Origin: Acidobacteriota bacterium
GTDB taxonomy: Bacteria; Aquificota; Aquificia; Aquificales; Aquificaceae
Reading direction: 5' to 3'
Assembly: GCA_003696155.1 (NCBI GenBank)
Contig: RFFP01000035.1
Location: 1 to 35,017, forward strand
DNA: 35,017 nucleotides
Shown here: positions 1-35,017 of the stretch, piece by piece
Position numbering within the stretch: position 1 is the stretch's first letter
Layout: each line of letters begins with the position of its first letter
Position numbers and translations under genes: made by a program
Notes under the pieces: generated by a model
Seen by the model: only the letters and a program-made list of their open reading frames with translations
What the model was told of the DNA's origin: nothing
The model's database searches: none

Positions 1-990
1 GGCTTTAACCTTAACTACGGAGAGCTTTACCTTTATGCACCAGTAGACCCCTACTTTGACCTTTTTGCCACCATACCTTTTTCCGAAGAAGGCTCTGAGA
101 TTGAAGAGGCTTACGCAGTCACACGCGGTCTTCCTTTTGGTCTTCAGCTAAAGGTGGGTAAATTCAGAAGCTCCTTTGGAAGGCTAAACGCCCAGCATCC
201 GCATGTATGGGACTTTGCCAACCAGCCCCTTGTTTATAAGGTCTTTTTGGGTGATGATGGGCTAACAGAAAAGGGAGTTCAGTTAAACTGGCTTGCACCC
301 ACACCCTTTTACCTTCTCTTTGGTCTGGAGGTCCTGCAGGGTGAAAACGAGCAAAGCTTTGGCACCGATGGTTTTCTATCAGTCGGAGACACGCGCAAGC
401 CAAATCTTTATTTGGGCTTTGTGAAGACCTCCTTTGATATTGGCAACCTTTCACTGCTCACAGGTCTCTCTTATGCGACAGGACACACCAGAATAAACCA
501 CCTTGAGACTGACAACCCTCATGCCTTTGCAGGAAAGACTAAGCTCTACGGGTTTGACCTTACAGCCAAATACCTTATTGACTCTTACAGGTATGTGTCC
601 TTGCAAGGTGAGTATATCTACAGAGACCAAAAGGGAACAAGATACGCTTACGACAACAACAATAACCTTATAACTTCTTCTGTTAGCAAAAAACAGGCAG
701 GTTTTTATGCGCAGGCGGTCTGGAGGTTTGCAAAAAGGTGGAGAGCAGGCATCCAGTATAACCTCATAAACAAGAACGATGTAAAGGTTAACGCGCAAAA
801 GAGAAACCTTTCTGACAATCTACCTGCCTATTATGCCATGCTTGAGTTTAACCCTACAGAGTTCTCAAGGGTCAGGCTGCAGGTAGGTCAAAACAGGGCT
901 TTTTATCACGAGGGTCAAAGGAAAACGGTAAACGAGGTGATACTTCAGTTTAACTTTGCTATAGGAGCCCACGGTGCCCATCCCTTCTAA
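1..990 (+). CDS. Outer-membrane beta-barrel (porin-like) protein, zinc-uptake associated; 5' end cut off
   Basis: The reading frame is open from base 1, so the start lies outside the window; about 329 residues are visible. The sequence is rich in alternating aromatic/polar strands and ends in phenylalanine, as expected for an outer-membrane barrel. A segment around window positions 160-300 (GKFRSSFGRLNAQHPH, then FxGxxGLxxxGVxLxWLxPTP) resembles the outer-membrane proteins often annotated as zinc-regulated TonB-dependent receptor-like and encoded next to znuA. The C-terminus GAHGAHPF adds two histidines. The stop is 12 bp before the ZnuA-like gene, which has its own GGAGGT, so co-transcription is likely. 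Role inferred: passage of metal across the outer membrane. No TonB box or plug domain is visible in this part, so a plain porin is equally possible. Confidence 0.75.
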   Translation, partial: GFNLNYGELYLYAPVDPYFDLFATIPFSEEGSEIEEAYAVTRGLPFGLQLKVGKFRSSFGRLNAQHPHVWDFANQPLVYKVFLGDDGLTEKGVQLNWLAPTPFYLLFGLEVLQGENEQSFGTDGFLSVGDTRKPNLYLGFVKTSFDIGNLSLLTGLSYATGHTRINHLETDNPHAFAGKTKLYGFDLTAKYLIDSYRYVSLQGEYIYRDQKGTRYAYDNNNNLITSSVSKKQAGFYAQAVWRFAKRWRAGIQYNLINKNDVKVNAQKRNLSDNLPAYYAMLEFNPTEFSRVRLQVGQNRAFYHEGQRKTVNEVILQFNFAIGAHGAHPF

Positions 991-1002
991 GGAGGTCTAA
1001 GC

Positions 1003-1875
1003 GTGCTTAAGGTGTTTTTAACACTGCTTTTTGTGGTAGCTCTTTCTTTTGCTCAGCTTAGAGTAGTTGCCACATACCCATGGATAGGCGAGCTTGTAAA
1101 AGAGATAGGTAAAGATAGGGTAAGCGTGTATGTTATAGCCAAAGGCACAGAAGACCCTCACTTTGTGGTGCCAAAGCCATCACACATAGCCAGGCTTAGA
1201 GATGCGGACCTTCTTATAGCGCAGGGTGCAAGCCTTGAGGTGGGCTTTCTGCCCCCTCTTTTACAGCAGTCTAACAATCCCAAAGTGCAACCCGGAAGAG
1301 AAGGCTTTTTGGAACTATCGGAGTTTGTCCAGATTATACAAAAGCCAGCGAGCGTTTCAAGAGCTATGGGTGATGTGCATTCAGAAGGAAACCCCCACTA
1401 TCAGCTTGACCCTCACAACATTCCCCTTTTGGCAAAGGCGCTAAAAGAAAAACTTTGCCAGCTTGACAGTAAGAATTGCACCTACTACAGGGCAAACCTT
1501 GAGGACTTTTTGGCGCGATGGGAAGGTAAGCTAAAAGAATGGGACAAAGGCCTTGAAAAGCTAAGAGGCACAAAAATCATAGAGTATCACAAGCTCTTTG
1601 ACTACCTTCTTGCAAGATATGGAATTGTTCTTGTGGGAACGCTGGAGCCTCTCCCTGGCATTCCCCCTACCGCAAGCCACATAAACAACCTCGTAGAGAC
1701 CTCTAAAGGTGTAAGGTTTATACTACAGGATGTTTACCACGAGAAAAGAACCGCTCGGTATGTGGCTCAAAAGCTGGGTGCCAAACTTGTGGTGCTTCCT
1801 CACGATGTGGGAGCCCTGCCGGAAGCAAAAGACCTCTTTTCTCTCTTTGACGAAATACTAAGGAGGCTACAGTGA
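1003..1875 (+). CDS. znuA: Metal (Zn/Mn) ABC transporter substrate-binding protein, ZnuA/TroA family
   Basis: A 290-residue protein starting at GTG, preceded by GGAGGT. A cleavable signal peptide (about 18 residues, ending SFAQ) sends it to the periplasm. Cluster 9 binding-protein features are present: DPHFVVPKPSHIARLRDADLL near residue 45 (first His ligand), NPHYQLDPHNI near residue 130 (second His), EYHKLFDYLLARYGI near residue 195 (third His), and a C-terminal DVYHEKRTARYVAQKLGAK segment where the acidic ligand usually lies. The His-rich loop of enteric ZnuA is nearly absent (only GDVHSEG). It overlaps the following permease start by 4 bp (GTGA). Zinc is the likely cargo from family and neighbours, but manganese cannot be excluded. 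Confidence 0.85.
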   Translation: MLKVFLTLLFVVALSFAQLRVVATYPWIGELVKEIGKDRVSVYVIAKGTEDPHFVVPKPSHIARLRDADLLIAQGASLEVGFLPPLLQQSNNPKVQPGREGFLELSEFVQIIQKPASVSRAMGDVHSEGNPHYQLDPHNIPLLAKALKEKLCQLDSKNCTYYRANLEDFLARWEGKLKEWDKGLEKLRGTKIIEYHKLFDYLLARYGIVLVGTLEPLPGIPPTASHINNLVETSKGVRFILQDVYHEKRTARYVAQKLGAKLVVLPHDVGALPEAKDLFSLFDEILRRLQ

Positions 1876-2600
1876 TAGATGTGTTCCTGCACGCTCTTAT
1901 CCTCTCCTTTATCCTACTGGGAATTCACGCTTACTTTGGGTTTGAGATAGTAAGAAGAGGAATAATATTCACAGATATTGCCATAGCGCAGTTTTCCGCT
2001 GTAGGGCTTGCTATATCTTTGCTTCTTTATGATAAGTCCTCTTACGCTTTGGCTCTTCTTTTTGCCATTTTTTCAAGCTTGCTTGTAGCCCTATCCCAGA
2101 GAAAAAAAGAGTATGCTGAAGCCTTCATAGGCATACTTTACGCTCTTGGCTTTTCCTCTGTGGTGCTTTTGCTCTCTAAATCACCCCATGGAATGGAAGA
2201 GTTTTTAAACCTTACCGCATCAGACATCCTCTTTGTGCAAAAGAGGGAAATACTAAAGACAGCCTTGCTTTACACACTCTTTGGTCTTTTAATATACCTT
2301 AGAAAGAGATTTCTAAAAGGTGCGCTAAAAGAGTTTACCTTTTTTGTTCTTTTTTCTCTTACGGTGACAAGCTCGGTAGAGCTTGTGGGAGTGTTCATAG
2401 TATTTTCTATGCTTGTGGCACCCGCACTGACTGCAAAACTCTTAAACAGAGGTCTTCTGTTTGCATGGGTTTATGGCTCCCTTGTGAACACCTTGGGTAT
2501 TGTCATCTCTTTTCAGCTTGACCTTCCTACGGGCTTTAGCCTTGTGTTTGTGCATTCCCTTTTGACCGCTCTCGTATTTTTAGGCAGGGTCTTTATCTGA
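1872..2600 (+). CDS. znuB: ABC-3 family metal transporter permease (ZnuB/TroC-like)
   Basis: A 242-residue integral membrane protein with about seven hydrophobic segments. It begins at GTG inside the stop of the binding-protein gene (4-bp overlap). The family signature segment is VELVGVFIVFSMLVAPALTAKLL near residue 170, matching the GVxLVxALLxxPAATA motif of ABC-3 permeases. The N-terminal region, FEIVRRGIIFTDIAIAQFSAVG, corresponds to the usual coupling region with a small-residue DxAxAH-like stretch. It is shorter and more divergent than the typical 260-280-residue ZnuB. No ATPase gene follows; the next 354 bp are non-coding. The pore must therefore use an ATPase encoded elsewhere. Confidence 0.82.
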   Translation: MIDVFLHALILSFILLGIHAYFGFEIVRRGIIFTDIAIAQFSAVGLAISLLLYDKSSYALALLFAIFSSLLVALSQRKKEYAEAFIGILYALGFSSVVLLLSKSPHGMEEFLNLTASDILFVQKREILKTALLYTLFGLLIYLRKRFLKGALKEFTFFVLFSLTVTSSVELVGVFIVFSMLVAPALTAKLLNRGLLFAWVYGSLVNTLGIVISFQLDLPTGFSLVFVHSLLTALVFLGRVFI

Positions 2601-2890
2601 AAAACAGGCTTTTGTTGAGCTGCTCTAAAATTCTCAGACCATTGACACAAGCCAATTTAAATAGACACGTTAAAAATCTACAAAATCAAGCTCTTAGCAA
2701 ACCACTCCTTAAACTTGATATACACAAGCGAACATAGCAAAGAGCAAGCAAATATGTAACAGCCTAAAACTTACCACATAATTCTTGTTGAAAGGATTTT
2801 ATTTAGTTTTTATGCCTTTTTGTTTGGTCTATCTTTTAGAAGCTTGATGGACAGGCTTTTGCGATTTTTTTCAACAGGCTCTTGCAAATG

Positions 2891-2919
2891 TTGATAATGG
2901 GTCTTATTTTTGTTATAAT
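2891..2919 (+). promoter_or_regulatory. Sigma-70-type promoter of the iron-uptake operon
   Basis: A -35 box TTGATA (2891-2896) and a perfect -10 box TATAAT (2914-2919) are separated by 17 bp, the optimal spacing. It lies 35 bp upstream of the fbpA start. It is one of the best consensus promoters seen in the window. Confidence 0.75.
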
Positions 2920-2930
2920 CATGATAATAA
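2913..2930. promoter_or_regulatory. Fur-box-like palindrome overlapping the -10 box
   Basis: TTATAATCATGATAATAA is an inverted repeat matching at 16 of 18 positions around the ATCATGAT centre. It resembles the AT-rich ATAATCATTAT-type core of Fur operators and covers the -10 hexamer, where a repressor would block transcription. A second, looser inverted repeat flanks it (2896-2908 with 2926-2938, 10 of 13 matching). Its position before a ferric iron importer fits Fur control; the assignment rests on pattern and context. Confidence 0.55.
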
Positions 2931-2940
2931 ATCTCATTTT

Positions 2941-2950
2941 AAGGAGGTGA
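2941..2950 (+). promoter_or_regulatory. Full-length consensus Shine-Dalgarno of fbpA
   Basis: AAGGAGGTGA is complementary over ten bases to the usual 16S rRNA 3' end and lies 4 bp before the ATG at 2955. It is unusually strong compared with neighbouring genes and supports high expression when derepressed. Confidence 0.8.
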
Positions 2951-2954
2951 TGAG

Positions 2955-3941
2955 ATGACGGCTCTATGGTCTTTGCTTGTGGGCCTTGTGGCCCTTTTTA
3001 GCTTTTCCCTTGCCCAGGAAGTCGTTATCTACTCGGGAAGGTCTGAAAGGCTTGTAAAGCCCGTGCTCGATGAGTTTTCCAAAAGGACGGGCATAAGGTA
3101 TGTGCTCCATTCGGCGGGTACGGTAGAGCTCTACAATAAACTCCTGGCGGAAGGGGACAGGTCCCCCGCAGACCTCTTCCTTACGGTGGACGGAGGAACA
3201 CTGGAGAGAGCAAGGATAGCTGGTCTTCTGCAGCCTATTAGGTCTGAACTGGTGACTCAAAAGGTGCCTTCTCAGATGCGTGCACCGGACAACAGCTGGG
3301 TAGGAGTATCTCTGAGGTTTAGGGTGATAGCCTACAACCCAAAGAAGGTAAAGCCTCAGGAGGTTAGAGACTTTGAAAGTCTTATGAACCTAAAATGGAA
3401 GGGCAGACTTGGCATAAGAACGGGTTCTAACGTCTATCCCCAGTCCCACACAGCCATGATGATAGCGGAGAAGGGAGAGGCCTACACGGAGAGGTTCCTA
3501 AGGGCCATAGTGGCCAACGCAGGGGACAAGATATATCCCTCGGATGCCAGAATAGTAGAGGCTATAGCAAGGGGTGAGATAGATGTGGGCATAGTGAACC
3601 ACTACTATGTGCACCTTCACCTAAAGAAAAACCCCAATGACAAGGAAAACCTTGCCTTTGTTGCTCCGTCTGGGACAGCCTATAACGTATCCGGCGTAGG
3701 TCTTCTGAAGACCAGTAGAAACAGAGAAGCTGCGATAAAATTGATAGAGTTTTTAGTCTCCGATGAGGGTCAGAGGCTCTTTGCAGAGGAGAACATGGAG
3801 TATCCGGTCAACCCTAAGGTACCCGTACCAAAGGATATGATACCCAGAGATAAGCTGAAGCTAAGTAAGGTTTCTATCCATACCATGGGGCTTTACATGA
3901 TCACAGCCATGGACCTCATAGACAAGGTAGGCTATAGGTGA
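2955..3941 (+). CDS. fbpA: Fe(3+) ABC transporter substrate-binding protein, FbpA/FutA family
   Basis: A 328-residue periplasmic iron-binding protein. The signal peptide is about 20 residues (ends FSFSLAQ). Features of the ferric-binding branch of the periplasmic binding superfamily are visible: IYSGRSERLVKP just after the signal peptide, SPADLFLTVDGGTLERA near residue 75, and GIVNHYYVHLHLKKNP near residue 215, where adjacent tyrosines act as iron ligands in this family. The C-terminal EFLVSDEGQRLFAEENMEYPVNP is typical of FutA/FbpA. It is the first gene of the iron operon, with a consensus promoter, Fur-like operator and very strong ribosome site; the permease starts 1 bp after its stop. Confidence 0.92.
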   Translation: MTALWSLLVGLVALFSFSLAQEVVIYSGRSERLVKPVLDEFSKRTGIRYVLHSAGTVELYNKLLAEGDRSPADLFLTVDGGTLERARIAGLLQPIRSELVTQKVPSQMRAPDNSWVGVSLRFRVIAYNPKKVKPQEVRDFESLMNLKWKGRLGIRTGSNVYPQSHTAMMIAEKGEAYTERFLRAIVANAGDKIYPSDARIVEAIARGEIDVGIVNHYYVHLHLKKNPNDKENLAFVAPSGTAYNVSGVGLLKTSRNREAAIKLIEFLVSDEGQRLFAEENMEYPVNPKVPVPKDMIPRDKLKLSKVSIHTMGLYMITAMDLIDKVGYR

Positions 3942-3942
3942 T

Positions 3943-5493
3943 ATGCTAAGGCTGTTTGCCGTTGGGGTTGCAGTTCTTGCCTCCCTCCCCCTTTTCTTTA
4001 CCCTTTACGGTGGACTTACTGTGGACCCAGAGCTCTGGGTAAAGCTTTACCAAACCAGGCTTAGTGTGCTCCTACCTAATACCCTGAAGTTGCTTCTTTC
4101 TGTGGGCTGTCTTGTCCTTTTGATAGGCGTATCGAGCGCTTGGCTTGTGAGCAGGTATAACTTTCCCGGCAGAAGGCTTTGGGAATGGCTTTTAGTTCTT
4201 CCCTTCGCCGCCCCTGGCTACATCCTTGCCTATGCTTACGCCAGTATAATGGCTCCAGGGGGACCAGCTCAAGAGCTATGGAAAAGCCTTTTTGAGGACC
4301 TTCCCATGCCTTCACTCTACTCTTTCTGGGGTGTCTCTTTGGTCCTTAGCCTGGTAAACTACCCTTACGTGTACCTCTTGGCAAGGTCAAGTTTCTTAAG
4401 CCAGAACGAGCAGTATCAAGAGATAAGCAAGGTGCTAGGTGCCTCAAGGCTTAAAAGGTTCTTCAGGGTGAGCTTGCCTCTTGCCTACCCGGGCATAGCG
4501 GCAGGCCTGTCTTTGGCTCTAATGGAGGTGTTGGCAGACTTTGGAACGGTTAGCCTGCTGAGATATCCTACCTTCACGGAGGCCATATACAGGCAGATGA
4601 CAGGAAGGAGTGACCCTTACGGTGCAGCAGCCTTGGCCTCCCTTCTTGCCACCTTTGCCTTTTTGCTTCTAAGTACAGAAAGGTACTTCAGAGGCAAGAG
4701 GTCCTTTGAACAGACAAAGAGCTTTAAGCCACCAAAGGCAAGGGAGCTTTCCCTTCTTGGCAGCCTTGCGGTCAACATATATCTATTTTTGCTTTTAAGT
4801 CTTGCCTTCTTTATACCTATCTCCATGCTCCTAAAGATGGCTTTGACGGGTGCATCCCAAGGTGCCCTTGACCCAAGGTTCTTTAAATACGCCTTTAACA
4901 GCCTCCTTGTGTCCTTTCTTGGAGCTTCTTTTGCAACCCTGCTGGCTCTGCCCATAGCTTACCTTCATGCCAGAAGGAGTGATTTTTTAAACAGGGCACT
5001 CTTTTATATCTCTTCCCTGGGTTATAGTTTACCCGGCCCAGTGGTCGGAGTTGGTCTCTTGCTGACTGCTACCGCCATCTTTGACTGGCTCTATGGAAGT
5101 CTTACCCTGCTAGTAAGCGCCTATGTGGTGCGGTTTATGAGTGTATCCTTGCAATCCCAGGACTCTTCTCTTTCTATGGTATCAAGGTCTAAAGAAGAGG
5201 TGGCAAGGACTCTGGGAGCAAGCACATGGAGGACCTTCTATAGGGTGCTCCTACCCCTTATCAAAGGTGGGCTATTCTCAGGATGGTTAATCGTATTCGT
5301 TGACTGCATGAAGGAGCTCCCAGCAACCTTGCTTTTAAGACCCTTGGCTTTTGATACCCTAGCTGTAAGGGTTTGGATCGATGCGGCGGAGTCTTTATGG
5401 GAAGCGGCAGCTGTGCCTGCACTCATGATAGTGGCCGTAGGCATTATCCCCCTTATTATAGTTATAGGGAAGATGGGTTATAAGGATGGGTGA
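3943..5493 (+). CDS. fbpB: Fe(3+) ABC transporter permease, FbpB-type (fused double permease)
   Basis: A 516-residue inner-membrane protein with about twelve membrane segments in two homologous halves, as is usual for FbpB. Each half carries an EAA-type coupling loop that contacts the ATPase: EISKVLGASRLKRFFRVSLPLAYPG near residue 160 and EEVARTLGASTWRTFYRVLLPLIKGG near residue 420. It starts at ATG immediately after fbpA and overlaps the ATPase gene by 8 bp, so the three genes form one translationally coupled unit importing ferric iron from the periplasm. Confidence 0.92.
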   Translation: MLRLFAVGVAVLASLPLFFTLYGGLTVDPELWVKLYQTRLSVLLPNTLKLLLSVGCLVLLIGVSSAWLVSRYNFPGRRLWEWLLVLPFAAPGYILAYAYASIMAPGGPAQELWKSLFEDLPMPSLYSFWGVSLVLSLVNYPYVYLLARSSFLSQNEQYQEISKVLGASRLKRFFRVSLPLAYPGIAAGLSLALMEVLADFGTVSLLRYPTFTEAIYRQMTGRSDPYGAAALASLLATFAFLLLSTERYFRGKRSFEQTKSFKPPKARELSLLGSLAVNIYLFLLLSLAFFIPISMLLKMALTGASQGALDPRFFKYAFNSLLVSFLGASFATLLALPIAYLHARRSDFLNRALFYISSLGYSLPGPVVGVGLLLTATAIFDWLYGSLTLLVSAYVVRFMSVSLQSQDSSLSMVSRSKEEVARTLGASTWRTFYRVLLPLIKGGLFSGWLIVFVDCMKELPATLLLRPLAFDTLAVRVWIDAAESLWEAAAVPALMIVAVGIIPLIIVIGKMGYKDG

Positions 5494-6520
5494 ATATCTG
5501 GTTCTTAAAGACGTATCCAAGAGCTTTGGGAAAGTTCATGCTGTTAGAGACCTAAGCTTAGAGGTACAAAAAGGGGAGTTTGTTTCTCTGCTTGGACCCT
5601 CTGGTTGTGGTAAGACCACGGTACTAAGGCTTATAGCTGGGTTGGAAAAGCCCGACAAGGGCATTATAAAGATAGGAGAGAAAATACTTTCAGGACATGG
5701 TTACTGGGTTCCTCCGGAAAAGAGGAGGATAGGGCTTGTCTTTCAGGATTATGCCCTATTTCCCCATATGACCGTCTTTGAAAACGTGGCCTTTGGGCTT
5801 GCTGGACTTAGTAAGAAGGAGAGGCAAGAGAGAGTTATAGAACTCCTCAGTTTAGTTGGACTTGAACATGTGGCAAAGAGATATCCCTCAGAACTTTCTG
5901 GTGGACAAAAGCAGAGGGTAGCCCTTGCCCGTGCTTTGGCTCCCTCACCTGAGGTGATGCTCCTTGATGAGCCCTTCTCCAACCTAGATGCAGACCTAAG
6001 AAAAGATCTTAGGGAAGAGACCAAGGCCATACTCAAAAGGAGTGGGACAACCACCATACTGGTGACCCATGACCAAGAGGAAGCCTTGTCCCTTTCCGAC
6101 AGGGTGGGTGTGCTATGCTGTGGGAAACTTGAGCAGATGGGCACACCGGAGGAGATATACCACAGGCCCATGACCCGCTTTGTGGCAAAGTTTGTGGGAA
6201 GGGGGAGCATAATCGCTGGGAAGGTAGAAAAGGGACGATTGGTTCTTCCCTTTGGTGATGTGGATCTAAACGGCAGGGCTCCGCCCATAGGTGAGAGGCT
6301 GGAGGTGCTCATAAGACCAGAGTACGTATCCCTATTGCCAGACCCCCAGGGAGAGGGGGTTATAGTTTCCGCAGAGTTCATGGGTTCTGAGGTCTTTTAC
6401 GAGGTCGAACTTCCTGATGGCACCATACTTCAGTCCGCTATGCTTTCAACGGTAGTCTTTAGCGTAGGCACAAGGGTGAGACTCAGAGTGGATAAAAAGC
6501 AGGTGGTAATCTTGCCTTAA
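5486..6520 (+). CDS. fbpC: Fe(3+) ABC transporter ATP-binding protein, FbpC-type
   Basis: A 344-residue ATPase driving the FbpB pore. Walker A is GPSGCGKTT (residues 37-45), the Q-loop is in VFQDYALFPHMTV, the signature is LSGGQKQR, Walker B is MLLDEPFSNLD, and the H-loop is in LVTHDQEEAL. After about residue 240 a TOBE-type regulatory domain follows, containing RPEYVSLLPD. Length and layout match the iron/spermidine/maltose CUT1-like ATPases. The ATG lies inside the end of fbpB. The next gene begins 73 bp later. Confidence 0.92.
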   Translation: MGEYLVLKDVSKSFGKVHAVRDLSLEVQKGEFVSLLGPSGCGKTTVLRLIAGLEKPDKGIIKIGEKILSGHGYWVPPEKRRIGLVFQDYALFPHMTVFENVAFGLAGLSKKERQERVIELLSLVGLEHVAKRYPSELSGGQKQRVALARALAPSPEVMLLDEPFSNLDADLRKDLREETKAILKRSGTTTILVTHDQEEALSLSDRVGVLCCGKLEQMGTPEEIYHRPMTRFVAKFVGRGSIIAGKVEKGRLVLPFGDVDLNGRAPPIGERLEVLIRPEYVSLLPDPQGEGVIVSAEFMGSEVFYEVELPDGTILQSAMLSTVVFSVGTRVRLRVDKKQVVILP

Positions 6521-6593
6521 AGCTAAATGGATTGTGTTGAAAACGGGTTGCTCTCCCTATGGAGTGAGCCTTTATAAATTTAAAATAGGGACC

Positions 6594-7124
6594 ATGTGTA
6601 GAAGATGCTTAACCGTAGTTATCTTACTCCTTGGTTTTACCCTTGCCCTATCGAGGGAGTTCAAAAAGCCTGAACAAGCCCTATTACAGATATACAAAAA
6701 GGCTCAGCTAGAGGTCAAAAAAATAGTTCTATCGCAGGAGCAGGTCCAGGAGGTTCAAAGGCTCTCGGGCGTGAGGATAGATAAGAAGGAGGTCTCTTGG
6801 TATATAGTTAAGAAAGGGAGCCAGACCATAGCCTATGGCTTTGTAGATACCCACGTAGTGCGTACTCGCACAGAGGTTGTTCTTTATACCATAACGCCCG
6901 AGGGAAAATTGGACGTGGTAGAGGTACTCGCCTTTAACGAGCCCCTTGAATACATGTCTGAAGACCAGTGGCTAAAGCTTTTTGCAGGCAAACAGCTCAA
7001 CAAAGACCCCCTCAAACTGAAGCGTGATATACCCAACATAACAGGTGCCACACTTACCGCAAGGGCCATAACAGACAACGCAAGGAAGGTCCTTGCCCTC
7101 TGGCAAGTGCTTTTTGGAAGATGA
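6594..7124 (+). CDS. Secreted FMN-binding domain protein with flavinylation motif
   Basis: A 176-residue protein from the ATG at 6594; an in-frame GTG at 6534 would add 20 residues before the signal peptide and is less likely. The N-terminus (CRRCLTVVILLLGFTLALS) is a signal sequence or membrane anchor. The rest resembles the FMN-binding domain of RnfG/NqrC: a variable N-terminal part, DTHVVRTRTEVVLYTITPEGKLDVVEVLAFNEP in the middle, then NITGATLTARAITD. TGATLT at residues 150-155 fits the S/TGAT-x-S/T motif where ApbE attaches FMN through a phosphoester to the last threonine (T155). So it probably carries covalent FMN outside the cytoplasm. It overlaps the next gene by 4 bp and lies directly downstream of the ferric importer. 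No apbE is in the window. Confidence 0.82.
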   Translation: MCRRCLTVVILLLGFTLALSREFKKPEQALLQIYKKAQLEVKKIVLSQEQVQEVQRLSGVRIDKKEVSWYIVKKGSQTIAYGFVDTHVVRTRTEVVLYTITPEGKLDVVEVLAFNEPLEYMSEDQWLKLFAGKQLNKDPLKLKRDIPNITGATLTARAITDNARKVLALWQVLFGR

Positions 7125-8059
7125 GGTTCTTTGTATCCTCAGATATAAGGAAAAATAAACCCCTTTTCTACGGTGTGCTTTTCTTCTTGGCTTTTACCCT
7201 GTTCTTCTGGCTTGCCTCATGGCTTCACTTTTATTCCAAATACGGCTTCTCCAAGGAAAGCCTCTTTAGGTACTACTTTGTGGACCCCCAGTTTCCTGAG
7301 AGGATATCCATAGGCCAACTATCAGAGGACATACATGTGGGTCTTTTCCTTCATGCCATGACCCTTATGGTGCTCTTCTCACTAATAGGCATAACGAGGG
7401 TGAGGTTTAAGAAGCTTCTAATCATCCTTTCAAGCTTATCTGCCCTTCTCTACATAGTGAGCGACCTGATAATCTACCTTTTTGGTGGCGTTTTTCTAAA
7501 GCTCGTTAGTTTCCTGGTTTATCAGGTTCTTTTTATTCTCCTTTGGTCTTTCACCCTCTGGGGACTTACCACAAACAACGGACAAAAAGGGAGCACTTCA
7601 ACGGTCAAGAGTGTAAGCTTTATCTTTTCCCTTTTTTCCCTTCTTTTTCTCCTCTCTAACTTTCTAAACTTCTTTGTCAAAATGGGATTTGGTATTAACA
7701 GCATAAGCAATTACTACCTAGGAAATCCAGAACTCCTCATAAAGAGAAAGACCTTGGAGGGTGTCTTTAAGGTCTTTTATCCCCACCTTGTATCTATGGC
7801 TATCTACGTGCTTACCCTATCCCACCTCTTGCCCTTCTCCAAGGTAAGCAGAAAGAAGAGCATATTCTTTGGCTTTTCCATGTTTATCCTTTCTTCCCTT
7901 GATAACTTTTCAAGCTTGCTTATCCTCTATATGGGTACACCCGTAGCTTACCTCAAGCTACTGAGCTTCTTGCTCTTTCAGCTCCTTGCCCTGTATGCTA
8001 GCCTTCTCATCATGGCTGCCTCTCTTAGGAGGGAGGAGTATCCGGCACTCTATCTATAA
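7121..8059 (+). CDS. Eight-TM membrane protein with two 4-TM repeats, partner of the FMN protein
   Basis: Not recognised as a named family. The 312 residues contain about eight hydrophobic helices (roughly 16-35, 72-91, 99-121, 125-148, 165-185, 220-239, 249-271, 276-298). The two halves are homologous: YYxxxP at 51-56 and 198-203; E69 nine residues before H78, and E213 nine before H222; ILSSL at 102-106 and 256-260; FLKLVSFLVYQVLF (125-138) against YLKLLSFLLFQLLA (277-290). The paired histidines H78/H222, plus H36, H72 and H235, are candidates for binding haem or metal. ATGA overlap with the flavinylated protein indicates tight coupling. I infer an electron carrier that reduces the FMN protein from the membrane quinone pool; an inner-membrane transporter is the alternative. 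Confidence 0.75.
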   Translation: MRFFVSSDIRKNKPLFYGVLFFLAFTLFFWLASWLHFYSKYGFSKESLFRYYFVDPQFPERISIGQLSEDIHVGLFLHAMTLMVLFSLIGITRVRFKKLLIILSSLSALLYIVSDLIIYLFGGVFLKLVSFLVYQVLFILLWSFTLWGLTTNNGQKGSTSTVKSVSFIFSLFSLLFLLSNFLNFFVKMGFGINSISNYYLGNPELLIKRKTLEGVFKVFYPHLVSMAIYVLTLSHLLPFSKVSRKKSIFFGFSMFILSSLDNFSSLLILYMGTPVAYLKLLSFLLFQLLALYASLLIMAASLRREEYPALYL

Positions 8060-8116
8060 AGGCTTGCTTTATGGGGCACACATTTGTATATTTTTATATC
8101 CCCTACGGAGGAGAAG

Positions 8117-8515
8117 ATGCAGAGGTTTATGCTAAAGTCTAAACTTCATAGGGTGAAGATAACGGGTGCAGAGCTACATTACGAAGGAAGTCTCTCCATT
8201 GACCTTGCCCTCATGGAGGCTGCGGACCTTTTACCCTTTGAGAAGATAGAGGTGTACAACGTAAACAACGGTGCCCGCTTTTCCACTTACGTCATACCGG
8301 CGCCCAGATACTCGGGAGAGATAAGACTGAACGGAGCAGCAGCAAGGCTCGGGGTTGTGGGTGATATAGTCATAGTAGCATCCTATGTTCTCCTCTCTGA
8401 AAAGGAACGGCAGGGCTTTAGCCCTAAGCTGGTGTACGTGGACGAAAATAATCAGATAAGAGAAATAAGGAGGGATATGGTTATAGAGGGTGTGGGAAGT
8501 ACCTATGATTGGTAA
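8117..8515 (+). CDS. panD: Aspartate 1-decarboxylase proenzyme
   Basis: Makes beta-alanine from L-aspartate for pantothenate and coenzyme A. The start at ATG 8117 (132 residues) is preferred over the upstream in-frame start at 8084, because it is preceded by GGAGGAG and gives the canonical N-terminus [25 protein letters not shown]. The self-cleavage site Gly24-Ser25, which yields the pyruvoyl group, falls at exactly the standard position. Further family motifs are [15 protein letters not shown] and [18 protein letters not shown]. The next gene overlaps its end by 11 bp. Confidence 0.95.
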
Positions 8516-9116
8516 GGTCTTCCGCATATTCCAAGAAAGGGGAGGTGTCTTAAAGACTCTGGACCTTTGGGACTGGTACGAGGGGCTGGACCACAAAAGG
8601 CAGAAGGCGGTAAAGTACTACTTTTCCCTGAAGAGCATAAAAAACCTTAACTTTCCCTATAGGTCTAAGCACTTTGACAGTGGAGAGGTTCAGAATGTAG
8701 GTTATACAAAGGCCACCTTTCTTGGAAGCCTTGCTCAGGTTGCTCTTTTGGAAGGGGACTATAGTATAGCAGAGTGGCTTTACCTTGAAGCCCTTAGCCT
8801 TTCACAGAGTGCCTACGAGAAGCACCTTATACTCAACGACCTTGTAATGCTTTCCCAAAAACTCAAGGACTTTGAGAGAATGGAAAGGTATGCGACCATG
8901 GACCTGGAGCTCTTTGAGGAGTATGCAGAAGAGTTAAGAGAAAAAAATGGGGGGCAGCTTCCCCAGATAAACTCCTATGAGGTACTTCTGTATCTTCTTG
9001 AAAGGAAGGGAGAGAAAGAGAAAGCACTGCACCTTTTAGAAAACTTCAGTCTAAAGGGCGTGCCCCATCCTTATTATGAGCAGTTAAGAGAGAGACTCAT
9101 AGGTGGGCTATCATAA
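8505..9116 (+). CDS. Uncharacterised helical (TPR-like) protein between panD and tilS
   Basis: Not recognised. The ATG at 8505 gives 203 residues (a GTG at 8490 would add five). It is soluble, with no signal or membrane segment. The middle, with [45 protein letters not shown] and [21 protein letters not shown], has the paired-helix spacing and A/L/Y pattern of tetratricopeptide-like repeats. An [29 protein letters not shown] segment precedes the repeats. It overlaps panD by 11 bp and tilS by 14 bp, so it is translated with them. A scaffold or regulatory role is the most that can be said. Confidence 0.7.
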
Positions 9117-9984
9117 GCTTCTGAGGAAGGTTGTCACCCTTCAGAGAAAAAGGAAGCTAATTCAAGAAGGCAGTAAGGTGCTTGTGGCCTTCTCCGGCGG
9201 TGTGGACTCGGTTGCCCTAACCCTATCTTTCTTGGATCTTTGGGACTTTTTCAAGATGGGCAGGCTTGCCCTTGCCCATATAAACCATGGCTTAAGGGAG
9301 AGGGAGGCCCAAAGGGATGAGGATTTCTGTATAGACTTCGCCAGTAGGAAGGGGCTGGAGATATTTGTGAAGAGGATTAAGGTGAGGGAGCTGGCAGTGG
9401 GAAGAAACCTTGAAGAAGCCGCAAGGGAAGAAAGGTACAAAGCCCTTAGGGAGATAAAAGAGAGGGAAAGCCTTGACCTTATAGCCACGGCCCACCACCT
9501 TAAGGACCTGGTGGAAACCATGCTTCTATGGCTTGTCAGGGGTGCAGGAAGGGAAGGTCTTCTTGGCTTTGATGAAAAAGAGGGGGACATAGTAAGACCC
9601 CTTTACCTGGTGAAAAGAGAGGAGATAGAAGACTACGTAAAGAGCAAAGGGGAGAGCTGGGTTGAGGACTCTACCAATTACGACCTGAGGTTTGCAAGGA
9701 ATAGGATAAGGTATAGGGTGTTGCCCGTGCTCAAAAGCATAAACTCAAATCTAGAGGAGTCCTTTTTACGTCTGAGGGAAGTCTTGAAGGAAGAGGAGAA
9801 TCTCCTAAAAGAGCTAACGGAGAGAGCTATAGAGAATGTGGTAAGGGATGGCACGATAGACAGAGAGGCCTTTTTAAACCTTCCCTATGCACTTCAGAGG
9901 AGGGTTATTTACAAGCTATTTGGTTTGAGAAGCTTAAAGGAGGTGGACAGGATGATTAACACCTTGAAAAGGCGTGCCTACTGA
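9103..9984 (+). CDS. tilS: tRNA(Ile)-lysidine synthase
   Basis: Converts the wobble cytidine of tRNA-Ile(CAU) to lysidine so that it reads AUA and is charged with isoleucine; essential in bacteria. The N-type PP-loop SGGVDS is at residues 31-36. NHGLREREAQRDE, ATAHHLKDLVETMLLWLVRGAGREGL and RNRIRYRVLPVL are hallmarks of TilS. At 293 residues it is short and lacks most of the C-terminal domains of E. coli TilS, like the compact Aquifex enzyme. The GTG start lies inside the preceding gene. Confidence 0.93.
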   Translation: MGYHKLLRKVVTLQRKRKLIQEGSKVLVAFSGGVDSVALTLSFLDLWDFFKMGRLALAHINHGLREREAQRDEDFCIDFASRKGLEIFVKRIKVRELAVGRNLEEAAREERYKALREIKERESLDLIATAHHLKDLVETMLLWLVRGAGREGLLGFDEKEGDIVRPLYLVKREEIEDYVKSKGESWVEDSTNYDLRFARNRIRYRVLPVLKSINSNLEESFLRLREVLKEEENLLKELTERAIENVVRDGTIDREAFLNLPYALQRRVIYKLFGLRSLKEVDRMINTLKRRAY

Positions 9985-10017
9985 TTATCTTAAATCTCTT
10001 AGTATGGAGGTGTTTTC

Positions 10018-11895
10018 ATGCAGTGGATGAAAAGTCTTTTTATATGGATTGCCTTACTTGGTCTTATGGTTCTTGCTTTCAATCTATTTGAAGGTAGTAG
10101 AAGGGACTCTTCTGTAAAGACTTCTGTCAATACGGTTCTACAGCTTGCGGAGGAGGGGAAGTTAAAGGAAGTGAAGATAAGGGATAACGTGTTAACCGGT
10201 ATAACTACCGAAGGTCAAAAGGTAGAAACGGGCATACCACCAGGCTCCGATTTGGTGAGTAAACTCATAGAAAAGAATGTTAAGGTGGACGTGTCCACAC
10301 CAGAACACAGTGGATGGTTTATGACCTTTCTAATCTCTTGGCTTCCCATACTTCTCTTCATAGGCATTTGGATATACATGATGAGGCAGGTGAGCGGGGG
10401 AGCCAATCCCAACTCAAGGGCCTTTAGCTTTGGTAAGAGCAGGGCAAAGGTCTACATAGACGAAAAGCCGAAGGTCACACTCCAGCATGTAGCGGGTATG
10501 GAAGAGGTAAAGGAGGAGGTTAAGGAGATAATTGAGTACCTTAAAGACCCCGTGAAGTTTCAGAGGCTTGGGGGCAGGCCACCTAAGGGTGTTATGTTTT
10601 ACGGCGAGCCCGGTGTGGGAAAAACCCTCTTGGCAAAGGCCATAGCGGGAGAGGCACACGTACCCTTTATATCCGTCTCCGGCTCGGACTTTGTGGAGAT
10701 GTTTGTAGGTGTTGGTGCAGCCAGAGTTAGAGACCTCTTTGAAACCGCAAAAAAACACGCTCCTTGCATTATTTTCATAGACGAGATAGACGCGGTGGGA
10801 CGTTCCCGTGGTGCAGTGAATCTGGGTGGCGGTCATGACGAAAGGGAGCAAACCCTCAACCAGCTTCTTGTGGAGATGGACGGCTTTGACACCTCGGAGG
10901 GTATCATAGTTATAGCTGCCACTAACAGACCAGACATACTTGACCCAGCACTGCTAAGACCTGGCAGGTTTGACCGTCAGATTTACATACCAAGGCCCGA
11001 TGTAAAGGGAAGGTATGAAATACTCAAGGTTCACGCCAAGGATAAAAAATTGGCCGAAAACGTGGACTTGGAGATAGTCGCAAGAGCGACTCCAGGGTTT
11101 ACCGGTGCAGACCTTGAAAATGTGTTAAACGAAGCTGCCTTGCTTGCTGCCAGAAGGGGTAAAAACGCTATAGAGATGGAGGACATAGAAGAGGCCATAG
11201 ACCGTATAACCATGGGACTTGAGAGAAAGGGGATGGTCATATCTCCTAAGGAAAAGGAGAAGATTGCCTATCATGAAATGGGACACGCCATCATGAGCCT
11301 TATGGTTCCAGGTTCTGACGCCCTTCACAAGGTTTCCATAATACCAAGAGGTATGGCACTTGGGGTTACTCAACAACTACCCATAGACGATAAGCACATG
11401 TACGACAAAAAAGACCTTTACGGAAGGATACTGACCCTTATGGGTGGTAGGGCTGCGGAGGAGATATTCTACGGAATGGAGGGCATAACCACGGGAGCGG
11501 AAAACGACCTTCAAAGGGCTACCGAGCTAGCTTACAGGATGGTATCCATGTGGGGTATGAGCGATAAGGTTGGTCCACTCGCGGTAAGGAGAACGGTAAA
11601 CCCCTTCCTAGGTGGTATGACTACCTCTGTAGATATAAGCGAGGAGCTAAGGAAAGAGATAGACGAAGAGGTAAGAAGCATACTGGTGAAGGCTTACGAG
11701 GAAACAAAGAAGACCGTTCAGGAGAATGCGGAAGCTATCAGGGCTGTCGTCAAAAGGCTCTTGGAGAAGGAAACCATGTCCTGTGAAGAGGTTGTGGAAA
11801 TACTCAGGCTGCATGGAATAGAACCCGTAAACGAATGTAAAAAGGAAGAGCTCAAACATGAGAAGAAAGAACAAGTTCAGGAGGTAATAAACTAA
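10018..11895 (+). CDS. ftsH: ATP-dependent zinc metalloprotease FtsH
   Basis: A 625-residue membrane-anchored AAA+ protease degrading misfolded membrane proteins and short-lived regulators. Two membrane helices (about residues 7-25 and 100-122) flank a periplasmic domain. The AAA domain has Walker A GEPGVGKT (196-203; the usual second residue is proline, glutamate here), Walker [12 protein letters not shown] and the SRH region [19 protein letters not shown]. The protease zinc site is HEMGH (419-423), with D497 in GAENDLQRA as third ligand. The C-terminus is charged ([13 protein letters not shown]). ATG at 10018 follows GGAGGTG. leuC begins 14 bp after the stop. Confidence 0.97.
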
Positions 11896-11909
11896 ACAGG
11901 AGGTAAGGT

Positions 11910-13199
11910 ATGGGAATGACGATAACTGAAAAGATTCTGGCGGACCACGCAGGTAAAAAAGAGGTCTATCCAGGTGAGCTCATAACCGCCAAAATAGACC
12001 TGGCAATGGCCAACGACGTTACCGCTCCGCTGGCCATAAGGATACTTGAAAAGTACGGTATAAACAGGGTATTTGACCCAGAGCGTATAGCCTTGGTGCT
12101 GTCCCACTTTGTGCCTGCAAAGGATATAAAGTCCGCAGAGCAGGCAAAGATGGTGCGGGACTTTGCTCGCAGGCACAACATAAAGTGGTTTTTCCAAGAA
12201 GGGGAAGGTATAGAGCACACCATCCTTCCCGAGCAGGGTATAGTGGTGGCGGGCGACCTTGTGGTAGGTGCGGATTCCCATACGTGCACCTACGGTGGTA
12301 TAGGAGCCTTTGCCACAGGAGTAGGTTCAACGGATATAGCCTATGCAATGGCCACTGGCGAGATATGGCTAAAGGTTCCCCAGTCTATGAAGTTTGTATT
12401 TTACGGTAAGCTCCAGCCCTGGGTTTCTGGCAAGGACCTTATTCTTTACACCATAGGACAGATAGGAGTGGACGGTGCCCTCTACAAGGCTATGGAGTTT
12501 GAAGGAGAAGCTATTAGAGATCTATCCATAGAGCAAAGGCTTACCATAGCCAACATGGCCATAGAGGCTGGTGGTAAAAGCGGTATAATAGCACCCGATG
12601 AGAAGACCATAGATTACCTCTCCCGAAGGGCTAAAAAACCATGGAAGGTTTACCAGAGTGACCCTGACGCCCAGTATGAGGTAATCTACGAGTGGGATGC
12701 AAGCAAGATAGAGCCCTTAGTAGCATGGCCCTATCTGCCCTCCAACGTGCACCCAGTTTCTCAGTCCACCCACATAAACGTAGACCAAGCCTTTATAGGC
12801 TCCTGTACCAACGGCAGACTGGAAGACCTCAGAATAGCCGCCCAGGTGCTTAAAGGTAAAAAGGTACATCCTTACACCCGTTGCATAGTTATACCCGCTT
12901 CCAAACAGGTTTACATGCAGGCTTTAAAGGAGGGTCTTATAGACATCTTTATAGAGGCGGGCTGTGTGGTTTCGGTCTCCACATGCGGTCCATGCCTTGG
13001 TGGTCATATGGGCATACTGGCAGAGGGGGAAAGATGCATATCTACGTCCAATAGGAACTTTCCCGGTAGGATGGGGCATCCAAAGAGTGAGGCTTACCTG
13101 GCTAATCCAGCGGTCGTGGCAGCAAGCGCAGTCCTTGGTAGGATAGCTCATCCGGAGGAAGTGGTCAAGAAGGAAGAGCTTGAAGGGGTTTTTGCTTGA
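11910..13199 (+). CDS. leuC: 3-isopropylmalate dehydratase large subunit
   Basis: A 429-residue aconitase-family protein isomerising 2- to 3-isopropylmalate in leucine synthesis, together with a small subunit (LeuD) not in the window. The three cysteines for the 4Fe-4S cluster are C299 (GSCTNGR), C359 and C362 (STCGPCLGG). Other signatures are VVGADSHTCTYGGIGAFATGVGSTD and ISTSNRNFPGRMG. The 420-430-residue length is that of the archaeal-type LeuC/homoaconitase branch, so a related hydro-lyase of similar substrates cannot be formally excluded. GGAGG lies upstream of the ATG. It overlaps the next gene by 20 bp. Confidence 0.9.
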   Translation: MGMTITEKILADHAGKKEVYPGELITAKIDLAMANDVTAPLAIRILEKYGINRVFDPERIALVLSHFVPAKDIKSAEQAKMVRDFARRHNIKWFFQEGEGIEHTILPEQGIVVAGDLVVGADSHTCTYGGIGAFATGVGSTDIAYAMATGEIWLKVPQSMKFVFYGKLQPWVSGKDLILYTIGQIGVDGALYKAMEFEGEAIRDLSIEQRLTIANMAIEAGGKSGIIAPDEKTIDYLSRRAKKPWKVYQSDPDAQYEVIYEWDASKIEPLVAWPYLPSNVHPVSQSTHINVDQAFIGSCTNGRLEDLRIAAQVLKGKKVHPYTRCIVIPASKQVYMQALKEGLIDIFIEAGCVVSVSTCGPCLGGHMGILAEGERCISTSNRNFPGRMGHPKSEAYLANPAVVAASAVLGRIAHPEEVVKKEELEGVFA

Positions 13200-13638
13200 G
13201 GCAGACCTTCACAGACTTGCCCACTGGCTCAGACTCCTTGGGCAGGACGCCATCCTCCTGCCCGGTGATATAAACAAGGCGGATGTGATAAAACACCCTG
13301 AAAGGGTTTTTATAACCACATCAAGAAAGCTTGAAGAGCATTTCAAAGCTTGGGGCATAGACTACCTTATACTGCCTAAGGAGGACTGGAAGGTTCAGCT
13401 CTGTCTTCTTATAAAATACTTCCAAATAGAGCCCGTGCTTAAACTTGACAGGTGCTACCATTGTAATGAGAGGCTTTTGAGTATAAGTAGAGAAGAGGTA
13501 AAGGAAAGGGTGCCGAAGAAGGTTTACCTGTATGGAAGAAACTTCACCCTATGTCCATACTGTGGTAAGGTCTACTGGAGGGGTTCTCACTATCCAAAGC
13601 TAAGAAGAACCCTAAGGGAAGTGCTTGGCAGTTGTTGA
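13180..13638 (+). CDS. Mut7-C RNase domain / zinc-ribbon protein
   Basis: A 152-residue protein starting with TTG at 13180, preceded by AGGA. The N-terminus (FLLEADLHRLAHWLRLLGQDAILLPGD) matches the Mut7-C (former DUF82) family, a PIN-like fold with FxxDxxLxxLArWLRxLG. The C-terminal half has a zinc ribbon: CYHCNERL, then CPYCGKVYWRGSHY. Members are predicted ribonucleases. Of the acidic PIN residues, E8-x-D10 is visible near the N-terminus. Its 3' end overlaps convergent hemG by 27 bp. Confidence 0.85.
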   Translation: MKGFLLEADLHRLAHWLRLLGQDAILLPGDINKADVIKHPERVFITTSRKLEEHFKAWGIDYLILPKEDWKVQLCLLIKYFQIEPVLKLDRCYHCNERLLSISREEVKERVPKKVYLYGRNFTLCPYCGKVYWRGSHYPKLRRTLREVLGSC

Positions 13639-14940
13639 ATTTAAGTATCCCTCTACCTTCTTACTCACCTCATAGCTTGCCCTGATGCAGTCCGCAACGG
13701 ATACACCGTATAGGTAGTTTCCTGTGAGAAAAAGGCCGGGGTTTTCCTTCTCCAAGTCCCTTGCCAGATCAAGGTACTTGCCATAGCCCAAGGTGTACTG
13801 AGGTATAGCCCTTTTCCAACGGGTGAGGTTGATAAACTCCACCCCTTGAATACCCAGAACCTCTTTTAGCTCCTTCTCAGCGGTAGCATAGAGGGCTTCA
13901 TCCTCGTAGTCTATAACCTCTGGGTCTGTGGCACCGCCCATGTATATGGTAAGAAGCTCCCTGTCTTCTGGTGCACGACCTGGAAAGAGCTGAGAGGAAA
14001 AGAGCACACCGAGGATACGCTTACCCTCCACTCTTGGCATGAGAAAGCCAAAGCCCGGTGGGATAGAACCTTTTTTTACCACCGCATGCAAAACTACAAT
14101 GGGTGCGTAGTATATCTTGTCAAACTCTTCTGAAACGCTCCATGATATCTCTCTAAGAAGATAGCTTGCGGAGGTGGCTGGTGCAGATATTACTACAGAC
14201 CTTGCAGTATGCTTGCCTCCTTTGGCATCCACATGATAAACCCCATCCTTTCTTCTTATCCTAAGGACCACATTTTCCCTTTCCAGCCTTACCCTTGAGG
14301 CAAGATGCTTTATAAGGCTATGGTTTCCATTCTCAAAGGATATAAGCTTACCAGCTGGACCTAAGGCTTTCAGCTTTATGGCACCCTTTATAAGGCTTCC
14401 AAATCTTTGCTCAAGCTCGTAGACCCTACGCACTGCATACTTTACGGAGAGCTCCTCAGGGTTGCCCGCATACACACCAGATATGAAGGGAGCTACTATG
14501 TAATCTAAAAACTCCCTGCCCAGACGCCTCTTTACAAACTCCGCTATACTCTCCTCCGTCTTCACAGAGGGTGAGACAAAAGGTTCTTTTAAAACCTTTA
14601 GCTTAGCTCCCAAGGAGAGAAGGGGAGAGGTAAAAAACTTAATGGGAGATATGGGAAGGGGTGTAAGTCTGCCCTTCTTGTATATGTATCTAATTTTTGA
14701 GCTCTCGCTCGCATACTGAGGCTCAATACCTACCTCCTTTAAAAATTCCTGTACCTTTTGGTCTGCAAGTATGGTCTGAGGACCAAGCTCTAATATGTAG
14801 CTGTTCTTTTTCAGTGTCTGTATGTTTCCCCCCGGTAGCTCCTCCTTCTCCAAGACTAGGACATCATAGCCCTTCTTGGTAAGATGAAAGGCAACAGAAA
14901 GCCCAGATATACCCGAGCCTACAACTAAAACGTCTATCAT
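13612..14940 (-). CDS. hemG: Protoporphyrinogen oxidase (HemY/HemG type)
   Basis: Oxidises protoporphyrinogen IX to protoporphyrin IX in haem synthesis (coproporphyrinogen oxidation is possible in some lineages). The 442 residues begin with the FAD dinucleotide motif [19 protein letters not shown] and [13 protein letters not shown]. The C-terminal FAD contact [21 protein letters not shown] is diagnostic of the PPO family, as is [25 protein letters not shown] near residue 135. Its start overlaps the thiG stop by 4 bp, making it the third gene of a thiS-thiG-hemG unit. Confidence 0.9.
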
Positions 14941-15740
14941 GTCTTGTAGGGTACTCCCTTGAGAGGAGAAGAAGGAACAGCGTATGTCCTTTTGGGCATC
15001 CTCCCCGCAAGGTAGGAAAGCCTTCCCGCTATGGTAGCGTACTTCATAGCAACCGCCATCCTTATTGGGTCCTTAGCCTCAGCTAAGGCGGTGTTTGTGA
15101 GAATACCGTCCACCCCAAGCTCCATAACGGGTGGTATATCCGCAGCACTGCCTATGCCCGCGTCCACAATTACGGGCACAGAAACTGCCTCTTTTATAAA
15201 TATGATGTTGTAGGGATTTTGGAGACCGAGCCCAGAACCTATAGGAGCGGCAAGAGGCATAACCGCAGCACAGCCCACATCCTCAAACTTTTTAGCATAA
15301 ACTGGGTCATCAAAGATGTAAGGCAGAACCACAAAGCCCTCCTTGACCAAAAACTTAGCAGCCTCAAGGGTCTGCTCCATGTCTGGAAGCAGGGTCTTTT
15401 GGTCTCCTATAACCTCAAGCTTTACCCAGTTTATACCCGTTGCCTCACGGGCAAGCATGGCAGTTTTTATAGCCTCCTCCGCTGTATAACAGCCAGCAGT
15501 GTTGGGAAGTATCTGGTATTTGCTTGGGTCTATGTAGTCAAGAAGGTTCTCCCTTGACCTGTCTGTTATGTTAACGCGTCTGACGGCAACCGTTATTATC
15601 TCAGCCCCGGAAGCCTCTAAAACCTCCTTGTTCTCCTGAAAGCTCTTAAACTTACCCGAGCCTATCATAAGCCTTGAGGTAAAACGCTTACCGGCTATCT
15701 CAAGGTAGTCATCCTCAAGAAGCTTTTCGTAGTCTAACAT
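14937..15740 (-). CDS. thiG: Thiazole synthase
   Basis: Forms the thiazole phosphate of thiamine from deoxyxylulose phosphate, dehydroglycine or a related imine, and ThiS-thiocarboxylate. It is 267 residues with a TIM-barrel pattern. Motifs: [14 protein letters not shown], the catalytic lysine in [48 protein letters not shown], and [31 protein letters not shown] for phosphate binding. Its ribosome site GGAGGTGG lies within the last codons of thiS, and its ATG directly follows the thiS stop. Confidence 0.96.
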
Positions 15741-15947
15741 TTAGCCACCTCCTACTATGTTTACTATCTCAACCCTGTCGTTCTCTTTAAGTATGTAATC
15801 CGCGTAGGCGCTCTTTGGCACAACCTCCTCGTTTACCGCCACCGCAAGACCCACAGGTCTTATCTGTATGTCCATGGAGCGAAGCAGTTCCGCTACGGTT
15901 ATGTTATCCTTAACCTCAAGGACCTTTCCGTTAACCTGTAGCTTCAT
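15741..15947 (-). CDS. thiS: Sulfur carrier protein ThiS
   Basis: A ubiquitin-like protein of 68 residues that carries sulfur as a C-terminal thiocarboxylate to ThiG. The ATG at 15947 is chosen because MKLQVNGKVLEV is the normal ThiS N-terminus; an upstream in-frame start at 16010 would add 21 hydrophobic residues not found in the family. The C-terminus is IVGGG, giving the required terminal Gly-Gly with one extra Gly before it. It is translationally coupled to thiG. I find no TPP riboswitch motif upstream. Confidence 0.93.
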   Translation of the reverse strand: MKLQVNGKVLEVKDNITVAELLRSMDIQIRPVGLAVAVNEEVVPKSAYADYILKENDRVEIVNIVGGG

Positions 15948-16342
15948 GCTAAGGTAATAATTTAACCCATAAGTGTAAATCTTCGGAAATAGATTACATA
16001 GCTCATACATGCCTACAAAATAACATCTTGGGACTGCCCATAGTTTAGCTTAACAAAAGACAAAAGCTCTGCTATGCTTGTTATAGGTTTGAGGGCGCAA
16101 AAACTCTTGACATCTTGGCAACTGAATAGGGTTTTGGTTGTTTGGTGTTTTGATGCCGTTTTGCACCACCGCCCATTTTGGGAAAATAACCTTCATTTGA
16201 GAGGGGTACTACCTTGATGAGAGGCTTGATATTGCTTAACTATTTTTTATGTGGTGAGGTAAGGTTTTAAGCCCACTGGGTGGGGTGGTGACCCTTTTGA
16301 CTTCAAAAATGTAGTTGCTAATCTACCGTGCGGACTTCTTTC
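15948..16342. other. 395-bp intergenic region between acuC-like gene and thiS
   Basis: No gene seen. About half is dispersed repeat copy A (16106-16292). The segment 15948-16105 on the thiS side contains no recognisable riboswitch and only weak promoter-like boxes. The 50 bp between the repeat and the acuC-like stop show nothing I can name. Confidence 0.6.
16106..16292. repeat. Dispersed intergenic repeat, copy A (187 bp)
   Basis: Matches 26552-26730 in the same orientation with about nine substitutions and one 8-bp length difference. It has no long ORF and no terminal inverted repeats. Potential pairings kept in both copies: CCCAC-TGG-GTGGG (here 16272-16284) and GCTTAA with TTAAGC (16234-16239 and 16267-16272). 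It lies 50 bp beyond the acuC-like stop and upstream of thiS. It may be a structured RNA or a small non-autonomous element. Confidence 0.85.
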
Positions 16343-17473
16343 TTATAGTTCCGCCCTTATCTTCTTTAAAAGTTCTCTTATTTCTGGTCTTATCTCCCCG
16401 TAGTTGGGTTGGTCAACCAAAGTTTGGTACATATAGCTTCTGTCCAATTCATCTTCAAACTCCTCAAAGTCCACGTTCATGAGCACTCTCTGGGCTTCGG
16501 GGTTAAGCCTCTGGGTTATGTCCCTGCCTGAAAGGGAGCACCATATAAGCGTCCATGCCCTTGCAAGGGCCACCGGATGGTATCCACCGCCACCCAAGTA
16601 TATGCCATCCCCTAGCAAATCCCTTATAAACTCAAAGGATCTAAGAAAGCCCCAGTTAGAAAGTTCAAACTTGGAAAGATAATCCTCTCTAAGAACGTCA
16701 GTCCCAAGCTGCAGCACATAAACCTCTGGATTGTATATGTCCTTCACCGCAGGAAGCACACCCTCAAGAACATAAAGGTACTCCCTATCGTTCACACCCT
16801 TTGGTAGTGGGATGTTTAAATTGTATCCCTTTCCCTTTCCGCTTCCCCTTTCTTCAAAAAAACCCCTTTTGAAGGGAAAAGCATAATCGGGTGACTGGTG
16901 CAAGGATATAACAAAAACTCTGTCATCCTCGTAAAAGAAGTCCTGTACACCATCGCAGTGATGGGCATCTAAGTCTATGTAAAGTATTCTCTTAAAGCCC
17001 TTGTTGAGTAAATGCTTAAGGGCTATGCCCGGGTCGTTTATAAAACAGAAGCCATTAGCCTTACTTGGATAGGCATGGTGCATGCCACCCGCAGGGTTGA
17101 AAGTAAGGTAGCCTTCAAAAAACATATCCACCGCCTGTAGAGAAGAGCCAGTGGCAAGCAGGGAGCCCTTCCACATGGCTGGGGATATGGGGTTTTCGTA
17201 GGTTCCTATGTTAAAGGTCTCTCTAACGTGCCTGTTCACACATTTACATCTATCCACATCTTCAAGGGCTTTTATGTAATCCTCTGTGTGAAAAAGAAGT
17301 AGCTCCTCCCAAGAGGCAAACCTGCTCTCCAAGAGCTCCTTCCCCTCAAGCAAACCAAGAGCCCAAAGTAGCTCAAGGAGCAAGGACACCCTCGGAATTC
17401 TAAGGGGATGGTTTGAGCTGTAGCGGTAGTCTTTATATCTAAGACTACCTATTAGTAAGGGTTTCCTCTGCAT
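16343..17473 (-). CDS. acuC: Histone-deacetylase-superfamily amidohydrolase (HDLP/AcuC-like)
   Basis: A zinc-dependent deacylase of 376 residues, essentially the length of Aquifex HDLP (375), the structural model for class I HDACs. The catalytic set is intact: H132-H133 in GGMHHAYP; zinc ligands D169 and H171 in IDLDAHHCDG and a third aspartate in QLGTD near 259; the transition-state tyrosine in GGGGYHP near 298. Residues run one position ahead of HDLP numbering. The native substrate of bacterial HDLP proteins is not established; acetyl-lysine proteins, acetyl-CoA synthetase (as for AcuC) or acetylated polyamines are possible. It overlaps the upstream sensor gene by 29 bp. Confidence 0.93.
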   Translation of the reverse strand: MQRKPLLIGSLRYKDYRYSSNHPLRIPRVSLLLELLWALGLLEGKELLESRFASWEELLLFHTEDYIKALEDVDRCKCVNRHVRETFNIGTYENPISPAMWKGSLLATGSSLQAVDMFFEGYLTFNPAGGMHHAYPSKANGFCFINDPGIALKHLLNKGFKRILYIDLDAHHCDGVQDFFYEDDRVFVISLHQSPDYAFPFKRGFFEERGSGKGKGYNLNIPLPKGVNDREYLYVLEGVLPAVKDIYNPEVYVLQLGTDVLREDYLSKFELSNWGFLRSFEFIRDLLGDGIYLGGGGYHPVALARAWTLIWCSLSGRDITQRLNPEAQRVLMNVDFEEFEDELDRSYMYQTLVDQPNYGEIRPEIRELLKKIRAEL

Positions 17474-18737
17474 AACTTTTTACTAAGTTATGTATCTCCC
17501 TGTAGTTTATGTCGCCGGCTAATACGTAGCTTTTTCCTGCATAGTTAAACTTTTTTGAGACGGTTATACAAAAATCGTCGGTAGCCTGCGAAATGTATAT
17601 GGGAGAAAGATAGACATCCTCATGGCTTGCTTTTCTAAAGTACTCCCTTTCGGACCTATCCGCACCTTTCCTACCCGTCTTGATTGGATAGTTTTTCTTC
17701 GGATTTATCACATTGTTTGATATCTGCAAGCCTCTTTCGTTCATGACATAAAACAGTTCAAAGTATGGGTACTCTTTGAAAAAGTCATAGAGCAGAAACT
17801 CCCATATGTCCATATCATTCTCTTTTAGCCTTTCCGCTATACGTTGAAAGTCTTCCTTTATCCTTTCCCTTATTTTGAATATAAACTCCCTCCTTTTATA
17901 CTCACACAGTACAACGGAAGGTTTTTCGCCATGAAAGATAAAAAAGGATGCATCCTGTATGCTATCCAGCCTGCTTTTGAGCTCCGCCCTAAGCTTAAAA
18001 AACTCTTCAAAGTCCTTCACCTCTTGTAGAGAAATGCAATAACCATGCACATAGACAGGTTTTATCTCCGCATACAGCAGGGAAAACTCCTTATGAAACT
18101 CCTCGTATATCTCCTTCACCCTTTCCTCGCTTAGCTTATATTTTGAAAGCACGTACACCTCCCTATCCTCATAGGATAGCCCTGTTTCGCCCTCTATATC
18201 GCTTTTTATGTCCTCGTACAGTATCTTTATAAGACTTTCCTCCTTTGAGGAACCTAACATATCCCTGAAATGCTCTAGACCGCTCATATAAAAGCCGTAT
18301 AAAAAGTAGGGCTGTCTGAAAAGAGACCTGAGCTTCTGAAATATGGGCACCGTGGTCTCTTTGAACATGTTTATATAGTGGAGTACAACCTCGTAAAACA
18401 GCAGTCCGATGTAGGAGCCTTTCCTGTCTACCAGTATGATTGGACTTTTAAAGCTGTTGAAGAAGTCCAGAAGGGTCGTCAGTTGTTGAGGCTTTACTGT
18501 GGAAATCCTCAGTTTCATAAGTGGCCTTGCAAGGTCCCCAACGGTAAGCCCCTCTCTGGACTGCGCCCTTATTAGGTCTATTTTTCTTATAACGCCTACT
18601 GGTCTGTTTTCCTTAACAACAACCAACAAGTCATATATCAGATGCTCTTCAAAGGTCTTTAATCCCTCTAGTATACTAAGGTCATACTCTATCTTGGGTA
18701 TACCTGTGGTGAGCTCGGATAGGTCAATCTCCTTCAT
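17445..18737 (-). CDS. Cytoplasmic CBS-pair protein with C-terminal PDC/Cache-like sensor domain
   Basis: A 430-residue protein with no signal or membrane helix. Residues about 10-135 look like two CBS modules (DLLVVVKENRPVGVIRKIDLIRA; SPIILVDRKGSYIGLLFYEVVL), which usually bind adenine nucleotides. The middle (about 150-310) is helical and highly charged; a degenerate GGDEF-like fold is possible but I see no motif. The C-terminus (about 325-430) has a PDC/Cache pattern: LFYVMNERGLQISNNV, RKGADRSEREYFRKA, VYLSPIYISQATDDFCITVS and a final VLAGDINYREI. Cache domains are normally extracytoplasmic, so a soluble one is notable. It overlaps acuC by 29 bp and the transporter by 4 bp. Confidence 0.75.
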   Translation of the reverse strand: MKEIDLSELTTGIPKIEYDLSILEGLKTFEEHLIYDLLVVVKENRPVGVIRKIDLIRAQSREGLTVGDLARPLMKLRISTVKPQQLTTLLDFFNSFKSPIILVDRKGSYIGLLFYEVVLHYINMFKETTVPIFQKLRSLFRQPYFLYGFYMSGLEHFRDMLGSSKEESLIKILYEDIKSDIEGETGLSYEDREVYVLSKYKLSEERVKEIYEEFHKEFSLLYAEIKPVYVHGYCISLQEVKDFEEFFKLRAELKSRLDSIQDASFFIFHGEKPSVVLCEYKRREFIFKIRERIKEDFQRIAERLKENDMDIWEFLLYDFFKEYPYFELFYVMNERGLQISNNVINPKKNYPIKTGRKGADRSEREYFRKASHEDVYLSPIYISQATDDFCITVSKKFNYAGKSYVLAGDINYREIHNLVKSYAEETLTNR

Positions 18738-20239
18738 ATATGAGGTCCCGAGAGGTATCTTCTCCTACTATCCACCGCTACAAAGGCAAGGAAGACAAGA
18801 GTGGCAAGGATGAAAAAGCGTGCAACTACCACCTCTGTGCCCATCTGGCTTAGTACCTGGGGAGCTTTTACTATTCCCCACTGGTAAAGGAGAAAAACCA
18901 AGAATACGGGGGACACTACGGCGAAAAGGTATACAAGCCCTTTTGGAATTTTTACAAAAACGTCCCTTGTAAGCTCGTGGTGTAACCTGTTGACTCCAAA
19001 TATCCACACAAACACTACTATCTCCACAAGAGCAAAGAACACAAGCATAAAGGTACCAGCCCAGAAGTCTACCTCGTCTATAAAGCCCGGCAGGAAAGCA
19101 GACAAGAAGGCTCCCACACTTACCATAGCCATAGAGACGTTAACAGCCTTTGTATGACTCCAGCGCATCTCATCCTCAAAGAGGGATATAAGGGGTTGGG
19201 TAAGAGCCAAAGAAGAGGTAAGGGCAGCAACAAACAGAAGGAAAAACCATACCGCGGAAAGAAAAGAACCCAATGGAAGAGCCATGAGAACTGCAGGCAT
19301 GGACATAAAGCCAAGCCTAAAGGTGCCTTCTTTGGCAAGCTCTGGTACCGCAAGAGCTCCAAACATTGCAAAGGCAGCGGGTATGGCTATGGACGCTCCT
19401 ATTACAACCTCCACGAACTCGTTAATACCCGCTGTCCAGAGGCCAGCCTTCAGGACATCTTCCTTAGCCTTCACATAGCTTGCATAGGTGGCTATGGCAC
19501 CCATACCAAGGGATAGGGTAAAAAATATCTGTCCCGAAGCCTCAAGCCAGACATGAGGGTCGTATATCTTGCTAAAGTCAGGGGTGTATATGAAAAGAAG
19601 ACCCTCAAGACCCCTACCACCCTTTATAGATAGAGAAACAGCTCCAAGAAAAAGACCCATTAGAAGAAGAGCGGGTATACCAAACTTGGCGGTGAGCTCT
19701 ATGCCCCTTACCACACCCCTCTGGAGTATGTACCAGTTGACCAAGAGGGTGACCACCAAGAAAAAGATGGCAAGGTATGAGGGCTGTGTATAGCCTTTGA
19801 AAAAGTCCACGTAAGGAGTCATGGCAACCTTTGGGTCTTGGCTCCCCACAGGAGTGGGCATCTGTCCAAGAAGGGAAAGCACCGAAAAGCCCAAGGTCCA
19901 AGACTCTATGTATATGTAGTAGCAGACTATGAGGAAGGGTATGGCAACACCAAGGGAGCCAAGAACCCTTGCCCAGTTGGCATGATGGAAGAGAGAACCC
20001 ATTATGCCTGTCATAGAGCCGTGTCCCTTTGCTCCTGCGTACCTGCCTATTACCCACTCAAGTACCATAAGAGGAATACCAAGAAATATAAGAGAGATAA
20101 AGTAGGGAACCATAAAAGCACCACCACCGTAGAGGGCTACCTTTGATGGAAACCTAAGAAGGTTGCCCAATCCCACTGCATTGCCCGCAGCAGCAAATAT
20201 TAGACCTATTTTCGTTGCCCACTGTTCCCTGTTTCTCAT
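18734..20239 (-). CDS. Sodium-dependent amino-acid transporter, NSS/LeuT family
   Basis: A 501-residue, 12-TM symporter closely resembling Aquifex LeuT: start REQWATKIGLIFAAAGNAVGLGNLLRFP (sodium sites in TM1), YYIYIESWTLGF in TM3 (Y108 equivalent kept), QIFFTLSLGMGAIATYASY in TM6 and ALTSSLALTQPL in TM8. Compared with LeuT, pocket positions appear to be V104 to Ile, F259 to Met and I359 to Leu, so substrate preference may differ from leucine/alanine. It overlaps dapL by 4 bp upstream and the CBS/PDC gene by 4 bp downstream. Confidence 0.93.
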   Translation of the reverse strand: MRNREQWATKIGLIFAAAGNAVGLGNLLRFPSKVALYGGGAFMVPYFISLIFLGIPLMVLEWVIGRYAGAKGHGSMTGIMGSLFHHANWARVLGSLGVAIPFLIVCYYIYIESWTLGFSVLSLLGQMPTPVGSQDPKVAMTPYVDFFKGYTQPSYLAIFFLVVTLLVNWYILQRGVVRGIELTAKFGIPALLLMGLFLGAVSLSIKGGRGLEGLLFIYTPDFSKIYDPHVWLEASGQIFFTLSLGMGAIATYASYVKAKEDVLKAGLWTAGINEFVEVVIGASIAIPAAFAMFGALAVPELAKEGTFRLGFMSMPAVLMALPLGSFLSAVWFFLLFVAALTSSLALTQPLISLFEDEMRWSHTKAVNVSMAMVSVGAFLSAFLPGFIDEVDFWAGTFMLVFFALVEIVVFVWIFGVNRLHHELTRDVFVKIPKGLVYLFAVVSPVFLVFLLYQWGIVKAPQVLSQMGTEVVVARFFILATLVFLAFVAVDSRRRYLSGPHI

Positions 20240-21399
20240 AGCTTTAGCTTCCTAATCCTCTCCGCAGCCTCTAAGAGCCTTTCTGTGGGCACGGTCAGGG
20301 ATATTCTAAAGTATCCCTCTCCGTACTCGCCAAAGCCGTTGCCCGGCGTACACACTATACTACATTCATCCAACAGTTTGGCAACAAAGTCCGCGGATGT
20401 ATAACCCTTGGGCACCTTCACCCAAAGGTAGAAGGTGGCATCGGAGCTGTAAACCTCAAGGCCTATGCCCCTAAGGGCAGAAACCATAGCCTCCCTTCTA
20501 TTCCTGTACACATCCCTTATCTTCTGAACCTCATCTTCGGGCAGGCTTAGGGCTGTTATGGCTGCTTCTTGAATGGCTTGAAACTGCCCCGAGTCCACGT
20601 TGGTCTTTACCTTACCGAGCCCTGCCACAATATCTGCGTTGCCTACCGCCATACCTATACGCCAGCCCGTCATGTTAAAGGTTTTGGAAAAGGAGTGAAA
20701 CTCTATAGCTATCTCCTTTGCCCCATCTATCTGCAGTATGGACATGGGCTTTTCTTCGCCGAAGTACATCTCCGAGTAAGCAAGGTCCGAAGCCACTATT
20801 ATGTTTCTCTCCCTTGCCCAGGCTATTAGTTCCTCGTAAAATTCCTTGCTTGCTGTGGCTGAGGTGGGATTGTTTGGATAGTTGACCCATATTATCTTTG
20901 CCCTTCTTAGGACCTCTTCGGGCACTGACCTAAAGTCTGGCAAAAAGCCGTTCTCTTCCCTAAGGGGCATAAGGTATGGTTCTCCACCTGCAAAGAGGGT
21001 TCCTATTTTATAGACAGGATAGGCAGGGTCTGGACACAGGACCACGTCCCCGGGGTTCACAAAGGCTAAGGGAAAGTGGGCTATGCCCTCCTTTGAACCT
21101 ATTAGAGCTACCACCTCCTTTTCAGGGTCCAGCTCCACACCAAAACGCCTCTTGTACCAATCTGCCACCGCTTGCCTGAAGGAGAACATACCCTCGTAGG
21201 AGGGATAGCGGTGATGTTCGGGTTTTTCTACAGCCCTCTTCATAGCTTCCACTATAGGCTTTGGTGTGGGAATGTCCGGATCGCCCACTCCCAGGTCTAT
21301 AATATCCACGCCCTGCACCAACTTTTCCCTTTTTTTCTTGTCTATCTGAGCAAATAGGTAAGGGGGGAGGCTTTTTATCCTTTGAGAGTACTCAAGCAT
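20236..21399 (-). CDS. dapL: LL-diaminopimelate aminotransferase
   Basis: A 387-residue class I/II PLP aminotransferase converting tetrahydrodipicolinate directly to LL-diaminopimelate for lysine and peptidoglycan. The PLP lysine is K239 in SFSKTFNMTGWRIG. IDLGVGDPDIPTP, YPSYEGMFSFRQAVADWYKRRFGV, NPGDVVLCPDPAYPVYK and WVNYPNNPTSA fit DapL and close aminotransferases of Aquifex. An alternative is a broader-specificity aminotransferase (alanine or aspartate). GGAGGAAG precedes the ATG. It leads the dapL-transporter-sensor-deacetylase operon. Confidence 0.88.
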   Translation of the reverse strand: MLEYSQRIKSLPPYLFAQIDKKKREKLVQGVDIIDLGVGDPDIPTPKPIVEAMKRAVEKPEHHRYPSYEGMFSFRQAVADWYKRRFGVELDPEKEVVALIGSKEGIAHFPLAFVNPGDVVLCPDPAYPVYKIGTLFAGGEPYLMPLREENGFLPDFRSVPEEVLRRAKIIWVNYPNNPTSATASKEFYEELIAWARERNIIVASDLAYSEMYFGEEKPMSILQIDGAKEIAIEFHSFSKTFNMTGWRIGMAVGNADIVAGLGKVKTNVDSGQFQAIQEAAITALSLPEDEVQKIRDVYRNRREAMVSALRGIGLEVYSSDATFYLWVKVPKGYTSADFVAKLLDECSIVCTPGNGFGEYGEGYFRISLTVPTERLLEAAERIRKLKL

Positions 21400-21423
21400 G
21401 TCTTCCTCCTGGAGATTTTGTAT

Positions 21424-21429
21424 TATTAT
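21424..21429 (-). promoter_or_regulatory. Probable -10 box for dapL operon in a 35-bp divergent gap
   Basis: On the minus strand the gap reads GGGTATAATAATAC, giving a perfect TATAAT about 25 bp before the dapL start. The matching -35 region would lie inside rnhC and is not close to consensus. The same AT stretch lies about 6-14 bp before the rnhC ATG on the other strand, so rnhC mRNA would be nearly leaderless if transcribed from here. Confidence 0.45.
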
Positions 21430-21434
21430 ACCCG

Positions 21435-22214
21435 ATGCCCACTCTAACCCTTAAAGTTCCACCACAAGAAAAGGATAGGCTAAAGAAAGAACTCTTAAAG
21501 ATGGGTTTTGAAGAGGGTTTTGTGCCAAATACGGTTTGGTCTCTTAGATGTGGCGGGAATCAAGCTCTTCTTTACCCGTCAGGTAGCCTCCTGCTTCAGG
21601 GCGCCCATGCACAGGAGCTAAAGGAGAAAATCCTCAGCCTTTTGTCTTCACTAGACAGAACTCAGATAGGCTGTGATGAATCCGGTAAGGGGGATGTATT
21701 TGGTCCTCTGGTGGTCTGCTGTGCCATAGTTAAGCCAGAGTACTACAAAAAGGTTCTCTCTTTAAATCCTAAGGACAGCAAGAATTTAAGGGATGACCAT
21801 TTGAAAATGTTGTACAAGGCTCTCAAGGAGTTTGTAGAGCACAACTGCCTTATTCTTGAGCCTCAAGAGCTCAACAAGCTCCACGAGGAGTTCAAAAACC
21901 TAAACAGAATTCTTGACTATGCCTACGGGCAACTTTTGGGAAGTCTTTTCCAGAGCTATCCGGAGGCTCAGTTTTTTGTGGATGCCTATTCAAAGAAAAA
22001 TCCCTTTGGTGATAAGGTTGTTTATGAGACAAGGGCGGAAGAGAGGTTAGCGGTTGCCGTTGCAAGCATCTTGGCAAGGGGAAAGTTCTTAGCTTGGCTT
22101 TCTTCCCACGGTCTTCCCAAGGGTTCTTCAAGGGAGGTAATAAACATGGCTAAGGAGCTCCTCAGAAGAGAACCAGAAAGGGCTAAAAGAGTCTTAAAAA
22201 CCTTCTTCCTATGA
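21435..22214 (+). CDS. rnhC: Ribonuclease HIII
   Basis: Cleaves the RNA strand of RNA-DNA hybrids. It is 259 residues: an N-terminal TBP-like substrate-binding domain (about 1-70) and a catalytic RNase H domain with IGCDESGKGDVFGPLVV (D81, E82), as typical of HIII rather than HII (which has DExGRG). Later acidic residues include DAYSKKNP and the conserved ARAEERLAVAVASILAR-like segment (TRAEERLAVAVASILAR). The start at ATG 21435 has no clear ribosome site. The 3' end overlaps convergent permease by 32 bp. Confidence 0.93.
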   Translation: MPTLTLKVPPQEKDRLKKELLKMGFEEGFVPNTVWSLRCGGNQALLYPSGSLLLQGAHAQELKEKILSLLSSLDRTQIGCDESGKGDVFGPLVVCCAIVKPEYYKKVLSLNPKDSKNLRDDHLKMLYKALKEFVEHNCLILEPQELNKLHEEFKNLNRILDYAYGQLLGSLFQSYPEAQFFVDAYSKKNPFGDKVVYETRAEERLAVAVASILARGKFLAWLSSHGLPKGSSREVINMAKELLRREPERAKRVLKTFFL

Positions 22215-22992
22215 GCTTTACAAGAGCACTCAGAAGAAAAAGCAAGACCATAAGCCCCACAACCGCACCCCCAGGCGGAAGGTCAGCGTATAGGGAGAGG
22301 ATTATACCTACGACCAAAGCCAGTAAGGAAAAGAAAAGGGAAAGCATAAGGCTGGATGTGAAAGACCACGACAGAAAAAGGGAGGTCATGGGAGGTATGG
22401 ATATAAAGCTTGCGGAAAGCACCAGACCCACCACCTTTATGGATAGCACTATGTTTGCAGAGGCTATGGCCACCAAAAGATAGTTCAACAGGTTTACCTT
22501 TACGCCCCTTAACCTTGCCAATTCTTCGTTAAAACACAGAAGCATCAGGCTTTTAAAATTGAGGAATACAAAGCCCACAGTAAGGGAAGAAACCGCAATA
22601 GAAAGGTAGAGTTCCTCTTCCGTCACCGTTAGCATACTTCCAAAAAGATAGGAGTATAGGTTGGTTCCTAGGTTCTGGCTCACCCCGAGGATAACGATGG
22701 CAAGGGCAACACCGAAGGAAAAAAACAGGGACACAAGGGTATCCGCTGGAATGGATTTTTTATCTATCAGAAACTGAAGAAACAGGCCCAGAGCTACAGT
22801 GTAGAACACAGTAAAGGTCATAGGTTCAAGCCCAAACACTAACGCTAAGGCTATACCACCGAAGGCAGCATGAGAAAGTCCTGCGCCCAACATGGCAAGC
22901 CTTTTGATTATTAGAAAAACTCCTATCAGAGCTGTAGAGGAGGCTATAAGAAAAGCAGACAGGAAGCCCTTCCAGAATAAGAAAAAGTCCAT
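22183..22992 (-). CDS. Orphan ABC-3 family metal transporter permease
   Basis: A 269-residue membrane protein from the ATG at 22992 (MDFFLFWKGFLSAF). The frame is open to 23109, but that extension overlaps polX and looks unlike the family. About eight hydrophobic segments. Signatures: IKRLAMLGAGLSHAAFGGIALALVFG (the DxLSHAxLPG region of ZnuB/MntB), ELARLRGVKVNLLNYLLVAIASANIVLSIKVVGLVLSASFISIPPMTS. It is closer to standard ZnuB/TroC than the permease at 1872-2600. Neither ATPase nor binding protein is adjacent. Only 28 bp separate it from divergent polX. Confidence 0.88.
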   Translation of the reverse strand: MDFFLFWKGFLSAFLIASSTALIGVFLIIKRLAMLGAGLSHAAFGGIALALVFGLEPMTFTVFYTVALGLFLQFLIDKKSIPADTLVSLFFSFGVALAIVILGVSQNLGTNLYSYLFGSMLTVTEEELYLSIAVSSLTVGFVFLNFKSLMLLCFNEELARLRGVKVNLLNYLLVAIASANIVLSIKVVGLVLSASFISIPPMTSLFLSWSFTSSLMLSLFFSLLALVVGIILSLYADLPPGGAVVGLMVLLFLLSALVKLIGRRFLRLF

Positions 22993-23020
22993 TCCAAAAA
23001 TTTTACCTATCTTATTATCC

Positions 23021-24772
23021 ATGGACAAAAACAAGGAGCTGGCACGCATATTTGAGAAGATGGCGGACATCCTTGAATTCCTCGGAGACAACGCATACCG
23101 CATAAACACCTACAGAAGGGTTGCCAACATCCTCTCTGAACTTAGCACAGATATAGAGGAGCTTGTAAGCACTGGGAAGATACGTAGCATTCCGGGCATA
23201 GGGGAGTCAAGCTTGGAAAAGATTTTGGAGTATCTTCAGACGGGCAAGGTATCAAAGTACGAGGAGCTTAGAAAAAAGGTGCCCGAAGACCTTCTGGAGC
23301 TTATGGATGTGCCAGGGATAGGACCAAAAACTCTAAAGCTTGCCTACGATAGACTGAGAATAAGGACAAAGGAGGACTTTATAAGGGCGGTAAGGAGCGG
23401 TATGCTGGCAACCATTCCCGGTATAGGAGAAAAAAAGGTAAGCAACATAATGAGGGGTTTGGAACTGTGGGAGAAAAGTAAGGAGAGGATGAATCTTATA
23501 GAAGCCTACCATATAGCAATGGACTTACTCAAACATTTTGAAAAGGTGAAGGAGCTTTATGAAAAGCTAGAGCCGGCGGGTAGTTTAAGAAGGTACAAGG
23601 AGACAGTAGGGGATATAGACCTGCTTATCTGTGCAAGGAGGGAAAACTGGACAGAGCTACATAAGCATTTTGTAGCCTACGAGGGTGTGCAGGAGGTTCT
23701 CCTTCACGGTGAGACCAAGTCTAGCGTAGTTCTAAAAAACGGCAAGCAGGTGGACCTAAGGACTATAGAGCCCCACCAGTGGGGTTCAGCCCTTCAGTAC
23801 TTTACAGGCTCAAAGGAGCACAATGTAAGGATAAGGGACATAGCTAAGGCTAAGGGTCTTAAGCTCAGCGAATACGGTGTGTTTAAGGCAGATACGGAGG
23901 AGTGGCTAGGTGGGAGGACGGAAGAGGAGGTTTACTCCCTTCTTGGTATGCAGGTGCCACCGCCCGAGCTCAGGGAAAACGCTGGCGAGGTAGAGCTTGC
24001 CCTTGAGGGAAGGCTTCCAAGGCTTGTGGAGCTTTCGGATATAAAGGGAGACTTTCACATGCACAGCAACTGGAGCGACGGCATGGCAAGCTTAGAGGAG
24101 ATGGCTCGGGCCTGCTTTGAGCTGGGATACAGATATATGGTTATGGGTGACCACTCTCAGTCCTCAAGGGTTGCCAACGGCCTTGACCCTGACCGCTACA
24201 GGGAGCAGTTCAAGCTCATAGAGAAGCTAAACCAATATTACAATCCTTTGGGCTTCTACATACTCAAGGGTTGCGAGGTGGATATACTACCGGATGGCTC
24301 TTTAGACCTGCCCGATGAACTGCTCGAGGAGTTTGATTTTGTGGTTGCATCTATCCACTCACGCTTTAACCAGGATAACACTTACAGGATACTAAAGGCT
24401 ATGGAAAGCCCCTATGTGAACCTTATAGGACACCCAACGGGTAAAGCCTACGGTACAAGGGAGGGCTATCCAATAGACTTTGAAAAGGTTCTCAAGCAGG
24501 CCAAAGAGACGGGAACGGCTCTTGAACTTAATACCCATAGGGCAGACCTTTCTCCAGAGAAGGTAAAAAGGTGCATGGAAGAAGGAGTTATGATAGCTAT
24601 AGTGACCGATGCTCATTCGGTAAGGCATCTATCTTACATCAAGCTGGGTGTGGGTCTTGCGAGAAGGGGCTGGGCTGTGCCTGAGCTTGTGCTTAATACG
24701 AGGGATTTAGAAGGTGTTAAGGCGTTTGTGGAAGCTAAAAGGAAGAAGATGTTAAGCTACATAACTTCTTAG
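23021..24772 (+). CDS. polX: DNA polymerase/3'-5' exonuclease PolX
   Basis: A 583-residue family X polymerase, probably acting in base-excision or gap-filling repair. The ATG at 23021 (MDKNKELARIFEKMADILEF) is the usual N-terminus; an upstream in-frame start at 22892 would run into the divergent permease gene. Order: 8-kDa-like domain and helix-hairpin-helix motifs (IPGIGESSLEKI, VPGIGPKTLKLA, IPGIGEKKVSNI; residues 1-160), polymerase palm with GDIDLLI and VDLRTI metal sites, then a C-terminal PHP phosphoesterase/exonuclease (DFHMHSNWSDG, MGDHSQSS, GCEVDIL, AIVTDAHS; about 340-575). Length is typical. Confidence 0.95.
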   Translation: MDKNKELARIFEKMADILEFLGDNAYRINTYRRVANILSELSTDIEELVSTGKIRSIPGIGESSLEKILEYLQTGKVSKYEELRKKVPEDLLELMDVPGIGPKTLKLAYDRLRIRTKEDFIRAVRSGMLATIPGIGEKKVSNIMRGLELWEKSKERMNLIEAYHIAMDLLKHFEKVKELYEKLEPAGSLRRYKETVGDIDLLICARRENWTELHKHFVAYEGVQEVLLHGETKSSVVLKNGKQVDLRTIEPHQWGSALQYFTGSKEHNVRIRDIAKAKGLKLSEYGVFKADTEEWLGGRTEEEVYSLLGMQVPPPELRENAGEVELALEGRLPRLVELSDIKGDFHMHSNWSDGMASLEEMARACFELGYRYMVMGDHSQSSRVANGLDPDRYREQFKLIEKLNQYYNPLGFYILKGCEVDILPDGSLDLPDELLEEFDFVVASIHSRFNQDNTYRILKAMESPYVNLIGHPTGKAYGTREGYPIDFEKVLKQAKETGTALELNTHRADLSPEKVKRCMEEGVMIAIVTDAHSVRHLSYIKLGVGLARRGWAVPELVLNTRDLEGVKAFVEAKRKKMLSYITS

Positions 24773-24972
24773 AACTAACTCCGAGAGGAGGGCAGGTAGC
24801 ACAGCTTAGGATATTTACCAATTCAAACAGCGACTGGATTAACAAACGTAAATCCAATAGGCAACTGGTGTGGAATGGAGGATGAAGACTTGCTTGGCTG
24901 TTTTAGCAGTTTAAGTAAAGCCCTACATGAGACATTGACAAGGCGCATCATATGTTATAAATTTTTTGAGGC
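24773..24972. promoter_or_regulatory. 200-bp intergenic stretch with promoter-like boxes
   Basis: Between polX and the GGDEF-like gene. TTGACA (24935-24940) is followed by TATAAA (24956-24961); the 15-bp spacing is short for a sigma-70 promoter. GAGG (24967-24970) serves as ribosome site for the ATG at 24973. The left part shows no gene. Confidence 0.4.
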
Positions 24973-25386
24973 ATGGCACAGATTGCTAACTTAGAATGCT
25001 TTAAGTTGCTAATCAAACATGAAATAGGAGAGCTTAAGCGTATCAAGAAGGACTTAAATCTTGATGAGCATATACCTGGAGTGGACAATTTTTCTATAGT
25101 GCTCTTGTACAGTGAGTTTTCGCTAAAAGATTATCTTCAGAGCGTTGTTTCCTCGATGAGGGCTTCTGATATAATCGCTACACTTGATAATTTCATCCTT
25201 TGCTTGCTTCCGGGCACGGATAAGGAGGGAGGCATACACCTCGCTGAGGGTATAAAAGATTTTCTGGGAGAGCGTGGTTACTACATAGTGATCACTTATC
25301 CGGAGGACGGGAGCTCATACGAGGAGCTGATGGCTTCTCTTGAACTATATTCAAGCTCCAAGGGTAAGCGAGTGCCAGCCCTTTAA
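24973..25386 (+). CDS. Small stand-alone degenerate GGDEF (diguanylate-cyclase-like) protein
   Basis: A 137-residue soluble protein. The core RASDIIATLDNFILCLLPGTDKEGGIHLAEGI aligns with the diguanylate cyclase pattern RxSDxxARxGGDEFxxLLPGTDxEGAxxLAExI, but the GGDEF motif is replaced by LDNFI, so it should be catalytically dead. The N-terminal FSIVLLYSEFSLKDYLQSVV corresponds to the first strand and metal aspartate region, also lost. The end (SSYEELMASLELYSSSKGKR) matches the C-terminal SxxELLxxADxALYxAKxxG helix. It may bind a nucleotide or protein. It starts after GAGG and lies 11 bp before mqnE, so the two are probably co-transcribed. Confidence 0.72.
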   Translation: MAQIANLECFKLLIKHEIGELKRIKKDLNLDEHIPGVDNFSIVLLYSEFSLKDYLQSVVSSMRASDIIATLDNFILCLLPGTDKEGGIHLAEGIKDFLGERGYYIVITYPEDGSSYEELMASLELYSSSKGKRVPAL

Positions 25387-25397
25387 ACCTTAAGACT

Positions 25398-26507
25398 ATG
25401 AAGGTAGAGTACATTGTTAGAAGGGTAAAAAAGGATAAACTCAAGTCAATAGCCTACAAGATAATAGAAGGTAAAAGGCTTTCTTACGAAGATGGCGTCA
25501 GTTTATTCTATGATGCTGACCTTGCCTATGTGGGTGCTCTCGCGGAATACGTAAACCGCAAAAAGAACGGTATGTTCGCCTACTTTATAGTAAATAGGCA
25601 GATAAACCCCACCAACGTGTGCGTATACCAGTGTAATTTCTGCGCCTTTGGTGTTACCAAATCTGACCCAAGGGCTTACGAGATGACATTGGAAGAAGTG
25701 CTTAAAAAGGCCGAAGAGACCTACAGGCAGGGTGGTAGGGAGGTTCACATAGTGGGTGGTGTTCCACCCAACTGGCAGGTTGAGGATTACGTGAGACTGG
25801 TGAGGGAGATAAAGAGGAGCTTTCCAGACCTTGTGGTAAAGGCTTGGACTGCCATAGAAGTGCACCACATGAGTAAGGTCTCAAAGAGGAGCTACGAGGA
25901 CATACTTAGGGAGCTAAAAGATGCTGGGCTTGATGCCATGCCCGGCGGTGGTGCGGAGATATTCTCTGAAAGGGTAAGAAAGGTAATAGCACCTTACAAA
26001 GCCAATGCGCAAGAGTACCTTGAGGTACACAGAACAGCCCACAGGCTCGGCATACCTTCCAACGCCACCATGTTATATGGGCATCTGGAGACCTACGAAG
26101 AGAGGGTGGAGCACATGATAAAACTTAGGGAGCTCCAAGATGAAACGGGGGGCTTTCAGGTGTTCATACCCCTTGCCTACTGGCCAGAGGGTACAAGACT
26201 TGGAGGCAAAAGGACCTCTTCCGTCGACGACCTAAAAACCATAGCCATATCAAGGTTAATCCTTGACAACTTTGACCATATAAAAGCATACTGGATAACA
26301 CTGGGAGAAAAAGTTGCCCAGATAGCCCTAAACTTCGGTGCAGACGACCTTGACGGAACTATAGAGGAGGAAAAGATTGTCCACTCCGCAGGTACCAAGT
26401 CCGCCCTAGGGCACTCAAAGGAAAAGCTTATAAAACTCATCAAAGATGCGGGCAAGGTTCCCGTGGAGAGGGACACCTTCTACAAACCAGTTGCCATATA
26501 TGGTTGA
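25398..26507 (+). CDS. mqnE: Aminodeoxyfutalosine synthase (radical SAM)
   Basis: Joins the 3-[(1-carboxyvinyl)oxy]benzoate product of MqnA/upstream steps to SAM-derived adenosine, the radical step of the futalosine route to menaquinone-type quinones. It is 369 residues. The radical SAM cysteines are C75, C79 and C82 in CVYQCNFC. GREVHIVGGVPPNW, GLDAMPGGGAEIFSERVRK and GIPSNATMLYGHLETYEERVEHM are characteristic of MqnE rather than MqnC. The route fits Aquificaceae, which use menaquinone-like thioquinones. No other mqn gene is near. Confidence 0.92.
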   Translation: MKVEYIVRRVKKDKLKSIAYKIIEGKRLSYEDGVSLFYDADLAYVGALAEYVNRKKNGMFAYFIVNRQINPTNVCVYQCNFCAFGVTKSDPRAYEMTLEEVLKKAEETYRQGGREVHIVGGVPPNWQVEDYVRLVREIKRSFPDLVVKAWTAIEVHHMSKVSKRSYEDILRELKDAGLDAMPGGGAEIFSERVRKVIAPYKANAQEYLEVHRTAHRLGIPSNATMLYGHLETYEERVEHMIKLRELQDETGGFQVFIPLAYWPEGTRLGGKRTSSVDDLKTIAISRLILDNFDHIKAYWITLGEKVAQIALNFGADDLDGTIEEEKIVHSAGTKSALGHSKEKLIKLIKDAGKVPVERDTFYKPVAIYG

Positions 26508-26536
26508 AGAGTGTTACCATACTAGGTAGTTTTCAA

Positions 26537-26551
26537 GGAGCCTTTGGCTCC
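26537..26551. terminator. Small hairpin after mqnE (possible weak terminator)
   Basis: GGAGCC-TTT-GGCTCC forms a perfect 6-bp stem 29 bp after the mqnE stop. No T-run follows on either strand, so an intrinsic terminator is uncertain; it may instead form part of the flank of repeat copy B, which starts one base later. Confidence 0.35.
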
Positions 26552-26730
26552 CTTGACATCTTGGCAAGTGAATAGGGCTTTGGTTTTTTTATGCCGTTTT
26601 GCACCACTGCCCATTTTGGAAAAATAACCTTCATTTGAGAGGGGTACCCCATTGATGAAAGGCTTGATATTGCTTAACTATTTTTTATGTGGTGAGGTAA
26701 GGTTTTAAGCCCACTGGGTGGGATGGTGAC
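26552..26730. repeat. Dispersed intergenic repeat, copy B (179 bp)
   Basis: Second copy of the element at 16106-16292, same orientation, about 95% identical outside an 8-bp deletion in a T/G-rich stretch. It keeps the CCCAC-TGG-GTGGG hairpin (26710-26722). It ends 8 bp from the stop codon of the minus-strand HepT-like gene. In both copies the right end abuts the 3' end of a minus-strand gene. Confidence 0.85.
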
Positions 26731-26738
26731 GGAGGAGC

Positions 26739-27605
26739 TTAGCTTGCTGCTTTTTCCCGTAAAAGCTTCCTAAGACTTTCCGCTATGCTTTTCATCACGG
26801 GTTCTATCCTATCGTTTACCTCTAAGAGACTTCTGTAGAGCTCCTCGGGGCTTACTTCCCAGCTACTTATGAGTTTGTTCTTTAGGTTGGTCATCCTGAA
26901 CACATCCATGTAGTAGTCCTGGGGCAGAGCTCCTATTTCCACAAGCTTGGAAAGGCAATCATCTCCAAACTTCTTTACGCCAAACTTTGGGGCTAAGTGC
27001 CTGCAGATATCAAAGAGGCTGTCGTAAGCCACTATATAAAAGTATCTCACCCTATCGTAATACATGGGCTTTTTTGAAAACTCCTCTAAACCTTGAGAAA
27101 GGACAAAATCTATTTTTCTTACAGACTCCTTTATCCGCCCTGCCTTTTCGTTCAGGAGCTCAAAATCAATAAGCAATGGGTTTTTTGTATCTCTTTTAAC
27201 AAACTCCACCACAGCCTTAGCATAGTCCTTAAAAAGGTGCAGGTTTTCATGTATAAAACGGTAGAGCTCAGAGGGTGGAAGGCTCTCCTTTAGGTCTCTA
27301 AACTTTAGATAGAAGTCTGTTAGCCTTTGGAGGGCTTGCGCACCTTCCATACCCACAAAGCTACCCATCTTACTAAGGCAGTCCTTAGAACTTGTCTTTA
27401 TGTTGTAGACCGCAGAAAGGTGTCTGCACACACGCATGGAGCTTTCAAAGGCTAGGTTAAAGCCAACCCTTACCTTGTCCTGAAGTAGTGGATTGTTTGT
27501 AAACTCCTCTTCCACGGATGGAAGGTTTTTCCTTATCTCACCGTAGGCTTTCTCAAGACTGCTGAAGGCTTCAAGTATGAGGGAAATCTTTGGCTTTTTC
27601 TCCAT
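26739..27605 (-). CDS. Tandem HepT/DUF86-like helical protein
   Basis: A 288-residue soluble, all-helical protein from the ATG at 27605; the frame is open to 27695, but the extra part overlaps comEC. Two homologous halves are visible: FESSMRVCRHLSAVYNIKTSSKDCLSKMG and YDSLFDICRHLAPKFGVKKFGDDCLSKL, each followed by LPPSELYRFIHENL or VSPEELYRSLLEVN. This resembles the HepT/DUF86 helix pattern (AxxxxIDIxxHLxxxxGxxxPxxYxDxFxxL), but the catalytic RNxxxHxY motif of HepT toxins is not present (LKNKLISSWE in the second half). No MNT nucleotidyltransferase partner is adjacent. It follows comEC by 10 bp. The family assignment is tentative. Confidence 0.6.
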   Translation of the reverse strand: MEKKPKISLILEAFSSLEKAYGEIRKNLPSVEEEFTNNPLLQDKVRVGFNLAFESSMRVCRHLSAVYNIKTSSKDCLSKMGSFVGMEGAQALQRLTDFYLKFRDLKESLPPSELYRFIHENLHLFKDYAKAVVEFVKRDTKNPLLIDFELLNEKAGRIKESVRKIDFVLSQGLEEFSKKPMYYDRVRYFYIVAYDSLFDICRHLAPKFGVKKFGDDCLSKLVEIGALPQDYYMDVFRMTNLKNKLISSWEVSPEELYRSLLEVNDRIEPVMKSIAESLRKLLREKAAS

Positions 27606-27615
27606 TAGGATAATT

Positions 27616-28851
27616 TTAAGTCCAGTAGAAGAGAAGGAAGACTGCAAAAGCTCCCATCTTCCAAAAGCCTGGGGCAAAGTATAGATAAACTGCATTCAAA
27701 AGGCAAAGGAGCGCAACCTCCCAATTAGACATGCCCTTAGTAAGCTCCCACTCAAATTTTCCAAAAAAGTTTACAAGTGCCAATATAAGCTTGCCCAAGA
27801 ACTCCATGGGCGCAGTGGGCAGGCTAAAAAAGCTTAGGAGCTCAAGGACGCCATAGAAGGTAAAGAGAAGAAAGAGAGGGCTGACCACAGGTGTAAAGGG
27901 GATGCTGTTGGGCGTGCTCGTGGAAAAGCTAAGCACTATGGGAGCGGTGCCAAGGAAGGCAAAGAGGGAAAGCCAAAAGGGCACTATAAGAATATTGACG
28001 GGATGTTCCCACTTTGGCATATCTTTTGTAGAGAGTATAAGGTACAAAGTTGCCATAGAGGAAAGCCAGAAGGAGTAGGAGTAAAGATAATCAGGATAGA
28101 TAAGCAGTATAAAGGAGCCCGAAAGCAAGAGTATGGAAAGCATATTGGGAAGCCCTTGAAGCTGTCGCACTAGCACGAAGAGAAAGAGCATAAGGTAAGC
28201 CCTGAGAACGGGCGGGTCCAGTGGCACTACTAAAAAGGTATAAAGGGTGGTGCCCAAAAGTCCCAGGAGCATACCATAGTGGTAGGGGGCAAGCCATCTA
28301 AGGATGAGAAAGACCACCGCAAGATGACCACCGGAAACCACAAGTATGTGTAAAAGTCCCGTAGTCCTAAAGCTTCTTTGCTCCTCATGAGGAAGATGCT
28401 CCTGAGACTCTCCAAAGAGGTAGGAAAGGGTCAGGGCTTCAACCTCTCTGTCTTCTATCCTTTCCTTTGCCCTTTGGATAAGCCTGTCCCTTATAGTTGC
28501 ATCCTCAGAGGGCAGACCAACCACGTCCCTGTAGTCCGCAGATAGTATGACAAAGCCCCTGCTAACTCTGACCTTGGCATATATGTCTAAGACCTTTGAA
28601 GGAAGGTCCAGAGTCCTATAAAGGTCAAGAAGGGCATGCCTGCCGTAAAGCTCCGCAAAGTCCCCACCTACAACCTTTACCCTCATCCTTAGTTTGTTTT
28701 CCTCAAGCTGTGGAGAGCTTACAAGTTCTACCCTTACAAGTCCCTCACCTAGGTCTTCCTCCCAAAGAAAGTCCCTCTCCCTCTCAACTCTGAAGTAGGC
28801 AAGGAGCACTACGAACAAGAACAGAAGGAGCTGTCTTACTTCCCCTCTCAC
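27616..28851 (-). CDS. comEC: ComEC/Rec2-family DNA-uptake channel lacking the nuclease domain
   Basis: A 411-residue polytopic membrane protein. The N-terminus has a membrane segment and an OB-like extracytoplasmic domain (about 30-115). The competence domain follows, with the diagnostic SFRTTGLLHILVVSGGHLAVV near residue 165 and PLDPPVLRAYLMLFLFVL near residue 210. The usual C-terminal metallo-beta-lactamase nuclease domain of full-length ComEC is absent; the protein ends in membrane helices. It carries single-stranded DNA across the inner membrane in natural transformation. It lies 11 bp after the YmdB-like gene. Confidence 0.86.
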   Translation of the reverse strand: MRGEVRQLLLFLFVVLLAYFRVERERDFLWEEDLGEGLVRVELVSSPQLEENKLRMRVKVVGGDFAELYGRHALLDLYRTLDLPSKVLDIYAKVRVSRGFVILSADYRDVVGLPSEDATIRDRLIQRAKERIEDREVEALTLSYLFGESQEHLPHEEQRSFRTTGLLHILVVSGGHLAVVFLILRWLAPYHYGMLLGLLGTTLYTFLVVPLDPPVLRAYLMLFLFVLVRQLQGLPNMLSILLLSGSFILLIYPDYLYSYSFWLSSMATLYLILSTKDMPKWEHPVNILIVPFWLSLFAFLGTAPIVLSFSTSTPNSIPFTPVVSPLFLLFTFYGVLELLSFFSLPTAPMEFLGKLILALVNFFGKFEWELTKGMSNWEVALLCLLNAVYLYFAPGFWKMGAFAVFLLFYWT

Positions 28852-28862
28852 AGGAAGAGATT

Positions 28863-29663
28863 TTAAACCTCTAAGAGTTCTTCCTTACTTATGTAGTGCT
28901 GAACCCTTTGAATATCCTTTGCCTTCCCACTCTTTTCTTCTACGTCTACTATCACGGCGTTAAAAACCAAGTCCTCTTTTTCTTCCACCTCATACTTTTG
29001 GGGTATACCCCTTGTAAACCGGTCTATGGCCTGTTTTGGCTTCATACCTATGGCAGAGTACCAACAGCCCGACATACCCACATCGCTCACATAGGCAGTG
29101 CCTTTCTTTAGGATTATCTGGTCCGCGGTTGGTACGTGGGTGTGGGTGCCGTAAACCACGCTCGCCCTTCCATCCGCATATATACCAAAAGCCCACTTTT
29201 CTGAAGTGGTCTCTGCATGAAAGTCCACAAGGATTATACTTGTTTCCCTTGAAAGCTCTTCATAAAGCCTGTCAAAGAGAAGGAAGGGATTATCAAGGTT
29301 TGAGTCCAATAGGGACCTTCCCATAAGGTTTATAACACCGAACTTAGTACCTTTCTTCTCAAAAATACCGTAACCCCTTCCCGGCACTCCATCTGGGTAG
29401 TTGGCTGGCCTTAGGAGGTTGTCCACCTTATCTATGAAGTCATAAACCTCCTTCTTGTCCCATATGTGGTTTCCCGAGGTCATAACATCTACGCCCATGG
29501 AGAGGAGCTCCTGATAGACCTTTTCTGTCATACCAAAACCGCCCGCCGCGTTCTCCACGTTTACCAGTACCACATCCACCATATCCCTGTAGCCAGCAAG
29601 GGCATAATTGAGTGCCTTCCTTCCTGGCTTTCCTATTATGTCTCCTACTATTAGGAACTTCAT
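28863..29663 (-). CDS. YmdB-family metallophosphoesterase (TIGR00282)
   Basis: A 266-residue calcineurin-like phosphodiesterase with the family's metal-site motifs in order: GDIIGKPGRKAL (start), NVENAAGG, SGNHIWDKKEV, VDFHAETTSEKWAFG and VVYGTHTHVPTAD. The Bacillus member YmdB hydrolyses 2',3'-cyclic nucleotides and influences biofilm and motility decisions; its target here is unknown. It appears to lead a unit with comEC and the HepT-like gene. The tRNA-Leu lies 8 bp upstream of its ATG, so processing from a common transcript is possible. Confidence 0.93.
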   Translation of the reverse strand: MKFLIVGDIIGKPGRKALNYALAGYRDMVDVVLVNVENAAGGFGMTEKVYQELLSMGVDVMTSGNHIWDKKEVYDFIDKVDNLLRPANYPDGVPGRGYGIFEKKGTKFGVINLMGRSLLDSNLDNPFLLFDRLYEELSRETSIILVDFHAETTSEKWAFGIYADGRASVVYGTHTHVPTADQIILKKGTAYVSDVGMSGCWYSAIGMKPKQAIDRFTRGIPQKYEVEEKEDLVFNAVIVDVEEKSGKAKDIQRVQHYISKEELLEV

Positions 29664-29671
29664 AGTTCTTC

Positions 29672-29758
29672 TGGTGCGGGTGGAGGGAGTTGAACCCTCA
29701 CGGCCAAAAGGCCACTGGATCCTGAGTCCAGCGCGTCTGCCAATTCCGCCACACCCGC
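29672..29758 (-). tRNA. tRNA-Leu(CAG)
   Basis: Read on the minus strand from 29758: acceptor GCGGGTG pairs with CACCCGC, the D arm has GGCGGAATTGGCAGACGC, the anticodon loop CTCAGGA between CTGGA and TCCAG gives anticodon CAG (Leu, CUG codons), a long variable arm (TGGCCTTTTGGCCG) marks a class II tRNA, and the T arm contains GGTTCAACTCC. The 3' CCA is encoded (29672-29674). Confidence 0.97.
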
Positions 29759-29789
29759 TAAAGGTTATATTTTAATACGAAGTGTTGCA

Positions 29790-31530
<1,741 letters not shown>

Positions 31531-31533
31531 GCC

Positions 31534-32742
31534 ATGAGCCTTACACCCTACGATGAGGCTTTAAAGCTAGTTCTTGAAAATGTGAGCACCCTTGGAAAAG
31601 AGAAACTCCCTCTTTGGCAAGCCCTTGGCAGGTTTTTAGCAGAGGATGTGGCATCCCATACGGACATGCCCCTTTTTGACAACTCCGCCATGGACGGATA
31701 CGCTGTAAGGGCTGAGGACATAAGGGAGGTTCCAGCTAGGCTAAAGCTTATAGGGGAGATGCCAGCAGGGGGTGAAGGCTCTCCCAAAGTGGAGAGGGGA
31801 ACTACGGTAAAGATTTTCACCGGTGCACCCATACCAGAGGGAGCGGACACGGTGGTGCCCGTAGAGCTCACAAAGGAGGCTGATGGCTACGTAGTTGTAA
31901 ACAAGAGCCTCCCCATGGGCTCAAACATCAGGGTAAGGGGTGAAGAGGTAAAGGCGGGCGATCTCTTGCTGAAAGAGGGCACAAAAATCAGAGGCTACGA
32001 GCTTGGACTTCTTGCATCCCTTAACAGGGTTTTCGTTGAGGTCTACAGAAGACCAAAGTTGGCAATACTTGCCACGGGTGACGAGATAAAAGACCTTGGG
32101 GAAACTATAGAGAAGCCTTCTCAGATAAGAAGCTCTAATAACCACACCCTGTACGGAAGGGCTCTAGAACTCGGATGTGATGTCTACCATCTTGGGCTCG
32201 TAAGGGACGAACCAAGGACCATAGAGGAGAAACTAAAAACTGTGCAGGATTATGACGTATTTATCACAACAGGGGGGGTCTCGGCGGGCGAAAGGGACTA
32301 CATCAAGGAGATCGTGCTTTCTCTTGGTTTTGAAGTCCTGTTTCACAAGCTTAGGATAAAGCCCGCCAAGCCTGTGCTTTTTGCAAGAAAGGGAAGAACC
32401 CTCTTTTTCGGACTTCCGGGCAATCCTGTCTCCTGCGCCATTGCTTTTGATCTGCTTGTGACCCCGGCTCTTTTGAAGATGCAAGGTTATAGGGAAGAGT
32501 TTCCCAAGCTTTGGAAGGCAAAGCTGGTCAGGAGCTTTTCAAGAAGGGATTCAGAAAGAAGAGAGTTTTTAAGAGGTAGGTTATGGTTTGATGGGGAGCT
32601 CCTGTGCGATTTTTCTCCTAAGAACCAGTCCCATATGCTTACCTCTTACATTGGTGCCAACTGTTACATAGTGGTCTATGAAGACATTAAAGAGCTCAAA
32701 GAAGGGGACAGGGTAGACGTGTTCCCCTTTAGTATAGACTAA
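31534..32742 (+). CDS. moeA: Molybdopterin molybdenumtransferase MoeA
   Basis: Inserts molybdate (or tungstate) into molybdopterin. It is 402 residues. Family motifs: DMPLFDNSAMDGYAVRAED near residue 45, KIFTGAPIPEGADTVVPVE, RVRGEEVKAGDLLLKEGT, the MoaB-like domain with LAILATGDEI, FITTGGVSAGERDYIKE and LFFGLPGNPVSCAIAFDLLV, and a C-terminal domain ending in GDRVDVFPF. AAGGAGG precedes the ATG. It meets the DmsC-like gene convergently with a 14-bp overlap; molybdopterin is the cofactor of that enzyme class. Confidence 0.95.
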   Translation: MSLTPYDEALKLVLENVSTLGKEKLPLWQALGRFLAEDVASHTDMPLFDNSAMDGYAVRAEDIREVPARLKLIGEMPAGGEGSPKVERGTTVKIFTGAPIPEGADTVVPVELTKEADGYVVVNKSLPMGSNIRVRGEEVKAGDLLLKEGTKIRGYELGLLASLNRVFVEVYRRPKLAILATGDEIKDLGETIEKPSQIRSSNNHTLYGRALELGCDVYHLGLVRDEPRTIEEKLKTVQDYDVFITTGGVSAGERDYIKEIVLSLGFEVLFHKLRIKPAKPVLFARKGRTLFFGLPGNPVSCAIAFDLLVTPALLKMQGYREEFPKLWKAKLVRSFSRRDSERREFLRGRLWFDGELLCDFSPKNQSHMLTSYIGANCYIVVYEDIKELKEGDRVDVFPFSID

Positions 32743-33742
32743 TCCTTGTCCTTTTTCTCTCCATATAGCCCTTTCTGAGTCTGTAGCCTTCCTCTGGATA
32801 TAGCCCATAATATAGGTTCTGCACGTGATTCCCTTCTACGAAGAAACACCACCTTTCAAGAAGGCTACCAACCAACAAGCTTGCAAAGGTAAGCGCATAA
32901 AAGGTATAGTTGTAGTTGCCCGTAATCCAAGAGTAAAGGATAAGGAAAAGGGGTACTACAAAGGTAAGTATGTAAGCTACTGGCAGGACAGAGTTTAGCA
33001 GTTCCTTACCCTTCTTGTAGTAAAACTCTGTGGTGCAATAGTTGTCAGTGGTCGTTCCCGTATCCAAAACCTTTATAGGCCTGTTATGGGGAAGGTTTAG
33101 AGCCTCGTTTATGGTAGGCCTTGGTATTAGGAACTGCCTTACGTTGAAGGCTATCCTGAAGGCAAGACCCAAGGAAACAAAGAGAAAGGTCAGAAATAGA
33201 TAGATCCCTATAAACTCAGCTCTGTAGTGGAAGGTGAGAGCCAAAAAGGCAGAAGAGCCGAGCATAAGATACATGTTCAAATAGTAGAGAACTGTTAGGG
33301 AAGTGTACCACTCGAGCACAAACCTGTTAGAGGCGTATATCATAGCTGTGGAGAGTGCAGAGAGCCAACCAAGGATAAAAGCGACTATGCCGAAGAAGTG
33401 TTGAATGGGCATGCTCAGGTTAAAGTAGTAAGAAAGTCCGTATAACAAAAGAAGAAAGCCGTAGGCTCCGCTAAAGACTGCCTCACGGGAAAGCCAAGAG
33501 GTATGGAACCTCCTTATAGCCTTCCAAGCCCTTAGTTTATGCCCAAGATGAAAGCTTGCTCCTATAGCACCTAGTCCTATTAAGACCAAGGATATAACCA
33601 GAGAGATTAGAACCGCCTGTTTTGGCATGGCGGTATTCTTATCAAAGAGGGTGAGAAACTCCATAAAATAGGTAAAGGTAAAAAGGCCTATGGAAACACC
33701 AGCGGTTAAGAAGAACCATATAAGAGACAGTGGTGGATGCAT
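32729..33742 (-). CDS. DmsC/SoeC-type membrane anchor subunit of a molybdopterin oxidoreductase
   Basis: A 337-residue inner-membrane protein with about eight helices, linking an iron-sulfur subunit to the quinone pool. The family signature is IGASFHLGHKLRAWKAIRRFHTSWLSREAVF near residue 60, matching the DmsC HLGxPxRAxxAxxxxxxSWLSRE motif. It begins 2 bp after the stop of the iron-sulfur gene. Candidate complexes are sulfite dehydrogenase SoeABC, DMSO reductase or polysulfide reductase; sulfite oxidation would suit a sulfur-oxidising Aquificacean, but this is inference. Confidence 0.88.
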   Translation of the reverse strand: MHPPLSLIWFFLTAGVSIGLFTFTYFMEFLTLFDKNTAMPKQAVLISLVISLVLIGLGAIGASFHLGHKLRAWKAIRRFHTSWLSREAVFSGAYGFLLLLYGLSYYFNLSMPIQHFFGIVAFILGWLSALSTAMIYASNRFVLEWYTSLTVLYYLNMYLMLGSSAFLALTFHYRAEFIGIYLFLTFLFVSLGLAFRIAFNVRQFLIPRPTINEALNLPHNRPIKVLDTGTTTDNYCTTEFYYKKGKELLNSVLPVAYILTFVVPLFLILYSWITGNYNYTFYALTFASLLVGSLLERWCFFVEGNHVQNLYYGLYPEEGYRLRKGYMERKRTRISLY

Positions 33743-33744
33743 GT

Positions 33745-34443
33745 CTAACCTCCTACGTGATGTCTTCTCAATACTTCAAGGAAAAGGGGATTATCGTGCT
33801 TTAGCAGATGCTCGTCCACGTGAACCTTTGTTTCCGTTCTTGGAAGGTAATGGTTGCCGGGGTTTGTACCCATGTCTGGGAAGAGGACAAAACCGTTTCG
33901 TTCCTTAATGACTCTGTAGACCTCGCTGTTGGGGTCTTCTATGTCTCCGAAGAACCTTGCTCTCGCTGGGCAGGTAAGCACACAGGCTGGCTTTCTGTGC
34001 TCTGGCGGGAGGCTCTCATCATATATCCTGTCTATGCAAAGGGTGCATTTTTTCATCACCTTGTCCGCCTCATCAAACTCCCTACAACCGTAAGGACAGG
34101 ACCAGGAGCAGAGCTTACAACCTATGCAGTCGTCGTAGTTGACCAGCACTATGCCGTCCTGTTCCCTTTTGTAGCTGGCACCGGTGGGGCAAACTGGTAC
34201 GCAGGGGGCATCCTGGCAATGAAGGCAAGATTTGGGAAGGTGGAAGACCTGAGTATCCGGATAGCTACCCACCTCGTAGCTCATTATACGGTTGTACCAA
34301 ACACCTTGGGGAGCCCTTCCGTAGGGGTCAAAGTCTGAAAGTGGACCAAAGGCGGCCTGCGTGTTCCACTCCTTGCAGTTGGTAGCACAGGCATGACAGC
34401 CAACGCAGGTGTTTAAGTCTATTACTAAAGCAAACTGTGCCAT
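33745..34443 (-). CDS. 4Fe-4S subunit (DmsB/SoeB type) of a molybdopterin oxidoreductase
   Basis: A 232-residue ferredoxin-like electron-transfer protein with sixteen cysteines for four clusters: CVGCHACATNC, CLHCQDAPCVPVCPTGA, CIGCKLCSWSCPYG and CTLCIDR with PACVLTCPARA. The layout is that of DmsB/SoeB/PsrB. It should pass electrons between a molybdopterin catalytic subunit and the DmsC-like anchor. The catalytic subunit, normally adjacent upstream, is missing; its place is taken by a CZB-domain gene 1 bp away. Confidence 0.94.
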   Translation of the reverse strand: MAQFALVIDLNTCVGCHACATNCKEWNTQAAFGPLSDFDPYGRAPQGVWYNRIMSYEVGSYPDTQVFHLPKSCLHCQDAPCVPVCPTGASYKREQDGIVLVNYDDCIGCKLCSWSCPYGCREFDEADKVMKKCTLCIDRIYDESLPPEHRKPACVLTCPARARFFGDIEDPNSEVYRVIKERNGFVLFPDMGTNPGNHYLPRTETKVHVDEHLLKHDNPLFLEVLRRHHVGG

Positions 34444-34444
34444 G

Positions 34445-34825
34445 TCAAACCTCCCGCTTTGAAAGTTTACGCTTCAAAGAAAGCAGTTTTTGAAACAGTT
34501 TTGTGGATATATCCTTCATTTTTTCAAGGTTTTCTTTGTCCGTTCCTTTTCTTTCTTTTGGGTCTATTCGCATGCTAACTTCATGAAACTCACAGTGCAA
34601 AGCCTCAATTTCTTCAACCTCTAAACGTATGTCTCCTGGTAGCACTTCCTCCATGGGAGCCATATTCTCGTCCCACCTTTTGCCAAAGGCACAACTATGA
34701 CAATCTTTGTGTTCAAAGGTTGTGCCCTCTTGCATGGCTTTTTCTAGCTTGTTTATGTAAATAGCATGTTGGGATATGTAAATATCTACATCCTTTATAA
34801 ATTCCGCAAGCTTAGTCAAAAGCAT
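34445..34825 (-). CDS. Stand-alone CZB (chemoreceptor zinc-binding) domain protein
   Basis: A 126-residue soluble protein from the ATG at 34825; a GTG at 34834 overlaps the strong GGAGGTG ribosome site and is rejected. The four zinc ligands of the CZB domain can be placed: H20 (ISQHAIYINKLEKAM), C45 in SCAFGKRW (the CxxGKW motif), and H77 and H81 in ALHCEFHEV. CZB domains usually sit on chemoreceptors or diguanylate cyclases, where a zinc-thiolate switch senses zinc or oxidants such as HOCl. Here no output domain is attached. It lies 1 bp before the DmsB-like gene, with the Uma2-like stop 17 bp upstream. A redox or sulfur-species sensor or chaperone for the complex is inferred. Confidence 0.78.
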   Translation of the reverse strand: MLLTKLAEFIKDVDIYISQHAIYINKLEKAMQEGTTFEHKDCHSCAFGKRWDENMAPMEEVLPGDIRLEVEEIEALHCEFHEVSMRIDPKERKGTDKENLEKMKDISTKLFQKLLSLKRKLSKREV

Positions 34826-34842
34826 TGCACCCACCTCCTCAT

Positions 34843-35017
34843 TTATTCAAACACCTCCGCAAGGTCTATCTCTAAATTTAAAAGCTCAGAGCTAACTTTA
34901 CCTTTACCTCTTGCTTGGGAGAAGAGCTTAAAACCCTCCTGAGTGTTGACATAAACCTCAAAAGTCTTCCTCTTTGGGTCTACTATCCAATACTCTTTCA
35001 CACCCGAGCGCTCATAA
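34843..35017 (-). CDS. Uma2-family (DUF820) putative nuclease, C-terminal end only
   Basis: The last 57 residues are visible; the rest lies beyond the window. YERSGVKEYWIVDPKRKTFEVYV is the highly typical GVxEYWIVDPxxxxxEVY signature of Uma2 (PD-(D/E)xK-fold putative restriction endonuclease) proteins, followed by a short tail ending LEIDLAEVFE. Such genes are numerous and often mobile in thermophiles and cyanobacteria. It stops 17 bp before the CZB gene, so it may have inserted into a former operon. Confidence 0.8.
   Translation of the reverse strand, partial: YERSGVKEYWIVDPKRKTFEVYVNTQEGFKLFSQARGKGKVSSELLNLEIDLAEVFE

Follow-up and report, generated by a model that had tools for sequence, protein, structure and literature searches.

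Flavinylated systems for extracytosolic electron transfer have been described in which the membrane parts are NapH-, MsrQ-, PepSY-, DsbD- or RNF/NQR-like (PMC8238504), and some systems of this type are already linked to iron (PMC8238504, PMC11334425). The module analyzed here belongs with them. Like the systems of PMC8238504, it has a membrane protein as the partner of a secreted FMN_bind protein, together with ApbE, and iron genes lie near some of those systems as well; it differs from them in a membrane partner that falls outside the listed families, in a porin that most of its operons contain, and in Fur-type boxes found across phyla. The membrane partner also recalls the DUF4405/FezC heme b proteins, which are helical membrane proteins with conserved histidines encoded near flavinylation genes or linked to iron (PMC11334425). 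DUF4405, however, has six helices and four central histidines (PMC11334425), whereas the unit here has four transmembrane (TM) helices and three histidines, is duplicated and split, and has no Pfam match. The secreted protein is a distant homologue of RnfG and NqrC (RnfG chain 9eri_G, E 2e-10 by profile), but it reaches 26.1 bits against TIGR01947, far under the cut-off of 102 bits, and its partner is not RnfD/NqrB. In NqrC itself, the flavinylation motif spans Asp223 to Thr229, and FMN sits on Thr229 (PMC4348036).

Two further comparisons concern iron. As far as the description of the Bradyrhizobium system goes, FsrB and FeoAB together reduce Fe(III) in the periplasm and then import the Fe(II) (PMC10760861), which is a precedent for what we propose below; the likeness is one of description, and FsrB acts on ferric siderophores. 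The other comparison is with FbpABC/FutABC importers, to which the fbpABC genes of this locus belong, although such importers are not part of the conserved module. The flavin-based type of system is known, and what is new is the membrane protein, its porin partner and the proposed inter-protomer site architecture. We found no paper describing a porin-FMN-4TM module among open-licence papers, supplementary files apart.

The whole stretch of DNA analyzed, hereafter the window, has 35,017 nucleotides and is contig C14 of a 1.47 Mb Aquificota genome (G000) whose relatives are named Aquificaceae, Hydrogenobacter and Thermocrinis; the host of the gene pair is a hot-spring bacterium. The first gene of the pair (6594..7124, + strand, start ATG at 6594) encodes a secreted protein of 176 aa with a hydrophobic N-terminus and an FMN_bind domain (PF04205; 24.6 bits against the Pfam cut-off of 22), a predicted substrate of ApbE. 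The apbE gene was found elsewhere in the genome (G000:C36:4795-5514). As the first-pass annotation had it, the product carries TGATLT at residues 150-155. That annotation placed the FMN on T155, a site we dropped: an alignment of 24 sequences has either T or S at position 155, whereas G151 and T153 of the [S/T]GAT acceptor motif (TGAT, residues 150-153) are invariant, and in NqrC the FMN is on the T of GAT. Going by the motif of the family, we take Thr229 of NqrC to be the T of SGAT, and hence the equivalent of T153; the Asp three residues before the S/T in NqrC is Pro here (PNITGAT). On the NqrC motif and the invariance of T153 against T or S at 155, the flavin acceptor is probably T153 (codon 7050..7052, + strand).

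The second gene (7121..8059, + strand) shares 4 bp (ATGA, 7121-7124) with the end of the first, the overlap noted earlier, and encodes an 8-TM protein of 312 residues with two 4-TM repeats, which we propose to be a transmembrane electron carrier. Its AlphaFold2 model, built with 28 natural sequences (pLDDT 89.9, pTM 0.86), has eight long helices (13-40, 64-89, 97-121, 125-151, 159-187, 212-240, 244-271 and 274-302). Aligned by hhalign, its first half is homologous to its second (probability 98.8%, E 6e-17), so the duplication suspected in the first pass stands: by this homology, the protein is an internal duplication of a 4-TM unit. Neither it nor its 4-TM relatives matched any family in Pfam and NCBIfam, in agreement with the earlier failure to assign a name, and this includes the NapH, MsrQ, PepSY, DsbD, NqrB/RnfD and DUF4405 models. 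A Foldseek search of the 8-TM model against solved structures returned nothing at E ≤ 0.001 (the best hit was heme A synthase, E 0.64, TM-score 0.21), the model of a single 4-TM protein had no significant structural match among solved structures, and a PDB profile search with the 8-TM alignment gave no significant match either. The structure searches thus returned no b-type-cytochrome-like fold for the 8-TM protein. Three histidines are invariant and lie within model helices 64-89 and 212-240: H72 in repeat A (codon 7334..7336, + strand), and H222 (7784..7786, + strand) and H235 (7823..7825, + strand) in repeat B. From the helix limits and the positive-inside rule, we infer that H72 and H222 would be near the periplasmic face and H235 closer to the cytoplasm. 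An invariant lysine of repeat B, K279 (7955..7957, + strand), has K127 as its counterpart in repeat A.

The pairing of the two genes is strict. Among 136 Aquificota genomes, the 8-TM gene occurs in 66 and the FMN gene in 67, in nearly the same genomes. The TM gene was directly 3' of the FMN gene at all 58 Aquificota loci with room to see it, at 34 of 38 loci from other phyla and at 20/20 further loci from Gammaproteobacteria and Campylobacterota, so the linkage of the two genes to each other that had been anticipated holds in relatives. A porin gene lay upstream or beside them at 34/48 Aquificota loci, 25/27 loci of other phyla and 19/20 of the Gammaproteobacteria and Campylobacterota loci with room; this porin has an N-terminal coiled-coil-like segment, with a Porin_O_P match barely above the cut-off in L064 and a weaker BBP2 match in L200. 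The apbE gene was nearby at 17/58, 22/38 and 16/20 loci of the same three sets, and where not adjacent it was usually elsewhere in the genome. The presence of apbE tracks the FMN gene across the phylum: of the 136 Aquificota genomes, 63 have both, 61 neither, four the FMN gene only and eight apbE only (Fisher p 1e-24, uncorrected for the relatedness of the genomes). A contig scan with the FMN alignment, in genomes that were mostly metagenome-assembled, found the module in Aquificota, Kryptoniota, Nitrospinota, Nitrospirota, Thermodesulfobacteriota, Dadabacteria, Myxococcota, Methylomirabilota, Binatota, Ignavibacteriota, Campylobacterota and Gammaproteobacteria. Judged by these matches, the module spans about ten bacterial phyla, and the pairing is not special to a deep-branching thermophile, as had been supposed.

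The best evidence for iron comes from Fur-type boxes, which point to control of the module by iron starvation. We scanned 250 bp of sequence upstream of the module's first gene for an E. coli-like Fur box (at least 14/19). Such a box was present at 17/20 loci from Gammaproteobacteria and Campylobacterota, compared with 1/42 upstream regions of other genes at those loci (p 2.6e-11), and at 15/37 loci of the remaining non-Aquificota set, against 2/40 (p 1.6e-4); permuted palindromes of like composition, our control, were rare (mostly 0-3). The E. coli-type box showed no enrichment in Aquificota at the threshold used, and we adopted a variant 7-1-7 palindrome, TGAGATTNAATCTCA, instead. It was present in 46/56 cases against 1/98, usually 20-40 bp before the first gene, counted on the same upstream regions on which it was defined, the independent check being the other genes that it precedes. 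In G062, a TGAGATTNAATCTCA-type box precedes feoA, feoB and a second module-type porin gene, and also a FUR-family gene, where it overlaps the gene start. Among Aquificota feoB genes with a findable start, the box was upstream in 11/18, mostly just before feoA, compared with 11% of random 700-bp segments; the other 7 of the 18 feo regions had no box. In the genome of the window, TGAGATTTTATATTA precedes feoA, and a Fur-type 7-1-7 box recognized by sequence match, TGATAATAAATCTCA (2922..2936), lies 33 bp before the ATG of fbpA, with a good -10 on one side and the Shine-Dalgarno sequence on the other. The promoter-like site upstream of fbpA is sigma-70-like (TTGATA-17-TATAAT, 2891..2919, + strand, 11/12 to the consensus); promoter-like sites were not enriched in the region as a whole. 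In relatives, the corresponding Fur-type box precedes the porin gene. Genome-wide, a relaxed box pattern was at best modestly above control, with 1 match against 3 in the genome of the window and 18 against 9 in G099.

Iron genes also occur beside the module, scattered among loci. In L200, the porin and FMN genes are separated by bfd and a ferritin-like gene (bfr); in L190, the neighbors of the module include two imelysins and one DHOR di-heme protein; and in G099, feoAB is two genes from a divergent porin. Some Campylobacterota loci have MntP-like manganese pumps. Adjacency to fbpABC was seen in one genome only. On these sequence features, iron is the best-supported substrate of the module. 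The iron role given to the pair in the first pass therefore survives on a different footing: its basis is not fbpABC but the Fur-type boxes, the box shared with feoAB and fur, and the scattered iron genes.

On balance, we favor a reading in which the two genes form the core of a module for iron starvation that passes electrons from quinol through the 8-TM carrier to FMN and on to Fe(III) in the periplasm. It draws on features read from the genomes: the protein families, the flavinylation motif, the pairing, the duplication, the split of the histidines, the co-occurrence with apbE and the Fur-type boxes. The 8-TM protein would act as an inner-membrane carrier that takes electrons from the quinol pool and hands them to the FMN presumed to be covalently attached to the secreted protein, which in turn would reduce Fe(III), the putative acceptor, in the periplasm. 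In most relatives, the operon would also supply an outer-membrane porin as the entry for iron complexes; here, fbpABC would replace the porin behind the same kind of Fur box. The Fe(II) produced would be imported by FeoB, and in this bacterium perhaps also by FbpABC. The cofactor may be one bis-histidine heme b held between H72 and H222, beside the FMN, and a putative quinol site near H235 would fit, but no solved structure is close enough to back this arrangement, and the TM family has three histidines, fewer than the four described for DUF4405 cytochromes (PMC11334425).

One reading, which follows the first-pass annotation, is that the pair serves FbpABC in particular and reduces Fe(III) at FbpA or close to it. 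Upstream of the pair lie, all on the + strand, fbpA for a periplasmic Fe(III)-binding protein (2955..3941), fbpB for a fused permease (3943..5493) and fbpC for an ATPase with a TOBE domain (5486..6520). FbpA matches solved Fe(3+)-binding proteins at E 6e-66 and has the paired tyrosines, its NHYY aligning with the YY of 7li0. By this homology, fbpABC is an Fbp/Fut-type ferric importer; the importer had been recognized correctly, but its label "Fur-type" should read Fbp/Fut-type. Just 5' of it, window positions 154-2600 hold a TonB-receptor-like barrel fragment, a ZnuA-type binding protein and an ABC-3 permease, so that metal-transport genes are plentiful at this end of the contig. The FMN gene follows fbpC on the same strand after a gap of 73 bp. 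We saw no terminator-like site on the + strand between the two genes, which suggests that fbpABC and the pair probably form a single transcript, and the Fur-type box before fbpA would suit a partnership too. Yet among the 136 Aquificota genomes, high similarity to FbpA was confined to this genome and G051 (69% identity); two further matches are distant (28-29%), and 132 of the genomes have no FbpA of this kind. The fbpABC genes of G051, the sole close homologues, sit between nuoA-like and nuoB-like genes (L242:5884-9456), and that genome has neither the FMN gene nor the TM gene nor apbE. The pair persists without fbpABC in other genomes; where other Aquificota loci were examined, the FMN gene is preceded by the gene for a porin or a two-CxxCH protein, by apbE or by something unrelated. 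We consider a specific partnership with FbpABC very unlikely. The importer lies outside the conserved module, its linkage to the pair is peculiar to the genome of the window rather than shared by relatives, and we dropped this linkage as a general rule of functional evidence. In the genome of the window, a search with one query protein found no module-type porin, and the two-CxxCH protein gave a weak fragment match alone (E 0.001). Given that G051 is the one other genome with a close FbpA, in another setting, and that no module porin was found here, fbpABC resembles a mobile cassette that has taken the position of the porin in this genome.

Some neighbors of the module would fit an electron acceptor other than iron. 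A two-CxxCH protein of 510-900 aa, with weak family matches (Cytochrome_P460), follows or flanks the porin in several Aquificota (L066:6686-8224, L069:9388-11049 and others), a five-CxxCH protein lies directly 3' of the split TM genes in several Campylobacterota (L211:4946-6046), and CCP_MauG or DHOR di-heme proteins occur in L200, L192 and L190. Electrons might then run from quinol through the TM protein and FMN and on to c-type cytochromes of the periplasm and the outer membrane beside the porin, in a respiratory or extracellular path whose acceptor need not be assimilated iron. We regard this as unlikely: most loci have no cytochromes, and the feature common to the loci is the Fur-type boxes. 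Moreover, imelysins and di-heme proteins of this kind have been tied to iron uptake (PMC3143127), so that di-heme proteins beside imelysins are in themselves an iron-uptake arrangement. Slightly less likely still, the 4-TM/8-TM protein could be a metal permease whose histidines move Fe(II) across the membrane, with FMN reducing the metal by another route. The histidines and the lysine are indeed conserved within helices, and distant 4-TM relatives adjoin either a CbiM-like protein with CbiQ and CbiO, or DUF4198. But 87 of the 88 good Aquificota genomes have FeoB, which makes a second Fe(II) permease unnecessary; CbiMQO, where present, already provides a transporter; and a permease would leave the FMN reductase without an electron source in the module.

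The TM partner comes in three architectures. Most phyla have it as a single 4-TM protein. Two adjacent 4-TM genes encode it in Campylobacterota, in Nitrospinota and in part of the Aquificota (family f2, named Hydrogenothermaceae), whereas Aquificaceae, Kryptoniota and some members of family f2 have the fused 8-TM protein. On a tree of 65 FMN proteins, the single form and the fused form are each one clade and the split form lies in between; the architecture requires two changes, the minimum possible, which points to one origin of the fused form. The histidines sort with the architecture. The singletons have HxH and then a third histidine 13 residues on, with H1, H2 and H3 each present in 28/28 sequences. 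In the duplicated forms, copy A has kept H1 (86/86) and has neither H2 nor H3 (0/86 each), whereas copy B has kept both H2 and H3 (86/86 each) and has mostly lost H1. Because the two copies lost complementary histidines, this pattern suggests that the site of a homodimer is made of H1 from one protomer and H2/H3 from its partner.

Among outlying members, two 4-TM relatives have a CxxCH inserted in the first loop (L232:5957-6709 and L233:5370-6197) and are possible membrane c-type heme versions. Distant 4-TM relatives in Gammaproteobacteria (L227, L228, L230 and L231) have a Met/His-rich loop, and the FMN_bind-like protein paired with this branch has no GAT motif. Since it is this branch that adjoins the CbiM-, CbiQ- and CbiO-like genes or DUF4198, a metal-uptake role may predate the iron module.

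Taken as a whole, the family could represent an undescribed class of transmembrane electron carrier, a proposal that we put forward tentatively. Its ancestor would have been a homodimer with two equivalent H1+H2/H3 sites between protomers; duplication with complementary loss of histidines would have left one site, and fusion would have given the 8-TM form. Together with the FMN_bind protein, the porin and ApbE, the carrier would make up a Fur-controlled system for Fe(III) reduction and uptake in about ten phyla.

Thousands of genomes are known to encode flavinylated proteins, often with no membrane partner assigned, and the pair described here provides one such partner from a family without a name. 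The gene pairing is strict, and the iron-starvation signal points to the job of that partner. If the proposal holds, the residues that must come together between its two halves can be predicted from the histidines that each half has lost. If true, the proposed system would explain how iron is reduced for uptake in Aquificota, Campylobacterota, Methylococcales and others.
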